A stretch of DNA of 64,000 nt from positions 3,534,001-3,598,000 of the forward strand of contig NZ_CP051180.1 of the NCBI RefSeq assembly GCF_012295575.1, written 5' to 3'. This document shows, piece by piece, positions 1 through 64,000 of the stretch. Below the pieces are notes generated by a model. It saw nothing but the letters and a program-made list of their open reading frames with translations. It had not been told where the DNA came from and ran no database searches. The stretch comes from Ferrimonas lipolytica. Its GTDB lineage: Bacteria > Pseudomonadota > Gammaproteobacteria > Enterobacterales > Shewanellaceae. Made by a program: the position numbers and the translations under genes. Position 1 is the stretch's first letter. Each line of letters begins with the position of its first letter.

Positions 1-726
1 TGAATCAAGCAATCCTCCAGGGTTGTTACGCAGATCCAGCACTAACCCCTTGAGCGGTAATTTACTTAGCGCAAAGGCGGAGCGACGCACCTCGATAGCG
101 GTACGTCTGTTGAAGCTGGAGATCCGCAAGTAACCCACCTGATCTGCAAGTACTAGACTGCGACTACTGCTGACCGTAATTGGCGATGGAGCTAACTCAA
201 ATTGCAGTGGTTGTAGATTGCTGTGGCGTTGCAGGGTCAATAGCAGTGAACGGTCGGCGGTACTGGCCTGTTTGATATAGCTGATCAACGGTTCCATGTC
301 GCTGGGATCAGCCACTAGCTCATCCACCCGCAACAGTATGTCACCGGGCAGTATTCCCGCGGCGGCGGCGGATGAACCCTCCAGTGGGGTGACAATCTCG
401 ACCTGATCGCCGCTGGTCGAAACCTCAATGCCGTAACCGTAGTAGTGGCCGCGATTACTGCTGCGTAGCATCTCCAATGATTGCTCGGTAAGGTAGGTCG
501 AATTTGGATCGAGCGTGCTCAACATGCCCTTAATAGCACCGTCAAGTAGCTTTCTCTTGTCTACCTCGTCGACGTAATAGCTGTCGATAAGCTGCTCAAC
601 TTGAGCCATAAGTTGTTGGGTAGATTCCGATGTCGGCGCTGTCAGTTCCGTCTGAATTGTCTGTTCAGCCCATGCGAACGAGGCTGATAACAGTATGCCG
701 GCCAGTAAGGTATTGAGTTTTTGCAT
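1..726 (-). CDS. S41 family C-terminal processing peptidase, CtpA-like (3' end outside window)
   Basis: Only the first 242 codons are in the window; the gene runs off the left edge. It starts with a signal peptide (basic N-terminus, hydrophobic core, cleavage near residue 20), so the product is exported. A helical N-terminal segment carries the motif YYVDEVD typical of this family, then a PDZ domain around residues 85-170 for binding substrate C-termini, then the beginning of the S41 protease core (GLVLDLRNNPGG). The catalytic Ser and Lys lie beyond the edge. These serine proteases trim periplasmic or membrane proteins at their C-terminus. It follows envC and gpmI on the same strand, the arrangement known from Shewanella. 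The family is secure; whether the protease is intact cannot be judged. Confidence 0.88.
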   Translation of the reverse strand, partial: MQKLNTLLAGILLSASFAWAEQTIQTELTAPTSESTQQLMAQVEQLIDSYYVDEVDKRKLLDGAIKGMLSTLDPNSTYLTEQSLEMLRSSNRGHYYGYGIEVSTSGDQVEIVTPLEGSSAAAAGILPGDILLRVDELVADPSDMEPLISYIKQASTADRSLLLTLQRHSNLQPLQFELAPSPITVSSSRSLVLADQVGYLRISSFNRRTAIEVRRSAFALSKLPLKGLVLDLRNNPGGLLDS

Positions 727-765
727 CACGGCTCCCCACTGAACTGTAGCGGGGGCTGTGATTAA

Positions 766-1899
766 TTAGCCTTTCTTTAAGAATGGCTTGGGATCGATAG
801 CGCGCCCGCGATGACGTATTTCGAAGTATAGACCTGGTTGGTCTAAGCCACCGGAATTGCCGCTTAATGCCAATACTTCACCGCCGCTGACGGGATCGCC
901 TACTTGTTTTAATAGCGCTTGGGCGTGGCCATAAAGGCTAAGGTATTCCTCGCCATGATCGACGACCACAACCAAACCAAAGCCACGGAGCCAGTCGGCA
1001 AAGATCACCTGACCGCTACTGATTGCTTTCACCTCTTTGCCGGATGAGGTCGTTAGTAGCCAACCATTCCATTTTAATTGGCCCTGACGGTGGCTACCAA
1101 AACGCTTACTTAACTTAGCCCTGATTGGCCATGGCAATGAACCATTGTTACTAAGGCCATTGTACGATTGGCTTTGGGCTAACAGTTGCAGAGCCTGTTC
1201 AATCGCCGCGGCAAGAACGTCGCGGTTTTCTTGCATGTTGACCAACTGTTGTTGCTGCTGATTAAGCTGTTTTTGTAGATCCTTTAGTACGGCTTCACGC
1301 TGCGCTAAATCTTTCTTTAATTGCTGCTGTTGCCGTTGCCGTTGTTCGTGCAGCGCCGCTTGTTTATCGCGAACCAGTTGTTGCTCTTGGGCGACCTCGG
1401 CCAGCTCAATTTCGGTGCTTTTAACCACCTCAATAGCATCTATTCGTGCGTCATTGAGGTATTGGTAATAGACCATCATCCGCTCTAGCTGCGCCGGGTC
1501 ATCGTTACCCAATAGGATAGCGGTACCATCATTATTGCCGCTCATCCAAGCACTGCGGATCTGCACTGCCAACTGCTGCTGTTGCGCTTGGCGCTGCTGT
1601 TCAAGCTCGGTTTGTTTTGCTTTCAGCTTACTCAGTTGGGCATCTGCCGCGGCCACTTTGCTGGCACTTTGGCGCAATGCTTTGGTGCTGTTACTAACGG
1701 CCTTTTCGGAATTTCGCAGCGCCTTTAACTGCTTATTTTTGTTTACTTGCCCTTGCGATAGCGCCGTCTGTTGACGCTGGATCTGCTCGGTAAGCTGTTG
1801 TAGCTGCTGCTCTTGCTTGGTGGCATCAGCGAACAGCGATGGGCTATACGCTAACCACAGAGCCGTCAGGGATACAGTAAAGGCGCGACGTACGGACAT
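766..1899 (-). CDS. envC: EnvC-type murein hydrolase activator (degenerate LytM/M23 protein)
   Basis: This is a 377-residue exported protein with a signal peptide, a long Gln-rich coiled coil (about residues 28-235) and a C-terminal LytM/M23 domain (about 265-375). The usual HxH metal ligand motif is replaced by LYFEIRHRG, so the domain is probably not a peptidase. In Escherichia coli EnvC such a domain activates the amidases AmiA and AmiB at the division septum. The coiled coil would bind FtsX in that model. Its start codon overlaps the gpmI stop by one base, so the two genes are probably translationally coupled. The length is slightly below E. coli EnvC (419 residues). The function is inferred from family and architecture. 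Confidence 0.88.
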   Translation of the reverse strand: MSVRRAFTVSLTALWLAYSPSLFADATKQEQQLQQLTEQIQRQQTALSQGQVNKNKQLKALRNSEKAVSNSTKALRQSASKVAAADAQLSKLKAKQTELEQQRQAQQQQLAVQIRSAWMSGNNDGTAILLGNDDPAQLERMMVYYQYLNDARIDAIEVVKSTEIELAEVAQEQQLVRDKQAALHEQRQRQQQQLKKDLAQREAVLKDLQKQLNQQQQQLVNMQENRDVLAAAIEQALQLLAQSQSYNGLSNNGSLPWPIRAKLSKRFGSHRQGQLKWNGWLLTTSSGKEVKAISSGQVIFADWLRGFGLVVVVDHGEEYLSLYGHAQALLKQVGDPVSGGEVLALSGNSGGLDQPGLYFEIRHRGRAIDPKPFLKKG

Positions 1900-3434
1900 C
1901 AGCTACTCAGTTTTAACAAGCTGCTGCCAGACATCTCTGTCGGTATTTCTTCGCCGATAAGTTCCAACATGGTTGGAGCTATATCAGAGAGAACACCATC
2001 GGCACGCACGGTTGCTTCGCGGCCAACGTAGATAAACGGTACCGGCTCGCTGGTGTGAGCGGTATGCGCTTGTCCAGTGTTGGCGTCTTTCATCTGCTCG
2101 GCATTGCCGTGATCGGCGGTAATGATGCACTCGCCACCATTGCGTTGCAGTGCGCTGATGACTTCACCAACACAGCTATCGACCGCTTCGCAGGCTTTAA
2201 CTGCAGCATCGAAGTCACCGGTATGGCCAACCATATCGCCGTTAGGATAGTTACAGATGATGACGTCGTATTCACCGCCATCGATGGCACCGATCAAACT
2301 GTGGGTGAGTTCGGCACTGCTCATCGCTGGTGCTAAATCGTAAGTAGCCACCTTTGGTGAATTGATCAGGATGCGTTGTTCTCCGGGGAATTCCGCTTCG
2401 ATGCCGCCGTTAAAAAAGAAGGTAACGTGGGCGTATTTTTCGGTTTCACTGATGCGCAGTTGTGTCCGGCCGGCCTTCGCCAACACTTCACCTAAGGTAT
2501 TGACCAATGAGTTTGGCGGAAAGGCACAGGTGGTATCGATGTCGGCAGCATATTGCGTCAGCATTACCATACTGGCTAATGCCGGTGTTTGCTGGCGGAC
2601 GAAACCATCAAAAGCAGGGTCGGTGAAGGTACGGGTGAGCTGTCGAGCGCGGTCCGCGCGGAAGTTCATAAAGATCAGGGCATCGCCATCTACGATAGGG
2701 GCATTTTCACCAATCACCGATGGCGCTACAAACTCATCGTTTTCATCGCGTTCATAAGCTGCGGCTAGTGCCTCGTAGGCAGTTTCATAACGAGCTTCAC
2801 TGTAAGCTTCTGTCAGCAGCCGGTAGGCTTTCTCGACACGATCCCAGCGCTGATCTCGATCCATGGCGTAGTAGCGGCCGATGATGGAGCCAAAACGACC
2901 TTTGCCTAGTTGAGTAAACAGCGTTTCTAGTTCATCGATATAAGCATCGGCGCTGCGCGGTGGCGTATCGCGACCATCTAAGAAACCATGCAGGATGACC
3001 TCTTTGGCGCCACGAGCAACGGCCATCTTGATCATCGCCTTGATGTGATCTTGATGACTGTGTACCCCACCTGGGGAGAGTAAGCCCATTACGTGCACGG
3101 TGCCGTTATTGGCAATGGCACCATCGACGGCCTTAACTAACGCTTGGTTGTGGTCGAAGTCACCATCGTTAATCGCCTTACCTATGCGGGTAAGCTCTTG
3201 GTAGACGATGCGGCCTGCGCCAATGTTGATATGGCCAACCTCAGAGTTACCCATCTGACCATCCGGTAGGCCCACATCCAATCCTGAGCCTGAGATCAGC
3301 CCAGCGGCGTTGTTTTGCCACAAGGCATCTAAATTTGGGGTGTTGGCAGTGGTGATCGCGTTATCGTCGGTTGGTGCGCGGTGGCCCCAGCCGTCGAGAA
3401 TCAGTAAAGCGAGCGTTTTCTTGGCGATGGTCAT
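1899..3434 (-). CDS. gpmI: 2,3-bisphosphoglycerate-independent phosphoglycerate mutase
   Basis: The 511-residue enzyme interconverts 3- and 2-phosphoglycerate in glycolysis, using two manganese ions and a phosphoserine intermediate. The alkaline-phosphatase-like core starts with LLILDGWGH, and the catalytic Ser64 sits in GNSEVGH. C-terminal metal ligands are seen in TADHGNAE and the nearby HTSEPVPF. The length matches the family (510-515). ATG at 3434 has an AAGGA ribosome site. It is the first gene of the gpmI-envC-ctpA run, so the upstream 239-base gap, shared with the divergent rhodanese gene, must hold its promoter. No cofactor-dependent GpmA is present in this window. Confidence 0.97.
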
Positions 3435-3673
3435 TGTAAGTCCTTGGGCAACTTAGAAGTCTTAGGGGATACTTCGTTACAGGCACAAAACGTTAGTGTA
3501 TAACGAGCAAGCTCAATTGAACCAGTTCAACGCTAAGACATATTGGATGAGCTGGCCAAAAAAATGAGAATTAAGTCGCATGTGGTTGAGCATTTCATCA
3601 CACAGCGATTTTTCCTTTGAGTATACTAGCGACCTTAATTCGATTCAGTTAGACCGCAGAGATAGGCACTACG

Positions 3674-4108
3674 ATGCAAGAATATACCGATTTTATAGCT
3701 AACAATGCTCTGATGAGCGCCATTTGGTTAGCGTTGTTTGTGATGGTGATAGTCTCTTTCGTACAAGGGAAATTGAACAACGTTGTTACTGTTAATCACG
3801 CTAAGGCGACAGCACTGATTAACCGTGAAGATGCCAAGATTGTTGACGTTCGTTCGAAAGATGAGTTCAAAAAAGGGCACATCGTTAATGCCATTCACCA
3901 CGAGCTGGCGCAAATCAAAAATAATCAACTTGGCAAGGTTGAAAACCTTAAGAACACCCCCATCATTGTTGTATGTAACGCTGGGATCAGCTCAAGCCAA
4001 GCAGCAAAAATGCTGGTGCAAGCTGGTTTTGAGAAGGTGTACAACCTGCAGGGCGGCATGACCGAATGGAATAATGCCAATTTGCCAACCGTAACCTCAA
4101 AACGGTAA
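3674..4108 (+). CDS. Membrane-anchored rhodanese-like protein (YibN type)
   Basis: This 144-residue protein has one N-terminal transmembrane segment (about 14-31) and a rhodanese domain (about 40-135) that would face the cytoplasm. The active-site loop reads VVCNAGISSS, with the sulfur-carrying Cys present, so it could bind persulfide. E. coli YibN has the same build and lies before grxC-secB-gpsA. Here secB follows after 136 bases with no grxC between. Its substrate is not known. A TATACT element at 3622-3627 may be the promoter -10, but no good -35 was seen. Confidence 0.85.
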   Translation: MQEYTDFIANNALMSAIWLALFVMVIVSFVQGKLNNVVTVNHAKATALINREDAKIVDVRSKDEFKKGHIVNAIHHELAQIKNNQLGKVENLKNTPIIVVCNAGISSSQAAKMLVQAGFEKVYNLQGGMTEWNNANLPTVTSKR

Positions 4109-4244
4109 TTCCAGTTTTATTTTTGTTTCGGTTTCGAGGTAGGGTAAATGCCTTGAAACTAGAGTCACCGCGGTTTTGGTCATTACGGACTAGATCGGCG
4201 ATGGACTGCCCGATAAAACGACAACTATAGTAAAGGTTAAGACA

Positions 4245-4721
4245 ATGTCTGAAGCAGCAAACAACGAACAAGCAGCACCAGTATTCCAAATCCAACGCGT
4301 TTACACCAAAGACGTGTCTTTCGAAACGCCTAACTCGCCAGCGATCTTCCAGAAAGAGTGGAAGCCAGAAGTTAAATTGGATCTGGATACTCGTAGCAAC
4401 AAGTTGGCTGACGATACTTACGAAGTGATTATCTCTATCACCGTAACCGTTAAGGTTGAAGAAGAAACTGCGTTCCTGGCAGAAGTTCAGCAGGCTGGTA
4501 TCTTTACTGTATCTAACTTGCCAGAGCAGCAACTTGCACACGCTCTGGGCGCTGGTTGCCCGAACATCTTGTTCCCGTACGCTCGCGAAGCAGTAGCTAG
4601 CCTGGTTAACCGTGGTACTTTCCCACCACTGAACCTGGCTCCAGTTAACTTCGACGCGCTGTTTGCTCAGTACATGCAAAAGCGTCAAGAAGAAGCTGCA
4701 GCAGAACAAGCTGACGCTTAA
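4245..4721 (+). CDS. secB: Protein-export chaperone SecB
   Basis: SecB is a cytoplasmic tetrameric chaperone that keeps preproteins unfolded and hands them to SecA at the SecYEG channel. The 158-residue product has the conserved N-terminal [14 protein letters not shown] and the C-terminal [13 protein letters not shown] motifs, and the usual acidic, Ala-rich tail. The length is close to E. coli SecB (155). It starts at ATG 4245 and is followed after 17 bases by gpsA, as in E. coli. Codon use is biased towards frequent codons, which fits a well-expressed gene. Confidence 0.97.
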
Positions 4722-4738
4722 TCAACCGGAGTTTTCCG

Positions 4739-5743
4739 TTGACTGAAAAAACCGAAATTACGGTATTAGGGGCGGGGTCTTATGGCACCGCTCTTGCTAT
4801 TTCTCTTGCCCGTAATGGTCACCGCACTATGTTGTGGGGCCATGAAATGGATCATATGCAGAGATTGGCAGCCGATCGCAGCAATGAAGAGTTTCTGCCT
4901 GGCGCTCCTTTTCCTGAACCACTGGTGATTGAATCGGATCTGGCAGCGGCATTAGCGGCTGCTAAGAATGTCTTAGTGGTAGTACCAAGCCACGTATTTG
5001 GTGAGGTGCTTCGCCGTGCCAAGCCATTGATGCGGGCGGACACCCGCTTGGTGTGGGCAACCAAAGGCCTTGAACCGAAAACCGGTCGCCTGCTGCAAGA
5101 GGTTGCGCGTGAGGTATTGGGAGATGAGGTACCGTTAGCGGTACTTTCAGGACCTACCTTCGCTAAAGAGATGGCGGTTGGTATGCCTACTGCTATCTCG
5201 CTCGCTGCAACGGAACAGAGTTTTGCTGAAGACATTGCTGGCTTACTGCATAACCCAAGTTGGATGCGGGTTTACATCAACCCAGACTTTGTCAGCATGC
5301 AATTGGGTGGTGCGGTTAAAAACGTGATTGCAATTGCCGCTGGTATGTCCGACGGCATCGGTTTTGGTGCTAATGCGCGCACCGCCTTGATCACCCGTGG
5401 TCTGCAAGAGATGTGTCGCTTAGGCTGCTCGTTAGGTGCCGATAAAGAGACCTTTATGGGCATGGCTGGTTTGGGTGATCTGGTACTAACCTGTACCGAT
5501 AATCAATCCCGTAACCGTCGCTTTGGTATGGCCTTAGGGCAGGGCAAAGCGATTGAGCAAGCGATGACCGATATTGGCCAAGTGGTTGAGGGGTATCGCA
5601 ATGCAGAAGAGGTTTACGAGTTAGCCAAACGTCAGGGGGTCGAAATGCCGATCTCCGAGCAGCTTTACCATGTGCTTTATCAACACAAGCCGGTAAAAGA
5701 AGCTGCGATGGCATTGCTTGGCCGCGACATGAAACAAGAGTAA
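4739..5743 (+). CDS. gpsA: Glycerol-3-phosphate dehydrogenase [NAD(P)+]
   Basis: GpsA reduces dihydroxyacetone phosphate to sn-glycerol 3-phosphate, the backbone for phospholipid synthesis, in the cytoplasm. The 334-residue product has the nucleotide-binding GAGSYGTAL near the N-terminus, the VWATKGLEP segment, the catalytic-Lys region [13 protein letters not shown], and the signature GLGDLVLTC. The start appears to be TTG at 4739, preceded by a CCGGAG ribosome site; no ATG lies near the right place. It is the last gene of the rhodanese-secB-gpsA run and is followed by a hairpin terminator. Confidence 0.97.
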
Positions 5744-5778
5744 ACTGCGCCGCAGTAACTCGGTTTGATGGAATATGA

Positions 5779-5806
5779 GGAGTGCTTCGGCGCTCCTTTG
5801 TTGTTT
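5779..5806 (+). terminator. Rho-independent terminator after gpsA
   Basis: A stem GGAGTGC / GCGCTCC closed by a UUCG loop, at 5779-5796, is followed by a T-rich run. It lies 36 bases after the gpsA stop. Confidence 0.8.
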
Positions 5807-5853
5807 CTGAATAATGGCGTTGGCATCGAGAGTAGAACAGAGGTTTTGAGTTA

Positions 5854-7035
5854 ATGAAGTGCGATGTAGTGGTAATTGGCGCTGGCGCGGCCGGATTGAT
5901 GGCGGCAGCAACCGCAGCGAAACGTGGCCGCAGTGTAGTGGTGCTTGATCACGCCAAACAGGCGGGTAAGAAGATCCTCATCAGTGGCGGCGGCCGTTGT
6001 AACTTTACCAATATGGAAGTGCTTCCAAGCAACTTCCTCTGCACAAATCCTCACTTTGTAAAGTCGGCCTTAGCGCAGTACAGCAACTGGGATTTTATCT
6101 CGATGGTGTGTGAGCACGGCATCAGCTACCACGAGCGGGATCATGGCCAGCTGTTCTGCGACGACTCCGCAAAAGATATCGTTAAGATGCTGCTAGCGGA
6201 ATGCGATAAAGGCCAAGCCAGCATTCGCTTGCGTACCAATATTAATGATGTGGTCAACACCGAGTTTGGTTTTCGCGTGCAAACCAGCAATGGTTTGTTT
6301 GAGTGTCAGTCGTTGATTGTTGCCAGCGGGGGGTTGTCGATGCCAAAGCTGGGAGCAACTCCATACGGCTATCAATTAGCGCAGCAATTTGGCTTAACCG
6401 TGATGCCAACCCGAGCGGGTTTAGTACCGCTAACATTGCAGCCGGAAGATAAGCAGCACTTTGAGCCACTGTCCGGTATATCACTGACCACCACCGTGAG
6501 CGCGAACCAAGGCCCAAGCTTTACTGAGCAACTGCTGTTTACCCACCGTGGTATCTCTGGCCCTTCAGTGCTGCAAGCCTCCAACTATCGTGGTGTGGGT
6601 GAGCCTGTTACCGTTGATCTATTGCCGAGCGACGACGTTAGCGACAAACTTACTCAAGCCAGAGAGAAACATCCGAAACGGTTGTTACAAACGGTACTGA
6701 GCGAATGGTTACCCGGACGACTAGCTGAAGCCTTGATGGCTAAGCAACAGTGGCCGAACGAGCAGCTGTGCCAGCTCAACAAGATGCAGCTGGATAACAT
6801 CGCTTCAACGCTTAATGGATGGCAATTGAAGCCAGCAGGTGACGAAGGTTATCGTACCGCCGAGGTCACCCTAGGAGGGGTCGACACTGATCAGATCTCG
6901 TCCAAAACAATGGAGTGTAAAACCGTTAATGGCCTGTACTTTGCTGGCGAGGTGATGGACGTTACCGGTTGGCTTGGGGGCTACAATTTCCAGTGGGCTT
7001 GGGCATCTGGCTATGTAGCAGGAAGCAACGCGTAA
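5854..7035 (+). CDS. HI0933/YhiN-family FAD-dependent oxidoreductase
   Basis: This 393-residue flavoprotein has an N-terminal FAD-binding Rossmann motif GAGAAGLMAA (about 8-17), the family motif KILISGGGRCNFTN (about 39-52) and the C-terminal FAD segment FAGEVMDVTGWLGGYNFQWA. The YhiN/HI0933 (BaiN-like) family is widespread in bacteria but its physiological substrate is unsettled; some members saturate steroid or similar double bonds. There is no signal peptide, so it is cytoplasmic. It is followed 21 bases later by the MltC-like gene, which may be co-transcribed. The family call is secure and the function is not known. Confidence 0.9.
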   Translation: MKCDVVVIGAGAAGLMAAATAAKRGRSVVVLDHAKQAGKKILISGGGRCNFTNMEVLPSNFLCTNPHFVKSALAQYSNWDFISMVCEHGISYHERDHGQLFCDDSAKDIVKMLLAECDKGQASIRLRTNINDVVNTEFGFRVQTSNGLFECQSLIVASGGLSMPKLGATPYGYQLAQQFGLTVMPTRAGLVPLTLQPEDKQHFEPLSGISLTTTVSANQGPSFTEQLLFTHRGISGPSVLQASNYRGVGEPVTVDLLPSDDVSDKLTQAREKHPKRLLQTVLSEWLPGRLAEALMAKQQWPNEQLCQLNKMQLDNIASTLNGWQLKPAGDEGYRTAEVTLGGVDTDQISSKTMECKTVNGLYFAGEVMDVTGWLGGYNFQWAWASGYVAGSNA

Positions 7036-7056
7036 ATAAGCGTTATCGGCTTAACC

Positions 7057-8100
7057 ATGAAGGTGTTGCAGGCGCAATTAACGATAATGTTGCTGTGGGC
7101 GTTAAGCCCAACAACTTTAGCTACTGAGTTTACGCATTACGAAGACGACGTAGCGACACTGCTGCAAGAGTATCGGCGCGATCAATATAGCGGCTTCCAG
7201 TTTGACCGCGGGGTTGAGCCGAGCTTACTGCAGATGCACGACGAACAGGGCGGACAAGTTAAGGCCGACTTCGCTCGTGGTGAAATCAACATCGATGCGG
7301 TTTCTCAAGCCGCCCTGCAGCAATCGATAGTGCGGCTGCTGTTAACCCAATTTGATCCGAACGAAATCGATATCCAAACCGCTAATGATTTTGGTTTGGT
7401 TAATAGCAGCAAAAAGCCATTTTTTTATAATCAGATCCTCGATACCGATGGCAAGCCGATAGAGTTTGAATGGCGTGCCCAACGCTATGCGAAGCATCTG
7501 TTGCAGCGCAGTCGCTACGAGAATGGACGCTATTGGGTGACTATCCCCATGAGTGCCAATCATACTCAGATCGCCGGTGGCAAGTACGTTGCTTTTGCTC
7601 AGAGTGCCAGCGTTCGGCATCAGGTGCCGGTATCATTAGTGATGGCGATTATGGAGACCGAAAGCTCCTTTAATCCAATGGCACGTTCTCGCTCTAATGC
7701 TCTTGGTTTGATGCAAGTTAAAGCCAATACCGCTGGGCGAGACTACTTCGCTTTGATTAAGGGTTATCAACACACACCATCTGCAGCTTATCTCTATCAA
7801 CCCGAAAGTAATATCGACTTGGGAGCTGGTTATCTGCGGATCTTGCAGCAGCGTTATCTTAAGGGGATCGATGATCCGCTCAAGCTCGAATATGCGGTGA
7901 TAGCGAGTTACAACGGTGGCAGTGGCAACCTTTGGAAGAGCCTGAACCCACAAGGCAATAAACGCAACGCCATTGCTCGTATCAATCGGATGTCGAGCAC
8001 CGACTTCTATTGGTTTTTAACCAATCGCCACAACCGCAAAGAGACTCAAAACTACGTTAAAAAGGTGACAGCCAAACAGCGTAAATACCTTCAGCTTTGA
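7057..8100 (+). CDS. MltC-like lytic murein transglycosylase
   Basis: The 347-residue protein has a DUF3393-type N-terminal domain (about 25-180), as in MltC, and a C-terminal SLT domain with ME-TESSFNP (catalytic Glu202), GLMQV and AYNGG. Lytic transglycosylases cleave the MurNAc-GlcNAc bond of peptidoglycan and form 1,6-anhydromuramic acid. E. coli MltC is an outer-membrane lipoprotein. Here the signal peptide (about 1-22) contains no Cys and so no lipobox, and the enzyme should be soluble in the periplasm. It lies 21 bases after the flavoprotein gene. Confidence 0.88.
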   Translation: MKVLQAQLTIMLLWALSPTTLATEFTHYEDDVATLLQEYRRDQYSGFQFDRGVEPSLLQMHDEQGGQVKADFARGEINIDAVSQAALQQSIVRLLLTQFDPNEIDIQTANDFGLVNSSKKPFFYNQILDTDGKPIEFEWRAQRYAKHLLQRSRYENGRYWVTIPMSANHTQIAGGKYVAFAQSASVRHQVPVSLVMAIMETESSFNPMARSRSNALGLMQVKANTAGRDYFALIKGYQHTPSAAYLYQPESNIDLGAGYLRILQQRYLKGIDDPLKLEYAVIASYNGGSGNLWKSLNPQGNKRNAIARINRMSSTDFYWFLTNRHNRKETQNYVKKVTAKQRKYLQL

Positions 8101-8138
8101 ATCATTAGCAACATCAACTTTACTGATAATGTGATCAG

Positions 8139-9044
8139 TTAGCTGTTCTCTTGCAGCTCTTTCGCTAGACGTCGAGCCTGCAGGGTGATGCACTCTCGTA
8201 GCGGATTTACTTGCGAATCACGCCGCCAGATAAAGGTTAGTGGCCGTTTCATATTGAGCTCGGGTACGTTCAGCTCGATAAGCTCACCGCTTTTAACGCA
8301 GTCGCGAATATCAAAGTAGGGCAGGCAGGACAGGTATAACCCCTCTGCTACCAGCTTCTTTAACACCCGCACCTGTTCATACTCGCGCCATACATCAAGA
8401 TCCTCGATGTGACCATGCAGCGCGCTTTCAAAACTGGAGCGAATCCCTGATCCGCGTTCGCGAAGCACCCACTGAGCTCGCTCTAATTGAGCGTAACTTA
8501 CCTGCTTAAAGCGCGCATAGGGGTGATTGCTGCTGGCGACAATAGCGAGGTGGTCGTAGCACCAGATCTCTTGCTGGATCTGGTTATCGTCGCAACGTCC
8601 CTCAATGATGCCAAAATCGTATTGGAAAGAACGTACTCCCTCGATCACCTGATCGGTGTTCTGAACGCCCATGTTGATTTTGAGTGCTGGAAAGTCACGG
8701 TCGAGATCGCGGATTACCTCGGGGAATAGATGCTCGGCAGCGGTTTGACTAACGCCCACATTGATTTCGCCACTGATGATCTCCTGCTGCGCAAAGCCTG
8801 ACTCTATCTGGCCTATATCCAACAATATTTTTCGGGCTTTAGGGCGGAGCCAATTGCCCCAAGCGGTTAGTGCCATGCGTTTATTTTGGCGCTCAAACAA
8901 CGGGTGTCCCAACATCCTCTCTAGCTGAGCCAGTGCCATACTGGCGGCTGACTGGCTCTGAGCTAGCTCTTCAGCTGCGAGGCTGACGCTACCGGTACGA
9001 GCGACCGCTTCGAAGATGGACAGTTGTTTAAGCGAGAACCGCAT
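8139..9044 (-). CDS. LysR-family regulator, paralogue 1, divergent from the CBS gene
   Basis: The 301-residue LysR regulator has a winged helix (about 3-62) with FEAVARTGSVSLAAEELAQS as recognition region, followed by a periplasmic-binding-like effector domain (about 90-295). It is strongly similar over its whole length to the regulator at 9868-10782, so the two arose by duplication. The start ATG has a GGAGG ribosome site. It is transcribed away from the CBS protein gene across a 221-base gap that holds the operator-like motif at 9090-9121. The effector is unknown. A role in controlling the CBS/FocA genes is inferred from position. Confidence 0.9.
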   Translation of the reverse strand: MRFSLKQLSIFEAVARTGSVSLAAEELAQSQSAASMALAQLERMLGHPLFERQNKRMALTAWGNWLRPKARKILLDIGQIESGFAQQEIISGEINVGVSQTAAEHLFPEVIRDLDRDFPALKINMGVQNTDQVIEGVRSFQYDFGIIEGRCDDNQIQQEIWCYDHLAIVASSNHPYARFKQVSYAQLERAQWVLRERGSGIRSSFESALHGHIEDLDVWREYEQVRVLKKLVAEGLYLSCLPYFDIRDCVKSGELIELNVPELNMKRPLTFIWRRDSQVNPLRECITLQARRLAKELQENS

Positions 9045-9089
9045 GGTTCCTCCGGGGATAAAAAAGCTGCTGAACCTTCATCATATAAC

Positions 9090-9121
9090 TTGATGATGAT
9101 GTTCAACATAATCAATTTCAT
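9090..9121. promoter_or_regulatory. Candidate LysR operator, copy 1
   Basis: TTGAT, 16 bases, then ATCAATTTCAT. The half sites TTGAT/ATCAA form an inverted repeat. The same motif with the same 16-base spacing stands at 10843-10874, between the paralogous LysR gene and focA-CBS. Inside it, TTGA-N9-TCAA (9090-9106) is a further dyad. Conservation between two otherwise diverged intergenic regions is the main support. Confidence 0.6.
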
Positions 9122-9265
9122 TTATGTGAAGGCGAAATATACCGTAGAGCCAAGTTGAGGAGGGCGACGAGAGTCATTTAGTGATAAACGCCGGTTACTT
9201 CTCTTGAATTGATTTGTTGAGGTGCGAACACCTCACCGCAACCTAGGCTCGTTAAGGGGTACGTT

Positions 9266-9808
9266 ATGGTATTAGATGACCATTTGATTATTGATGTAAT
9301 GGAGCGTAACCCGCTAACTTTACTTGCAGATATGTCTGTTGCTGAAGCATTAGCACAGTTTGAACAAGCTAATGTGCAGGGCGCGCCAGTTGTTGATGCC
9401 GACAAGCGTTTGCTCGGTTTCTTCTCGGTGCACGATCTGCTGGTAAATCTATGGCGCCTTGATTACGCCAAGCAGCAACAAGCGGTGAGCGTAGCTTCTT
9501 TGATGACGACTGAAGTGCACACCGTTCGTGGGAGCGATAGCGTGCTGCAACTGGCAGAGTACATGAGCATCGATCACGATCAGCTATATCCAGTTAATAG
9601 CAGCGGCATGATGCTGAATATGTCTGACGCTGATTTAGAGCAGCGCATCCGCAACATGAAGGTCTCACGACCTAAGCAGTACCCAGTTGTGGCAGATGGC
9701 ATCGTTATTGGTTTGGTTAACCGTGGTCACATCGCTAACCTAATGCAGGGCCTGTGTTACCGTGGCAGCGCTGAGCAAGAAGCAACAGATGCCAACCAAG
9801 TGGCGTAA
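9266..9808 (+). CDS. Stand-alone paired CBS-domain protein
   Basis: The 180-residue cytoplasmic protein consists of two CBS motifs. CBS 1 is about residues 8-65 (IIDVMERNPLTL ... FFSVHDLLVNLW) and CBS 2 about 78-160 (LMTTEVHTV ... IVIGLVNRGHIANLM). CBS pairs usually bind adenine nucleotides such as AMP, ATP or SAM and gate a partner. The whole protein aligns with the C-terminal 165 residues of the FocA fusion at 10962-12398, sharing for example STEV/TTEV, QLYPVN and YPVV. It has no effector domain of its own, so it may act in trans on a transporter, or may be the relic of a fusion. It ends in a bidirectional terminator. Confidence 0.88.
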   Translation: MVLDDHLIIDVMERNPLTLLADMSVAEALAQFEQANVQGAPVVDADKRLLGFFSVHDLLVNLWRLDYAKQQQAVSVASLMTTEVHTVRGSDSVLQLAEYMSIDHDQLYPVNSSGMMLNMSDADLEQRIRNMKVSRPKQYPVVADGIVIGLVNRGHIANLMQGLCYRGSAEQEATDANQVA

Positions 9809-9837
9809 TACATAGAGTTGTATTGCTTGATAAAAAG

Positions 9838-9865
9838 AACGCTGGCCTAAGTCAGCGTTTTTTGT
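9838..9865. terminator. Bidirectional terminator between CBS gene and second LysR gene
   Basis: Stem AACGCTG / CAGCGTT (9838-9844 and 9853-9859), T-rich on its right side and A-rich on its left side, so it can stop transcription of both convergent genes. Confidence 0.8.
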
Positions 9866-9867
9866 TT

Positions 9868-10782
9868 TTAACTATTTACCGGTTCGATCTGCATCGACTT
9901 AATCCATCGCAGCGATTCCGATTTAATGCAGTCTCGTAGTGGGTTATCGATAGCATCGGCGCGCCAAATAAAGGTCATTGACCGTCTCATGTTTAGCGCC
10001 GGTACCTTTAACTCAATCAGGTTTCCATTCTCAATCGCGTGCTTTACATCGAAGTAAGGCAAGCACGACAGGTAGGTGCCACTGGCTACCAAGCTTTTAA
10101 TCACTCTTATCTGTTCAAATTCTCGGCGTACATTAAGTTGATCGAGATGGCCCTCAATCGCCTCTTCAAATATCGCACGGATTCCAGAGCCCTGTTCCCG
10201 TAGGACCCATTCTGCTTGCTCCAGCTGACTTAAGCTAACGCGTTTAAAGCGGGCATAAGGGTGGTTTTTGCTGGCAACAATCATCAAGTGATCCCGACAC
10301 CAGATCTGTTGGGCTATCTGGCTGTCGTCGCAATTGCCTTCGATGACCCCGAGGTCATATTGATAGTTGCGGATTCCCTCTATCACCTGCTCTGAATTCT
10401 TCACCGACAAGGCGATGCGTAGTTGAGGGTAATCAGCATCAATATTTTTGATAACAGATGGGAAAATATGCTCGGCAGCGGTTTGGCTTACCGCCACGCG
10501 AATGTCGCCATTGAGGATCTGTTGTTCCGCAAAGCTGGCTTCAATCTGATTGATATCATGCAATATGGTTTTGCATTTAGGTCGCAACCAGTGGCCCCAA
10601 GTGGTTAGCGCCATGCGCTTACTTTTGCGCTCAAACAGCGGTTTACCAAGGCTTTTCTCTAACTGCATCAGTGCCATTGAGGTTGCAGATTGGGTTAGCG
10701 CGAGTTCGTCGGCGGCTTGGCTTACGTTGCCGGTTTTGGCAATCGCCTCGAATACAGCTAGCTGTTTGAATGAAAACGTCAT
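9868..10782 (-). CDS. LysR-family regulator, paralogue 2, divergent from focA-CBS
   Basis: This is a LysR regulator of about 304 residues with an N-terminal winged helix (FEAIAKTGNVSQAADELALT) and effector domain, closely similar to the regulator at 8139-9044. ATG at 10782 aligns with the start of that paralogue (TFSFKQL versus RFSLKQL); a GTG nine bases upstream is possible, and neither has a strong ribosome site. It is transcribed away from focA-CBS, whose control is its most likely job. If FocA moves formate, the effector may be formate or a related small acid, but nothing in the sequence shows this. Confidence 0.88.
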   Translation of the reverse strand: MTFSFKQLAVFEAIAKTGNVSQAADELALTQSATSMALMQLEKSLGKPLFERKSKRMALTTWGHWLRPKCKTILHDINQIEASFAEQQILNGDIRVAVSQTAAEHIFPSVIKNIDADYPQLRIALSVKNSEQVIEGIRNYQYDLGVIEGNCDDSQIAQQIWCRDHLMIVASKNHPYARFKRVSLSQLEQAEWVLREQGSGIRAIFEEAIEGHLDQLNVRREFEQIRVIKSLVASGTYLSCLPYFDVKHAIENGNLIELKVPALNMRRSMTFIWRADAIDNPLRDCIKSESLRWIKSMQIEPVNS

Positions 10783-10842
10783 GGGAGGCACTCGTCGATA
10801 TCAAGGAAGATTACTGTCAGTCATTATCCACCATCAATTCCC

Positions 10843-10874
10843 TTGATAGCTATCCTCAGCATTATCAATTTCAT
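10843..10874. promoter_or_regulatory. Candidate LysR operator, copy 2
   Basis: TTGAT (10843-10847), 16 bases, ATCAATTTCAT (10864-10874). It is identical in half sites and spacing to copy 1 at 9090-9121 and also shares a T-CA-CAT pattern just before the right half. Confidence 0.6.
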
Positions 10875-10961
10875 ATGTAAGTGCTTGCACGCGTAAGCTG
10901 CCGAGGTTTTTCACTGTTCAGTAATCCAATTCAATTGTGAATGTGTCACTCAGAGGTAGCC

Positions 10962-12398
10962 ATGTCTATACCCGCACTAGGGAAACCGGAACCAAGTCAG
11001 TTTTCTCCACCGCAAATGATGGAGCAGGCGGAGATATTTGCCATGAGCAAAACGTCAAAACCGACCGGGGTTGCGATGGGCTTGGCTATCATGGCAGGGA
11101 TATTCATCAGTTTGGCTTTTGTGTTTTACACCACAGTAACTACCGGTAACGCCAGTTTAGGTTGGGGTCTTAATCGCCTGATTGGTGGTTTGGCGTTTAG
11201 CTTGGGATTGATCTTGATTGTGGTCTGTGGCGGAGAGCTGTTCACCAGCACGGTACTGTCGTTAATTAACCGAGTTAATGGCCAGATCTCAACCAGTAAA
11301 CTGGTAAGTACTTGGGCCAAGGTTTTTGTCGGTAACTTTATAGGTGCCGCCTTTTTGGTAGCTTTGGTGATGGGCGCGCAGCTGTACGCCAATGGCGCTG
11401 GCCAGTGGGGGTTAAACGCGCTGAATATTGCCCAACACAAACTGCACCATTCACCGCTGCAAGCGTTTAGCTTGGGGGTGTTGTGTAACATGTTGGTGTG
11501 TTTGGCTATCTGGATGACCTTCAGCACCAAGAATATTGGCACCAAAGCGATGTTGATGATGATGCCGGTGGCGTTGTTCGTTAGCTCTGGTTTTGAACAC
11601 TGCATTGCTAACCTGTTTATGGTGCCACTGGGGATTGCGATTCAATCAACTGCTGGGCCGGAATTCTGGTTAACTTTGGGAGTTGATAGTAGCGTTTATG
11701 CCGACCTTACTTGGGGCCACTTTATCGTTAACAACCTGATTCCAGTAACCATCGGTAACATCGTTGGTGGCGCAGTGGTTGTTGGGTTAGGTTACCGCAC
11801 TATCTTCCGGACATTACCAAAAGCTACGGCAACCTCAACCGCCACCGTTATCGACTTCTCACAGAAATTCAGAGCTTTTGCCTTACCGCTAGGACAACGT
11901 CGGATCAGCGACATAATGGATGCTAAGCCGTTGCTACTGCGTGGCGATCAAACCGTTGCTGCCGCCTGCGCAGAATTGCAACGGCTGCAACTTGAGGGGG
12001 CCGTCGTGGTTGATGCTAACCTAGCTGTGATTGGCTATTTTTCCCACCACGACGTGATGGTGGATCTGTGGCGCAATAATTATCAACGTCGCGATGAGGG
12101 TCGGTTGGTACAGCATGTGATGTCTACCGAGGTAACCAGCATTAATGGTAATGAGATGGTGCTTACCGTCGCTGAGCAGATCTGCATTGCTCCACAGCAG
12201 CTGTATCCGGTGAATCAGCAAGGTGCTCTTATCAACCCTAACGGTAATAAGCAGGCACCACACCTTAGTCAGTATCAGGATTATCCGGTTGTAGTAAACC
12301 AACAGGTTGTTGGTCGCATCAGCCGTCTGCATATTGCCAGCGTGATGCAAACCCTGTTTGAAAATAACGAGACTCAGCGTTCGCTTGAATCTGCTTAA
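10962..12398 (+). CDS. FocA-type formate/nitrite transporter fused to a C-terminal CBS pair
   Basis: The 478-residue protein has an N-terminal FNT channel domain (about 20-285, six membrane helices). The family's central-gate His lies in SGFEHCIANLFMVPLG (His213). FNT proteins form pentamers that pass formate or related small anions across the inner membrane. After a linker rich in Ala and Thr, a CBS pair (about 313-470) closely resembles the free CBS protein at 9266-9808. Typical FocA proteins are about 285 residues and lack CBS domains, so the fusion suggests gating by a nucleotide. ATG 10962 is preferred over the in-frame ATG at 10941 because AGAGGT precedes it. The formate dehydrogenase at 48-53 kb gives it a plausible partner. 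Confidence 0.88.
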   Translation: MSIPALGKPEPSQFSPPQMMEQAEIFAMSKTSKPTGVAMGLAIMAGIFISLAFVFYTTVTTGNASLGWGLNRLIGGLAFSLGLILIVVCGGELFTSTVLSLINRVNGQISTSKLVSTWAKVFVGNFIGAAFLVALVMGAQLYANGAGQWGLNALNIAQHKLHHSPLQAFSLGVLCNMLVCLAIWMTFSTKNIGTKAMLMMMPVALFVSSGFEHCIANLFMVPLGIAIQSTAGPEFWLTLGVDSSVYADLTWGHFIVNNLIPVTIGNIVGGAVVVGLGYRTIFRTLPKATATSTATVIDFSQKFRAFALPLGQRRISDIMDAKPLLLRGDQTVAAACAELQRLQLEGAVVVDANLAVIGYFSHHDVMVDLWRNNYQRRDEGRLVQHVMSTEVTSINGNEMVLTVAEQICIAPQQLYPVNQQGALINPNGNKQAPHLSQYQDYPVVVNQQVVGRISRLHIASVMQTLFENNETQRSLESA

Positions 12399-12544
12399 CA
12401 GGACGCTTAGATTGGTGATAGTCACCGATGTAATTGGCTACTATTGTGCTCCATCGTTTTTGGTCGCGACGAGCGGCGAAGACTTTGGAGCAACATCAAT
12501 AACGGAGTATGATGCCCAACGCCGAACAAAAATAAGGATATTAA

Positions 12545-15034
12545 GTGGCTTCAGACCATCGTATAAGCAAATATTTGTCGCCAAAGCTTTCGCTATTGGT
12601 GTGCTTGCCGTTGGCTTTGATGCTGTGTCTATCTGCACTGGTGTTGGTTGATTTTCTCCAAGGCCGAGACATGATGCGCAACCACCTGCATCAGGCTCAG
12701 CAGCGATTGCTGTTACAGCAGGCTCGGCAGATTGAACAGTTGTTGGCGGCATCGGGAACCGCACGGATCCGCGATGTTGCCGAGCAGAGTTTATTGTCGT
12801 GGTCGCAAGATAAGGAGTTGCTCGAAGCGGCGATTATCGACCGCGAACAACGGATCTACCTTGGCTCTAGTTCGGCTTGGCGCGGCGGCCAAGCGCAAAA
12901 CCTCTTGGATGGGTTTGAATCAGAGCTGGCGCGACAGTCGCTGCTCAGTGGCCACTACGTGATTGAATCAAAACCTGAGCGCGCCAGCGTGCAGATCTAT
13001 TACCCCTTGCAGCAATTAAAACTTCACCTTGAACCACGATTAATCTATCTAGAACAAGATCTCACTGGCCTCAATAGCATCAGTAAGCATCTGTTTATCG
13101 AACGACTGGTTAAGTTGTGGAGCATAGGCTTGGTGTTGGTTGGCGGCATGGTGTGGCTAAGCTATCGCACCATCATCGTGCCACTTAAACAAATAACCGA
13201 AGCCTCTCGTCGTCTTGGTGAAGCGGATCTACCGCCGCCACAGTTGGGGCCGATTGCCGAACTGCACAAGTTTTGGCATCAGCTGTATAAGTCCAACAAT
13301 CGCGTGCGTAAAGGCTATTTGCAGCTGGTAACCAGTGAGCAACGATGGTTGTATGCCATTGAAGGGATGAAGGTAGGGGTGTGGGATTGGCATGTTCGTG
13401 ATGGCCATGTTTACCTGTCACACCACTGGAAGGCGATGCTTGGTTACCGCGATGATGAACTGTCATCCAGCTATGACGCTTGGGAGCAACGGATCCACCC
13501 AGAAGACAAAGACCGCACCTTAGCTTTGCTAAAACAACATCTGGATGGACAGTCCGGCATCATGGAGAGCGTGATCCGTCTCCGCCATCGTGATGGTCAC
13601 TATATCTGGGTTATGGATCGCGGCATGGTGGTTGATTGGGATAGCTCCGGCAAAGCCAGTCGCATGGTTGGCAGCCATGTTGATATCACCGATGAGATGA
13701 ATCGTAAGTTACAGGGTGCCGATGATGATCAGGCGGTGGCACGATTAGGGTTGGTTAATAGCCTCATTCCACTGGTTCGAACCGACGATGGGGTTGGTTA
13801 TAGTGCTTTATTCTTCCTCGATATTGATGACTTTAAGCTGGTTAATGACAGCTTCAGCCACCTTGATGGCGATCAGTTGCTAAAGCAGGTACTGGTTCGG
13901 ATCAAGAAACGTTTTGGTCACGCCAGTTTAATCCATCGCCTTCATGGCGATGAGTTTGTGGTGTTGATTGGCGGCATCGATCCACACCAGCAACCGGTGG
14001 TCGCACAGGTAAACCTATTTGCTGAGCAGTTGATGAAGTGTTTTGAGCGACCGTGGGTCGTTAACGGCACCCAAGTTTATCTTGGTACCTGCATCGGCAT
14101 CAGCGTGTTTCAACCAAGCTCCAAGCTCGATCCCGAGGTGCTGCTGTCTCAGGCGGAGTTAGCGGTATACCAATGTAAAGAACTGGGTCGAGGCAGCTAT
14201 CGTTTGTTTTCCAATGAGGTGCAACAAAAGACGCGCCAGCGTTATTGGTTGCGTGACTCCCTTAGCCGTGGCTTAGCACAAGGTGAGTTAAATATGCACT
14301 ACCAGCCTGTGCTCGATAGCAGTGGTGAACTGCATGCGGCTGAGGCATTGATCCGTTGGTACCACCCTGAGCGCGGTGAGATCCCCCCAGGGCAGTTCTT
14401 ACCGGTGGCTGAGCGCTACGGTTTAGCTGAGGCGCTGGCGGAGTTGCAACTGGCTACCGCCTGTCGTGATTTGGCGGTGTTGCGTCGTTATGGTTTGGAT
14501 GAGGTGATGTTGAATGTCAGCTTACGCCAGTTGTCATGGCCGCAGTTTGTATCTCGACTTGAATACCATTTAGAACTGCAAGGGCTGGCGCCACAAATGC
14601 TGGTACTGGAGATTTCTGAGTACTATTTGCCGCAACTGACACCAGAAACTATTTCAGTGTTGGAGAAGATCAAGGCATTGAATGTGCGCATTGCCATTGA
14701 TCACTTTGGAGCCGGTTATTTGATGCTATCGCAGTTACAACAGTTACCAATAAGTCAGATTAAACTGGATGCCCGCTATCTGCGTCACCAAGGCGACAGC
14801 AGCAGCGAAGCACTGCTACTGGCGCAAGCTAATGTTGCCAAAACCTTATCGCTGGAATGGATGGCCAGTGGTGTTGATGAAGAGTCTTGCTACCAGATGC
14901 TACGCCAACATGGTTGCCAACGCTTTCAAGGGCATCTGCTTAGCGCTCCTCGCTCACTGGATGAGTTGCTGGTGCTGTTGCGTCATCGAGGTCGTGCAGG
15001 GGCTGGGGCGCAAACCACTCCAACAACCGATTAA
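12545..15034 (+). CDS. Membrane sensor with PAS, GGDEF and EAL domains, both output domains altered
   Basis: The 829-residue protein has membrane segments at about 15-37 and 191-210 flanking a periplasmic domain. A HAMP-like linker, a PAS fold (about 260-390), a GGDEF domain (about 410-555) and an EAL domain (about 575-815) follow. GGDEF domains make cyclic di-GMP and EAL domains degrade it. Here the GGDEF motif reads HGDEF (467-471). The EAL motif is kept (600-602) but the metal-binding DDFG loop reads DHFG (719-722), so phosphodiesterase activity is doubtful. The start is GTG after AAGGAT. Its last 95 bases overlap, tail to tail, the 3' end of the hydrolase gene on the other strand. A signal-sensing or c-di-GMP-binding role is inferred. 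Confidence 0.88.
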   Translation: MASDHRISKYLSPKLSLLVCLPLALMLCLSALVLVDFLQGRDMMRNHLHQAQQRLLLQQARQIEQLLAASGTARIRDVAEQSLLSWSQDKELLEAAIIDREQRIYLGSSSAWRGGQAQNLLDGFESELARQSLLSGHYVIESKPERASVQIYYPLQQLKLHLEPRLIYLEQDLTGLNSISKHLFIERLVKLWSIGLVLVGGMVWLSYRTIIVPLKQITEASRRLGEADLPPPQLGPIAELHKFWHQLYKSNNRVRKGYLQLVTSEQRWLYAIEGMKVGVWDWHVRDGHVYLSHHWKAMLGYRDDELSSSYDAWEQRIHPEDKDRTLALLKQHLDGQSGIMESVIRLRHRDGHYIWVMDRGMVVDWDSSGKASRMVGSHVDITDEMNRKLQGADDDQAVARLGLVNSLIPLVRTDDGVGYSALFFLDIDDFKLVNDSFSHLDGDQLLKQVLVRIKKRFGHASLIHRLHGDEFVVLIGGIDPHQQPVVAQVNLFAEQLMKCFERPWVVNGTQVYLGTCIGISVFQPSSKLDPEVLLSQAELAVYQCKELGRGSYRLFSNEVQQKTRQRYWLRDSLSRGLAQGELNMHYQPVLDSSGELHAAEALIRWYHPERGEIPPGQFLPVAERYGLAEALAELQLATACRDLAVLRRYGLDEVMLNVSLRQLSWPQFVSRLEYHLELQGLAPQMLVLEISEYYLPQLTPETISVLEKIKALNVRIAIDHFGAGYLMLSQLQQLPISQIKLDARYLRHQGDSSSEALLLAQANVAKTLSLEWMASGVDEESCYQMLRQHGCQRFQGHLLSAPRSLDELLVLLRHRGRAGAGAQTTPTTD

Positions 15035-15905
15035 GTAGTGGCTGACGATAGTCGTCACTCTCCATCAATAGCTCATGCATGGCATCATCAATGCAGATAA
15101 GTTCATGTTGACCACGCTGTGCAAAGAGCCTAGCCGCCTTGTTATTTACCACTGTATCGGCACCGGCAATCGCCACTACCGTCGGAGTTTCTATTTGAAT
15201 TTGAGGCCATTGCTGCTCAAGCGCTAACGCTTGCCGGATCCACTGTACACTTGGTGCCCCCAATTGCAGCTCAGGCCTATCTTGGTAAAGCTGTCGAAAT
15301 GCACGGTATTGGTTTTCGTCATGGGTGTTGTCATTGTCAGCAAAGGGGATGGCTCGGTAGTTATGGCCACCAACGGCATACCCTTCCGGCCTGAGCTGAT
15401 GCAACACGCTTAGTAGTGGTGAAATCACCCAACTTGGCGCCGGTAGTTGTACCCCAAACATTGGCGACGACAATAGTGCCTTATCGAAGTGGTGCGGGTA
15501 TTGATGCAGATATAATGCGGCAATGGCGCCACCCATCGAGTGCGCTAGTAAGTAGCGTTGGGCCGGTTTGTCTGGAGTAACGCGTTCGCGGACGAACTTA
15601 ACCATATCCGCCACGTAATCACGGAAATGATGTACATGGCCAATGTGCCGGTTGGTAAGCATCCGCTCTGATAACCCTTGGCCGCGATGATCCCACAAAT
15701 AGAGGCTATAGCCTTGGTCATATAACCACTGCACCAATGGCCAGTACTTCATGTAGCTTTCAATACGGCCACTGCACAATACGATAGCTCCACGGCTTTG
15801 GGGCGCGCGCACAATGCAGTAGCGGATGTTTACCCCTTTTACGCCAGCAAAGTTGCCATGCTCAGCCTGTTGCCAGAGCTCGGTAACAGTAACGCTATCG
15901 GTCAT
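14940..15905 (-). CDS. Alpha/beta hydrolase, lysophospholipase (PldB-like)
   Basis: The 321-residue protein is a serine hydrolase of the lysophospholipase L2/monoglyceride lipase group. The nucleophile elbow is AHSMGG, the acid is probably the Asp of AGADTVV and the His lies in DDAMHELLME. LWDHRGQGLSERM is typical of this subfamily. There is no signal peptide, so it should act at the inner face of the membrane or in the cytoplasm. The start overlaps the stop of the DUF1244 gene by four bases, so the two are probably co-translated. The C-terminal 31 codons overlap the end of the convergent GGDEF-EAL gene. The actual lipid substrate is not known. Confidence 0.87.
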   Translation of the reverse strand: MTDSVTVTELWQQAEHGNFAGVKGVNIRYCIVRAPQSRGAIVLCSGRIESYMKYWPLVQWLYDQGYSLYLWDHRGQGLSERMLTNRHIGHVHHFRDYVADMVKFVRERVTPDKPAQRYLLAHSMGGAIAALYLHQYPHHFDKALLSSPMFGVQLPAPSWVISPLLSVLHQLRPEGYAVGGHNYRAIPFADNDNTHDENQYRAFRQLYQDRPELQLGAPSVQWIRQALALEQQWPQIQIETPTVVAIAGADTVVNNKAARLFAQRGQHELICIDDAMHELLMESDDYRQPLLNRLLEWFAPQPLHDLDDATAPATHPVSEER

Positions 15906-16198
15906 GTGGTTAGGTTATGCTGACGGGCGTTGTAAGCTGTCAGTTGCTCATCGGTCGCCTTAGGTTGGTGGTTGGCCTTCCATTCGCTGTAAGGCATACC
16001 ATAGATGGCTTCACGGGCATCATCATCGCTTACGTCTAGGCCGTGATCGTCGGCAGCGGCTTTGTACCATTTAGATAGGCAGTTACGGCAAAAGCCGGAC
16101 AAAATCATCAAATCGATATTTTGCACATCTTTGTTGGCATCGAGGTGAGCCAACAAACGGCGTAATACCGCCGCTTCTACTTCGGTTTTTTTATCCAT
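15902..16198 (-). CDS. DUF1244 family protein
   Basis: This small 98-residue cytoplasmic protein has the conserved family block ILSGFCRNCLSKWYKAAA followed by EAIYGMPYSEWK. The two Cys in FCRNC could bind a metal, but this is not shown. No function is known for DUF1244. ATG at 16198 is chosen because AAGGAG lies seven bases upstream; an in-frame GTG at 16228 has no such site. The ribosome site lies in the last codons of the preceding DUF885 gene, and the gene overlaps the hydrolase gene by four bases, so all three form an operon. Confidence 0.9.
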   Translation of the reverse strand: MDKKTEVEAAVLRRLLAHLDANKDVQNIDLMILSGFCRNCLSKWYKAAADDHGLDVSDDDAREAIYGMPYSEWKANHQPKATDEQLTAYNARQHNLTT

Positions 16199-16200
16199 GG

Positions 16201-17934
16201 TTATGCTCCTTGCCGCGCGGCTATCCACGCATTAATTTGTTGTTCTAGTTGAGTCATTGGTAGTGATCCACCTTTGAGTATCTGATCATGAAACTGGCGG
16301 ATGTCGAAATCCTCGCCAAGCTGTTGTTCTGCATGGTGACGTAAACGCCATAGAGTCAATTCGCCAATTTTGTATGAAAGGGCCTGCCCAGGCCAACCAA
16401 TGTAGCGGTCGACTTCGGTGGTGACGTTGTGTAGTGACAATGCAGTGTTGCTGGCTAGATAGTCGATGGCTTGTTGACGGCTCCACCCTTGCGCGTGCAT
16501 ACCGGTATCAACCACCAAACGGCAGGCCCGCCACATTTCATAGGTTAAACGTCCAAAATTGCTGTAGGGATCGCGGTAGAACCCCCCTTCTAGTCCTAGT
16601 TTTTCCGAATATAAACCCCAACCCTCACCAAAGGCACTGATGTAGTAGTTACGGCGTAGTGGATGCAACGCTAACTCTGAGGCAAGGGAGATCTGCAGAT
16701 GGTGGCCAGGAACCGCTTCATGCAGAGTTAGTGCTTCCATCTCGTACAGTGGTCGCTTATCCAGAGCATAGGTATTGACCCAATAGTATCCTGGTTGGTC
16801 ATTACCGCTGGAACCTGAATAGCGGCCAGTGGTGTACTTAGGGGCTATCTCGGTTGGTACAGCTTTCACCCCATAGGGAGTGCGGGGGAGTGTAGCGAAG
16901 AACTTTGGTAGCATCGCATCGGCTTGCTTGGACAGGTGGGCGGCGTAATACAGCAGTTCATTGGCCGTTTGTGGATAGAAGCGTGGGTCGGTGCGTAGGT
17001 AAGTTAGAAACTCAGCGAAGCTGCCATGAAAATCCAACTCCTCAATGACCGCCGCCATTTCGCTGCGGATCCGTGCTACCTCGGTAAGTCCAAGTTGATG
17101 CACCTGCTCGGCGGTCATATTTAAAGTGGTGAAGTGGCGGACGCGATTGGCGTAATAGTCGTTGCCATCTACTAATGCACTGGCGGCAATGCTGCTTCTT
17201 GCTGCAGGGTAGTAGTGGTTTTGATAGAACGCTGCAAAGCGCTGATAACTTGGCACGACCTTGGTGGTTACTGCATCTAAGCCTCGTTGCTGCCATTGAC
17301 TGCGATTGGGGAAGTCGTCGCTGAGGTTGGCAAATGGTTGATAGTAGATGTTGTCTACCGGGGCCGTAATAAATGCATCGATACTCTGCTCAAACCCTAT
17401 TAGTACCGCCTTAGGCACCGTGTTGCCACTGTTGATCCCTTGCTGTAGCCAGTGGGTTTGCTCTGTGAAATAGCGTGGTATTTGCTCTAAACGAGCAAGA
17501 TAAGCTGCCGCTTGGGTTTCATTTTTCAGCTGCTGACCTCGCGCCATTTGCGCTAGGTAGGTATGAAAGCCACCCTCGGCAGAGATTGGTCGATAGTGTT
17601 CATGATAGCGATAACTATCGACGCCATTTTGCAGCTGATGTTTAACGATGGCGAGATTGGCTTGTTGCTCCAAGTTGAGCTGGGCAACATCAATGGCGTT
17701 GGCTTGGTCGAGCAGTAGCTGTTGCTTAGTGGCGATGGCGCTAAGGTTTTCCGGGCTGAGATTCGCCAATTGACTGGCAGCTGCGACATTACCATATCGC
17801 TGTGCCAGCGTCGGTTGGCTAGCTAGCTGTAGCTGCCAGCTATCATCCAATAGTTGTTCAACTTGATATTGAGGTGCGGGGGAATTAGCACAGCTGCAAA
17901 GCAGTGCGGTTAGCAGTAGTAGCGCGACTCTCAT
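16201..17934 (-). CDS. DUF885 family lipoprotein, putative metallopeptidase
   Basis: The 577-residue product starts with a signal ending in the lipobox LLCSC, so it is probably a membrane lipoprotein facing the periplasm. The DUF885 core contains LHEAVPGHHLQ and later EGWGLYSEKLG, which resemble the zinc site of M3/M32-type metallopeptidases (HExxxGH with a downstream Glu). Peptidase activity is therefore likely but unproven. ATG 17934 follows AAGGA; an upstream in-frame start at 18006 would hide the lipobox inside the protein. It heads an operon with the DUF1244 and hydrolase genes. Confidence 0.87.
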   Translation of the reverse strand: MRVALLLLTALLCSCANSPAPQYQVEQLLDDSWQLQLASQPTLAQRYGNVAAASQLANLSPENLSAIATKQQLLLDQANAIDVAQLNLEQQANLAIVKHQLQNGVDSYRYHEHYRPISAEGGFHTYLAQMARGQQLKNETQAAAYLARLEQIPRYFTEQTHWLQQGINSGNTVPKAVLIGFEQSIDAFITAPVDNIYYQPFANLSDDFPNRSQWQQRGLDAVTTKVVPSYQRFAAFYQNHYYPAARSSIAASALVDGNDYYANRVRHFTTLNMTAEQVHQLGLTEVARIRSEMAAVIEELDFHGSFAEFLTYLRTDPRFYPQTANELLYYAAHLSKQADAMLPKFFATLPRTPYGVKAVPTEIAPKYTTGRYSGSSGNDQPGYYWVNTYALDKRPLYEMEALTLHEAVPGHHLQISLASELALHPLRRNYYISAFGEGWGLYSEKLGLEGGFYRDPYSNFGRLTYEMWRACRLVVDTGMHAQGWSRQQAIDYLASNTALSLHNVTTEVDRYIGWPGQALSYKIGELTLWRLRHHAEQQLGEDFDIRQFHDQILKGGSLPMTQLEQQINAWIAARQGA

Positions 17935-18001
17935 CAACCTGTTCCTTAGGTTTGGTACGGTAGTCCTAGTTACTGCTAGTGTACGAGAGGCTATCGCTGA
18001 A

Positions 18002-18030
18002 CACAAAAACGGCGCCCAAGGGGCGCCGTT
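18002..18030 (-). terminator. Terminator after hemN
   Basis: Stem AACGGCGCCC / GGGCGCCGTT (18008-18030), followed on the minus strand by a T run. It lies 27 bases after the hemN stop. Confidence 0.85.
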
Positions 18031-18056
18031 GTTATCGCAATGTTTAGTGCGAGCGT

Positions 18057-19427
18057 TTAGATCACGCGACTGAACTGCTGCTGGCGGGCTTTTTCACGCA
18101 TGTAGCGGTCAAAACACATGCAGATGTTGCGGATCAGCAAGTTGCCGGTAGCGGTAACGCGGATAATATTACCTTCGTGTTGAACCAGTTCGTCGTCGAT
18201 AAATGGCTTAAGCAGCTCAATATCGGTAGCGAAGTATTCATCGAAGTTAATATCCCACTCTTGTTCAATAACGGTTTTATCCATTTCAAAGTGACAGATC
18301 AGCTGTTTGATCACGGCACGGCGGATAAAGTCATCGCGTTCTAGTGAGCAACCTTTGATCAAGGCGGTGCCTTGAGCATCGATAGTGTTGTAGTAGTCTT
18401 TCAGATCTACTGCATTCTGAGCGTAGGCGTTGCCAATGCTCGAGATAGCCGAAGCACCAAGTCCCAGCAGATCCGCATCTGGCTGAGTGGTGTAGCCTTG
18501 GAAGTTACGGTGTAACTTACCGGCGCGTTGCAGCTTAGCGAGTTCATCATCTGGCTTAGCGAAGTGGTCCATACCGATAAATTGGTAGCCATCTTCAGTC
18601 AGGATGTTGATGCTATTTTCTAAGATCTTCAGCTTTTGCATTGGGGTTGGCAGATCTTCGTCGTGGATCTTACGCTGTGCAGCAAAACGATGCGGCAGGT
18701 GAGCGTAGTTAAATACACTTAGACGGTCTGGAGCCAAGGCCTTAATGCGCTCAAGGGTTTCGTTGAAGCTCTCTGGAGTCTGGTGTGGCAGACCGTAGAT
18801 CAGATCGACGTTGGTTGAGCTGAAGCCTTTTTCTTTGGCTGCTTTGAGCAGGTCAAAGATAAATTGTTCGTCCTGCTCGCGGTTAACCGCTTGCTGAACC
18901 TTCTTGTTGAAGTCCTGTACGCCAACAGAGATGCGGTTAAAACCAACCTCTGCCAATACGTCCAGGGTTGAGATCTCAATCTCACGAGGATCAATCTCGA
19001 TTGAGAATTCACCTTCGTCAGCAAAGTTAAATTGCTCTTTTAGCAGGTTGGTCAAACGACGGATCTGCTCTGGGTTTAAGAAGGTAGGTGTACCACCGCC
19101 CCAGTGCATCTGGGTAACGTTGTACTGTTGAAAGTGAGGAGCACGAGCTTTGATTTCACGCTCTAGGTAATCAAGGTACTGATCGGCCTTATGGGCATGA
19201 CGTGTGATGATCTTGTTACAGCCACAGTAGTAACACAGCTTGTGACAGAACGGCACGTGGATGTACAGAGACAGGTTCTGCTTATCTGAGCCGACGATCG
19301 CTTGTGCTAAATCATTCTCGCTAAACTCTTTATGAAACTCTACCGCGGTTGGGTAGGAAGTGTAGCGTGGACCGGAGTAGTTATACTTCTCAATCAACGC
19401 TTGGTTCCAACTGATCTTGTCCTGCAC
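18057..19427 (-). CDS. hemN: Oxygen-independent coproporphyrinogen III oxidase
   Basis: HemN decarboxylates coproporphyrinogen III to protoporphyrinogen IX without oxygen, with a radical SAM mechanism, in anaerobic heme synthesis. The 456-residue product has the cluster motif with Cys61, Cys65, Cys68 and the extra Cys70 (CHKLCYYCGC), and the N-terminal YNYSGPRYTSYPTA segment typical of true HemN. The length matches E. coli HemN (457). The upstream gap contains a single FNR-like half site (ATCAA at 19515-19519) but no full palindrome. It is transcribed alone, ending in its own terminator. Confidence 0.97.
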   Translation of the reverse strand: MQDKISWNQALIEKYNYSGPRYTSYPTAVEFHKEFSENDLAQAIVGSDKQNLSLYIHVPFCHKLCYYCGCNKIITRHAHKADQYLDYLEREIKARAPHFQQYNVTQMHWGGGTPTFLNPEQIRRLTNLLKEQFNFADEGEFSIEIDPREIEISTLDVLAEVGFNRISVGVQDFNKKVQQAVNREQDEQFIFDLLKAAKEKGFSSTNVDLIYGLPHQTPESFNETLERIKALAPDRLSVFNYAHLPHRFAAQRKIHDEDLPTPMQKLKILENSINILTEDGYQFIGMDHFAKPDDELAKLQRAGKLHRNFQGYTTQPDADLLGLGASAISSIGNAYAQNAVDLKDYYNTIDAQGTALIKGCSLERDDFIRRAVIKQLICHFEMDKTVIEQEWDINFDEYFATDIELLKPFIDDELVQHEGNIIRVTATGNLLIRNICMCFDRYMREKARQQQFSRVI

Positions 19428-19558
19428 CTAAGCTCTCCTCTTTCAGGTTGCAGTAATTATGCACCTTTTACGCAATCTCGCCACGTTATGACTGACGGGC
19501 TTTAACAGGATGGGATCAAGCTCAAAAAATCACAAGTGAATGGATTTGTTCAAGATCT

Positions 19559-20026
19559 CTATTTTGAGAGGGACTGTGCGCGCCAACTACTATCCGCCAA
19601 AATAGCTACATCTGTGCTAATTGCAGGACCAAGAACTGCTTGGTGATGCTCCAATTCCATGTCCAGCTTACGGCGCTCCAGCTTAGGCAACGCTTTGCGT
19701 TGTTCTAAGATTGGCTGTGTGCTGATGGCATCATAAAGGGCTTGGAGGTGGGGGAATTGCTGAGCTAATCGCTCAGAGTCGGCCCCGGGCACGGCACGGA
19801 GTAGGTTAACTAACCGCAGCGCCGCTTCTGCTGGCTGGCACTGTTCTGCTAGCGCCGCTTTGGCGATTTGCTGAATCTGCTCTTGCAGGTGCAGCTGTCG
19901 CGCTGCGATTTTGGTACTACGCTGTTGTTGTTGCTGTGCTACTTTGCGCCACAAAATGGCCGCGTATACGGCCAACGCCACCACAATGGCGATAGCCGCA
20001 ACAATTAAACTTCCCTGTACGGACAT
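19559..20026 (-). CDS. DUF2489 family membrane protein
   Basis: This 155-residue protein has one N-terminal transmembrane helix (about 7-27) followed by a Gln-rich helical region. The conserved family block RKALPKLERRKLDMELEHH is seen at about 112-130. It lies between yihI and hemN, the same position as in Shewanella and Vibrio. The function is unknown. It starts 28 bases after the yihI stop and is probably in its transcript. Confidence 0.82.
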   Translation of the reverse strand: MSVQGSLIVAAIAIVVALAVYAAILWRKVAQQQQQRSTKIAARQLHLQEQIQQIAKAALAEQCQPAEAALRLVNLLRAVPGADSERLAQQFPHLQALYDAISTQPILEQRKALPKLERRKLDMELEHHQAVLGPAISTDVAILADSSWRAQSLSK

Positions 20027-20054
20027 GCCTATAATTCCCGTAGACCTTAAACCG

Positions 20055-20591
20055 TTAGTCTTTAAATTGGTCGAGTAGGTCGCTGCCTTGTTCGAATTGC
20101 TCGAATAGGTCGAGTTCGCTATCGGTAGTACTCGATTTTACTGGAGCCGCTGGCTCTTCTGCTGGCAGATCATCGCTGATCCCAAGCTGATCCATCAGCA
20201 CGGCAATGCGCGCTAAGGTGCTGTCTAACCAGAACTGATCCGCTTGGCTTAGCAGTTCACCACCTTCAACCTGATCCAATAACTGGCTCAGACGTGGGCT
20301 CTGCTCAAGTTTGGCGAGCTCTTGCTCTGGCTTCATCGCGGGTTTAACTACAGATGCTTGCGCTGCATCCATAACTAAAGCAATAGGCTTTTTGCTGCCA
20401 TGGCGTGGGTCTTTCTTTTCTACGTTGGCACCAGTAACGGCGGCACGTACTTCAGCGCCGCTGTGGCGACTGCCAGTAGCTTGGCCTTTACCGGCTTTTT
20501 TGCTGAATTTAACATTGGCTTGCTTCTTTTCCCTTGGTGGGCGAGCGGGGCCATTGGTGTTCACTTTGCGAGATCGTTTAGCTCGAGTCAT
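20055..20591 (-). CDS. yihI: Der GTPase-activating protein YihI
   Basis: The 178-residue protein is very basic at its N-terminus (KRSRKVNTNGPARPPREKK) and acidic at its C-terminus. The middle block RLSQLLDQVEGGELLSQADQ matches the YihI family. In E. coli YihI stimulates the GTPase Der (EngA) and so affects 50S ribosome assembly. The conserved linkage to DUF2489 and hemN supports the call. Confidence 0.9.
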   Translation of the reverse strand: MTRAKRSRKVNTNGPARPPREKKQANVKFSKKAGKGQATGSRHSGAEVRAAVTGANVEKKDPRHGSKKPIALVMDAAQASVVKPAMKPEQELAKLEQSPRLSQLLDQVEGGELLSQADQFWLDSTLARIAVLMDQLGISDDLPAEEPAAPVKSSTTDSELDLFEQFEQGSDLLDQFKD

Positions 20592-20628
20592 AGGGTCTGT
20601 CTCCGTTTGGGCGGGCGACTCTACCAGA

Positions 20629-21264
20629 TTATGCTGATTTTTGCAGCAGAATGATGTCGTTGCCGAGGATTTCTAAGCGTAAGTTGTGTTGTTTGGCTAA
20701 ATAACGAAAGGTTGCTTCGCTGAAGAAGCTGACGTGAGTCGGATCGTTCTTATAGTGCCACTGTGCAAACGCGTCCTTATTGCGCACCAGTTTGGTCATT
20801 ATGCCAAGGTAACCACCGGGGCGGATCAAATTGAGTAGCAGATGCCATTCTCGGCGCGGTTGGTAAAAGTGTTCAATGGCCTCGGTGCAGGTAACAAAGT
20901 CATATTGCTGCTTGAGTGGCGAGCGGTCTGGAACGAAATAGGGATCATAGAGGGCCATTTCGTGCCCCGCGTCAGCAAGCATTAGCGATAAGGTTGGGCC
21001 TGGACCACAGCCAAAGTCTAAGCCTTGTTGCTGCAACGGCAGGCGTAGCAGCAGTGGCGCAGCTAAGCGGTTTAAGAATTTGCGGTAGCCTAGATCATCT
21101 GGGTTATTTTGGTGTTGGTCGTAGATCTGCTTTTCTGCTGATGCAGGCAGCAATGCTGCAGGATCGGCAAACACTAACTTACATTGCGGGCATTGAAAGT
21201 AATGGCGGCGTTTATCTTGATGATAGTGTTGCGGATCAATGTGCTGGCACAGCGGGCAGAGCAT
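20629..21264 (-). CDS. Class I SAM-dependent methyltransferase with N-terminal zinc ribbon
   Basis: The protein of about 211 residues opens with CPLC and CPQC, a likely zinc ribbon, followed by a Rossmann methyltransferase domain with GLDFGCGPG as the SAM motif and FVTCTEAIEHF as motif IV-like region. The substrate is unknown. ATG 21264 is chosen because AGGA lies a suitable distance upstream; starts further up at 21270 and 21330 are possible but lack spacing or ribosome sites. It lies 37 bases ahead of yihI on the same strand. Confidence 0.8.
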   Translation of the reverse strand: MLCPLCQHIDPQHYHQDKRRHYFQCPQCKLVFADPAALLPASAEKQIYDQHQNNPDDLGYRKFLNRLAAPLLLRLPLQQQGLDFGCGPGPTLSLMLADAGHEMALYDPYFVPDRSPLKQQYDFVTCTEAIEHFYQPRREWHLLLNLIRPGGYLGIMTKLVRNKDAFAQWHYKNDPTHVSFFSEATFRYLAKQHNLRLEILGNDIILLQKSA

Positions 21265-21475
21265 GGACATTCCTAACATAACGGTGGTTAGGCGAGTATA
21301 TAATACCAATTCCACTAAATCTTTGATCATTGTTGCTGGTTTAAATCACCCCCAAACTGCGTTTACGAGTGCACGGTTAGCGCGACTAGCAGTTGGAGCG
21401 GGTGGTTTGTTTGATGCGATCTGTTCGTCGCAATAACAGCTTAAATACGTAATGGAATTGGCACCAGCAGGAAAT

Positions 21476-21504
21476 AAAAAAGGCGACAGATTGCTCTGTC
21501 GCCT
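21476..21504 (-). terminator. Terminator of the CsrB-type RNA
   Basis: A 10-bp stem AGGCGACAGA / TCTGTCGCCT (21481-21504) with a four-base loop, followed on the minus strand by a T run. Confidence 0.9.
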
Positions 21505-21885
21505 ATTGGTGTCAGCTGACACCCCTCCAATTTATTATCCGAGCATCCTTACCCGCGAAGAGACGTTCCCAGTCTAGTCCATTTATTGAATTGAGCTTCC
21601 GTGCAATAAATGTTGTTTTTGGTCAATCCTGACACTTTCTTATTCATCCTTGATGGATGTCTTCCTTTACTACTCAGCCAATCCGGCGAGCTCGTCATCC
21701 TGACGATTATGAGTAACACTTCCGTGTTGTCCCAGTCCGTTGGGGGCAGATCTTACGATCTGGTCTAACTCCTGACAGGTCGGTTGCCGTGCTCACATCC
21801 TGTGTGCCTGTGCTTTCGCAGCAGTGGTACCAACTCTTGTTGGAGCTCACTTTACCTGCTTTGACTTAGATCGCAACTTTTTTTG
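21476..21885 (-). ncRNA. csrB: CsrB/CsrC-type regulatory RNA
   Basis: The minus strand carries 16 GGA triplets within about 300 bases and no ORF. Many sit in small hairpin loops, for example GTCAGGATTGAC, CGTCAGGATGACG, GCCGGATTGGC and ACACGGAAGTGT. This is the hallmark of CsrB-family RNAs, which bind and sequester many CsrA (RsmA) dimers and so control carbon storage, motility and biofilm genes. It ends in a strong terminator at 21476-21504. The 5' end is not exact; a first hairpin CCAAC/GTTGG lies at about 21830-21843. A TGTAAG box for the GacA/UvrY response regulator lies further upstream. No csrA is in the window. CsrB versus CsrC cannot be told apart by sequence alone. Confidence 0.87.
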
Positions 21886-21999
21886 CAGGGTGATTTGTGT
21901 CACGTGCGAGTGTCATTTTTCTAAGTCACTAAAAAAGTTAAATTAATGCTCAAATGTTAACAAATAAAAGGGGGAAACCCTTAACTTGTTAATGGTCAA

Positions 22000-22012
22000 T
22001 GTCTTACATGAT
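22000..22012 (-). promoter_or_regulatory. Possible GacA/UvrY activator half site for the CsrB-type RNA
   Basis: TGTAAG on the minus strand (22003-22008) matches half of the TGTAAG-N6-CTTACA box found ahead of GacA-dependent csr/rsm RNA genes. It lies about 120 bases upstream of the estimated RNA start. The second half is poor. Confidence 0.4.
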
Positions 22013-22157
22013 TTTTGGGTTGATATTTAGGCTAAATGGGAGGCCGACTGCGATTCATTGCTATTTTGACCAAAATAGCTAACCACATTTAGTGCTTACC
22101 ACTATTGGGGAGCAAAAGTGTCTCGTTTCTCCACCTGACTGGAGTAAGGATATTCTA

Positions 22158-22211
22158 ATGAAATTACGGTTGAGTGGCTTTGTTGTTACTTGGTTAGCGA
22201 TCGATGGATAG
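22158..22211 (+). other. Possible 17-codon leader or broken small membrane protein
   Basis: ATG 22158 follows GGAGTAAGGA and opens a 17-codon hydrophobic reading frame ending in TAG (22209-22211). The same frame continues without further stop to TGA at 22296-22298, giving 46 codons with one amber codon and a second hydrophobic segment. It may be a leader peptide, a small membrane protein broken by one stop, or chance. The frame ends inside the terminator hairpin of the convergent cytochrome gene. Apart from this and the CsrB-type RNA, I see nothing in 21265-22283. Confidence 0.25.
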
Positions 22212-22283
22212 TCGAGATTGATGGGGTTACTGTCATTGATCGCAAGCGTAGTTCTGCAAACTAAATTAGCGCTACAGCAAACT

Positions 22284-22308
22284 AAAAAGGGAGCCTGAGG
22301 CTCCCTTT
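22284..22308 (-). terminator. Terminator after the cytochrome c4 gene
   Basis: Stem AAAGGGAGCC / GGCTCCCTTT (22286-22308) with T-rich flank on the minus strand, 20 bases after the stop codon. The other side is also T-rich, so it may work both ways. Confidence 0.82.
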
Positions 22309-22327
22309 GTTATTGTTAAGCAAAACG

Positions 22328-22954
22328 CTATTGGGCGTTGAGGTAATGAGACAAGGCGTTGATGTCATCGTCACTGAGACGTTTGCTGATGTCGCTCATC
22401 ATACCGTTCATGTCGTTATTACGAGCACCACTGCGGAACTTCTCAAGTTGAGCTTTGAGGTATGAAGTGTGTTGTCCAGCTAGTGATGGATAACCTGCTA
22501 GTTGCATACCTTGGCCAGTGACGCCGTGGCAGGCAACACAGGCGGTAACCTGACGCTCTGGATCGCCACCTAAGTAGAGTTTCTCGCCAGCGGCAATTAA
22601 TTCAGCGTCATCGCTGTTGCCGGCACTGGTTAGTTGGCCTGCGTAGTAGGCCGCAACGTCAGCCATATCTTGCTCGGTTGCAAGCATCATCGCCATTGGG
22701 CTCATTACCGGATCATTGCGACCCTCTTTACCACCGCTGGTGGCCGCTTTTTTTAGATCGATAAGTTGTTTTAGCAGGTACCCTTCATGCTGTCCTGCAA
22801 GTTTCGGATAGAGGTCGATCGGGCTGTTGCCGTCGGCACCGTGACAGGCCGTACAGGTTGCAACTTTGGCTTTGCCAGCTTCGGCGTCACCAGCGGCTAA
22901 GGCTGGGGTGGAGATTGCCGCTACTGCGGCCAGAACTACTGCAAACTTTTTCAT
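22328..22954 (-). CDS. Diheme cytochrome c4
   Basis: The 208-residue exported protein has a signal peptide (about 1-21, ending ALA) and two class I cytochrome c domains. Heme sites are CTACHG in the first half and CVACHG in the second, with the distal Met ligands probably in VMSPMA and NGMMSD. Cytochrome c4 is a periplasmic electron carrier that passes electrons towards terminal oxidases. ATG 22954 is chosen over an upstream start at 23035 because it begins the signal peptide. It is divergent from engB, as in Shewanella, and the gap holds a 12-bp inverted repeat. Confidence 0.92.
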   Translation of the reverse strand: MKKFAVVLAAVAAISTPALAAGDAEAGKAKVATCTACHGADGNSPIDLYPKLAGQHEGYLLKQLIDLKKAATSGGKEGRNDPVMSPMAMMLATEQDMADVAAYYAGQLTSAGNSDDAELIAAGEKLYLGGDPERQVTACVACHGVTGQGMQLAGYPSLAGQHTSYLKAQLEKFRSGARNNDMNGMMSDISKRLSDDDINALSHYLNAQ

Positions 22955-23054
22955 AACGTTCCAACTTGTATTATCGCGAGCGATTTGATTCCCTGCTGCA
23001 TCGCTCGCCTGATAAACTAGAGGGAGCATGCGCATCGCATTTTACACAAATTTA

Positions 23055-23116
23055 GATCCAGATCGAATAGCTACTTAATTCTGTGACTTAAAACGGAATG
23101 GCGGTCGATCTGGATC
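23055..23116. repeat. 12-bp inverted repeat between cytochrome c4 and engB
   Basis: GATCCAGATCGA (23055-23066) and its exact complement TCGATCTGGATC (23105-23116) are 38 bases apart. Each arm has a GATC-NN-GATC-like core that faintly resembles a CRP core. It may be a paired operator for the divergent genes or form a hairpin in the engB leader. Confidence 0.6.
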
Positions 23117-23129
23117 AATGGAGAACACA

Positions 23130-23765
23130 GTGACTGATCAAATTGTTGATTTTCGTCGGGCCAGTTTTGTAACTAGTGCCCCAGACATTACCCACCTACC
23201 TGAAGATGTGGGTATGGAGATCGCGTTTGCCGGTCGCTCTAATGCTGGCAAGTCCAGTGCCCTTAATACCTTGACCGATCACAAAGGTCTGGCACACACC
23301 AGTAAAACCCCAGGTCGTACTCAGCTGATCAACGTGTTTCGCTTAGACGATGAACGTCGCCTAATCGATCTGCCGGGCTATGGTTTTGCCAAGGTTCCGC
23401 TAGAGATGAAACTGCAGTGGCAAGAGAAGCTCGCTCAGTACCTTGAAGAGCGTCAGTGCTTACGTGGTTTAGTGGTGATGATGGACGTACGTCACCCATT
23501 GAAAGATCTCGATTCAAATATGATTGCTTGGGGGGTTGCTGCTGAAATGCCGGTACTGGTACTGCTAACTAAAGCAGACAAATTAAAACAGGCAGAGAAG
23601 AACAAGGTCTTAAGAAAGGTAAAAGAAAACCTGTCTGAGCTTGGCGGTGAGATCACCATTCAGCTGTTCTCTTCGTTGAAGGGTACCGGTCGCGAGCCTG
23701 CTCTGCGAGTACTTAATGGTTGGTTCCAGCGTCACAGTGATATTGAAGCTGGATTGTCTGAGTAG
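23130..23765 (+). CDS. engB: Ribosome-biogenesis GTPase EngB (YihA/YsxC)
   Basis: This 211-residue TRAFAC-class GTPase is needed for late 50S assembly. The P-loop is GRSNAGKSS, switch I TPGRTQ, G3 DLPG and G4 TKAD, all intact. GTG 23130 gives the N-terminus [19 protein letters not shown], which aligns with E. coli YihA, and has GGAG seven bases upstream; an ATG four codons earlier overlaps that site and is less likely. In E. coli engB also lies beside spf and polA. No plus-strand terminator is obvious after it. Confidence 0.96.
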
Positions 23766-23776
23766 CGAAAAAAGAC

Positions 23777-23886
23777 AAAAAAAACCGGTGTTGAGAAGGC
23801 TCAACACCGGAACATTAAAAGCTAATTTGGGGAGAAGCTTTTTAAAAAACGATAACAATATCAACTAACCCATTGGGCGACTTGAC
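23777..23886 (-). ncRNA. Candidate small RNA between spf and engB
   Basis: A minus-strand transcription unit of about 110 bases with no ORF. It has a near-consensus promoter (23893-23921) and ends in a perfect 11-bp stem CCGGTGTTGAG / CTCAACACCGG (23785-23810) followed by eight T. Spot 42 ends in its own terminator at about 24013, so this signal is not needed for it, and engB lies on the other strand. The unit therefore looks like an independent small RNA. In some Vibrionaceae a second RNA lies downstream of spf, which is a possible parallel. The target is unknown. Confidence 0.6.
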
Positions 23887-23892
23887 GTGTTA

Positions 23893-23921
23893 ACTATAGC
23901 GCAACATTTAGCCGAGTTAAA
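23893..23921 (-). promoter_or_regulatory. Promoter of the candidate small RNA
   Basis: On the minus strand TTTAAC (23916-23921), a 17-base spacer and TATAGT (23893-23898) fit a sigma-70 promoter. The start should fall at about 23886-23888. Confidence 0.6.
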
Positions 23922-24012
23922 GTTTTTGCTCTAAATTTTTGAGTGCACTGTATTGGTCTGAAAAATCGTTATTTAAACTTACTAACGACTTCCTTTGGTG
24001 AATTTTAGAGTC

Positions 24013-24164
24013 AAAAAAACCCCAGTCTTCAAAGAAGACTGAGGTGCCAATTCTGGCGACTGACCCAAGGGGTCAATCAAAAACAGGTTTGAAAGATTAA
24101 CCGAAGTTCATTACACCGAAGTGCAATTTGTTCAGCAATAGAACATCTTACCTCTGTACCCTAC
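24013..24164 (-). ncRNA. spf: Spot 42 RNA
   Basis: The minus strand starting at 24164 reads GTAGGGTACAGAGGTAAGAT, identical to the 5' end of E. coli Spot 42, and lies between polA and engB as in E. coli. Spot 42 is an Hfq-dependent RNA that represses catabolic genes; in E. coli its own gene is repressed by cAMP-CRP. It ends in a terminator stem with AGTCTTC / GAAGACT (24020-24043) and seven T. The RNA is about 150 bases, longer than the 109 of E. coli, because the middle part is expanded. An imperfect CRP-like GTGA-N6-TTTAC element lies about 40 bases upstream. Confidence 0.93.
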
Positions 24165-24255
24165 CCCCGAAGCTTAACCAAGCCTGTTGTTGAGGGTAAA
24201 GCGCTTTCACTAGCAACTGAATAAATCTGCGGTTTGGGTCGCAAAGTGCTCACTG

Positions 24256-27006
24256 TTAGTGAGCTTCGTCCCAGTTGTCGCCTAGGCCCGCTTCTGCGAT
24301 CAGTGGGACTGCTAATTCCGCCGCTGATTCCATCAACTTAACCAAATGAGCTTGGTGTTTTTCAATCACACCCTCTTCAATCTCGAACACCAATTCATCG
24401 TGTACCTGCATCAATAGCTTAATCTCAGCGGGTTCTTGGTTGTTGATGTATTGGTGTACTAGCAACATCGCTTTTTTGATGATATCAGCCGCGGTTCCTT
24501 GCATTGGCGCGTTGATGGCTGTCCGCTCGGCTGCCTGTTGGCGCATCTTGTTGCGGGCGTTGATCTCAGGCAGATGCAAGCGACGGCCAAACAGGGTTTC
24601 AACAAACTGCTGATCGTGTGCTTGGGCACGGGTGTCATCCATGTATTTCAGTACCCCAGGGTAGCGATCGAAGTATTTATCGATGTACTCCTGCGCTTCA
24701 TAACGTGGAATATTCAATTCTTTGGCTAAACCAAAGGCGGACATGCCATAGATCAAACCAAAGTTAACCGCTTTGGCCTTGCGACGCATATCTGTGGTTA
24801 CGTCATCAAATTCGACATCAAACACTTCAGCAGCAGTGGCGCGATGGATATCTTTGCCATGAGCAAAGGCATCCAACAGCCCTTTGTCTGCAGAGAGATG
24901 GGCCATGATCCGCAGTTCGATTTGAGAGTAATCGATAGCCAGTAGCTTATAGCCTGCTGGGGCAATAAAAGCTTGCCGAATACGGCGTCCTTCTTCGGTA
25001 CGGATTGGAATGTTCTGCAGGTTTGGGTTTGAACTCGAAAGCCTGCCGGTGGCAGTTACCGCTTGATGATAACTGGTGTGGATCCGTCCCGCAGCAGTGA
25101 TCAGCTCAGGTAACTTATCGGTATAAGTGTTTTTCAGCTTGGCCAGTGAGCGATGTTCCAATAGCAGTTTGGGCAGTGGGTAATCCAGCGCTAACTCCTG
25201 CAGCACCTCTTCTGCGGTAGAGGGGGCTCCCTTAGGGGTTTTCTTTAGTACTGGGTACTCGAGCTTTTCAAACAGAATGGTTTGCAATTGCTTGGTCGAG
25301 GCCAGATTAAAGACTTCACCGGCAATGTTATGGGCTTCGGCTTCAAGCTCATTTAAACGCATCGCAATGGTGCTGCTTTGTTGATGGAGCATATCGCCAT
25401 CAACCATAACCCCATTACGTTCCATCGTTGACATGGCAGTAACTAGTGGCAGCTCAATCTCATTAAATACCGCTTCACAGCTTGGCACACTGGCCAGCAG
25501 TGGTTGCAGGGTTTGGTGGAGACGTAGGGTGATGTCAGCGTCTTCTGCAGCATAAGGCGCCGCTTGTTCCAGCTCGATCTGGTTGAAGGTTTTCTGTTTA
25601 ACCCCTTTACCGGCTATCTCTTCAAACTTGATGGTCTTATGGCCGAGGTACTTCAGCGCCAAGTCATCCATGTTGTGTTTACCGGCGGTGGAGTTGTAGC
25701 AGTAACTCTCCAACATGGTATCGAAGGCAACGCCGCGTAGGGTGATGCCATAATTGGCCAGTACTGACATATCGTACTTTAAGTTTTGGCCAATCTTTTT
25801 CGGAGAGTCATCCTCCAGCAGCGGCTTGAGCTTAGCTAAAGTGGCGTCGAAATCTAGTTGTACTGGGGCGCCGTCATAATCGTGGGCCAATGGCAGGTAA
25901 GCTGCTTCACCGGCTTTTACCGAAAATGATAAACCAACCAGTTTGGCTGCCATGTAGTCGATGCTGGTGGTTTCGGTATCAACGGCGTACAGCTCGGCGT
26001 CTGTCAGTTTGGCTATCCACTGATCTAGCTGAGCTTCGGTCAAAATGGTTTGATAGTCGACCTCGATCGCTTCAACCGTTGCCACTTCACCGGTTTGCAC
26101 ATCCACTTTGGTAGCAGCAGGTGCCGCCGCACCGTTATCGAGCACTTCAGCTAATAAGCGACGGAACTCCATCTGACCATACAGTTTGGCCAGTTCATCA
26201 TTGTTGGCCGCTTTGATATCAAGATCATTGGGGCCCTGTTCGAGCTCAACGTCAATCTTAATGGTGGCTAATTGGTAAGATAGGAATGCCGCATCTTTGT
26301 GCTCAGCCAGCTTTTTAGGCATGGTTTTGCTGCCCCGGAAACCTAGTGGTACCACAGCATCAATGTCTTGATAGATCTGCTCTAAGCTGCCGATCCCTTG
26401 CAACATTGCCAAGGCGGTTTTCTCACCGACACCGGGTAAGCCCGGGATATTGTCGACTTTGTCGCCCATCATCGCCAACAGATCGATGATTAGATCGGGG
26501 CCGACACCAAACTTCTCTACCACACCAGCTGGATCGAGCACGGTGTCGGTCATGGTATTGACCAAAGTGATCTTATCGGTCACCAGCTGAGCCATGTCCT
26601 TATCGCCAGTGCTGATCAATACGTCGTAGCCAGCGGCTTCCCCTTGGCGCGCCAAGGTACCAATAACGTCATCGGCTTCGACGCCAGAGTGAACAATCAT
26701 CGGCAGCCCCATGGCGTCGATAATGGCGTGCAGCGGTGCGATTTGGCTGCGCAAATCGTCAGGCATCGGTGGACGCTGAGCCTTGTAGTCGCTGTACATC
26801 TCATCGCGAAAGGTTTTGCCTTTGGCGTCAAACACGACCGCCATATGAGTAGGCTTATATTGGCGCACTAAGCTGCGCAACATGTTTACCACGCCATAAA
26901 CCGCTCCAGTCGGCTCTCCTGCTGAGTTGGTTAGGTGTGGTGGCGCATGGAAGGCGCGGTATAAATAGGAGGAGCCATCGACGAGGATCAGGGGTTGGTC
27001 GGACAT
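24256..27006 (-). CDS. polA: DNA polymerase I
   Basis: The 916-residue enzyme fills gaps and removes RNA primers in replication and repair. The N-terminal 5'-3' exonuclease domain (about 1-290) has [13 protein letters not shown] and [10 protein letters not shown]. The 3'-5' proofreading domain (about 325-520) has [11 protein letters not shown] with its acidic residues, so it should be active. The polymerase domain (about 525-916) has motif A DYSQIELR, motif [15 protein letters not shown] and motif [10 protein letters not shown]. The length is close to E. coli (928). It is transcribed alone. Confidence 0.98.
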
Positions 27007-27086
27007 GGTCAGGACTGAGTTATTGAGTAAAGGACTAGGATGCCACGACCATCACTTCCAAGCCAGTGATTGAATTGGTGAAAATC

Positions 27087-27242
27087 TGTGGATAACTTTG
27101 TGAACAGTCACTGTGGATAACGATTTTTATTTTTGTGATCTTGATCGCCAAGCAGGATTGAAGTCCAGTAACCATGCGGATTACCGGTTTAAATCTAAGA
27201 GATATCGGATTTGGATAATACGACAACTACAACTGTGGATAT
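27087..27242 (+). promoter_or_regulatory. Cluster of DnaA boxes upstream of polA
   Basis: Two perfect DnaA boxes TGTGGATAA (27087-27095 and 27112-27120) and one with eight of nine matches (27234-27242) have the same direction in the 418-base gap between polA and elbB. They may control polA or bind excess DnaA. AT-rich DNA follows at about 27340-27410. No dnaA, dnaN or mnmG is nearby, so a replication origin is unlikely. I see no convincing gene in the gap. Confidence 0.5.
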
Positions 27243-27424
27243 TGCGTGTCATCCTTGACAGTAACGAGCGGATAAAGGAACAACTATTAAGCAGCTTAGG
27301 TTATGTCGAGATGTAACTTAGCACAAAAAAACATCAGTTCTATAGTGGTAACATAAAATTGTTAAAACGATTTTTTCTAACCGCACTAAAAACGCAAAAT
27401 TTGTGGAATAACAAGGAGTCTGCC

Positions 27425-28075
27425 ATGAAACGAATCGCGGTAATTTTAAGTGGTTGTGGGGTGTATGACGGCACTGAGGTACATGAGGCGGTACTTACCC
27501 TGCTGGCCCTGCAGCGAGCTGGGACACAGGTGCAGTGCTTTGCGCCAGACAGAAATCAGATGCACGTTATTAATCATCTTACCGGAGAGGTAATGGCGGA
27601 GATGCGCAATATACTGGTTGAGTCTGCCCGTATTGCTCGCGGCGAGGTTAAAGCGATTGCTGAATTGAATGTGGCTGAGTTTGACGCATTGATTGTTCCA
27701 GGCGGCTTTGGTGCAGCAAAGAATCTCTGTGACTTTGCCCATGCTGGTACTGGGATGCATGTGGCCGACGATGTGAAGCAGGTATGTCGTGCCTTTGTCG
27801 ATGCCGGTAAGGTGAGTGGTTATCTGTGTATTGCACCGATTATGTTGCCGCAGATTGTGGGGGCAGGCACGGTCGGCACCATTGGTGACGATGTCGATAC
27901 GGCGGCAGCGTATACGCTGATGGGCGGACAACACCAAAGCTGCAGCGTGGCACAAGTGGCGGTCGATACCACCAATAAAGTGGTCTCATCCCCTGCTTAT
28001 ATGCTGGCCGGTGACATCGGTGAAGCAGCTCAGAGCGTTGATGCACTGGTTGATAAGGTGCTGCAGCTAGCCTAG
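27425..28075 (+). CDS. elbB: ElbB-family DJ-1/PfpI-like glyoxalase
   Basis: The 216-residue cytoplasmic protein of the DJ-1/PfpI superfamily has VILSGCGVYDGTEVHE at the N-terminus, GGFGAAKNLCDFA and the nucleophile region CIAPIML, all typical of ElbB. E. coli ElbB (217 residues) has weak glyoxalase activity and was linked to isoprenoid synthesis; its true role is not settled. ATG 27425 follows AAGGAG, whereas an upstream TTG at 27359 has no ribosome site and adds a tail absent from the family. Confidence 0.92.
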   Translation: MKRIAVILSGCGVYDGTEVHEAVLTLLALQRAGTQVQCFAPDRNQMHVINHLTGEVMAEMRNILVESARIARGEVKAIAELNVAEFDALIVPGGFGAAKNLCDFAHAGTGMHVADDVKQVCRAFVDAGKVSGYLCIAPIMLPQIVGAGTVGTIGDDVDTAAAYTLMGGQHQSCSVAQVAVDTTNKVVSSPAYMLAGDIGEAAQSVDALVDKVLQLA

Positions 28076-28091
28076 TAACAGCCATAAAAAG

Positions 28092-28321
28092 GGCTGTGTA
28101 CCAACGAAGTGTTGTGCTAACCAATACGGTTAAAGCATCGACTAGGTGTGTTCCGATACGAGCGATAAAGCACTAGCGCTATTGATCTTCTGCCGCATTG
28201 GAGTGGTCCCGAGAAGCTCACCTTTGGGTGCCGTCGCTACTGCGACATAGCCCTCTCAAACGCCATAATCGGTAAAGCTGAAGGCTTGAAATACATCTCA
28301 ACAGCTAACTGCAACACAGCC
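28092..28321 (+). mobile_element. MITE-like element, copy 1
   Basis: A 230-bp noncoding element with terminal inverted repeats GGCTGTGT (28092-28099) and ACACAGCC (28314-28321). TAAAAAG stands directly on both sides (28085-28091 and 28322-28328), as a possible target duplication. A clearly similar element lies in inverse orientation at 32747-33037. Shared blocks include GGCTGTGTACCAAC, TTGATCTTCTGCCGCATTGG and TGCCGTCGC. It fills the convergent gap between elbB and the acetyltransferase gene. Confidence 0.72.
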
Positions 28322-28391
28322 TAAAAAGCTAGCGTAACGCTAGCCTTTGGTTGGTCGATGATGCCTGTTGCAGCAGTTATCGAAGCTGTAA

Positions 28392-28838
28392 TTACGCACC
28401 AATGTGTTTGGCAAATCGAATGCGATAATCGAGAGAGCTGTCGCCTTTCTTCATCAGCTCGACAATATGAAATCCATTGCCGAGTAATAGCCGCAACTTG
28501 GCAGGATAGCGGTTGCGGCTTTTTACCGTAATCCGTTCGAAGCCCTGCTGTTTGGCCCAATGTTGTAGTCCCTCTAACAACATTGAGGCTAACTTAAGGC
28601 CGCGAAACTGTGGCACAACCCCACTCATCCACAGGTAGAGCTCTTGTGGAGAGTTGGCGTAAGAGGCGTAGAAACCTGCGGCCTCCCCATCTACCTCAGC
28701 AATCTGAATTAGATAACGCCCCTCTTGCAACCGACGATGGTATTCGTCGGCGCCATAGGGGTTATCGAACTCAGGGATCTGTAGGCTTAGCGCCACCACT
28801 TCATCAATCGAGCCGTGACGCCACGCCAATTCACCCAT
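28392..28838 (-). CDS. GNAT family acetyltransferase
   Basis: The 148-residue protein has a single GNAT fold. Strand 4 and the acetyl-CoA loop are in LWMSGVVPQFRGLKLASMLL (RGLKLAS replaces the usual Q/RxxGxA), and the C-terminal part reads KLRLLLGNGFHIVE. Transfer of acetyl from acetyl-CoA to an unknown amine is expected. ATG 28838 overlaps the end of the HD-domain gene and follows GGAA; TTG 28844 is the alternative. It is probably the last gene of the yhhQ-HD-GNAT operon. Confidence 0.82.
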   Translation of the reverse strand: MGELAWRHGSIDEVVALSLQIPEFDNPYGADEYHRRLQEGRYLIQIAEVDGEAAGFYASYANSPQELYLWMSGVVPQFRGLKLASMLLEGLQHWAKQQGFERITVKSRNRYPAKLRLLLGNGFHIVELMKKGDSSLDYRIRFAKHIGA

Positions 28839-29475
28839 GGCCAAGTTCCAGCATCAGCTGATCTAGATATTGCTGCATAAACTGCCAACGACGCTGACCC
28901 TCAGCTTTACCGGCTTCGGTGGTCATAGATCCAGGCAGGTGTTGCAGTTTGACGAAGAAGTGGTCGATGTTGAAGTTGTCATCGTCCAGGGAGCGTAGCT
29001 TAGCTAGTGGATCTGTTGGGTGGTAAAGATCTCGCTCCCACTGACCACCAAGCATTAAGCAGCGAGACAAACCGATGGCGCCGAGCGCGTCTAATCGATC
29101 GGCATCCTGAACCACCTTAGCTTCAATGGTTTCGCACGGTACGCCAGCTGACCAGCTATGCGACACGATAGCGTGGTGAATCGCATCCAAGTGTTGAGAT
29201 GGGTAACCGTACTCATCCAACAGCTTAATGGCCTTATCGGCGCTCAGCTTAGAGGCTTGATCGCGACGCTCATCACGCTTATCAACCAATACCACGTCGT
29301 GTAGCCATGCTGCCGGTAACACCACCGCTAAATCGGCACCTTCGGCTTGGGCTAATTGCTTGGCAGCCACGGCAACTCGTTCGATGTGGCTTACATCATG
29401 GGCTCCGTCGCGTCCTGCCGCTTCGGCCCAAGCATGGCAAAGTTGCTGCCATGAGGCGTCGAATGGATGGTTCAT
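28831..29475 (-). CDS. HD-domain phosphohydrolase (YedJ-like)
   Basis: The 214-residue cytoplasmic HD-superfamily protein has the metal ligands His in DVSHIERV, the HD pair in AAWLHDVVL, further His in DAIHHAIVSHSW, and Asp in VQDADRLDALGAIGL. These metal-dependent hydrolases act on phosphate esters or nucleotides; the substrate of the YedJ group is not known. The start ATG touches the yhhQ stop (overlap of one base), showing co-translation with that gene. Confidence 0.87.
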   Translation of the reverse strand: MNHPFDASWQQLCHAWAEAAGRDGAHDVSHIERVAVAAKQLAQAEGADLAVVLPAAWLHDVVLVDKRDERRDQASKLSADKAIKLLDEYGYPSQHLDAIHHAIVSHSWSAGVPCETIEAKVVQDADRLDALGAIGLSRCLMLGGQWERDLYHPTDPLAKLRSLDDDNFNIDHFFVKLQHLPGSMTTEAGKAEGQRRWQFMQQYLDQLMLELGHG

Positions 29476-30137
29476 TAATTCTCCTGAAAACGATGCTTGT
29501 TCGAAACCAGAATCTTATCAGTCAGAATTTTTAAAAATACGCCATAGACCGGCAAAAATAGAAACAAACTGATCAGAAGCTTGAATCCATAATCTACGGT
29601 TGCTATCTCCGGCCAGTGGGAGGCCATAAAGGCATCATTGCTGGCGTAAAATGCGATGGAGAAAAACACCAAGGTATCGATAAAGTTACCAAAGATGGTT
29701 GAGCCTGCTGGGGCGAGCCACCAACGCTTGTTAGCGCGCAAGCGAGCAAACACCTTGATGTCCATTAACTGGCCAAATAAGTAGGCTGCAAAGCTCGCAA
29801 AGGCGATACGAGCGACAAAGGTGTTAAATTCAGACAGGGCGGACAGGCCGACAAAGTTACCTTCAAACCACATTACTGATATCAGATAAGAGATCACCAA
29901 TGCAGGCATCATGGCGCCGAAGATAATCTTACGAGCTGACTGGGTACCAAAGATCCGAACCGTTAGGTCAGTCGCGAGGTACACAAAGGGAAAACTGAAA
30001 GCGCCCCAAGTGGTGTGCATGCCAAACAGTTGGAATGGCAGCTGCACCAAGTAGTTACTGGCAGCAATAATAACGACGTGAAAGCTGACTAAGATCAGCA
30101 GTGCGCGCTGTTGTTGCGCGGCTGAGAGTTGAAGCAT
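29475..30137 (-). CDS. yhhQ: Queuosine precursor transporter (YhhQ/VUT family)
   Basis: This 220-residue inner-membrane protein has about six helices. The family marks FVYLATDLTVRIFG (about 50-63) and GSTIFGNFIDTLVFFSIAF are present. E. coli YhhQ imports the queuosine precursors preQ0 and preQ1 for tRNA modification. ATG 30137 is preferred; a TTG one codon earlier is possible. No preQ1 riboswitch was recognised in the upstream gap. It heads the yhhQ-HD-GNAT operon. Confidence 0.9.
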   Translation of the reverse strand: MLQLSAAQQQRALLILVSFHVVIIAASNYLVQLPFQLFGMHTTWGAFSFPFVYLATDLTVRIFGTQSARKIIFGAMMPALVISYLISVMWFEGNFVGLSALSEFNTFVARIAFASFAAYLFGQLMDIKVFARLRANKRWWLAPAGSTIFGNFIDTLVFFSIAFYASNDAFMASHWPEIATVDYGFKLLISLFLFLPVYGVFLKILTDKILVSNKHRFQEN

Positions 30138-30331
30138 CAAGTTGTACCTTTTTAGTTTACTGGGGTGAGGGAACCCAGACTTCTTGTTTACGCTACCTGT
30201 TGGCGAGCGAGGGCGAAATTATAGGCAGATCTTTTTTTGGTGCAAGTCTTTCGTGATCTTCATAAGATAAATCTCATTCGGTGGTGGCATAATCGTCATC
30301 ACTTTCTCTTTAGCAATAGGATCTCAGACAA

Positions 30332-31573
30332 GTGAGCGATTGTTGTAGTCAGCCAGGCCTAATGTTGCCGGCACAAGCGTTGGAGCTGATGCGCGAGCAG
30401 ATAACTCCCATTCAACAGGTTGAGTCCGTTGCTTTAGAGCAAGCTGCGGGGCGGATTTTAGCGGACGATATCTACTGTGCTATCGATCTGCCGCCGTTCG
30501 CCAATTCCGCGATGGACGGCTATGCGGTTCGAAGCAGTGAAGTTGCTGCCGGCGCCACGCTAACGGTTGCTGGTAAGTCTTTTGCCGGGATCCCGTTTAC
30601 GGGGGAATGTGGAGTGGGTGAATGCGTGCGGATCATGACCGGTGCCTTGTTGCCTGAAGGGCTTGATACCATTGTGATGCAGGAGCAAACCGAAGCCGCT
30701 GGCGATCAAGTCACCTTTATGGCTGACGTTCGTCATGCTCAATTTGTTCGCGGCCGCGGTAGTGAGCTCAACGCGGGCACGCAAGTGTTGTCCAAAGGGC
30801 AACGAGTTGATGCTGGCGCCATTGGCGTATTGGCGACCGTTGGCGTTGCTCAGGTGCCGGTTTATCGTCAGTTGAAGGTGGCACTATTTTCTACCGGTGA
30901 TGAGCTAAAGGCGCCGGGCACTGAGCTGGCAGCTGGCGAAATCTATGACTCTAACCGTCATGCACTGCGCACCATGCTTACAGCCATGGATGTTGAGGTG
31001 ATCGATCTGGGCGTTATCCCTGATGATCTTGATCTGGTTCGAGCGGCTTTTGCCAAAGGCGATGAGCTGGCGGATGCGGTGATCACCTCTGGCGGTGTTT
31101 CTGTTGGTGAAGCGGATTACATCAAAATCGTGCTTGATGAGTTGGGGCAGGTGAACTTCTGGAAGCTCGCCATTAAGCCGGGTAAACCATTTGCTTTTGG
31201 TCAGCTCGCCAACAGCTGGTTCTTCGGCTTACCGGGTAACCCGGTTTCGTCGATGGTGACTTGTTACCAGCTAGTGCAACCGATGCTGTCTCATCTTGGT
31301 GGTGAATCCGAGCGAACCAAGCTGCTGCTCAATGCCACGCTAACAACGTCATTGCGCAAAGGCCCAGGCCGTCAGGAGTACCAACGTGGCGTGTTAAGCC
31401 AAGCGGCGGATGGCAGCCTCCAAGTTGCAGCTACCGGTGCACAGAGCTCTGACATGACCACCTCAATGGCCAAAGGGAACTGCTTTATTGTGATCCCACA
31501 AAACAAGCAGGATCCGCAGGCGGGCGAAACGGTTCAAGTAGAACCATTCAATGGCGTCCTTGGGGGTCACTGA
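30332..31573 (+). CDS. moeA: Molybdopterin molybdotransferase
   Basis: MoeA inserts molybdate into adenylylated molybdopterin to make active molybdenum cofactor. The 413-residue product has FANSAMDGYAVRSSE near the N-terminus, the MPT-binding SGGVSVGEADYIK and LPGNPVSSMV. The length matches the family (E. coli 411). The start is GTG at 30332 with a weak ribosome site. Its stop overlaps the moeB start by one base. The nearby formate dehydrogenase is a likely user of the cofactor. Confidence 0.96.
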   Translation: MSDCCSQPGLMLPAQALELMREQITPIQQVESVALEQAAGRILADDIYCAIDLPPFANSAMDGYAVRSSEVAAGATLTVAGKSFAGIPFTGECGVGECVRIMTGALLPEGLDTIVMQEQTEAAGDQVTFMADVRHAQFVRGRGSELNAGTQVLSKGQRVDAGAIGVLATVGVAQVPVYRQLKVALFSTGDELKAPGTELAAGEIYDSNRHALRTMLTAMDVEVIDLGVIPDDLDLVRAAFAKGDELADAVITSGGVSVGEADYIKIVLDELGQVNFWKLAIKPGKPFAFGQLANSWFFGLPGNPVSSMVTCYQLVQPMLSHLGGESERTKLLLNATLTTSLRKGPGRQEYQRGVLSQAADGSLQVAATGAQSSDMTTSMAKGNCFIVIPQNKQDPQAGETVQVEPFNGVLGGH

Positions 31574-32325
31574 TGGAGGATATTCTTTCTGATCAGGAGC
31601 TGCTGCGTTATAACCGTCAAATTGTTATCCGTGCCTTTGATATGGATGGCCAAGAAGCGTTAAAGCAAGCCAAGGTATTGGTAATCGGTGCCGGCGGTTT
31701 GGGCTGTGCTGCAACTCAATATCTAGTGACCGCCGGAATTGGTGAGATCACCTTAGTGGATTTCGACCACGTTGAGTTGTCCAACCTGCAGCGTCAGGTA
31801 TTGCATCGCGATGCTCGCATCAACGTCAATAAAGCGGAATCTGCGGCGATTGAGCTGCGTCAGCTTAATCCACACGTTACCGTTAATGTGATTGATCGCC
31901 TGCTGGAACAGCCTGAACTGGCGGAGCAGGTGCAGCAGCATGAGGTAGTGCTGGATTGCACCGACAACGTCAACACTCGCGAAATGTTGAATAAATGCTG
32001 TTTTGCCAGCAAGACGCCGTTGATCAGCGCAGCGGCTATCCGCATGGAAGGGTTGGTGACGGTATTAGATTATGCTGCGGATAAGCCGTGCTACCAATGT
32101 TTCTCTGCAATGTTTGGTGATCAGCAGTTAAGTTGCGTTGAATCCGGCATTCTAGCACCAGTAGTGGGCATGGTTGGCTGCTTGCAGGCCACCGAAGCAG
32201 TGAAGCAGCTCAGTGGCATGGGTAAAACCCTCTCTGGCCGTATCTTAATGATCGACGCCATGACCATGGAGTTTCGCGAGATGAAGCTGCCTAAACGACT
32301 CAATTGTCCAGTTTGCTCTGGCTAG
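31573..32325 (+). CDS. moeB: Molybdopterin-synthase adenylyltransferase
   Basis: MoeB is an E1-like enzyme that adenylates the C-terminal Gly of MoaD so that it can be loaded with sulfur. The 250-residue product has the ATP-binding GAGGLGCAATQYL, the Arg and Asp of SNLQRQVLHRD, DCTDNVNTR, and zinc ligands in CYQC and CPVC. The length matches E. coli MoeB (249). It is translationally coupled to moeA and followed by a terminator. Confidence 0.96.
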   Translation: MEDILSDQELLRYNRQIVIRAFDMDGQEALKQAKVLVIGAGGLGCAATQYLVTAGIGEITLVDFDHVELSNLQRQVLHRDARINVNKAESAAIELRQLNPHVTVNVIDRLLEQPELAEQVQQHEVVLDCTDNVNTREMLNKCCFASKTPLISAAAIRMEGLVTVLDYAADKPCYQCFSAMFGDQQLSCVESGILAPVVGMVGCLQATEAVKQLSGMGKTLSGRILMIDAMTMEFREMKLPKRLNCPVCSG

Positions 32326-32350
32326 CTCTAGATGTTGATCTAAGAAGAAA

Positions 32351-32380
32351 AACGCCCTGCATTTACGTAGGGCGTTTTTG
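32351..32380 (+). terminator. Terminator after moeAB
   Basis: Stem AACGCCCT / AGGGCGTT (32351-32376) followed by TTTTTG. Confidence 0.85.
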
Positions 32381-32429
32381 TTTGCGCTGGCTATGCTTGA
32401 TGATGAGTTGATTATTATGGAGCGACAGT

Positions 32430-32678
32430 ATGGGATTTTTATCTTGGGTGATCTTAGGATTAATCGCAGGCGCATTGGCTAAATGGTTGATGCCGGGCAA
32501 TGATGGTGGTGGTTGGTTTATGACGATGTTGCTTGGCATCGTTGGCGCATTTGTTGGCGGCTTTGTCGGGGGGTTTGTTGGTTTTAGTAACGTCAACGGC
32601 ATCAATATCGGTAGCTTATTCACCGCCACTGTCGGTGCATTGATAGTGCTGTTTATCTACAACAAATTTATCCGATAG
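32430..32678 (+). CDS. GlsB/YeaQ/YmgE-family small membrane protein
   Basis: This 82-residue protein of three hydrophobic helices is rich in Gly. MGFLSWVILGLIAGALAKW and the GNDGGGWFMTMLLGIVGA segment are diagnostic for the transglycosylase-associated (GlsB/YeaQ) family. Members are linked to stress responses but have no proven activity. It has its own terminator at 32716-32744 and is separated from moeB by another, so it is a single-gene unit. Confidence 0.9.
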   Translation: MGFLSWVILGLIAGALAKWLMPGNDGGGWFMTMLLGIVGAFVGGFVGGFVGFSNVNGINIGSLFTATVGALIVLFIYNKFIR

Positions 32679-32715
32679 CTGGTTGAACAGCCGTTGCCTA
32701 TCGGTGACAAGATGA

Positions 32716-32744
32716 TGCCCTGCCAGTTGCGCAGGGCATTTTTT
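32716..32744 (+). terminator. Terminator after the GlsB-like gene
   Basis: Stem TGCCCTGC / GCAGGGCA (32716-32738) followed by six T. It stops just before the MITE-like element. Confidence 0.88.
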
Positions 32745-32746
32745 AT

Positions 32747-33037
32747 GGCTTTGTCACAGTTAAGTGTTGAGGTTTATATCAAGCCTTCGGCTGGACCTAT
32801 TGCAGTACTCTTAAGGGGTTATGTCGCGGTGGCGACGGCACATTCTTGTATGCATTAGGGGGAGCTTCGCCCCCTTTGGAATCCCCCTTTGCCTTAGGTC
32901 ACAGTCAAAAACGCTTCGCTGGAGTGCTCCAATGCGGCAGAAGATCAACGACGGCAGTGCTTTCCCCTGGTATCAACACTCGCCTAGCCAGTGATTTAAC
33001 AACATTGGCAAGAACAACACTTAGTTGGTACACAGCC
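32747..33037 (-). mobile_element. MITE-like element, copy 2 (inverted)
   Basis: A 291-bp element homologous to 28092-28321 in inverse orientation. On the minus strand it starts with GGCTGTGT (33030-33037) and ends in ACAAAGCC (32747-32754), with ATAAAA-like flanks. It is longer than copy 1 because of an insertion of about 65 bases that contains a palindrome AGGGGG / CCCCCT (32857-32875). It ends four bases from the stop of the next acetyltransferase gene. A plus-strand ORF across it is not considered real. Confidence 0.7.
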
Positions 33038-33041
33038 TATT

Positions 33042-33578
33042 TTATTGGTCGTTGTTCCATTCGTTGGCTAGCGCCGCCATCATCACCTTGTCGTGATAAG
33101 CACCATCTCGATATCCGGATTGACGTAATACGCCTTCGTGCTGGAAACCGGCCTTCTCATAGGCTCGTTGTGCCGCGGGGTTAGTGGTAAAGGCAGTTAG
33201 TTCGACACGATGTAGGTTGAGGCTACTAAAACCGTATTGGGTCACCATCCGAGTAACCTCGGTGGCAATGCCTCGGCCCCAGTACTGCTTGTCACCAATG
33301 AGAATGAAATACTCTGCGCTGTGGTTAATGTCACTGATCCCAACCAAGCCGGCATAGCCAATTAGTCGGTTGCTGTGCTTGCATTCAATCCCTAACGATA
33401 CCGCATTACGTTGTTCATTAATGCTGGCCAGCCACTGTATCAACGCTCCCTTTGATTGTGGCTTGGTAAACTGGGTAACGCTGTAGCGGGTAACATCCCG
33501 ATCCTGTAACCAGTGGTAGAACACCTCCACATCGGTGGTTTCCAGTGGGCGTAATCGGCATTGGGTTGCTTCAATCAT
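33042..33578 (-). CDS. GNAT acetyltransferase, RimJ/RimL-like
   Basis: The 178-residue protein has the layout of the RimJ/RimL group: CRLRPLETTDVEVFYHW at the N-terminus, the acetyl-CoA loop in YWGRGIATEVTRMV, and NPAAQRAYEKAGFQHEGVLR near the end. Such enzymes acetylate protein N-termini or small amines; the substrate here is unknown. ATG 33578 follows GGAAG. A longer frame from 33641 would overlap the upstream gene and add residues foreign to the family. Confidence 0.88.
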   Translation of the reverse strand: MIEATQCRLRPLETTDVEVFYHWLQDRDVTRYSVTQFTKPQSKGALIQWLASINEQRNAVSLGIECKHSNRLIGYAGLVGISDINHSAEYFILIGDKQYWGRGIATEVTRMVTQYGFSSLNLHRVELTAFTTNPAAQRAYEKAGFQHEGVLRQSGYRDGAYHDKVMMAALANEWNNDQ

Positions 33579-33604
33579 ATGCTTACTTCCATCTTTAGTA
33601 ATGC

Positions 33605-34279
33605 TTAACGCTTCGGCCAGCTTGGTTGCTGTTGTTGCCACTGTTGCAGTAATGCCGTTAACTCGTCGCTAAGGTAGTGCTCACCACAGCTTGGTGCTTG
33701 GGTAAACTCATGCTGCTCACCATTGAGCGAAAAAACCAATTGATAGGCATGGAGGTAGGTGCGATCAGACTCGACACCACCATATAGCGCATCCCCTAGA
33801 ATTGGTGCACCGATGGATTTGAGTGCGACCCGGATTTGGTGGGTTTTACCCGATAAAGGGCGTAACAAAAAGGCGCGTAACCCCGGCTTAACCGACGCAC
33901 TGACGAACTGGGTAGTGGCGTAGTTGTCTTTGGCCCGAGTAAGTTTCCATTGGCTGCGACGAGCCTTAGCCATGCCACCTTCGATAGTCCCCTGTTTCTT
34001 CTTGGGCTTATCGGTCGACAGTGCTAAATAACGTTTCTCGATGCTGTGCTCAGCAAACTGCTGGCTTAACGTGGCAGCTACTGCACTGCTGCGTGCCAAT
34101 AGCAACAAACCAGAGGTTGGGGTATCGAGCCGATGTACGCTATAGAGCTTCTCGTTGCGGTCTGCTTCAACCTGAGCAACGACACCAGCGCTGCCATCTT
34201 GGCTATGAAAATGCACCCCGGCGCTTTTATTGATAACGATAAAGTTGGGATGTTCGGCAACAAGCTGGTATGCGGGCAT
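33605..34279 (-). CDS. RluA-family pseudouridine synthase (TIGR01621-like)
   Basis: The 224-residue protein has the catalytic Asp in VHRLDTPTSGLLL, a starting FIVINKSAGVHFHSQDG, and GKTHQIRVALKSIGAPILGD near the C-terminus, all of the RluA fold. There is no S4 domain. It should isomerise uridine in an rRNA or tRNA, but the site is unknown. The ribosome site AGGAG lies within the hairpin at 34286-34305 that also ends the moa operon, so its translation may depend on read-through or on opening of that stem. Confidence 0.88.
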   Translation of the reverse strand: MPAYQLVAEHPNFIVINKSAGVHFHSQDGSAGVVAQVEADRNEKLYSVHRLDTPTSGLLLLARSSAVAATLSQQFAEHSIEKRYLALSTDKPKKKQGTIEGGMAKARRSQWKLTRAKDNYATTQFVSASVKPGLRAFLLRPLSGKTHQIRVALKSIGAPILGDALYGGVESDRTYLHAYQLVFSLNGEQHEFTQAPSCGEHYLSDELTALLQQWQQQQPSWPKR

Positions 34280-34305
34280 AAAAAAGGGCTCCTAGATGGG
34301 AGCCC
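34280..34305 (-). terminator. Terminator of the moa operon, overlapping a ribosome site
   Basis: Stem GGGCTCC / GGGAGCCC (34286-34305) followed on the minus strand by six T that end at the ATG of the pseudouridine synthase gene. The 3' arm contains AGGAG, the best ribosome site for that ATG. Confidence 0.82.
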
Positions 34306-34332
34306 GATTATAGCGATAACTACAACTAAGCG

Positions 34333-34779
34333 TTAGCGTTGCCACTGCTCCGCCGCTTGTTGATCGGCATCCTTGGCGTCTACCCAAACGGTGCCTTCGT
34401 TACTGGTTTCTTTCTTCCAGAACGGTGCACGGGTTTTCAAAAAGTCGATTAGGTATTCGCAGGCAGCAAAGGCGGCCTTGCGGTGGGCGCTGGAGACACC
34501 GATAAATACGATCTGATCGGTCAGTTGCAGATCGCCAACACGATGGATGATAGTGACATCATCCAAGGGCCAGCGGGCACGAGCCTCAACCTCGATCTGC
34601 TCGAGTACTGCCTCGGTCATGCCAGGGTAGTGTTCAAGCGTCATCGCTGAGACGTTTTTGCTGTCGCCAAAGTCACGTACCTTACCGACGAAGGTGACCA
34701 CAGCGCCACAGGCTGGGTTGTTGGCCAGCTTGGCGTACTCCGCTGCAACGTCAAAATCTTTGGTTTGCACCACACCCAT
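34333..34779 (-). CDS. moaE: Molybdopterin synthase large subunit
   Basis: MoaE, with thiocarboxylated MoaD, converts cyclic pyranopterin monophosphate to molybdopterin. The 148-residue product has GAVVTFVGKVRD, MTLEHYPGMTE and HRVGDLQL, and the active-site Lys region RAPFWKKE. The length matches E. coli MoaE (150). It is the last gene of moaABCDE and starts two bases after moaD. Confidence 0.96.
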   Translation of the reverse strand: MGVVQTKDFDVAAEYAKLANNPACGAVVTFVGKVRDFGDSKNVSAMTLEHYPGMTEAVLEQIEVEARARWPLDDVTIIHRVGDLQLTDQIVFIGVSSAHRKAAFAACEYLIDFLKTRAPFWKKETSNEGTVWVDAKDADQQAAEQWQR

Positions 34780-34781
34780 AA

Positions 34782-35030
34782 CTAGCCTCCGGTAACCGGT
34801 GGGAAGAAAGCGACTTCATCGCCGTCAGACAATTCGGTTTCCCAGCCAGATAGGGTTTGGTTAACGGCAACCAAGACGTTGGCTTCACCAAGGGTAAGCT
34901 GCCATTTATCGCCACGTTCAACCAATTGCTTGCGCAGGGCATCAGCGGTTAAACCGGTAGTGGCTTCAATCTCAACCTTATCGCAGCCAATCACTTCACG
35001 GATCTGAGCGAAAAATAGTACTTTGATCAT
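34782..35030 (-). CDS. moaD: Molybdopterin synthase sulfur carrier subunit
   Basis: The 82-residue ubiquitin-fold protein ends in VTGG. The terminal Gly is adenylated by MoeB and loaded with sulfur. VLFFAQIREVIG at the N-terminus and AFFPPVTGG at the end are typical. It lies between moaC and moaE in the operon. Confidence 0.96.
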   Translation of the reverse strand: MIKVLFFAQIREVIGCDKVEIEATTGLTADALRKQLVERGDKWQLTLGEANVLVAVNQTLSGWETELSDGDEVAFFPPVTGG

Positions 35031-35033
35031 TTG

Positions 35034-35507
35034 TTAAACCTTAAAGTGGCCGGACTTGCCGCCCTTTTTCTCAAGCAGACGAACGCCTTCAATCAGCATA
35101 TCTTTCTGTACTGCTTTGCACATGTCGTAGATGGTTAGTGCGGCGGTGCTGGCAGCGGTTAACGCCTCCATCTCAACACCGGTTTGGCCAGCCAGCTTAC
35201 ATAGGCTCTGAATGCGAACTTGGCTATGTTCCGGCTCTGGGATCAGATCAACGGTAACCTTGGTTAGCATCAGTGGGTGGCACAATGGGATCAGATCGGA
35301 CGTCTTCTTTGCTGCCATGATGCCAGCGATGCGAGCCGTCGCGAATACGTCACCTTTGTGGTGTTCGCCGTTCATTATCATCGCTAAGGTGTCTGGCGCC
35401 ATCTTGATGATCGCTTCAGCTCGGGCTTCACGCTCGGTTGCTACCTTTTCAGTAACGTCGACCATGTGTGCTTGGCCCTGCTCATTGATGTGAGTAAATT
35501 CGCTCAT
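35034..35507 (-). CDS. moaC: Cyclic pyranopterin monophosphate synthase
   Basis: MoaC acts after MoaA to form cyclic pyranopterin monophosphate from GTP. The 157-residue product has [32 protein letters not shown] and [10 protein letters not shown], the latter holding catalytic Lys residues. The start overlaps the moaB stop by four bases. Confidence 0.97.
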
Positions 35508-36028
35508 TTGGCAATTGGTTTCAGGTGGGTAACGAAGTTACATGGACGGTGAGTTGAGTCCAGCTGCTCTTTCAGGATCTTGGTCCAACCGGTACGGCAG
35601 GCGCCAGTAGAACCAGGCAAGCAGAAGATTGCAGTGCGATTGGCCATGCCACCAATAGCGCGTGACTGGACGGTGCTGGTGCCTAGCTCAAGGAAGGTGA
35701 TGTGGCGGAACAGCTCACCAAACCCTTCAATTTCTTTATCAAATAGTGGCGCTACTGATTCAGGCGTGGAGTCTCGATCGGTGAAGCCGGTACCGCCAGT
35801 AGAGATAATTACTTGGACGTGCTCAGAGGCGATCCAATCAGACATTACTGCACGGATGGTGTACTTGTCGTCTTTGATGATCTTCCGCTCAACCACGTTG
35901 TGGCCCGCTTCAATTAAACCATCTACTAAGAACTGACCTGATTTGTCGTTTTCCAAGGTACGGGTATCAGATAGGGTTAGTACGGCCACGTTCAGTGGTA
36001 CAAAGTTCGCTTGTGAAAGGTGTCCCAT
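35504..36028 (-). CDS. moaB: MoaB (MogA-like molybdopterin adenylyltransferase family)
   Basis: The 174-residue protein of the MoaB/Mog family has [34 protein letters not shown] and [14 protein letters not shown], which form the molybdopterin-binding site. In E. coli MoaB is dispensable and MogA does the adenylylation; here it could do so itself. ATG 36028 is chosen; a TTG at 36061 overlaps moaA by one codon. It lies between moaA and moaC. Confidence 0.93.
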
Positions 36029-36057
36029 AATGTGTCTCAGTCTCTTGCTGTAATTTA

Positions 36058-37038
36058 TCAACCACCGATGGAGGCCAGATGCGGCGTGGCACCGGCATCA
36101 CCATCGTGCAGGTGGTGTGTTTCATGTTTGCTGATCAGCGCGCGATGGAGGCGTTGCTGCAGCTCTGGAATATGGTTGTCACTGCCGAGCAGGTCGCGCA
36201 GTTCAATGCCAGCTTCGCCAAACAAGCACAGGTGCAGTTTGCCGGTGGAGGAAACCCGTAAGCGGTTGCAGCTGGCGCAGAAGTCTTTAGCGTACGGCAT
36301 GATTAAGCCGATCCGCCCAGCGTAATCTGGGTGACTGTAATTCAGTGCTGGCCCAGCATCTTTATCAGCGGGATCCAGCTGCCACCCTTGCTGCAGTAAT
36401 TGCTGTTGAATAACGGCACCGGCTAGATGGTGCTGTTTGAAGTAATCGTGATGTAGGCCTGTCTCCATCAATTCGATGAAGCGAATATCGACCTTACGAT
36501 CGCGGATATAGTTCAAAAACAGCGGCAGTTGATCGGCATTGTGGCCTTTCAATAGTACCGCGTTGATCTTGACTCGACGGTAGTCAAGTTCAAGCGCCCG
36601 ATCGATCCCTCTCATCACTAAATCGAAGCGACTGTCGCCGGTTATTCGCTCAAAATCACGACCATCTAGGCTGTCAGCGGATACATTTATCTGTTGTAGG
36701 CCTCGGCGTTGCCATTCGGCTGCGTGCTCGGCCAAACGGTAGCCATTGGTTGTGGTAGCTACGGTTTCGATTAAGGGGGTATTCGCTGCTGCTTCAATCA
36801 CTTGCTCAAAGTCTTTACGCAGACTTGGCTCACCACCGGTAATACGGATTTTACGGGTGCCACAGTGAGCAAATGCTGTCATTACTCGGCGCAGTTCGTC
36901 CAATTGCAAATGGCGTGGCTTACCTTCGGGTTTATAACCGTCGGGGAGGCAGTACTCGCATTTGAAGTTACAGGCGTCGGTAATCGATAAACGGAGATAG
37001 TGAAACCTCCGGCCGAACCGATCTTCCAGTTGTTGCAT
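36058..37038 (-). CDS. moaA: GTP 3',8-cyclase
   Basis: MoaA is the radical SAM enzyme that starts molybdenum cofactor synthesis from GTP. The 326-residue product has the N-terminal cluster CNFKCEYC (Cys23, 27, 30), ITGGEPSLRKD, the second cluster CASCNRLRVSSTGKLHLC, and the essential C-terminal Gly-Gly. The length matches the family. It is the first gene of moaABCDE and follows a long structured leader that looks like the Moco riboswitch. Confidence 0.97.
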   Translation of the reverse strand: MQQLEDRFGRRFHYLRLSITDACNFKCEYCLPDGYKPEGKPRHLQLDELRRVMTAFAHCGTRKIRITGGEPSLRKDFEQVIEAAANTPLIETVATTTNGYRLAEHAAEWQRRGLQQINVSADSLDGRDFERITGDSRFDLVMRGIDRALELDYRRVKINAVLLKGHNADQLPLFLNYIRDRKVDIRFIELMETGLHHDYFKQHHLAGAVIQQQLLQQGWQLDPADKDAGPALNYSHPDYAGRIGLIMPYAKDFCASCNRLRVSSTGKLHLCLFGEAGIELRDLLGSDNHIPELQQRLHRALISKHETHHLHDGDAGATPHLASIGG

Positions 37039-37049
37039 GTGTCACCTTT

Positions 37050-37165
37050 CCAATAGTTACGGGAGGCTCGGTGGCTTTCGCTGTCGGCCCTGGTGGCTCG
37101 AGGCCACGGCTAATGCTCCTTATCATGAGTGACGTAGGGGCATTAGCTCGGTTCACAAAGACGTA
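37050..37165 (-). promoter_or_regulatory. Moco RNA motif (molybdenum cofactor riboswitch candidate) before moaA
   Basis: The moaA leader of about 130 bases folds into several helices. GCTAATGC / GCATTAGC (37140-37147 with 37109-37116) form a perfect 8-bp stem, followed by a GTGGC / GCCAC hairpin and a GCGAAAGC tetraloop hairpin before a pyrimidine-rich CCTCCCG. These features and its place ahead of moaA fit the Moco RNA motif of gammaproteobacteria, which lowers moa expression when cofactor is plentiful. The call is from memory of the motif and position, not from a covariance search. Confidence 0.7.
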
Positions 37166-37171
37166 GTGTAA

Positions 37172-37177
37172 AGTATA
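37172..37177 (-). promoter_or_regulatory. Likely -10 element of the moa operon
   Basis: TATACT on the minus strand, just upstream of the structured leader. No good -35 was found, so an activator may be involved. Confidence 0.45.
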
Positions 37178-37286
37178 GCCAGTACGGTTCACAATCTACT
37201 TAGATCACAGTTTGTCCGCCTGTGCGGCTTGTTTTTCAGCTTTCGCAGATGGCTGAGCTATTACCTTAGTATGACACTACTACCCC

Positions 37287-37302
37287 TGTGATCTTAATCA
37301 CT
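37287..37302. promoter_or_regulatory. CRP-like site between moaA and the ETF-QO gene
   Basis: TGTGATCTTAATCACT matches TGTGA-N6-TCACA at nine of ten positions. It lies 71 bases before the ETF-QO start and about 110 bases upstream of the moa -10. Confidence 0.6.
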
Positions 37303-37372
37303 TTTTCAGTAAGCTGATGGCTGCATATATAAGCAGTGGCCGCGGTTACGCGGCGATGACGTAGAGGTTGCT

Positions 37373-39010
37373 ATGGAACGTGAGTCAATGGAATTTGACG
37401 TACTGGTGGTAGGAGCCGGCCCTGCCGGTTTATCCAGTGCTATTCGCTTAAAACAACTCAATTCAGAGTTGAACGTATGTGTGGTCGAGAAAGGCTCCGA
37501 AGTGGGTGCTCACATTTTATCTGGTGCGGTGTTTGAAACACGTGCTTTGGATGAGCTGCTTCCTGACTGGAAAGATCTTGGCGCACCGCTGAAAACCGCC
37601 GTTAGTGGCGATGAAATATATATGTTGAAGGCCAATGGCCAAACCAAATTCAACAACGCTTTTGTCCCTAAAACCATGCATAACGACGGCAATTACATTA
37701 TTAGCCTCGGTAATCTGTGTCGCTGGTTAGCTGAGCAGGCCGAAGGACTTGGCGTTGAGATCTACCCTGGCTTTGCCGCTGCTGAGATTATTCACGAACA
37801 GGGTATCGTCAAAGGCGTTATCACCGGTGATATGGGACTTGATCATAACGGTGAGCCCAAAGATGGCCATATGCTCGGGATGGAACTACGTGCCGGTTAC
37901 ACCTTATTTGCCGAAGGTTGCCGTGGTCATCTAGGCAAACAGCTGATCGAACAGTTTGGCTTAGATAAAGATAAGTCACCACAGCACTACGGCCTCGGTA
38001 TTAAAGAGGTATGGCAGGCACCGGAAGGCAAGCATCAGCCAGGGTTAGTGATCCACACAGCTGGTTACCCGTTAGCCGAACACGACGCCACCGGCGGTGG
38101 TTTCCTGTATCACGGCGACGATGGCCAACTGTTGGTTGGTTTGATCACCGATTTGAACTACAAAAACCCACACCTTAGTCCGTTTGAAGAGTTTCAGCGC
38201 TTTAAGACCCACCCGCAGATCCGGCAGTACCTTGAGGGCGGTGAACGCATTGCCTATGGTGCCCGAGCCATCGCCAAAGGTGGCTTTAATTCACTACCAG
38301 ACATGCACTTCCCCGGTGGTTTGTTGATTGGTTGTGACGCCGGCACTCTTAACTTTGCCAAGATCAAAGGTAGCCATACTGCGATGAAGAGCGGCATGTT
38401 GGCAGCTGATGTGGTGGCTGAGTCGTTGGCGGGTAATGCTGCTGGCGGTTTGGATCTTACCCAAATTACCAGCCACTTTAAGGCTTCGTGGCTGTATGAC
38501 GAACTCTACCGTAGCCGTAACTTTGGTCCGGCATTGCACAAGTTTGGCACCATGGGGGGCGGCGCGTTCAACTACATCGAACAGAATTGGTTTGGCGGTA
38601 AGCTGCCGCTGACCCTACAAGATGAGACTTACGACCATGAGGCGATGACCTTAGCGGCTGACGCAACGCCGATTAGTTACCCTAAGCCTGATGGTAAGGT
38701 CAGCTTTGACCGTCTCTCTTCTGTGTTTGTCTCCAATACCTCCCACGAAGAGGATCAGCCCTGTCATTTGCGTTTAACCGATAAGGCTATCCCGGTGGCG
38801 GTTAACTTGGCCCAATTTGCCGAGCCGGCGCAGCGCTATTGTCCTGCAGGGGTCTATGAGATCGTTGGTGAGGAGAGCAGTGAGCCGAAGTTACAGATAA
38901 ACTTTGCTAACTGCGTTCATTGTAAAACCTGTGATATTAAGGATCCAAGCCAGAACATCACTTGGGTAGTGCCAGAGGGGGGCAATGGCCCCAACTATCC
39001 AAATATGTAA
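37373..39010 (+). CDS. Electron-transfer flavoprotein-ubiquinone oxidoreductase
   Basis: The 545-residue enzyme passes electrons from reduced ETF to the quinone pool at the inner membrane, during fatty acid and amino acid oxidation. The N-terminal FAD motif is VVGAGPAGLSSAIRL. The central membrane-contact and quinone region is followed by a C-terminal 4Fe-4S domain with CPAGVYE and NCVHCKTCDIKDP. The length matches the family (about 545-560). No etfAB is in the window. A CRP-like site upstream suggests carbon control. Confidence 0.95.
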   Translation: MERESMEFDVLVVGAGPAGLSSAIRLKQLNSELNVCVVEKGSEVGAHILSGAVFETRALDELLPDWKDLGAPLKTAVSGDEIYMLKANGQTKFNNAFVPKTMHNDGNYIISLGNLCRWLAEQAEGLGVEIYPGFAAAEIIHEQGIVKGVITGDMGLDHNGEPKDGHMLGMELRAGYTLFAEGCRGHLGKQLIEQFGLDKDKSPQHYGLGIKEVWQAPEGKHQPGLVIHTAGYPLAEHDATGGGFLYHGDDGQLLVGLITDLNYKNPHLSPFEEFQRFKTHPQIRQYLEGGERIAYGARAIAKGGFNSLPDMHFPGGLLIGCDAGTLNFAKIKGSHTAMKSGMLAADVVAESLAGNAAGGLDLTQITSHFKASWLYDELYRSRNFGPALHKFGTMGGGAFNYIEQNWFGGKLPLTLQDETYDHEAMTLAADATPISYPKPDGKVSFDRLSSVFVSNTSHEEDQPCHLRLTDKAIPVAVNLAQFAEPAQRYCPAGVYEIVGEESSEPKLQINFANCVHCKTCDIKDPSQNITWVVPEGGNGPNYPNM

Positions 39011-39022
39011 CGGCCAACAATC

Positions 39023-39050
39023 AAAGGACGCTGCGGCGTCCTTTTTGTTG
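39023..39050 (+). terminator. Terminator after the ETF-QO gene
   Basis: Stem GGACGC / GCGTCC (39026-39041) followed by TTTTTG. Confidence 0.82.
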
Positions 39051-39059
39051 TCCTCGTCG

Positions 39060-40043
39060 CTAGGATGCTAATAGCACCGGCAGGATCTCAGCCAGTTCAG
39101 GACGATTGAATTTTCGTTGAATGAATTGGTTAAAGGATTTGGAGATAAACTCAACCAAATAGGTGGTCTCTTGCGAACCATAACGGGCACGGCTGGTGTA
39201 CAAACGATAGCTGGCTTTATGGCGGTTTAGTTCATCCGGTGGCAGTAACACGACATGGTTTTCTAGACTGTCTGGCAGTGCAGCTAGGCTAGTGTAGGTA
39301 ATGGTGTGGTTGTCGGCAATGGCGTCATAGATGCTGCCGACGTAACCGATGCGGGCGACGATACGCATATTGATATTATGCTCGGCGGTAACCTTTTCAA
39401 GGATGGAGTTACCGTTGTTGTTCCAGCCAGCAAGGTCGTTGAGTACTACTGGGTAGTGGCCAAGATCGGTTAACTCGACATAGCCTTTTCTGGCCAATGG
39501 GTGATCTTTATGAACCACAATGGTACGCAAGCAGGGCGCGAGTTCGACTTCGTAGATGCCTTTGTTGCCGATTGGCATCACATGGATGCCGAAGTGAATG
39601 GAACCGTTGTCGAGATCGAACATCGAGTGCAGATTCCATGGGCGTGCGCACAGCTGTGTATTAGGCATGGTTTGCTGGATCTCACGCAGCAGTTGTCCGT
39701 ACCAATTGCATACGGTGTCATCGGCAACAATAAAGATCTCTTTGCTGATTAAGCTTGGTTCGAAATGGCCAGCATGGAGCAGCTCTTCGTGCACTCGAGT
39801 AACCAGCTCGGTAGCGATAAGGCCAATCTGCTTGCAGCGCTCTGTTGGCTTCAACCCGGTGCCAGTTCGAATGAACATCTCGTCGTCGAATATGGTACGC
39901 AGCCGCCGTAAATGGTAGCTGATGGTCGACTGGCTCATGCCCAGTTCGTCTGCAGCTGCACTGGCATTGCCATGTTGAATCAAACAAATGATCAACTCTA
40001 GGTGGGCAACGGAGAGGTCTTTAACACAGTCTTTAACGGTCAT
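39060..40043 (-). CDS. LysR-family regulator downstream of assT
   Basis: The protein of about 327 residues has an N-terminal winged helix (LIQHGNASAAADELGMSQST) and a periplasmic-binding-like effector domain, unlike the paralogous pair at 8-11 kb. ATG 40043 fits the start of the helix; a GTG at 40088 is in frame. It lies on the same strand as assT, 249 bases downstream and behind a terminator. A perfect 8-bp dyad GACAGTAC / GTACTGTC (40221-40241) upstream may be its operator. Control of assT and dsbLI is plausible but inferred from position only. Confidence 0.87.
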   Translation of the reverse strand: MTVKDCVKDLSVAHLELIICLIQHGNASAAADELGMSQSTISYHLRRLRTIFDDEMFIRTGTGLKPTERCKQIGLIATELVTRVHEELLHAGHFEPSLISKEIFIVADDTVCNWYGQLLREIQQTMPNTQLCARPWNLHSMFDLDNGSIHFGIHVMPIGNKGIYEVELAPCLRTIVVHKDHPLARKGYVELTDLGHYPVVLNDLAGWNNNGNSILEKVTAEHNINMRIVARIGYVGSIYDAIADNHTITYTSLAALPDSLENHVVLLPPDELNRHKASYRLYTSRARYGSQETTYLVEFISKSFNQFIQRKFNRPELAEILPVLLAS

Positions 40044-40251
40044 TCGAGTCTCGGTTGGGACGAAATAATCACACAGTAACGAGATCACTCAAATGTTGTA
40101 GTGCGGTATATCGGGTAATAAAAGATGGCCGTAAAGTAGATGAATGGGCTGTGATGATGGCTGCGAAAATGTGTGCTGATAACGAAAAAAAATACCTTTT
40201 GATATTCTTTTCGCGGCGACGACAGTACATGAGGTACTGTCTTTAAATAAA

Positions 40252-40277
40252 ATAAAGCCTCCGCTGGGAGGCTTTAT
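40252..40277 (-). terminator. Terminator after assT
   Basis: A perfect 11-bp stem ATAAAGCCTCC / GGAGGCTTTAT (40252-40277), T-rich on the minus-strand side, 16 bases after the assT stop. Confidence 0.82.
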
Positions 40278-40292
40278 CGTCAACCGTTGCGG

Positions 40293-42083
40293 TTACTTAC
40301 CAAACTGGCTGGTTAGATTGACTATGCTAGCGCGGTAGTGTGGGGAGTTGTGTTTATCGGACAGCATGTCGATTTCAACCATCACCTTTTTGGTGTCGTA
40401 GTCGATCTCATTGATTTTACCCACCGTTGGTTGGCCTGGCGAGTACAGGTGAATGGAGCCACCAAAGCCAAACATGGTGTTCTTATCTTCGAAGTATTCG
40501 ACGTTGGAGGTAATTGGTGAGTACCAATCGTAACCACGCTCTTTACCGTATTCCCAAGTTTGCTCGACGGTCATGTTGTCTTCGTCAATCTTGTACTCAA
40601 CAAAGCGTGAGTATTTCATGGTAGGCATTGCTGGCTGTTCGTGGCCGCGGCCATCACCATTATCAAACACGGTTAGGTTGCCGGTGGTGTTGTTCAACCA
40701 AGCAGTGTGTTGGGTGTAGGAGAAGTCGAAATCTCCCTCGCATACGCCTTTTTCAGAGCATTCAATCGCTTTTCCTTTGGCATCAACCGGCTTGAGCAAC
40801 TTAGCAGACAGTTCTGTATTCCAACCTTCAGCTGGAGCCAGAATCCATTTCACTTCTTTATCGCGAGTTACTTTAGCAACACCTTGGTGGCGGAACGACA
40901 GGATGATGGAGTCGTCCTTTGGATCGTATTCTACCGAGTTGATGTGAGCCCAGTTTCGACCGGCGCCAATGCCAGGGATATCTCCGTATGGGGCGTTGAT
41001 TTCCATTACGCCGGTTTCGCCTTGGTGATCGATATCAACGTTCAAACATACTGCGCCCATATCAAGCGCTTCTAACAAAGCATCACGATATGGATCCATG
41101 ATTTCGGCTAGGTTCCAGACATCAGCCAGATTACCGTCTTTGTCCAGCTCCAGAATGTGGTCACGTACGGTGTGGACGATATTGCCTTCGGCGTTAACGT
41201 AGTTGGCTTTGGCTGCACGCACGAGGGTATGGCCATTTGGCATTACGTTGGCTTCGTGAGATGCATCAATGTAGCCCCGCGGTAAACGCTGATCATCAAT
41301 GCGGCCGAGCAGATCGAAGGTACCCCAGCGTTGACCCTGTACGAAGGTGTACTTGCCGTTGCCGTTGTCGTGGAAGCCCATAAAGTAGCCACGCTTCTCT
41401 ACATCTAATGCAGTGCCATCGTAGGTTGCGTCTTGATTTAACCACCAGCGAACATCGCCGTTGGTATCTACAACGTAGGTCATTGGGGCGTTATCAAACG
41501 GCATAGAGCCGGTTGCTGGCGAGCCTTCAAAGATGCCGGCATCTTTGGCTTTTTGACCAGACCAGTGCAGATCGGAACCTTGCTGATTGTAAGTATGGGT
41601 GTTGACTAGGTAGAGGCGTTCCTCGAAGCCTTTTGCGACGGTTTTAACGTCGGCTACTTGCATCTCACTGATGGAGCGGTTGTCCATGTAACGGTTATTG
41701 ATGCTGGAGGTCAGTACTTTATGTTGCTCGGAGATTTTTTTACCATCGAGCACATAATCAATTGTTACCGCGTTGTTGTGGCTGGCGTAGAGGCCAAATA
41801 GCGGTATGCCATCGTGACTGTTGATGGTTTGTTGGCCAACTGGGTAGGAGATGTCAACGCCGTTCTTACCTTTGCCGTGCACCGTAACGGTGACATTGGT
41901 TGGGCGCTTAGAGCCCAAGTCTAAAATCGCAGTTAGTGGTGAGTTGCCGTATGGGTTAACCAGGATAGCGCCTAATTGCCCCACTGCTGGGGCAGGCTTA
42001 AAGCCAGCGGCTTGTGCAGGTAAGGCGATGCTTGCCAACGTAAGGCCTGCGACAATCGCAGAGGAAAGAAGAGTTTTTTTCAT
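40293..42083 (-). CDS. assT: Arylsulfate sulfotransferase
   Basis: AssT is a periplasmic, PAPS-independent enzyme that moves sulfate from one phenol to another. The 596-residue product has a signal peptide (cleaved near residue 25). Residues equivalent to the catalytic set of E. coli CFT073 AssT are seen with constant spacing: His276, His380, Arg398 and His459, the last being the one sulfated in the reaction. Cys442 and Cys448 match the pair that forms its essential disulfide. ATG 42083 follows CGGAG. DsbL and DsbI genes lie upstream on the same strand. The 449-base gap between assT and dsbI is AT-rich and holds the dsbI terminator; otherwise I see only the presumed assT promoter region. Confidence 0.95.
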   Translation of the reverse strand: MKKTLLSSAIVAGLTLASIALPAQAAGFKPAPAVGQLGAILVNPYGNSPLTAILDLGSKRPTNVTVTVHGKGKNGVDISYPVGQQTINSHDGIPLFGLYASHNNAVTIDYVLDGKKISEQHKVLTSSINNRYMDNRSISEMQVADVKTVAKGFEERLYLVNTHTYNQQGSDLHWSGQKAKDAGIFEGSPATGSMPFDNAPMTYVVDTNGDVRWWLNQDATYDGTALDVEKRGYFMGFHDNGNGKYTFVQGQRWGTFDLLGRIDDQRLPRGYIDASHEANVMPNGHTLVRAAKANYVNAEGNIVHTVRDHILELDKDGNLADVWNLAEIMDPYRDALLEALDMGAVCLNVDIDHQGETGVMEINAPYGDIPGIGAGRNWAHINSVEYDPKDDSIILSFRHQGVAKVTRDKEVKWILAPAEGWNTELSAKLLKPVDAKGKAIECSEKGVCEGDFDFSYTQHTAWLNNTTGNLTVFDNGDGRGHEQPAMPTMKYSRFVEYKIDEDNMTVEQTWEYGKERGYDWYSPITSNVEYFEDKNTMFGFGGSIHLYSPGQPTVGKINEIDYDTKKVMVEIDMLSDKHNSPHYRASIVNLTSQFGK

Positions 42084-42481
42084 TATATTCTCCGAAATAA
42101 ACTTATTATTTGTTAATTCGAAATGGATATTAGTTGGATTGTTTAATAATGAATTAGGCATCGGTCACACAATTTTTAACCTCACTTATTAATTATTTAA
42201 ATTAGCGAGTAACTCAAATATAAAATAAAGCTATTTAAATAATCAAAATACCATTTTTAAAAAATGATAATTATCTACTTATTTTTGATTTACTATGTGA
42301 AGTATATCTATCGGAATACAAAATAATTGGCTGTTTCGAGCCAAGCTCAGTTTTTTAGCATCAATTCAAATTTGATTTTCTTAGTCGGCTTGGTGACTAG
42401 TGGACTATTGTGCCGATACTGATGCAGTTAGTGCTGGCGCAGCATATGCCCGGTTTAGACGGAGTTAATCGGTACCAACAA

Positions 42482-42507
42482 AAAACGCAGCCAATTGGCT
42501 GCGTTTT
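42482..42507 (-). terminator. Terminator after dsbLI
   Basis: A perfect 26-base palindrome with arms AAAACGCAGCCAA and TTGGCTGCGTTTT, T-rich on the minus-strand side. It separates dsbLI from assT. Confidence 0.88.
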
Positions 42508-42532
42508 GCTGTGACGATGAAGCTTGTGCGAA

Positions 42533-43147
42533 CTATTTGTTCAGTAAGTTACGCACCCAACCAAAGGTGGCTGCACCCAAACCGATGGTAAAGAAGCTGT
42601 ACGCAATAATGCAGTACTGTGCCATGTTCAAGCCCAGTAGTGACCAATCGTCTTCACCACAGATACCAGATGGCTGGAACTCGTACGGGAACCACTCATG
42701 CAGTGGCAAGCCCAGTGGGAAGTGAGGTTCAGTCGAACAAGCACCGCCACCGCCACCCGCTGCGAACAAGTCACCACCAGTTGCCATTACGTCATCCAGT
42801 GCATGGGAAGAGTCATGCAGTGCATTTAGTTCAATCGACCACGCCATGCCCTGCAATACGCCGTACCACGCCAGTGCCATGCCAACAACTTTAAGGATGT
42901 TGTTGCCAGGTTGGATCGCGATGATTAGGCCGGCAAACAAGATGCAACACTGGCTAAAGCGAATGTAAACGCAGATTTCACATGGGTCCATCTCTAGGAA
43001 CCACTGGAAGTAGCCCATCGCAGATAGAATCAAAAACAGTGCCGCGCCGCTCATTACAAACCACAGCCAACGCTGGTTTTGCCATTGTGCTAAGGTTTGA
43101 GCTGGGGCGCCTTTTAGCGCGCCAAAGCCCTCTTTAATTGGATTCAT
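42533..43147 (-). CDS. dsbI: DsbI-type (DsbB-like) disulfide-generating membrane protein
   Basis: This 204-residue inner-membrane protein of the DsbB family has about four to five helices. The first redox pair is CEIC (Cys56, Cys59). The second periplasmic loop has an unusual Gly-rich stretch GGGGGAC followed by a distant GIC, so the second pair is widely spaced. It would reoxidise DsbL and pass electrons to quinone. ATG 43147 is preferred over a TTG one codon upstream. It starts ten bases after dsbL. Confidence 0.9.
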   Translation of the reverse strand: MNPIKEGFGALKGAPAQTLAQWQNQRWLWFVMSGAALFLILSAMGYFQWFLEMDPCEICVYIRFSQCCILFAGLIIAIQPGNNILKVVGMALAWYGVLQGMAWSIELNALHDSSHALDDVMATGGDLFAAGGGGGACSTEPHFPLGLPLHEWFPYEFQPSGICGEDDWSLLGLNMAQYCIIAYSFFTIGLGAATFGWVRNLLNK

Positions 43148-43157
43148 CAAGGTGCCC

Positions 43158-43760
43158 TTACTTAGCCAGCAGTTCAGCAGTCAACTCGTCCAACATCTTC
43201 ATGCTGGTGACCGACTGGGTATTGATCAGGTATTTGCCGTTAACGACGATGGCAGGAATGCCTTTAATCTTGGCAACTTCTAAGCCTTGGTCCCACTTTT
43301 TCAGCAATTTAGCCACTTCTGGCGAGGCAGCGTGCTTGTCGAATTCTGCTTTAGATATCCCCAGCTGATCGATACCAAACTGAGTCGCTTCTTCGCTTGA
43401 GCTGAACTTTTTCTTTAGAGCGTGAATTTGCTTGTAGTAAGCCATCTTCACTTTCTTGTACTGCTTGTCGCCCAGTACTTTACCTACGGCCACGGCAGTG
43501 GCTTTTTCTAGCCCAAATGGAGGCTTAGTGGTGATGTGGTAGGCGTCGTAGCTGATGCCATCTGGCAAATTTTTAACGTAGTTAGGGATAACCGCTTTTT
43601 CGTACTTGTAACAGAACGGGCAGTTAGTGGAGTACACCTTAACCACTTGGTTGGGAGCGTCGAAACCACCGTCTTTTAGGTCGATGTAATGCTTACCTTC
43701 GTCATAAGCTGATGCACCAAAAGATAAAACTAATGCCATTGCTGAAATAAGCTTTTTCAT
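43158..43760 (-). CDS. dsbL: DsbL-type thiol oxidoreductase (DsbA-like)
   Basis: The 200-residue periplasmic thioredoxin-fold protein has a signal peptide (about 1-18) and the active site CPFC (Cys47-Cys50), as in uropathogenic E. coli DsbL, rather than the CPHC of DsbA. The cis-Pro loop reads IKGIPAIVV. DsbL is a strong oxidant with AssT as its preferred substrate. It forms an operon with dsbI, and assT lies directly downstream. Confidence 0.92.
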   Translation of the reverse strand: MKKLISAMALVLSFGASAYDEGKHYIDLKDGGFDAPNQVVKVYSTNCPFCYKYEKAVIPNYVKNLPDGISYDAYHITTKPPFGLEKATAVAVGKVLGDKQYKKVKMAYYKQIHALKKKFSSSEEATQFGIDQLGISKAEFDKHAASPEVAKLLKKWDQGLEVAKIKGIPAIVVNGKYLINTQSVTSMKMLDELTAELLAK

Positions 43761-43811
43761 AAATATTCCTGACTAAATTAAATTCTATTTGGTAGCCATT
43801 TTAAGTAAAAA

Positions 43812-43829
43812 ATCACAACTAAATGTGAT
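43812..43829. promoter_or_regulatory. Dyad upstream of dsbL
   Basis: ATCACA-N6-TGTGAT, a perfect inverted repeat, lies about 50 bases before the dsbL start. It might be the site of a LysR or CRP-like regulator. The rest of the 300-base AT-rich gap 43761-44060 shows nothing else clear. Confidence 0.4.
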
Positions 43830-44060
43830 CAGTGTGGTGAGTGGTGTTCACGGGGTGTGGTGATTTATTATTCTGCTATCCAAGACATAAAAAATCTAAG
43901 ATTATTAAAAAATTAAAATAGTATATTGGTATTTTTAATTAACCAAGTTAGATGATGTTTACGGCCTTGTTTTTCGCAGGTTTAGAATAAAGATATCAAA
44001 ATAAAGCGCTCTCGCTGGTGAGTAGTGGCTTAGTGACCTGGAGTGGCATTACTGACAACG

Positions 44061-45050
44061 CTAAGCCACAGTGGTGCGGCCGGTTTCGGAATGTTTCGCC
44101 TGGAACATTGCCAGTTGTGCTCGGTGTAATAACTGCTCAGCGTTGACCCCTGGCTGCCATTGGCTGATACCTTGGGTTAGCGTGACATATCGACTTATTG
44201 GAGAACCTTGATTCTCCAACTTAGTGCGCGCAAGGTGATCTAAGATCTGCATGGCCAGCCGATTGGCACCGTGTTTATCGGTGCCAGGTAGCAATAGTAC
44301 ATAGTTGCCGCCATTAAGCCGTGCAATCAGATCGGATTGGCGCTGTGAGTCGCTTTTGATGAGACGAGCCACTTGCTCAAGGCAGCTGTTGCCATACTCG
44401 TTCCCGTAGTGTTCGTTGTAAGCGCGGAAGTAGTCGATATCAAGCACGATGAGACTGAGTGGGGTTTTACTGCGTTTGGCTTCCGACACCGATTGCCGTA
44501 GCCTTTTTTCGAAGTACTGCTTATTACGTAGTCCGGTGATGGCATCGTAATTATTGTGACGCTGCAGTTGTCTTTTAAGGCGGTGCTGCTCGATCTGCTT
44601 GAGCTTAGCAAATCGCTGCCATAAACCGCTTTGATACCATAGTAATGTTGCACCAATGGCCCATACCGGCAGCCAGATATTGAGCTCAATGGTTATCGAG
44701 TAGACCAGCAGCGACGGCAATACCCACAGTACTATCAAATAAGGTTGGTGGGCGAAGGTTGGGATCACCATCAACAACATAATCAGGCTGGCTTCGGGGT
44801 AGGGTTGCGCGATGAGCGACAGTGCTAAGGTGATCGAGCAGGCACAGATTAGGTAACCAAGGGCGTTAGTTGTGGAACGTCGCCAAGTGATCCATGCCGT
44901 AATTGGGGTAATGATAATGGCGCTAATCAACCAACCAAGATAGGGGCGACTGGGCTCGACACTAAGTAGCTGCAACATGAGTGCTACCGTCATTGCGCTA
45001 AGCAGTGCCGGTAGAGCTTGATGATGAGGTGGATGTTGGGTGTACGTCAT
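44061..45050 (-). CDS. Membrane protein with degenerate GGDEF domain
   Basis: The 329-residue protein has about six hydrophobic segments in residues 12-145 and a GGDEF-like domain (about 165-325). The metal-binding DIDYFRAYNEHYGN region is kept, but the signature reads GGNYV (247-251), without the catalytic Asp-Glu. It is therefore probably not a diguanylate cyclase; it could bind a nucleotide or act through protein contacts. It lies 36 bases after the PfkB kinase gene on the same strand and could share its transcript. Confidence 0.85.
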   Translation of the reverse strand: MTYTQHPPHHQALPALLSAMTVALMLQLLSVEPSRPYLGWLISAIIITPITAWITWRRSTTNALGYLICACSITLALSLIAQPYPEASLIMLLMVIPTFAHQPYLIVLWVLPSLLVYSITIELNIWLPVWAIGATLLWYQSGLWQRFAKLKQIEQHRLKRQLQRHNNYDAITGLRNKQYFEKRLRQSVSEAKRSKTPLSLIVLDIDYFRAYNEHYGNEYGNSCLEQVARLIKSDSQRQSDLIARLNGGNYVLLLPGTDKHGANRLAMQILDHLARTKLENQGSPISRYVTLTQGISQWQPGVNAEQLLHRAQLAMFQAKHSETGRTTVA

Positions 45051-45086
45051 TTCACCTTCCTTGGTGTCGACGCAACGATGACGTCG

Positions 45087-45929
45087 TTAAGACTGTAAAT
45101 ATAGCTGTAAGCTGTGATCTGGCAGGGAGCTGTTGCTGTTTACCGCATAGGCAGCCCACTGTGCGCCGTACTCCATCGCTTGCTGTAATGGTAGACCCTT
45201 TGTCAGTGCATGGATCAACCCACCAGCATAACAATCACCAGCACCGGTACTGTCGACCACTTTGGTTGCGACCGCGCTGCAATGTCGTTGCCCTTGGGAA
45301 GTGTAGGCGATAGCGCCGTTTTTTCCCTGAGTTACGATAAATGCTCGCAACTGTGGCCCCCCAATTTGCAGGCCAAACTGCCATGGGTCGTCGACGTTGT
45401 GTTGGGCTAAGTCATCAGCGCTGGTGAGTAGGTAGTGACAAGGGCGCTGGGCCAAATCTTTGGGCAGCTGCGACACCACTAAGGCGTTGCTGTTGATGGC
45501 GTGACGGAGTAAGCGTGGCAACCCTTCAGCAGACAAATTGACGTAGATGCAGTCGTACGGACTGGGGTCAAAGCTATTGGGGAGAATGAGGCGAGGTCGG
45601 TTTGGACGTAAGATAGTCCGCTCACCGTTTGGCTCCATCAACAATTGCAACGCCTGAGTATCTCCAACATGGCGATGGACTAGGTTGCAGTTAAATCCCA
45701 GCTCGGTTGCTTGTTCAATCAGCCAGTCACCCAGCTTATCTTCGCCAACCTGACTCAGTAACGTTACCTGATGTTGGGCCCAAACTAGGCCTAAACCAGT
45801 ATTTACTGCTCCACCGCCAAGTCGATGGCCCTGCGCTTCGTAGTGGATACGAGCGCCACTTTGTAGTGGGCGTGACAGGCGAAGGATCTGATCGCAGTTT
45901 ACGTTAGCGATGATCAGGGTGTTGGCCAT
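45087..45929 (-). CDS. PfkB-family carbohydrate kinase
   Basis: This 280-residue kinase has the first PfkB signature region GGGAVNTGLGLVWAQHQVTL and the second one STGAGDCYAGGLIHAL with the catalytic Asp. Sugar or nucleoside phosphorylation with ATP is expected; ribokinase, fructokinase and adenosine kinase-like proteins share these motifs, and the substrate cannot be named. ATG 45929 begins the conserved fold; an upstream start at 45992 would add a foreign tail. Confidence 0.87.
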   Translation of the reverse strand: MANTLIIANVNCDQILRLSRPLQSGARIHYEAQGHRLGGGAVNTGLGLVWAQHQVTLLSQVGEDKLGDWLIEQATELGFNCNLVHRHVGDTQALQLLMEPNGERTILRPNRPRLILPNSFDPSPYDCIYVNLSAEGLPRLLRHAINSNALVVSQLPKDLAQRPCHYLLTSADDLAQHNVDDPWQFGLQIGGPQLRAFIVTQGKNGAIAYTSQGQRHCSAVATKVVDSTGAGDCYAGGLIHALTKGLPLQQAMEYGAQWAAYAVNSNSSLPDHSLQLYLQS

Positions 45930-45981
45930 AAAAACTCTCTGCCGCGGCGGCAATAAACAAGTATGAACCTGAGTATAAAAG

Positions 45982-46005
45982 AAAAAAGGCACCTCGAGGG
46001 TGCCT
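45982..46005 (-). terminator. Terminator after the HemN-like gene
   Basis: Stem AGGCACC / GGTGCCT (45987-46005) followed on the minus strand by six T. Confidence 0.88.
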
Positions 46006-46026
46006 GTTGTTAATTTGTAGAAAAGA

Positions 46027-47379
46027 TTACATGTCTTCTTTTTTGAGCGGACGGCGCAATTCTGCGCGCACGTTATCCATTCCGGTATAGAAGTTTTTCA
46101 TCATCATTAAGCCCATCATTAAGCCGTTTGGTGTGGCTTGCAGTACGTCTGGGTTGTTGGCGTCTTTTTCAAAACCGCCGATGCCGTGCATAAACGCCAT
46201 CTCTTTGGTTAGGCTGGTGTAAACGTTACTGTCGTACTTCTCTTTGAAGTACTGCTTGTTCAAACGGCCGCCGAATACACTGAGCAGGAAGCGGTATTGT
46301 AAGGTCGCGTGTTTGGAGTAAGCCTTGGTGGCCTCAACGCCCATCAGGCCGTTTTCAATCTTCTCTTGGTAGCGACGCAAGGAGAAACTGTTTACGTATA
46401 GGTTATCGTGCAGGAACGAAAAGCTGCCTGAGCCCAGACCCAAGTAATCGTCGCAGTTTACTACATACTCATCGAAGGCCTCTTCGCTACTCTTACCGAA
46501 TGACCATGCCGTTAACTGTTCGTATTCACCGCGCAGCTCGTTCAAGATCAGTTCGTAGTCGCTGCGAATATCTTGGTTTTGGTTCGCTAACTGGGCCTTG
46601 GTAACACCTTTGGTTTGTGCATGACGCTTGGTGAGATCAGATACCATCAATGGGTAGGTGGTGATCTGGCGTGGCCCCAATTTTTTTAAGGTGGCGATGT
46701 CATTTGCTAACACCTCAGGGGTTTGGCCTTCAAAGCCAAAGATCATGTCGCAGTTCAGTATTGGGAAGTTTTCATTGGCACGGGCCAATTTTTCAAACAC
46801 TACTTCTGGTTCGCCGAATTTTTTCAGGCGGTCGGTTTTTTCCAAGATGCCGCGGTCAAAGCTCTGCACCCCGACAGACAGACGGTCAACTAAGCCGTGT
46901 AGTTGGGTGAACTCCATTGAAGTTAAGTGCAGTGGATCGGACTCAACTGATACTTCTTTGATCGATGGGAATAGGGTTTTTGCCAATTCAATGGTTTTCG
47001 CAAGCTCATCCACTAAGACCGTGGTAGTGCCGCCACCAACGTACAGTTCGTGGAAGTCGTAACCCAACGTCTTAGCCATATGCATCTCTTGGCGCAGCGC
47101 CTTGAAGTAAGCGCGTGCCTTTTCTTCCTTAAATAGAAAACGGTGGAAGGTACAGAAGCTACACAGGGTGTGACAAAAAGGAATATGAATGTAGAGGGTG
47201 TAGTTATGCCCCTCTCGTGGCGCGGGGATGCTTTCGCAAGAGCGAGTATCCATGCATAAGTGACGCTTGGTGTAGTGCTTCATCAAGCCTTCCATACCAC
47301 GCAACATCCAGTTCGGAGTGGTGATCTCGGCAGCTTTATTGATAGCAGCATTATTGATGGCGCGTTCTGCAATAGACAT
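46027..47379 (-). CDS. HemN-like radical SAM protein, function uncertain
   Basis: The 450-residue protein has the radical SAM cluster CHTLCSFC (Cys69, Cys73, Cys76) in the HemN-type setting YIHIPFC, followed by VGGGTTTV and SVGVQSFD. It lacks the fourth Cys of true HemN and the N-terminal YTSYPTA block, so it is not the coproporphyrinogen oxidase (that is hemN at 18-19 kb). HemW and the heme-degrading ChuW/HutW belong to the same superfamily. A decayed TonB-dependent receptor lies just upstream, which fits a former heme-uptake locus, but no hutX or hutZ is present. ATG 47379 is chosen by ribosome site. Confidence 0.8.
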   Translation of the reverse strand: MSIAERAINNAAINKAAEITTPNWMLRGMEGLMKHYTKRHLCMDTRSCESIPAPREGHNYTLYIHIPFCHTLCSFCTFHRFLFKEEKARAYFKALRQEMHMAKTLGYDFHELYVGGGTTTVLVDELAKTIELAKTLFPSIKEVSVESDPLHLTSMEFTQLHGLVDRLSVGVQSFDRGILEKTDRLKKFGEPEVVFEKLARANENFPILNCDMIFGFEGQTPEVLANDIATLKKLGPRQITTYPLMVSDLTKRHAQTKGVTKAQLANQNQDIRSDYELILNELRGEYEQLTAWSFGKSSEEAFDEYVVNCDDYLGLGSGSFSFLHDNLYVNSFSLRRYQEKIENGLMGVEATKAYSKHATLQYRFLLSVFGGRLNKQYFKEKYDSNVYTSLTKEMAFMHGIGGFEKDANNPDVLQATPNGLMMGLMMMKNFYTGMDNVRAELRRPLKKEDM

Positions 47380-47653
47380 AGGGGGCTCTTTCTCACGATT
47401 GTTCGGTTGCCGAGAGCTCAAACACAAGCATTGGTTTGATAGTCGACTGATGAATACATCTTATCGTTAGCCGCCGTCGCTGCGCAGGCTTGGTGTAGGG
47501 TAATGTGACCGCCGCCAGATTTGATTGTTAAAATTGCGATCACAATTGCAGAATAGGTTGTTTTTTGAACGCAAAAACAGAAGGGCAAGGCCCTCCTGTT
47601 TGAGATGGTTTAGCTTTAATTACCAAATATGACCTTTATTCATTAGCTTATAA

Positions 47654-48017
47654 TCAGTAGCCGATCTCACCATAGACTCAACGACCTTGAGCAGAGTAAG
47701 TGGTGGTGTCGTAACCTTGGAAGCTGGCTGCTGAGAATGGCAGCTCTTCATCAAGGACGTTGTTAGCCCCGAGGGTGAAGTGCCAGTGGATAACGAGGTA
47801 GCTGGGATTAAGAGCAAGAGAGGTCATCGAATCGATGCTGCCGGTGGCAGCAGCATCTTTATCGTCGTCAACCTCACCAATGTGGTTAACTCGAGCTCGC
47901 TGCCGTCGGCCAATACCTCGTCAAAGCTCAGCACATAGGTGAGGTTGTAGCTCAGATTAAAATTACCAGCGCCGTTGGTTCACGTTTTAGCACGTCGGGG
48001 TTGGTGCCGTAAGTCAT
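47654..48017 (-). pseudogene. Remnant of a TonB-dependent receptor (C-terminal barrel)
   Basis: On the minus strand the 663-base gap between the HemN-like gene and fdhC encodes, across a frameshift near 47889, beta-barrel-like sequence: NFNLSYNLTYVLSF, then LGANNVLDEELPFS, then YSAQGR-stop-VYGEIGY-stop. The order and the final YxxIxY-type strand are those of the last strands of TonB-dependent outer-membrane receptors. An in-frame TGA (47678-47680) and the frameshift show decay. The N-terminal plug and most of the barrel are missing. The remaining part, 47380-47653, shows nothing clear. Confidence 0.75.
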
Positions 48018-48028
48018 TTACTTATTAC

Positions 48029-48057
48029 AAAAAAAGCCCCGACCAAGGTCGAGGCTT
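48029..48057 (-). terminator. Terminator of the fdh operon
   Basis: Stem GCCCCGACC / GGTCGAGGC (48036-48055, one mismatch) followed on the minus strand by seven T. Confidence 0.87.
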
Positions 48058-48090
48058 AATGATATTGCGACAGGCTAACGCCGGTGAGGG

Positions 48091-49077
48091 TTACTCACCT
48101 TTGTATTTTAGGGTGCCGTTCGCTTTGATTTCGTCATACCACAGATCGTGGTGCTGGATAGCCCAGTTCTCATCACAGTAACCAGAAACCATACACTCCA
48201 TACCACCTTCAGACATAACGGTAGCCATGAAGATATGGATAACGGCAAATGCCGTCAGTACGATAGCGGTGATGCCGTGGATAACCAGCGAGATCAAGCT
48301 GAGGGTTCGGCTCGGTTCTACTAGATCAGGGAACAGCAGAATCACACCAGTTGCACTGATTACAGCGCCGCCCAGAGCGAAGGTCCAGAACCACATCTTT
48401 TCACCGGCGTTCGCAAAGCCCGCGTGCGGGTGCTTGCCTTTGAAAGGACCAAAGTTGATGTAACCACCAACAACCAGCATCCAACCGATATCGGCTTTCT
48501 CTGGCATCTGGTTCTTTGCCCACTTAACGCTCATCAGCAACCAACCCAACATGAACGGAATCGCCATGTAGTCGTGGATTGGTTTAGCCAGTGCGCCCAT
48601 TTGAGCAAATACCGCTTGACCCAAGAATGGTTCAATCAGGAATTTACCTGCAAGCAGGGTCAGACCGGTGATGATCAGCAGCAAACATGGGATAGCACCC
48701 AGCCAGTGGATGAACAGGTCAAACTTGCTCCAGCGGTATACCAGCTTGCCGGAGAAACCGTCGGAAAGTTTGGATATACCGTTCACTGCGATGAATACGA
48801 TGAACGCGCCAATCATACCGAAGAATGCAGCAAAGATGCCGTAGCTCAGGTAGTTGTTACGCACTTCCAGCAGCGCTGGATCGTAGCTGTTGATGGCTTG
48901 CTTAGCGAATGGGGCGGTGCTGGTCGTACGACCTTCTGCGCCCTGTTGCAGTGCTTGCCATACTACTTCAGCTTGGTTGCCAGCTTGCTCTGGAACGTTA
49001 GCAGCATCTGCTAGCGCTAAGCCCGAAAACAACAAAGCCGCCAACATCAGTAGCGGTTTAAAAGTCTTTGATAACAT
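48091..49077 (-). CDS. Formate dehydrogenase cytochrome b556 subunit (gamma)
   Basis: This 328-residue inner-membrane subunit has a signal-like N-terminal segment, then four core helices of the FdnI/FdoI cytochrome b family. Likely heme His ligands are in FDLFIHWLGAIPCLL, KPIHDYMAIPF and LVIHGITAIVLTAFAVIHIF. It takes electrons from the iron-sulfur subunit to quinone. ATG 49077 follows CGGAG. It is the last gene of the fdh operon; a perfect palindrome separates it from fdhB. Confidence 0.93.
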   Translation of the reverse strand: MLSKTFKPLLMLAALLFSGLALADAANVPEQAGNQAEVVWQALQQGAEGRTTSTAPFAKQAINSYDPALLEVRNNYLSYGIFAAFFGMIGAFIVFIAVNGISKLSDGFSGKLVYRWSKFDLFIHWLGAIPCLLLIITGLTLLAGKFLIEPFLGQAVFAQMGALAKPIHDYMAIPFMLGWLLMSVKWAKNQMPEKADIGWMLVVGGYINFGPFKGKHPHAGFANAGEKMWFWTFALGGAVISATGVILLFPDLVEPSRTLSLISLVIHGITAIVLTAFAVIHIFMATVMSEGGMECMVSGYCDENWAIQHHDLWYDEIKANGTLKYKGE

Positions 49078-49095
49078 CTTAAAAACTCCGAAAAG

Positions 49096-49121
49096 AACGG
49101 GTGGGCCTAGGCCCACCCGTT
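49096..49121 (-). repeat. Perfect 26-base palindrome between fdhB and fdhC
   Basis: Arms AACGGGTGGGCCT and AGGCCCACCCGTT lie between the two genes of one operon. There is no T run, so it is more likely an mRNA processing or stability element than a terminator. Confidence 0.7.
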
Positions 49122-49128
49122 ACCTGTC

Positions 49129-49704
49129 TTACTTAGACCAACCGGCGTTTTTGTGGCCTCGGGCAACTACACGCTCGCGGTAGATGTCAGAAACCATGCC
49201 AGCGTCGCCGCCAAGCAGTGCTTTAGTTGAGCAAAGCTCAGCACACATTGGCAGTTTGCCTTCTGCGATACGGTTTGCACCGTACTGAGCTTTCTCTTCA
49301 GCAGAGCCAGCTTCGGTGTTTGGACCACCGGCACAGAAAGTACACTTGTCCATCTTGCCTTTAGAGCCAAACGCAGACTGTTTAGGGAACTGCGGTGCGC
49401 CAAATGGGCAGGCGTACAAGCAGTAACCACAACCGATGCAACGAGACTTGTCGTGTTGGACAATGCCGTCTTCGGTCTTGCTGAATACGTTCACTGGGCA
49501 AACTTCCATACACGGCGCATCAGAGCAGTGCATACAAGCTACAGAGATGGACGCTTCGCTTGGTTGACCATCGTTGATGGTTACTACGCGACGACGTTGA
49601 ATGCCCCATTCCAGAGCAGAGTCGTTTTCGTTCTTACAAGCTACGACACAACCGTTACATTCAATGCAGCGCTTGGTGTCACACATAAATTTCATTGTGG
49701 CCAT
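49129..49704 (-). CDS. Formate dehydrogenase iron-sulfur subunit (beta)
   Basis: The 191-residue ferredoxin-like subunit has four Cys clusters for 4Fe-4S centres: CIECNGCVVACKN, CMHCSDAPCMEVCP, CIGCGYCLYACPFG and CTFC with the later CAELC. It carries electrons from FdhA to the cytochrome b subunit. It is shorter than FdnH and lacks its membrane anchor, as in Fdh3-type enzymes. ATG 49704 follows AGGAG. It begins 22 bases after fdhA. Confidence 0.94.
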   Translation of the reverse strand: MATMKFMCDTKRCIECNGCVVACKNENDSALEWGIQRRRVVTINDGQPSEASISVACMHCSDAPCMEVCPVNVFSKTEDGIVQHDKSRCIGCGYCLYACPFGAPQFPKQSAFGSKGKMDKCTFCAGGPNTEAGSAEEKAQYGANRIAEGKLPMCAELCSTKALLGGDAGMVSDIYRERVVARGHKNAGWSK

Positions 49705-49726
49705 TTCGGCTTATCTCCTAGCTAGC

Positions 49727-52585
49727 TTACGCTTTTTCAATCTGACACAGGGAAGACTTAGTCTCTTGCATCTGAGTGATTGGGTCGTAACCATAGGTCA
49801 GGGCAGTGTTAGCAGATTCGCCAACAACGTAAGGCTTAGTGCTGATATCGCCGCTTTCTGGGTAATCCAGATCAACGCCGTGCATCACACCGGCAAAGTG
49901 GTAAGGCATCCAGGTAACACCCTCTTTAACGCGAGGAGTAACCATAGCTTGAACCTTAATGCGACCACCTTCAGCGCCTTCAACCCAAACGGTATCACCG
50001 TCACGTAAACCACGGTCAGCCGCGTCTACTGGGTTAATTTCGATGAACATGTTCTGCTGCAGTTCGGCCAACCAAGGGTTAGAACGAGACTCTTCACCAC
50101 CACCTTCGTACTCAACCAGACGACCAGAGGTCATTGCTAGTGGGTACTTCTTATCTAGGTTGTCGGAAATAACCTTGTCTTGGATAGACTTGTACAGGGT
50201 CGGTAGACGGTGTACTTGCATATCGTTGTAAGTAGGGTACTTCGCGATCAGATCACGGCGTGGGGTGTACAGCGGCTCACGGTGTACTGGCATTGGATCT
50301 GGGAAGGTCCAAACCTTACAACGGGCTTTGGCGTTACCAAATGGGATACAACCGTGCTTCATCGCGATGCGGTGGATACCGCCGGACAAATCGGTTTTCC
50401 AGTTCTTGCCTTCTGCTTCTTTCTTCTCAGCAGCAGTCAGCTCGTCCCACCAACCCAGCTGTTTCAGCATGTCGGCAGTAAATTCTGGGTGACCGTCACC
50501 TAGCTCGTTACCTACTGGAGCTGAACCTTCAGCCAACAGGTTTTCGCCGTTACGTTCAACACCGAAGCGAGCACGGAAGTTACCACCACCTTGTAATACG
50601 TGCTTAGACGTATCGTACAGGATGTGAGTACCAGGGTGCTTCTGCTCTGGAGTACCCCAACAAGGCCAAGGCAGACCGTAGGTTTCGCCCTTGAAGTCGT
50701 TACCCATGGCTTGCAGGTTCTCAACAGAGAACTTACCCCAGTTCATGGTGTGATCCTTGATACGCTCAGGACCTTGACCAGACATACCGATGGTCAGCAT
50801 ACCGCGGTTGATTTCGCGAGTTACGTCTTCAACTACTGGCAGGTTGTTTACCACCTTGATACGCTTGGTGAACTGCTCTGCGAAGCCCAGCTTCTTAGAT
50901 AGCAAGTACATGATTTCCAAGTCGTTCTTAGATTCGAACAGAGGCTCAACTACCTGCTGACGCCACTGTGCAGAGCGACCAGAGTTAGACAGGGAACCTT
51001 CAGCTTCGAACTGAGTACATGCTGGTAACAGGAATACGTTGTCGCTACGACGGTGCATTACACCAGCCATAGTTGGGTAAGGGTCAACAACCACTACCGC
51101 ATCCATTTTGTCCAGTGCGTCACGTACGTCACGCTGACGAGTTTCAGTGTTTACTGACTGACCCCAGAAGAACGCCATGCGAACGTTGTCGCGCTGGCCC
51201 AGTTTCTTCTTGTCTTCCAGTACACCATCGTGCCAGCGAGAACATGGCAAACCAGGAGTGGTTTGTGGCTTCTTACCAAGGTATTCGCCTTGATCGAAAC
51301 GACCGTCAACCCAGCTCTTGTCTAGATCCCAAACGTGGCTCCAGTGAGTCCAAGCGCCGGTAGACAGGCCGTAGTAACCAGGTAGGGTGTCAAACAACAG
51401 ACCTAAATCGGTTGCGCCCTGTACGTTATCGTGGCCACGGAAGATGTTAGTACCGCCGCCAGACTTACCCATGTTACCTAGGGCCAGCTGCAGCAGACAG
51501 TAAGCACGGGTGTTGGCGTTACCAACGGTGTGCTGAGTACCACCCATACACCAAACAACAGAACCAGGGCGGTTATCAGCCATGATCTTAGCAGCTTGGA
51601 AGATAGAGTCTTCAGTTACGCCACAAATCTGTGCCGCTTCTGCAAGAGGGAATTTCTTCGCTTCTTGAGCGATGTCTTCCATGCCCCAAACGCGTTGGTC
51701 GATGAAAGTCTGATCCTGCCAGTTGTTTTCGAAGATCACATTCAACATACCGTAGATGAATGGGATATCGGTACCAGGGCGGATGCCAACGTGGTGATCA
51801 GAGTGAGCAGCTGTGCGAGAGAAGCGTGGATCGATAACTACGATCTTAGCACCGCGCTCTTTAGCCGTCAGGATGTGCTGCATCGCAACAGGGTGAGCTT
51901 CTGCAGGGTTTGCACCGATGAAGAACATAGCCTGTGCGTGACGAATGTCGTTGAACGAGTTCGTCATTGCACCGTAACCCCAAGTGTTAGCAACACCGGC
52001 TACAGTAGTGGAGTGACAGATACGTGCAGAGTGGTCAACGTTGTTGGTGCCCCACATAGCCGCAAATTTGCGGTACATGTAACAGCCTTCGTTAGAGAAC
52101 TTTGCGGAACCCATGAAGTACAACGCGTCTGGGCCAGACTCTTCGCGGATGTTCAGCATCAGATCACCAACTTGAGCGATAGCATCGTCCCAAGATAGTT
52201 TCTTCCACTTACCGCCTTCCAGCTTCATTGGGTACTTAACGCGTTTTTTAGAGTGGCCATGCTCACGTAGCGCGGCACCTTTTGCACAGTGTCCGCCACG
52301 GTTGAAGGGATGGTCGAAGGCCGGCTCTTGTCCAGTCCAAACGCCGTTTTGTACTTCAGCGTACAATCCACAGCCCACGGCACAGCCGGAACAGATGGTG
52401 CGTTTGATTTCAACTGGTGCGTTCGGGTTTACTGCGGTAGATGCATGAGCTTTCTTGATCATGCCGGTGCCCAGCATAGAAGCTGCAGCGATACCGCCAC
52501 TGGTTACACCAGCGTTTTTCAAAAACTGACGACGGTTAAGGCCTAAACCTTCAACTTTCGCAGTGATATTACGAGTCAATTTCAT
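49727..52585 (-). CDS. Formate dehydrogenase catalytic subunit (alpha), Cys type
   Basis: The 952-residue molybdopterin (or tungsten) enzyme oxidises formate to CO2 in the periplasm. A twin-arginine signal has NRRQFLK (Arg18, Arg19). The 4Fe-4S ligands are Cys65, Cys68, Cys72 and Cys100. The metal ligand is Cys190 in ICHSTT, next to His191, so selenocysteine is not used. C-terminal guanine-dinucleotide-binding segments follow. It stands between a TAT-target peptide gene and fdhB. The moa and moe genes of this window would supply its cofactor. Confidence 0.96.
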   Translation of the reverse strand: MKLTRNITAKVEGLGLNRRQFLKNAGVTSGGIAAASMLGTGMIKKAHASTAVNPNAPVEIKRTICSGCAVGCGLYAEVQNGVWTGQEPAFDHPFNRGGHCAKGAALREHGHSKKRVKYPMKLEGGKWKKLSWDDAIAQVGDLMLNIREESGPDALYFMGSAKFSNEGCYMYRKFAAMWGTNNVDHSARICHSTTVAGVANTWGYGAMTNSFNDIRHAQAMFFIGANPAEAHPVAMQHILTAKERGAKIVVIDPRFSRTAAHSDHHVGIRPGTDIPFIYGMLNVIFENNWQDQTFIDQRVWGMEDIAQEAKKFPLAEAAQICGVTEDSIFQAAKIMADNRPGSVVWCMGGTQHTVGNANTRAYCLLQLALGNMGKSGGGTNIFRGHDNVQGATDLGLLFDTLPGYYGLSTGAWTHWSHVWDLDKSWVDGRFDQGEYLGKKPQTTPGLPCSRWHDGVLEDKKKLGQRDNVRMAFFWGQSVNTETRQRDVRDALDKMDAVVVVDPYPTMAGVMHRRSDNVFLLPACTQFEAEGSLSNSGRSAQWRQQVVEPLFESKNDLEIMYLLSKKLGFAEQFTKRIKVVNNLPVVEDVTREINRGMLTIGMSGQGPERIKDHTMNWGKFSVENLQAMGNDFKGETYGLPWPCWGTPEQKHPGTHILYDTSKHVLQGGGNFRARFGVERNGENLLAEGSAPVGNELGDGHPEFTADMLKQLGWWDELTAAEKKEAEGKNWKTDLSGGIHRIAMKHGCIPFGNAKARCKVWTFPDPMPVHREPLYTPRRDLIAKYPTYNDMQVHRLPTLYKSIQDKVISDNLDKKYPLAMTSGRLVEYEGGGEESRSNPWLAELQQNMFIEINPVDAADRGLRDGDTVWVEGAEGGRIKVQAMVTPRVKEGVTWMPYHFAGVMHGVDLDYPESGDISTKPYVVGESANTALTYGYDPITQMQETKSSLCQIEKA

Positions 52586-52600
52586 CGCGTGAATACTCCG

Positions 52601-52792
52601 TTATTGGCCGCGTAGGGTCGCGTAGTAGCGACGTACGTGGTCGGTTTCGCTGTAGTTAGCGGTTTTGCTCTCGCTAGCAACAGTTGCCTGTGCTTGGGCT
52701 GGAGCCGCCGCAACGGCGGTAGCTGCGATCGGAGCACTAACTAGTAGCTTCAACAGATCGCGGCGGTCACGCGCAGGGGTATGGGATTTCAT
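52601..52792 (-). CDS. Formate dehydrogenase region TAT-target peptide (TIGR02811-like)
   Basis: This 63-residue peptide has a twin-arginine-like RDRRDLLKLL followed by a hydrophobic Ala-rich segment and a short tail with HVRRYYATLRGQ. Such peptides precede fdhA in many Shewanella-type fdh operons; their role is unknown. ATG 52792 follows AAGGAG; a longer frame from 52894 has no such site. It is the first gene of the fdh operon. Confidence 0.88.
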   Translation of the reverse strand: MKSHTPARDRRDLLKLLVSAPIAATAVAAAPAQAQATVASESKTANYSETDHVRRYYATLRGQ

Positions 52793-52915
52793 CGTATCTC
52801 CTTGGGGATACCTGACTACAAAAGCTAATCTATGCACTTTATTGCATAAGTTAGCCACTGATTTACCGTCCAAAACTGGAAGGAATGAGGCCATTCTCCA
52901 TGCGCTGAGGGGGCG

Positions 52916-52937
52916 AAATGTGATCTAGATCGTTTTT
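52916..52937. promoter_or_regulatory. CRP-like site 1 upstream of the fdh operon
   Basis: AAATGTGATCTAGATCGTTTTT has a perfect left half TGTGATCTAGATC and a weaker right half of the CRP consensus. The 559-base gap 52793-53351 holds this site, a second one 50 bases further, and the inverted repeat near ntrC; nothing else was found. Confidence 0.6.
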
Positions 52938-52965
52938 CTGATGGGGGAAATTTGAAAGAGAGCAC

Positions 52966-52987
52966 AAATATGATCTCGATCAGAATT
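52966..52987. promoter_or_regulatory. CRP-like site 2 upstream of the fdh operon
   Basis: AAATATGATCTCGATCAGAATT, 50 bases (about five helical turns) upstream of site 1. The inner part ATGAT-N4-ATCAG is also a fair FNR match, so either regulator is possible. Confidence 0.5.
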
Positions 52988-53229
52988 CTGATTCAAACAA
53001 CAATGCGCTCGTTAAATTAATGTGTTGCAAAAGTGGCCATTGCGTTGCATTTGGCTGCTTAATAAACGCTTCGTTGGGACTTTTTGGCTTTAGTGCGCGT
53101 AACTTACGAGGTTGTTGTTGGTTTAGCGGGGGTTTATGGATAATTGTGTTTATCCGAATCTTTGTATCCTAATTTGCCTAGCTTGGGTCGATAACTTTGG
53201 GTCATTTTGTCCAATGGTTCTTTTCGTGA

Positions 53230-53304
53230 GCAAATGCAGTAATTTATTTCAGCAGTTCTCACCATAAACAGCATTTTGCTAAGGGCTGTTTATGGTGCAT
53301 TTGC
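53230..53304. repeat. Nested inverted repeats downstream of ntrC
   Basis: The inner repeat is CACCATAAACAGC / GCTGTTTATGGTG (53260-53272 and 53285-53297), the outer one GCAAATGCA / TGCATTTGC (53230-53238 and 53296-53304). It lacks a T run, so it is not a standard terminator. It may protect the ntrC mRNA end or be a protein-binding site. Confidence 0.6.
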
Positions 53305-53351
53305 TGGCACCTGACGAATGACTTTTTATGCAGGTTAATGGAATAAAAATG

Positions 53352-54752
53352 TCAGGCTTTTACATCTAACTCTTTCAGTTTGCGCGTTAGCGTATTTCGT
53401 CCCCACCCCAACAGCTTGGCGGCATCTTGTTTATGGCCTCCGCTATGGCGCAACGCAACTGTGAGCATGGTGCGTTCGAATGCTGGCAGTGCTTGCTTGA
53501 GTAGGTTGGAATCACCATTGGCCAAGGTCGAGTCCATCCAGTTTGCCAGCTCTTCGGTCCAGTCCAATTGCTCACCATGAAAGCCCGACGTGGCTTTGGT
53601 GTGGATCTCTGGTGGCAGATCTTGAACTAGGATCTCTTGTCCGGAGGCCATTACCGTCATCCAGCGGCAGGCGTTTTCGAGTTGACGGACATTGCCCGGC
53701 CACGCAAATAGCTTCAGCTGTTGCAGTGCTTCAGCACTAAGTTGTTTTGGCTCGCCACCTAACTCTTTGGCAGCGCCACGTAAGAAGTGGTGGGCGAGCG
53801 CGGGGATATCTTCCCGCCGTTCATTCAGAGCCGGTAGCTGGATACGAATCACGTTGAGGCGGTGAAACAGATCCTCACGGAACTGACCGTCTTTAACTCG
53901 ACTCTCTAAATTCTGGTGGGTCGCAGCAACGATACGCACATCTACTTTTACTGGTGAATGGCCGCCAACCCGATAGAACTGACCGTCGGACAGTACCCGC
54001 AACAATCGTGTTTGCACATCCAATGGCATATCCCCAATCTCATCCAAGAATAGGGTGCCGCCGTTGGCTTGTTCGAAGCGGCCAGTCCGCTGACCACCAG
54101 CACCGGTAAAGGCCCCTTTTTCGTGACCAAACAACTCTGACTCAATCAAATCTTTTGGAATTGCAGCCATATTTAACGCCACAAAGGGGTGATCGGCGCG
54201 GGGGCTGTGTTTGTGCAGGGCACTGGCGACCAACTCTTTACCGGTACCAGATTGACCATTAATCAACACACTGATGGAGGAGCGAGCGAGTCGACCGATA
54301 GCGCGGAACACCTCCTGCATTGCCGGCGCTTCACCAATAATCTCTGGCAGTGGGGTGTGCTTAACACGTTTGGTTGGTTGGCGGGCGATACTGTGTTCTA
54401 TGGCACGGCGGATCAATGCGATCGCCTCGTCGATATCAAACGGTTTGGGCAGGTACTCAAAGGCCCCAGCCTGATAGGCACCAACCGCACTGTCCAGATC
54501 AGAATGGGCGGTCATGATGATCACTGGTAGGTCGGGCTGGGTCTGCTTAATCCGCGACAACAGGGTTAAGCCATCGGTTCCTGGCATGCGGATATCGGAT
54601 ATGATCACCTGGGGTTGATCGGTAAGCAAGGCCTCGGCTAAGGAGTCGGCGGCGGCAAAACTGGCACTGCTAATCTCTGCGCGTTTTAGCGCTCGTTCCA
54701 ATACCCAACGGATGGAACTGTCATCATCAAGGATCCAGACTTGTTCGCTCAT
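53352..54752 (-). CDS. ntrC: Nitrogen regulator NtrC (sigma-54 activator)
   Basis: The 466-residue response regulator has a receiver domain with phospho-acceptor Asp53, an AAA+ domain with GQSGTGKE (Walker A), [15 protein letters not shown] for sigma-54 contact and LFLDEIGD (Walker B), and a C-terminal Fis-type helix-turn-helix ([16 protein letters not shown]). Phosphorylated by NtrB, it activates glnA and other nitrogen genes. Its start overlaps the ntrB stop by four bases. Confidence 0.97.
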
Positions 54753-55798
54753 ACGTGCTCCTTGGTTGATCGCAGTGGAAGGTAGATGGTGAATTCGGTA
54801 TGACCTGGCCAGCTTTCGACGTCAATCCGGCCCTGATGTTGGCTAACAATGTTTTGTGCGATCGATAGCCCTAAACCGCTGCCATCGGCCTTATCGGTTA
54901 CCATCGGGTAGAAAAGGGTGTCACGCACTTCCGAGGAGATCCCCGGGCCGGTGTCGGCAATCGTGACCGCAACGATCTGGCGATGGCGAGTTCCGGCGAT
55001 GGTCATTGCCCCTTTGCTGCGGGTTCGTACGGTTAAGGTGCCACGATTGTGCATGGCTTGGCAGCCATTGCGCATAATATTGAGGATCGCCTGTTCGAGC
55101 TGCTCGGCATCCATCAGAAAGTCGGGGATGGAGGGATCGTAATCTCGTTCCACCTCAATACTACCTTCACCTTCTAAGATACATAATTGACTGCTGGACT
55201 CGAGCAAACGGTGAACGTTGGTGCTCTGCCATTGCCCTGGATACTGTGGCCCTAATAAGCGATCGACCAAGTTTCGCAGCCGATCGGCCTGTTCGATGAT
55301 GATGCCGGTAAACTCCTGCAGCTCGTTCCCTTCCAACTCCATCTGCAGTAACTGAGCCGCACCGCGTAAACCGCCAAGAGGGTTTTTGATTTCGTGGGCT
55401 AGGCCTCGAACTAACAACTGGGCTGCATGGTGTTGCGCATACTGCTGTAGCTCTTGGCTGATGCGATGTTGCTGATCGATGGAGCGTGCTTCGATGATGG
55501 TATTGCCATCGGGCAACGGGCTGAAGCTGAGATCGATGGTGTGGTGTCGGCCATCAAGGGTGGCTAGAGAAAGTGCATAGAGGGTTTGGCTTTGGTCGCC
55601 GGTTAAAGCCGCCATTAGTGTTGAATGCTCGACCGAAAGGTGCTGATAGAGATCGGTGATCGCACACCCTTGCATGCGACGCTGGCCGAGTGCCAACAGC
55701 TGCTCGGCGGCGCTATTGGCGTACTCTACGGTGCGGTTAGCATCGAGCACTAATACCGCAGTAGATAGATTGTCAGTAATTGCGACGGCCAGATCCAT
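54749..55798 (-). CDS. ntrB: Nitrogen sensor kinase NtrB
   Basis: The 349-residue cytoplasmic kinase has a PAS domain (about 10-110), the phospho-acceptor His in GLAHEIKNPLGG and an ATPase domain with NGCQAM, DTGPGIS and GSGLGLSIAQN. It phosphorylates or dephosphorylates NtrC under PII control. ATG 55798 follows GGAAGGA; an in-frame start at 55843 would run through the NtrC box. The box close to the start suggests negative feedback. Confidence 0.96.
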   Translation of the reverse strand: MDLAVAITDNLSTAVLVLDANRTVEYANSAAEQLLALGQRRMQGCAITDLYQHLSVEHSTLMAALTGDQSQTLYALSLATLDGRHHTIDLSFSPLPDGNTIIEARSIDQQHRISQELQQYAQHHAAQLLVRGLAHEIKNPLGGLRGAAQLLQMELEGNELQEFTGIIIEQADRLRNLVDRLLGPQYPGQWQSTNVHRLLESSSQLCILEGEGSIEVERDYDPSIPDFLMDAEQLEQAILNIMRNGCQAMHNRGTLTVRTRSKGAMTIAGTRHRQIVAVTIADTGPGISSEVRDTLFYPMVTDKADGSGLGLSIAQNIVSQHQGRIDVESWPGHTEFTIYLPLRSTKEHV

Positions 55799-55836
55799 GG
55801 TGGTTCCTTCCAAAGGCTTATTGCCCCACCATAGCC

Positions 55837-55857
55837 ATTGCACCCAAATGGTGCAAT
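55837..55857. promoter_or_regulatory. NtrC box ahead of ntrB
   Basis: ATTGCACC-N5-GGTGCAAT is a perfect palindrome matching the NtrC consensus. It lies about 40 bases before the ntrB start, where binding would block a sigma-70 promoter, as at E. coli glnLp. Confidence 0.85.
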
Positions 55858-55867
55858 GGCGGCCACA

Positions 55868-56422
55868 CTAATTATGTGGGATTTTCACTATAGGCTTACT
55901 GCCGCTAGGCATCAGCAGTGATTGGCGGTGCATAAACAGGGTTCGTTTAGAACTATATGCAAGTATTTTGCCGCTTTTATCAATTACCTTAACTTGCAGT
56001 TGGTGTTCACCGCGGTCAATGTCATCTAGGACAAAATTGCCGCCACCGCCGAGGGTACGTATAACTGATCCATCCAAGAACAGCTGCAATCTATGATTAC
56101 TGGCCAGCTCTGGTTTGAGAAAGATGCTGACGGGCACTTGACCGTTGTTGTTACGCACGGTGGCGTTGTTATCTGGTGCGGTGAATTTGACCTTGTAGGA
56201 GATACGTTGTTGCGCAGGAGAAGTTTGCGGTTGCTGTGTTTGAGTTGGTGTAGTCGGGGCACGCGATAACGTTGCGGTCATCGGCTCTTTTGGTACTACC
56301 TTTTCCGCCCCAGCGACTGGCTTGTCACCGTAGTGAATCTTGCCATCAGCATCGACCCACTTATAGATCTCTGCACTGGCAGGAAGTGCCAGTAGTAAAA
56401 GCATTAGAACCCGCAGTTTCAT
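55868..56422 (-). CDS. DUF4124 domain protein, exported
   Basis: The 184-residue protein has a signal peptide (about 1-17) and an N-terminal DUF4124 domain (EIYKWVDADGKIHYGDKP). A Thr/Gln/Pro-rich linker and a C-terminal beta-rich domain (about 78-165) follow. DUF4124 occurs in periplasmic proteins of Proteobacteria with no known activity. It lies between glnA and ntrB, as in Shewanella. The glnA terminator lies in the 150 bases upstream, so it is probably expressed separately. Confidence 0.86.
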   Translation of the reverse strand: MKLRVLMLLLLALPASAEIYKWVDADGKIHYGDKPVAGAEKVVPKEPMTATLSRAPTTPTQTQQPQTSPAQQRISYKVKFTAPDNNATVRNNNGQVPVSIFLKPELASNHRLQLFLDGSVIRTLGGGGNFVLDDIDRGEHQLQVKVIDKSGKILAYSSKRTLFMHRQSLLMPSGSKPIVKIPHN

Positions 56423-56472
56423 TCGTAAACTCCGATAGTTAGTCAGCTTTTAGTGTAGAGGTTTTAGTGGTT

Positions 56473-56503
56473 AAAAAAAACCCACTCGCAATGGAGTGGG
56501 TTT
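56473..56503 (-). terminator. Terminator after glnA
   Basis: Stem AACCCACTC / GAGTGGGTT (56479-56502) followed on the minus strand by eight T. Confidence 0.87.
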
Positions 56504-56572
56504 CTGTTATGGCGTTGCGGGCTATTATTGTTATTTGATTACCCGCGAAGCCTAACCTCTCTTACAGCGTCA

Positions 56573-57982
56573 TTAAACGCTGTAGTACATCTCGAACTCA
56601 ACCGGGTGAGTGGTCATGTTCAAGCGCTCAATCTCAGCGCTCTTCAGCTCGATGTAAGAATCGATAAAGTCATTAGAGAATACGCCACCGGCGGTCAGGA
56701 ACTCACGGTCAGCATCCAAGCAATCCAGCGCTTGTTCGAAGCTTGACGCTACGGTTGGGATCTCAGCTGCTTCTTCTGCCGGCAAGTCGTACAGATCCTT
56801 GTCCATCGCTTCGCCTGGGTGGATCTTGTTCTGGATACCGTCTAGGCCTGCCATCAACATAGCCGAGAATGCCAAGTATGGGTTAGCGGTTGGATCTGGG
56901 AAGCGCACCTCAATACGACGGCCTTTCGGGCTTGGTACCACTGGGATGCGGATAGAGGCAGAGCGGTTACGGGCAGAGTAAGCCAGCATTACTGGAGCTT
57001 CAAATCCAGGAACCAAACGCTTGTAGGAGTTAGTAGAAGCGTTAGCAAAAGCGTTGATAGCTCGAGCGTGCTTGATGATACCACCAATGTAGAACAAGGC
57101 TGTTTCAGACAGGCCGCCGTACTTATCGCCAGCAAACAGGTTTACGCCATCTTTGCTTAGTGATTGGTGACAGTGCATGCCCGAGCCGTTATCACCAACT
57201 ACTGGCTTAGGCATAAAGGTGGCAGACTTACCGTATACATGAGCAACGTTATGGATAACGTACTTCATCACCTGAATCTCATCAGCTTTTTCAACAATGC
57301 TGTTAAATTGGGTGGCAATCTCGTTCTGACCAGCTGTCGCTACTTCGTGGTGGTGCGCTTCAACAACTTGCCCCATCTCTTCTAGTACTAGACACATGGC
57401 TGAACGGATGTCTTGTGAGGAGTCTACAGGTGATACTGGGAAGTAGCCGCCTTTAACACCAGGACGGTGACCTTTGTTACCGCCTTCGTAATCCTTGTCG
57501 GAGTTCCAAGCTGCTTCTTCAGCGTCAATTTTGTACATAGAGCCTGACATGTCGGTCTTGTACTTCACGTCATCAAATAGGAAGAACTCTGGCTCAGGAC
57601 CGAAGAATACGTCGTCAGCAATGCCGGTAGACTGCATGAATGCTTTAGCACGCTTAGCGATAGAGCGCGGGTCACGGTCGTAACCTTCCATGGTGGCTGG
57701 CTCGATGATGTCACAACGTACGTTTAGGGTTGCTTCGTCAGTGAAAGGACAAAGCACTGCAGTTGTCGCGTCAGGCATTAGAATCATGTCGGACTCGTTG
57801 ATGCCTTTCCAACCTTGGATAGAGGAACCATCGAACATTTTACCTTCTTCAAAGAAGTCAGCGTCGATCTGGTTGGTCGGGATAGACACGTGCTGCTCTT
57901 TACCTTTGGTATCGGTGAAGCGCAGATCCACAAATTTCACTTCGTTTTCTTCAATGAGTTGCAAGACGTTTTCGACAGACAT
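56573..57982 (-). CDS. glnA: Glutamine synthetase type I
   Basis: GlnA makes glutamine from glutamate and ammonia and is the main entry of ammonium. The 469-residue product matches E. coli GlnA in length and sequence, with [33 protein letters not shown] and the adenylylation Tyr in [11 protein letters not shown] 57982 follows GGAGG; an in-frame ATG 21 bases upstream would add seven residues. The divergent gap to typA holds a sigma-54 promoter and two NtrC boxes. Confidence 0.98.
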
Positions 57983-58039
57983 ACTTAGTGCCTCCAATGG
58001 CATAATTCTTTTGGCAAACCAACTTGTTGAACACGTTAA

Positions 58040-58055
58040 AGCGATTACCGTGCCA
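58040..58055 (-). promoter_or_regulatory. Sigma-54 promoter of glnA
   Basis: On the minus strand TGGCACGGTAATCGCT has the invariant GG and GC with ten bases between. It lies about 58 bases before the glnA start, behind two NtrC boxes. Confidence 0.88.
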
Positions 58056-58118
58056 AAAAGTTAAGTTGTTGATTTTTATCTGTTTGCCTCTATCCCTGAT
58101 GTAATTAAAAATCCATTC

Positions 58119-58133
58119 GCACTAATATGGTGC
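58119..58133. promoter_or_regulatory. NtrC box 1, glnA enhancer
   Basis: GCACTAATATGGTGC, a near-perfect NtrC dyad about 70 bases upstream of the sigma-54 promoter. Confidence 0.85.
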
Positions 58134-58149
58134 TGGTTTTAACTGCTGT

Positions 58150-58165
58150 TGCACCAAGTTGGTGC
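58150..58165. promoter_or_regulatory. NtrC box 2, glnA enhancer
   Basis: TGCACCAAGTTGGTGC, 32 bases (three helical turns) from box 1, so two NtrC dimers can bind on one face. A further half site GGTGCAA lies at about 58178-58184. Confidence 0.87.
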
Positions 58166-58495
58166 TTGTGGCTTTTATGGTGCAACGATATCGATGCGAC
58201 GTTAAAAAGGGGTAAAGACGGAGCAAACTCGCTCCGTAAATAAGTCTATCACTGTGACCGATTAAAAAATAATCGTCAATTGGCGGTTAAATGTCGCAGT
58301 TTCGCCCCTATTCCTTTACACTTGCCGCCCAAAATAGCCTGCCAATCTTGATCCTTTATTGTTTTCGTCCTATTTCGTCAACGATAAGGGAGTTTTGTAT
58401 TGGTTAAATTATGGTTACCCCACGAAGGGGTTGTCTCGGCGTGATGACCTAAACTGGGTCTAGCGTTTCTTACCCCTTTGCCCGGAGAGAGCACT

Positions 58496-60319
58496 TTGAG
58501 CATCCAAAACCTACGTAACGTGGCGATCATCGCCCACGTTGACCACGGCAAAACAACCCTGGTTGATAAACTTCTGTCCCAGTCTGGCACCCTAGACGCA
58601 CGCGTCGATCTAGATGAGCGAGTAATGGACTCCAACGACATCGAGAAAGAGCGTGGCATTACCATTTTGGCGAAGAACACCGCCATTAAGTGGAATGACT
58701 ACCGCATCAACATCGTTGACACCCCTGGACACGCTGACTTCGGTGGCGAAGTAGAACGCGTACTGTCTATGGTTGACTCCGTACTGCTGTTGGTTGATGC
58801 CCAAGAAGGCCCAATGCCACAGACTCGTTTCGTGACCCAAAAAGCGTTTGCGCAGGGTCTGAAGCCAATCGTAGTTATCAACAAGATTGATAAGCCTGGT
58901 GCTCGTCCTGAGTGGGTTATGGATCAGGTATTTGACCTGTTTGACAACCTGGGTGCGACCGACGAACAGTTGGATTTTAAAGTAGTTTACGCTTCTGCGC
59001 TGAACGGTTGGGCTTCTGTTGAAGAAGGCGAAACCGCAGAAGACATGACGGCGTTGTTCCAAACCATCGTTGATGAAGTAGAAGCACCAGCTGGTGACCC
59101 AGAGGGTTCTTTCCAGATGCAGGTTTCTCAGTTGGACTACAACTCTTACTTGGGCGTGATCGGTGTTGGCCGTGTATCTCGTGGTAAAGTTGCGGTAAAC
59201 CAGCAAGTAACCATCGAATGTGCTGGCGGTAACCTGCGCAACGGTAAAGTTGGCAAGGTAATGGGCTACATGGGCCTAGAGCGTCACGAAGTGCCAGAAG
59301 CGGAAGCGGGCGACATCATCGCTATCACCGGTCTGGGCGAGCTGAAGATCTCTGACACCATTTGCTGCCCAAGCGAAGTCGAAGCGTTGCCGGCCCTGTC
59401 TGTTGACGAGCCAACCGTAACCATGACTTTCCAGGTAAACACCTCTCCTTTCTGTGGCCAAGAAGGCAAGTACGTTACTTCCCGTAACATCCTTGAGCGT
59501 CTGCAAAAAGAACTGGTGCACAACGTTGCTCTGCGCGTTGAAGAAACCGCTAACCCAGATCAGTTCAAAGTATCTGGCCGTGGTGAACTACACCTAGGTA
59601 TCTTGATTGAAAACATGCGTCGTGAAGGCTTCGAACTGGCGGTATCTCGCCCAGAAGTAATCATGCGTGAAGTGGATGGTCAGGTTGAAGAACCGTACGA
59701 AACCGTAACCATCGATGTTGAAGAGCAGCATCAGGGTTCCATCATGGAGAAAATGGGTCTGCGTAAAGCTGAACTGACCGATATGGCTCCAGATGGTAAA
59801 GGCCGTATTCGTATGGACTTCATCATGCCTTCTCGTGGCCTGATTGGCTTCCAGACTGAGTTCATGACTTTGACCTCTGGTTCTGGCCTGATCTACCACT
59901 CATTCCTGCAGTACGGCCCTCACAAGGGCGGTGAAATTGGCCAACGTATGAACGGTGTACTGATTGCTAACGCAACTGGTAAAGCACTGACTAACGCCAT
60001 CTTCAACCTGCAAGAGCGCGGCCGTATGATGATCGGTCACGGTACCGAAGTATACGAAGGCATGATCATTGGTATTCACAGCCGTGATAACGATCTGACT
60101 GTAAACGCCCTGAAAGGCAAGCAGCTGACCAACGTACGTGCTTCCGGTACTGACGAAGCTCAGACTCTGACCCCAGCGCTTAAGATGACTCTGGAACAAG
60201 CACTGGAATTCATCGATAACGATGAATTGGTTGAAGTTACCCCAGAAAACATCCGTATTCGTAAGAAGCTACTGACTGAAAACGAGCGTAAGCGCGATAA
60301 CCGTCTAGCTAAGAAGTAA
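58496..60319 (+). CDS. typA: GTP-binding protein TypA/BipA
   Basis: This 607-residue translational GTPase of the elongation-factor family binds ribosomes and helps 50S assembly and stress adaptation. G motifs are [18 protein letters not shown] and NKIDKPGA. The C-terminal part has the BipA-specific [20 protein letters not shown]. The start is TTG 58496 after GGAGAG, giving [11 protein letters not shown] like E. coli; a TTG at 58478 overlaps the ribosome site. It is divergent from glnA, as in E. coli. Confidence 0.97.
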
Positions 60320-60342
60320 TCTTCTGCTGCGAATATAAGAAA

Positions 60343-60366
60343 AGGCACCTTCGGGTGCCTTTTTTG
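60343..60366 (+). terminator. Terminator after typA
   Basis: Stem AGGCACC / GGTGCCT with a UUCG loop (60343-60360) followed by six T. Confidence 0.9.
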
Positions 60367-60387
60367 TATCTAGCAAATCGGTATTGC

Positions 60388-61452
60388 TTATCGCACCGCT
60401 TCTAAAACCATGTTGGTTGGTGTTTCATTGGCGCGACGAACGGTGCTAAAACCGGCAGCATGAAGCACTTCGGTAAGTCGTTGTTGCCCAGCTTGCGCGC
60501 CAAGACCAAGCCCTACCTCTTGCGCCATAGATGTCGGTATACATACGGTGGTTGAGAAGCCATAGTAGATCCCTCCAAGAGGGTGCAAATTATCCTCTAG
60601 CTTATTGCCTGCTGCGGGTTCGACCACCATAAAGCTGCCATCAGGTTTAAGACTCTCTTTAATATGTTTAGCGGCACCAACTGGATCCCCCATGTCGTGC
60701 AAGGCATCAAAGATGCAAGCTAGGTCAAAGTCCTTATGGGTAAAGTCCTTGGCTGCCACTTGGTGAAACTCGACGTTGGTCAGCCCTGCAGCGGCTGCTT
60801 TTGCTTTGGCGGTAGTAATGGAAGGGCCATGAAAGTCGATGCCGATGATGGTGGAGTTGGGGTAGGACTGCGCCATAAGGATCGTTGACGAGCCATGGCC
60901 ACAGCCGATGTCTGCTACTTTTGCTCCTGCCTTTAGTTTGGCTTCAACGCCAGCCAACGACGGGATCCAATTTGATACCAAATTGGCATCGTAGCCGGGG
61001 CGGAAGAAGCGATCGGTACCACAGAAGCAGCAAGGGGTTTGTTCACTCCAAGCACGGCCTCTGCCGGTTTTAAATACCTCGACAGCGTCTTCATGACTTT
61101 CAAATTGAGACAGCACCGATTGAAAGAAGCCCTGCATGCAGGTGGGTTCGCCCTCGTGCGCGAAGATGGCGGCTTGTTCGGGCGAGAGAGAAAAGGTTTG
61201 CTCGGTGGCGTTGTAATTGATGTAACCAGCAGCCGCGTTGGCACATAGCCATTCGTGCAAGTAGCGTACATTTAGCCCGGTTCGTCGTGCTAACTCATTG
61301 CTACTGCAAGCACCCGCCCTTTCTAATTCGGTATAGACGCCAGCTTGGTCGCCAATGTAAGCCATCAACAGGCCCATGGCGCCGCTAACATCGCCGATGA
61401 CCTTACCCTGTAACTCCATCAACGATTGTTCATTAAGTGGTTGAGTATTCAT
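60388..61452 (-). CDS. SAM-dependent methyltransferase with N-terminal winged helix (Rv2258c-like)
   Basis: The 354-residue protein has an N-terminal dimerisation/winged-helix domain (about 15-90, with SSNELARRTGLNVRYLHEWL) and a C-terminal Rossmann methyltransferase domain. The SAM motif is VADIGCGHGSST (about 183-194), followed by DALHDMGDP and PDGSFMVVEP. This layout is that of small-molecule O- or N-methyltransferases; the substrate is unknown. A Cys-rich CCFCG at about 141-145 is unusual. It is a single gene convergent with typA. I see no clear element in the 294-base gap upstream except the rluF terminator. Confidence 0.87.
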   Translation of the reverse strand: MNTQPLNEQSLMELQGKVIGDVSGAMGLLMAYIGDQAGVYTELERAGACSSNELARRTGLNVRYLHEWLCANAAAGYINYNATEQTFSLSPEQAAIFAHEGEPTCMQGFFQSVLSQFESHEDAVEVFKTGRGRAWSEQTPCCFCGTDRFFRPGYDANLVSNWIPSLAGVEAKLKAGAKVADIGCGHGSSTILMAQSYPNSTIIGIDFHGPSITTAKAKAAAAGLTNVEFHQVAAKDFTHKDFDLACIFDALHDMGDPVGAAKHIKESLKPDGSFMVVEPAAGNKLEDNLHPLGGIYYGFSTTVCIPTSMAQEVGLGLGAQAGQQRLTEVLHAAGFSTVRRANETPTNMVLEAVR

Positions 61453-61701
61453 TATTCTTCCTTGGGTTGGTGAATAACAGAACTAAACGCCAATCTGAAC
61501 GTTGCTACGGTGTGTGATGAGGTGTTTTTGAGAAGAGGCTTTAGCTCGCTAGGTATGATTCTGCTCTTTGCTGCAATCACACCTTGGCGTGAAGTCTAGC
61601 TAACAATAATGGCTTTCACTGACTATCTGCGCGGCGCCACAAGTGGGTGTTGATATTATGCGAGCGGGAGCAGAGCGATATCTATTTGGGGTGGCATAAA
61701 C

Positions 61702-61730
61702 TAAAACGGACAACCTGATGGTTGTCCGTT
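61702..61730 (-). terminator. Terminator after rluF
   Basis: A perfect 11-bp stem AACGGACAACC / GGTTGTCCGTT (61705-61730), T-rich on the minus-strand side. Confidence 0.87.
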
Positions 61731-61746
61731 GCTATGTATTGATACG

Positions 61747-62748
61747 TTACTTGCGCTTCAATTTAAGCGTACTGCCGCCAGCTTTCGGTTTGGCCGGCTT
61801 GTTTGGCTTGTGTGAACCCTTTGGGGCATTTGGGTTGACATACACCTTGGGTTTGCTGCCAGAAGGGCGGTTGTCACCGCCTGAGCGTCCGCTAGGCTTA
61901 TCCAATACCCCACGACCTTCACCTTGTCCACTTGGGCGCCGCGGGTTACCAGAGCGTGGCTTATCCTGCTGTGGTTTGATTCGGCGTGGTGAGTTGTAGT
62001 CGGCGCTTGGTTGCGTGGTGTTGGCGGCGGTTTTACTGGAACCGGCCACAGCGCTGTTGATCTCAGCCATCTCTTGCTCGGTTAAGTTACGCCATGCCCC
62101 AGGCTTTAGTCCATCGAGGCCAACATTCATGATGCGGCTGCGCTTCAGCTTTACTACGTCGTAATCCAAATACTCACACATACGGCGGATCTGACGGTTT
62201 AAGCCTTGAGTGAGGATGATTTTAAACACAAAGCGGCTCACCACTTCACATTTACATGGTTTAGTTACCGTTCCCAGAATTGGGACTCCACGGCTCATGC
62301 GTTCAATAAAGCGTTCGCTGACCGGCTTATCAACGGTAACAATGTACTCTTTATCGTGGGCATTTTCGGCGCGTAGAATCTTGTTAACGATGTCGCCGTC
62401 GGAGGTAAGAAAGATCAAGCCTTCAGAGGGCTTATCCAAACGACCAATAGGAAAGATGCGTTGCTTATGGCCAATGGCATCGATGATATTGCCGTATACA
62501 TCGCGTTCGGTGGTACAGGTAATGCCAATCGGTTTGTTGTAAGCGATGTAAACCCGATCGGCTTTGTCACTGGCGCTGGCTTTGATGGTACGACCATCGA
62601 CGGCAACCCGATCGCCCGGGCCCACTTTGGTGCCCAGCTCTGGGATCTGACCATTGATGGTAACGCGGCTTTGTTCAATCAGTTTGTCTGCTTCACGACG
62701 GGAGCAGAAGCCAGATTCACTAATAAACTTATTAAGGCGTTTTTCCAT
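61747..62748 (-). CDS. rluF: 23S rRNA pseudouridine(2604) synthase RluF
   Basis: The protein of about 333 residues has an N-terminal S4 RNA-binding domain (RLNKFISESGFCSRREADKL) and an RsuA-type catalytic domain with Asp in PIGRLDKPSEGLIFLT. GVPILGTVTKPCKCEV and TQGLNRQIRRMCEYLDYDV match E. coli RluF, which modifies U2604 of 23S rRNA. The C-terminal 100 residues are rich in Lys, Pro, Gly and Arg, as in E. coli. ATG 62748 has AAGAAG eight bases upstream; ATG 62754 and GTG 62757 are alternatives. Confidence 0.93.
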   Translation of the reverse strand: MEKRLNKFISESGFCSRREADKLIEQSRVTINGQIPELGTKVGPGDRVAVDGRTIKASASDKADRVYIAYNKPIGITCTTERDVYGNIIDAIGHKQRIFPIGRLDKPSEGLIFLTSDGDIVNKILRAENAHDKEYIVTVDKPVSERFIERMSRGVPILGTVTKPCKCEVVSRFVFKIILTQGLNRQIRRMCEYLDYDVVKLKRSRIMNVGLDGLKPGAWRNLTEQEMAEINSAVAGSSKTAANTTQPSADYNSPRRIKPQQDKPRSGNPRRPSGQGEGRGVLDKPSGRSGGDNRPSGSKPKVYVNPNAPKGSHKPNKPAKPKAGGSTLKLKRK

Positions 62749-62815
62749 GGTCATCACTTCTTTGCATTGGGTTGTTAGGCGCTAGGCGGCGCAGTGTATA
62801 CCACTGGCAGTATAA

Positions 62816-62842
62816 GACAACAAAGGCGCCCGTAGGCGCCTT
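62816..62842 (-). terminator. Terminator after the DUF2959 gene
   Basis: Stem AAGGCGCC / GGCGCCTT (62823-62842) with T-rich minus-strand flank. Confidence 0.8.
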
Positions 62843-62863
62843 AATATCGTTACCCTATTCGCA

Positions 62864-63493
62864 TTACTTTAGGGTTGCGATAAATTGGTCTGACTCAGCA
62901 ATGGCGCTATTCATCTCTTTGATTAAGCGATTAATCTCAGTTTGAAGATTGGTAAACTCACCACCAATAGCACTTACCGCAGAGGCGTTGAGGTTATGCT
63001 TTAGGTAGAGCTGATTGTCATTAAGGCGCTTCAGTACCGGCTCCATCTTTGATTCAGCGCGACGCATCGCTTTTAGCATGTTGTCGTAGCGGCGGCGAGT
63101 ATCACGCAGCTGTTTTTCACTGTTGCGGCGTAGGTTTGCTGATTCGTACTGTTCTAGCTCATCCTGCCATTCGGCAAACATCGCTTCAGCTACACCATCG
63201 ACAGCGTCGATGCTGTCACTTACGTCATCGGCGGCAGCTTGGGCGTCATCGTACTCGCCTTTAACCTTATCGTAGACCGCTTCTAAATCGCCACCATCAA
63301 AGTCGACCAAGGTTTTCAGCTGCTCAAGGGCGGAACTGAACTCTTCTTGAGCTTCTTGCTGGTTTTCTTGGGTCGCTTCAACTCGGTCGACTAAAATTTC
63401 ACGCTTGTGGTAGCCAACCTGTTCTGCCGCAGCATAGTAAGCACTTTGGCAACCAGACAGCATCATTGCCATCGCTAACAATAGAACTCTCAT
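62864..63493 (-). CDS. DUF2959 family lipoprotein
   Basis: The 209-residue lipoprotein has a signal ending in the lipobox LSGC. The mature part is almost all helical and forms coiled coils (about 30-205), with YYAAAEQVGYHKREILVDRV typical of DUF2959. It should be attached to a membrane facing the periplasm. The function is unknown. ATG 63493 follows AAGGAG. It lies 11 bases after the small membrane protein gene and is probably co-transcribed. Confidence 0.9.
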   Translation of the reverse strand: MRVLLLAMAMMLSGCQSAYYAAAEQVGYHKREILVDRVEATQENQQEAQEEFSSALEQLKTLVDFDGGDLEAVYDKVKGEYDDAQAAADDVSDSIDAVDGVAEAMFAEWQDELEQYESANLRRNSEKQLRDTRRRYDNMLKAMRRAESKMEPVLKRLNDNQLYLKHNLNASAVSAIGGEFTNLQTEINRLIKEMNSAIAESDQFIATLK

Positions 63494-63504
63494 GGCCAAA
63501 CTCC

Positions 63505-63729
63505 TTATGGCTTATATTTAGCTGCATCGATGATGCACCAGATGTGCAGTGGGATCACGATGATGTAGGGAATGAAAAGTAGAAATGGACCGACACCATA
63601 ACCACCGGCAACAAAGATAAAGAACAGCAACGCAGGCAGAATCCTGCCTTGGATCAGCTGTCCCAAGCCGGGAAAAAAGAAACTCGCTAATGCGGCAATA
63701 ACATTACCAGCGGAACCTTGCTCTGCCAT
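63505..63729 (-). CDS. Small membrane protein of unknown function
   Basis: This 74-residue protein has hydrophobic stretches at about 9-24 and 28-65. PGLGQLIQGRILPALLFF resembles the start of TM2-like and related small membrane families, and the C-terminal part is CIIDAAKYKP. I do not recognise a defined family with confidence. ATG 63729 is chosen because AAGGAA lies at good distance; GTG 63738 is too close to it. It precedes the DUF2959 gene. Confidence 0.75.
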   Translation of the reverse strand: MAEQGSAGNVIAALASFFFPGLGQLIQGRILPALLFFIFVAGGYGVGPFLLFIPYIIVIPLHIWCIIDAAKYKP

Positions 63730-63855
63730 GGTACTCACTTCCTTAAAACTAGATAGAAACTATAGGCTGTTATGTTGCCTTATTGTTGTAAGATGCGCCA
63801 TAGCATTACTGTTATCAGTAGCATAGATTTCAACGCCTTAATATCGGAGAGAAAA

Positions 63856-64000
63856 ATGGATTTATTGGCACGATTACAACAATGGCGTTGGCGCAAGAGC
63901 TTGGGCTTTGTGGTGTATGTCGGCAAGCGTTGTCATAATCACGGATTGCAGATCACCGCCGGCCACTTAGCGTACGTAACTCTGCTGAGTATTGTGCCGA
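63856..64000 (+). CDS. YihY/BrkB-family inner-membrane protein (5' part)
   Basis: The first 48 codons are in the window. The sequence has the family's LGFVVYVGKRCHNHGL and AGHLAYVTLLSIVP. YihY proteins have about six helices and were once wrongly called RNase BN; the function is unknown. ATG 63856 follows CGGAGAG. The gene runs off the right edge. Confidence 0.87.
   Translation, partial: MDLLARLQQWRWRKSLGFVVYVGKRCHNHGLQITAGHLAYVTLLSIVP

Follow-up and report, generated by a model that had tools for sequence, protein, structure and literature searches.

A LysR-linked, FocA-type channel with a C-terminal CBS tail: an apparently undescribed variant of known parts

The locus considered here lies in a 64,000-nucleotide stretch of Ferrimonas lipolytica DNA (the window) and raises the question of what a formate channel with a CBS tail, a free CBS protein and two similar LysR regulators are doing side by side. 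The original prediction saw two duplicated units, one pairing a LysR gene with a free CBS gene and the other a LysR gene with a fusion of an FNT channel to CBS domains. Open reading frames and Pfam matches bear out both the layout and the fusion (Table 1), and each regulator carries the HTH_1 and LysR substrate domains. Aligned with its homologues, LysR2 likely begins at an ATG three codons inside the listed GTG, and the fusion has an alternative in-frame ATG at 10962. Rfam gave no match at the gathering score within positions 7000-13000, and counts of promoters and terminators at the locus were not above those in shuffles. The same four-gene order was found again in one relative, G035 (locus L035), and the arrangement is therefore more than chance.

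Table 1. Features of the locus, in window coordinates.
Feature	Position	Strand	Description
LysR1	8139..9044	-	301 aa; YeiE-like LysR regulator, partner of the free CBS gene; ORF and Pfam
Operator-like palindrome	9111..9125		ATCAATTTCATTTAT, one mismatch to ATCAATNNNATTGAT; in the gap that separates LysR1 from the free CBS gene
Free CBS protein	9266..9808	+	180 aa; paralogous to the fused tail; ORF, Pfam and alignment
Terminator-like stem-loop	9834..9863		Between the free CBS gene and LysR2; count of such sites not above shuffles
LysR2	9868..10791	-	307 aa; paired with FNT-CBS; ORF and Pfam
Palindrome match	10438..10452		One mismatch; within LysR2 coding sequence, possibly a chance match
Palindrome match	10540..10554		One mismatch; within LysR2 coding sequence, possibly a chance match
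Operator-like palindrome	10833..10847		ATCAATTCCCTTGAT, one mismatch; between LysR2 and FNT-CBS
FNT-CBS fusion	10941..12398	+	485 aa; FocA-type channel at about 20-290, CBS tail at about 316-478

The channel part of the fusion matches the Pfam family Form_Nir_trans with 235 bits over residues 26-285. It passes the curated FocA model TIGR04060 (370.4 bits against a cut-off of 290.1) and scores under the cut-off of a second FocA model, PRK10805.1 (308 against 440). Ungapped alignment with 3q7k, at an offset of 11, places T91 and H209 of the E. coli FocA pore at T102 and H220, both of which are invariant across 17 fusions. Judged by its sequence, then, the window fusion is a formate channel of the FocA type carrying a CBS tail at its C-terminus, for which formate transport and a pentameric assembly are predicted. 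Structure models built on alignments of two and three rows, drawn solely from window proteins and the L003 relative, reached mean pLDDT values of 36.2 and 41.6 and were unusable. Tail-less FocA-like controls measured 280-346 aa, and three diverged FNT proteins of 260-262 aa were kept apart from this set. In the Ferrimonas genome itself, pflB (at 517842) and the module (at 3.54 Mb) are more than 1 Mb apart and share no operon; in many f1/g2 genomes pflBA is close by. A second FocA gene in the genome (locus L034, 298 aa) is adjoined by genes for a formate-dehydrogenase-like molybdoenzyme with an in-frame TGA, a sigma-54 activator, FdhD, SelA and a GTP-binding protein taken as SelB.

Set against the refuting condition named in the original prediction, the outcome is mixed. 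The fusion proved to be common in the order: it is present in 79 of 394 sampled genomes, from seven families, 77 of the genes being free of internal stops. Its linkage to the regulator is very strong. With at most four to five first-look candidates scored per genome, a YeiE-like LysR (E<=1e-130) was found in 78 of the 79 fusion genomes and in five of the 315 others, and it is adjacent to the fusion in 74 of 78, divergently in 44 cases, convergently in 30 and never on the same strand. The sampled genomes share ancestry, so that such counts are not independent events. Among fetched loci, a LysR of the right type lies no more than two ORFs away from 58 of 69 fusions, against one of 23 independent tail-less FNT genes; at L039 the adjacent LysR was rejected as the right type (58 bits only), one that qualifies lying about 4.4 kb further on. 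The exceptions are LysR genes without a fusion in G002, G005, G006, G117 and G215 (the last cut by a contig end) and a fusion-type match, in fact a split gene, without the right LysR in G248. A class-wide search of 369 genomes recovered only the fusion of the window genome at E<=1e-110, a threshold too strict for diverged fusions. A related-locus search gave one relative, Psychromonas marina, and a plasmid collection six large Vibrio and Photobacterium replicons matching at least 80% of the fusion length; the one inspected, H5, carries no annotation at that place. A free CBS gene of this kind was found adjoining the fusion in just two genomes, that of the window and G035. Literature searches on FocA-CBS found no paper, and the pairing of LysR and FNT-CBS is a real and apparently undescribed variant of known parts.

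The upstream regions supply a candidate for the means of control. The palindrome ATCAAT-N3-ATTGAT, with at most one mismatch, precedes 41 of 69 fusions (14 of 27 when similar upstream regions are collapsed) as against 0.4% of shuffles and none of 30 FNT genes without a fused tail, and variants with altered spacing or order occur in 0 of the 69. Since the palindrome was derived post hoc from these same fusion upstreams, independent support comes from the convergent pairs, in which it precedes the LysR gene in 24 of 31 cases compared with 6 of 766 other ORFs. A T-N11-A palindrome at both the target and its own promoter is a hallmark of LysR-type regulators, and the site conforms to this at the level of sequence. 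Conservation is looser within the genus, where three of 11 fusion upstreams match at up to one mismatch and seven at up to two, the corresponding figures for free CBS genes being one and three of six. No match within three mismatches was found upstream of the fusion in G066 or the broken-tailed gene in G046, both lacking the LysR. Four genomes (G020, G026, G045 and G063) have a fusion with no LysR alongside; the regulator instead adjoins DUF3360-PflB-PflA, and the interval separating it from DUF3360 contains palindrome matches. The pflB regions of G000, G035, G021 and G015 gave none at one mismatch or fewer. The window genome holds 56 matches at this level against nine in a reversed control, several of them within genes; in eight match regions examined, most sites fall inside ORFs, with intergenic ones in L135, L136 and L137 (2860), and further targets may exist. 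As both window units bear the operator-like site, the suggested cross-regulation of the LysR pair is plausible.

The two regulators are 62-63% identical. The LysR tree supports the quartet at 100/99, and LysR1 groups with the LysR linked to the free CBS gene of G035 (100/95). The best NCBIfam model for both is YeiE (NF040889), and YeiE binds sulfite according to PMC12880088, so that the regulator could be YeiE itself and the channel a carrier of a sulfur anion instead of formate. We regard this as very improbable. The window proteins score only 224.4 and 228.4 bits against a cut-off of 480 and were rejected as family members, and the channel both scores above the FocA cut-off of TIGR04060 and retains the pore residues; the proximity of pflBA to many f1/g2 loci likewise argues for formate. 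A further argument against YeiE is that a separate LysR in G248, although it too falls below the YeiE cut-off, adjoins a gene of PF03601, the YeiH family. Membrane-protein genes of other families also stand next to LysR paralogues, for example DUF3360 in L159 and PF03601 in L156.

The two CBS parts were described in the original prediction as the same paired domain. They prove to be of the same family and no near copies, being 36-39% identical. Pfam recognises two stretches in the free protein (74 bits) and one, at 322-373 (27 bits), in the fused tail, whose second half is seen only through alignment with the free protein. The free protein was rejected as the c-di-AMP-binding CbpB (NF041630, 18.8 against a cut-off of 125). 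The motif S/T-x-x-D in a CBS repeat binds ribose, and it is present in the first fused repeat as S368 and D371 (among 57 other fusions, 55 have the S and 53 the D), ligand binding itself being a prediction. W377, E412, R441, P445 and the second-repeat R462 are conserved throughout the 57 fusions from other genera and in all six free CBS proteins counted of the eight found in it; among the 11 fusions of the genus, W377 is kept in two, R462 in five and R441 in ten. Might the tail of the window channel, then, be a degenerating remnant without function? It is changed at R441, P445, D417 and G454, its branch is very long (1.68), and its CBS/FNT identity ratio of 0.45 is among the lowest ten, all from this genus. 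Such decay nevertheless seems improbable given the intact frame, the retention of S368, D371, W377, E412 and R462, and the presence of a tail in all ten other genus fusions counted.

On sequence grounds the free CBS gene is a duplicate of a channel tail: the quartet of the CBS tree is supported at 98/94, although the pairing of the window's fused and free parts is weak (99/54). That the free protein assembles with the channel in trans, as first proposed, gains some credit from natural splits: in G117 a 303-aa FNT gene and a 164-aa CBS gene, 44 bp apart, are both divergent from LysR, and in G248 a gap of 54 bp separates a 292-aa FNT gene from a downstream 176-aa CBS gene, itself preceded by the ribosome-binding-like GGGAGGTG. 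Trans action is thus possible, and the shared palindrome and the free protein's retention of residues missing from many genus tails are in keeping with a detached subunit gating the channel by binding it or its tail. Nevertheless, G248 has no right-type LysR that we could find and its CBS protein has lost the equivalents of E412 and R441, two of the five invariant residues. Five genus-mates carry the free CBS gene away from the fusion, beside nadE in four and a PhsA-like gene in three, and a further one, G002, has LysR and free CBS with no FNT gene found, which tells against trans assembly as the sole role. We therefore consider a gating subunit rather unlikely. The same contexts, with the LysR paralogues paired to DUF3360 and PF03601 genes, lend weight to a soluble sensor, or a protein serving another target, within a small paralogous regulon of the LysR pair. 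This is a real possibility, at somewhat under even odds; the four-gene order common to the window and G035, along with the palindrome common to both window units, suggests a joint role instead.

Our preferred reading, to which we give a probability of roughly 0.7, is a conserved module of two genes, one for a dedicated YeiE-like LysR and one for a formate channel of the FocA type that carries a cytoplasmic CBS tail. The regulator would bind the 15-bp palindrome ahead of both the channel gene and the lysR gene itself, thereby controlling channel synthesis, a step that the comparisons strongly support. The tail would tune the channel to a cytoplasmic ligand of adenine type; our confidence in this part is moderate to weak. 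Before the split from G035 the whole unit would have been duplicated, and one copy would then have lost its channel, leaving LysR1 and the free CBS gene with the same kind of site upstream. As the free protein keeps the invariant residues while the fused tails of the genus have diverged, it may have taken over some of the original CBS function, an idea weakened by the finding that tails have diverged as well in members without such a protein (G015, G018, G027, G029 and G033). A bolder version appears doubtful to us: CBS as a detachable adenine-nucleotide sensor gating the formate pore, acting in cis where it is a channel tail, as in most lineages, and in trans as a free subunit in the window and split-gene genomes, with LysR co-controlling the channel, the free sensor and the f1/g2 pyruvate formate-lyase locus.

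If the preferred reading is right, there is a widespread second form of FocA in which a built-in CBS tail and a LysR of its own add an independent layer of control, and the predicted operator and the natural deletions, splits and duplications make the gating question directly testable. With known FocA (TIGR04060; PDB 3kcu, 3kly and 3q7k) the fusion shares the whole pore domain, but its tail of about 180 residues contrasts with the short C-terminus, with Y-L-R, given for FocA in PMC5572259. E. coli FocA is described in PMC11841067 as controlled via its N-terminus and PflB, whereas the fusion is linked to LysR and, in its own genome, distant from pflB. The second FocA of that genome has neither CBS domains nor a LysR. 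The window regulators resemble YeiE, with solved relatives in 8sbh and 7erp, yet reach under half of its cut-off and are linked to FNT-CBS. Regulatory CBS domains, often responsive to ligands, occur in transporters such as CLC, MgtE and OpuA. Like these, the fusion is a membrane transporter with what is probably a CBS pair on its cytoplasmic side, although its channel fold is unrelated to theirs and its ligand is a prediction.

Open-reading-frame and domain-model searches confirmed the four genes of the original prediction at their positions and with the domains named: LysR1 (minus strand), a free CBS protein (plus), LysR2 (minus) and a FocA-type channel (FNT) fused to a C-terminal CBS tail (plus). 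The claimed likeness of the two LysR genes held (62-63% identity), but the free and fused CBS parts, also described as the same, share only 36-39%. The channel part scores above the cut-off of the FocA equivalog model TIGR04060. Its alignment to 3q7k is gap-free, T102 and H220 falling on positions 91 and 209; T91 and H209 are termed crucial in PMC9380403. Both the pore and CBS repeat 1, with its S-x-x-D, are conserved in sequence. At the second FocA locus of this genome (see table), the channel gene is adjoined by a formate-dehydrogenase-like gene whose reading frame contains a TGA that likely encodes selenocysteine, and its neighbours are a GAF/sigma-54 activator, FdhD, SelA, probably SelB and what we take to be a HypA-like gene.

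Locations of features in the window and at related loci
Feature	Location	Details
Palindrome sites in the module (start positions)	window 9111, 10438, 10540, 10833	≤1 mismatch; two inside LysR2
PAS-GGDEF-EAL protein	window 12545-15034	immediately downstream of fusion
Second FocA of the window genome	L034 (976000-991000)	298 aa, without CBS
Generic CBS protein	L036:6858-7319 (G066)	153 aa; 61 bits to tail profile; just upstream of fusion
Natural channel/CBS splits into adjacent genes	L097:5800-7263; L155:3874-5324	
LysR paralogue and adjoining PF03601 gene	L156:5512-7696 (G248)	
DUF3360 beside LysR type and/or pflBA	L038, L047, L063, L067, L142-L145, L150, L159, L035:5936	

Fusions were sought in 96 family, 394 order and 369 class genomes. 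They proved common in the family and order samples: of the 394 order genomes at least 79 carry one, as judged by a match that runs to position 473 or further along the 487-position profile, and at least 77 are free of internal stops, which occur in the matches of genomes G324 and G248. Among the matches listed, the bearers belong to families f1 (which we take to be Shewanella/Ferrimonas-like), f2, f9, f11, f12, f20 and f21; Vibrio and Photobacterium replicons also carry the fusion. In the class sample, at E≤1e-110, it was found in the window's own genome alone. Variants include an FNT-LysR-FNT-CBS triple in four genus-mates (L046, L048, L061, L062), where a second, diverged 260-aa FNT is convergent to the LysR, and, in G070, a 285-aa FNT followed by CBS fragments with a LysR of the right type nearby (L045), apparently an interrupted fusion gene.

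The fusion is tied to a dedicated, YeiE-like LysR. LysR profile A5 was run over the order genomes at E≤1e-130, a cut-off chosen post hoc where the values jump from 2.8e-135 to a second group spanning 4.4e-129 to 5.0e-115; in this search and that for the fusion, at most four to five first-look candidates were scored per genome. The LysR was found in 83 of the 394 genomes and, among the matches listed, 78 genomes have both genes, one the fusion alone (G248), five the LysR alone and 310 neither. Among those five, a contig end cuts the fusion in G215, channel and CBS are separate adjacent genes in G117, G005 has a tail-less FNT gene divergent from the LysR, and G002 has only a free CBS; in G006 the LysR is near a contig end and the FNT match is without tail. 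The two genes lie within 1 kb in 74 of the 78 genomes among the matches listed, 44 divergent, 30 convergent and none co-directional.

At the fetched loci, 58 of 69 fusions have the right LysR no more than two ORFs away, the 69 taking in L049 with its broken tail; the LysR adjacent at L039 was rejected as unrelated and left out of the 58. It accompanies four of 26 tail-less FNT genes, three of them sharing it with a fusion, which leaves one among 23 independent genes (L040). Counted separately were the four FNT genes of L045, L048, L097 and L118, each with a CBS ORF close by. The searches of G046 (tail broken) and G053 (tail absent) gave no LysR at E≤1e-60; G006, where the LysR is retained and the tail not seen, is a counter-example. 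G066 has an intact fusion without the LysR and without a palindrome upstream within three mismatches. In four genomes (G020, G026, G045, G063) the LysR lies away from the fusion and adjoins DUF3360-PflB-PflA, and the gap from the LysR gene to DUF3360 contains palindrome matches; the distant fusion retains its own match at 0-1 mismatch. The uncharacterised 510-aa protein DUF3360 (PF11840) is a recurrent neighbour and at L159 stands alone, divergent from a LysR paralogue. The LysR-PF03601 pair of L156 resembles YeiE-YeiH, PF03601 being the YeiH family.

By-eye comparison of the two window intergenic regions yielded a common 11-mer; elsewhere, in other genomes, it forms half of an operator-like palindrome, ATCAAT-N3-ATTGAT, as one of the arms. 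At ≤1 mismatch this lies upstream of 41 of 69 fusions (12/21 in f1g2, 3/11 in the window genus f1g1, 6/10 in f11, 2/5 in f20, 7/10 in f21, 4/4 in f12, 5/6 in f9 and 2/2 in other groups), against 0.4% of shuffles; it precedes none of 30 FNT genes without a fused tail. With similar upstreams collapsed the count is 14 of 27, and altered spacing or order gave none in 69. Since the consensus was taken from fusion upstreams, convergent pairs offer the stronger test, because there the LysR gene starts on the side away from the fusion: the palindrome lies within 200 bp upstream of 24 of 31 such LysR genes against 6 of 766 other ORFs, and 21 of the 24 sites are no more than about 100 bp from the estimated start. 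Divergent pairs have it in 14 of 27, and the window genome holds 56 matches at ≤1 mismatch against nine for a reversed control. Among six free-CBS upstreams, one matches at ≤1 mismatch and three at ≤2; between FNT and LysR at L155 (G117) none was found at ≤1.

The four-gene order recurs identically in G035. The four LysRs of the two genomes form one clade (100/99; 93/90 in a smaller tree that included more paralogues). Within it the fusion-linked LysRs pair at 100/94 and the free-CBS-linked ones at 100/95, so the duplication is older than the split of the two genomes. The four CBS parts also form a clade (98/94), in which support for joining the window's free and fused parts is weak (99/54) and the fused part sits on a long branch. 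A comparable pair of LysR and free CBS occurs in G166, where the LysR groups with the window's at 94/94, and a nearly equal second LysR match suggests that G236 probably does too. Free CBS proteins of this type occur in eight of 14 genomes of the window genus, with shorter, generic CBS matches in most of the others; five genus-mates (G007, G021, G023, G025, G031) have only one LysR, and it accompanies the free CBS at a locus apart from the fusion. At such pairs nadE is adjacent (L053, L055, L057, L059, L060), and PhsA-like molybdoenzyme and 4Fe-4S genes are also near in L055, L059 and L060.

Fused tails have drifted in this genus. It accounts for all ten of the lowest CBS/FNT identity ratios (0.44-0.51); the window scores 0.45 and G035 0.56. 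The residues invariant in 57 other fusions (W377, E412, R441, P445, R462) are intact in all six free CBS proteins counted; among the 11 fusions of the genus, W377 is intact in two, R462 in five and R441 in ten. Drift by itself is no proof of a handover, since five members with drifted tails lack a free CBS of this type.

A dedicated LysR and the palindrome are, by sequence, common to both units. The LysR would control synthesis of the channel, CBS repeat 1 may bind an adenine-type ligand, and the tail would affect conductance. Action of the free CBS in trans on the channel, as the original prediction proposed, is conceivable: channel and CBS are separate neighbouring genes in G117 and G248, though in G248 two of the five invariant residues are gone from the CBS. 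The CBS gene of G248 has a ribosome-binding-like sequence ahead of the start. Trans action on the channel would not be the only role of the free CBS, since G002 has one with no FNT match in the genome search.

Our search of the open-licence literature found no account of a FocA or formate transporter with a CBS domain, and CBS, fusion and LysR are absent as terms from the main text of the 2017 FNT survey (PMC5525234). That survey places FocA among the FNTs with the longest C-terminal segments. The account of FocA in PMC11841067, CBS being absent as a term from the portion available, covers PflB and the N-terminus.
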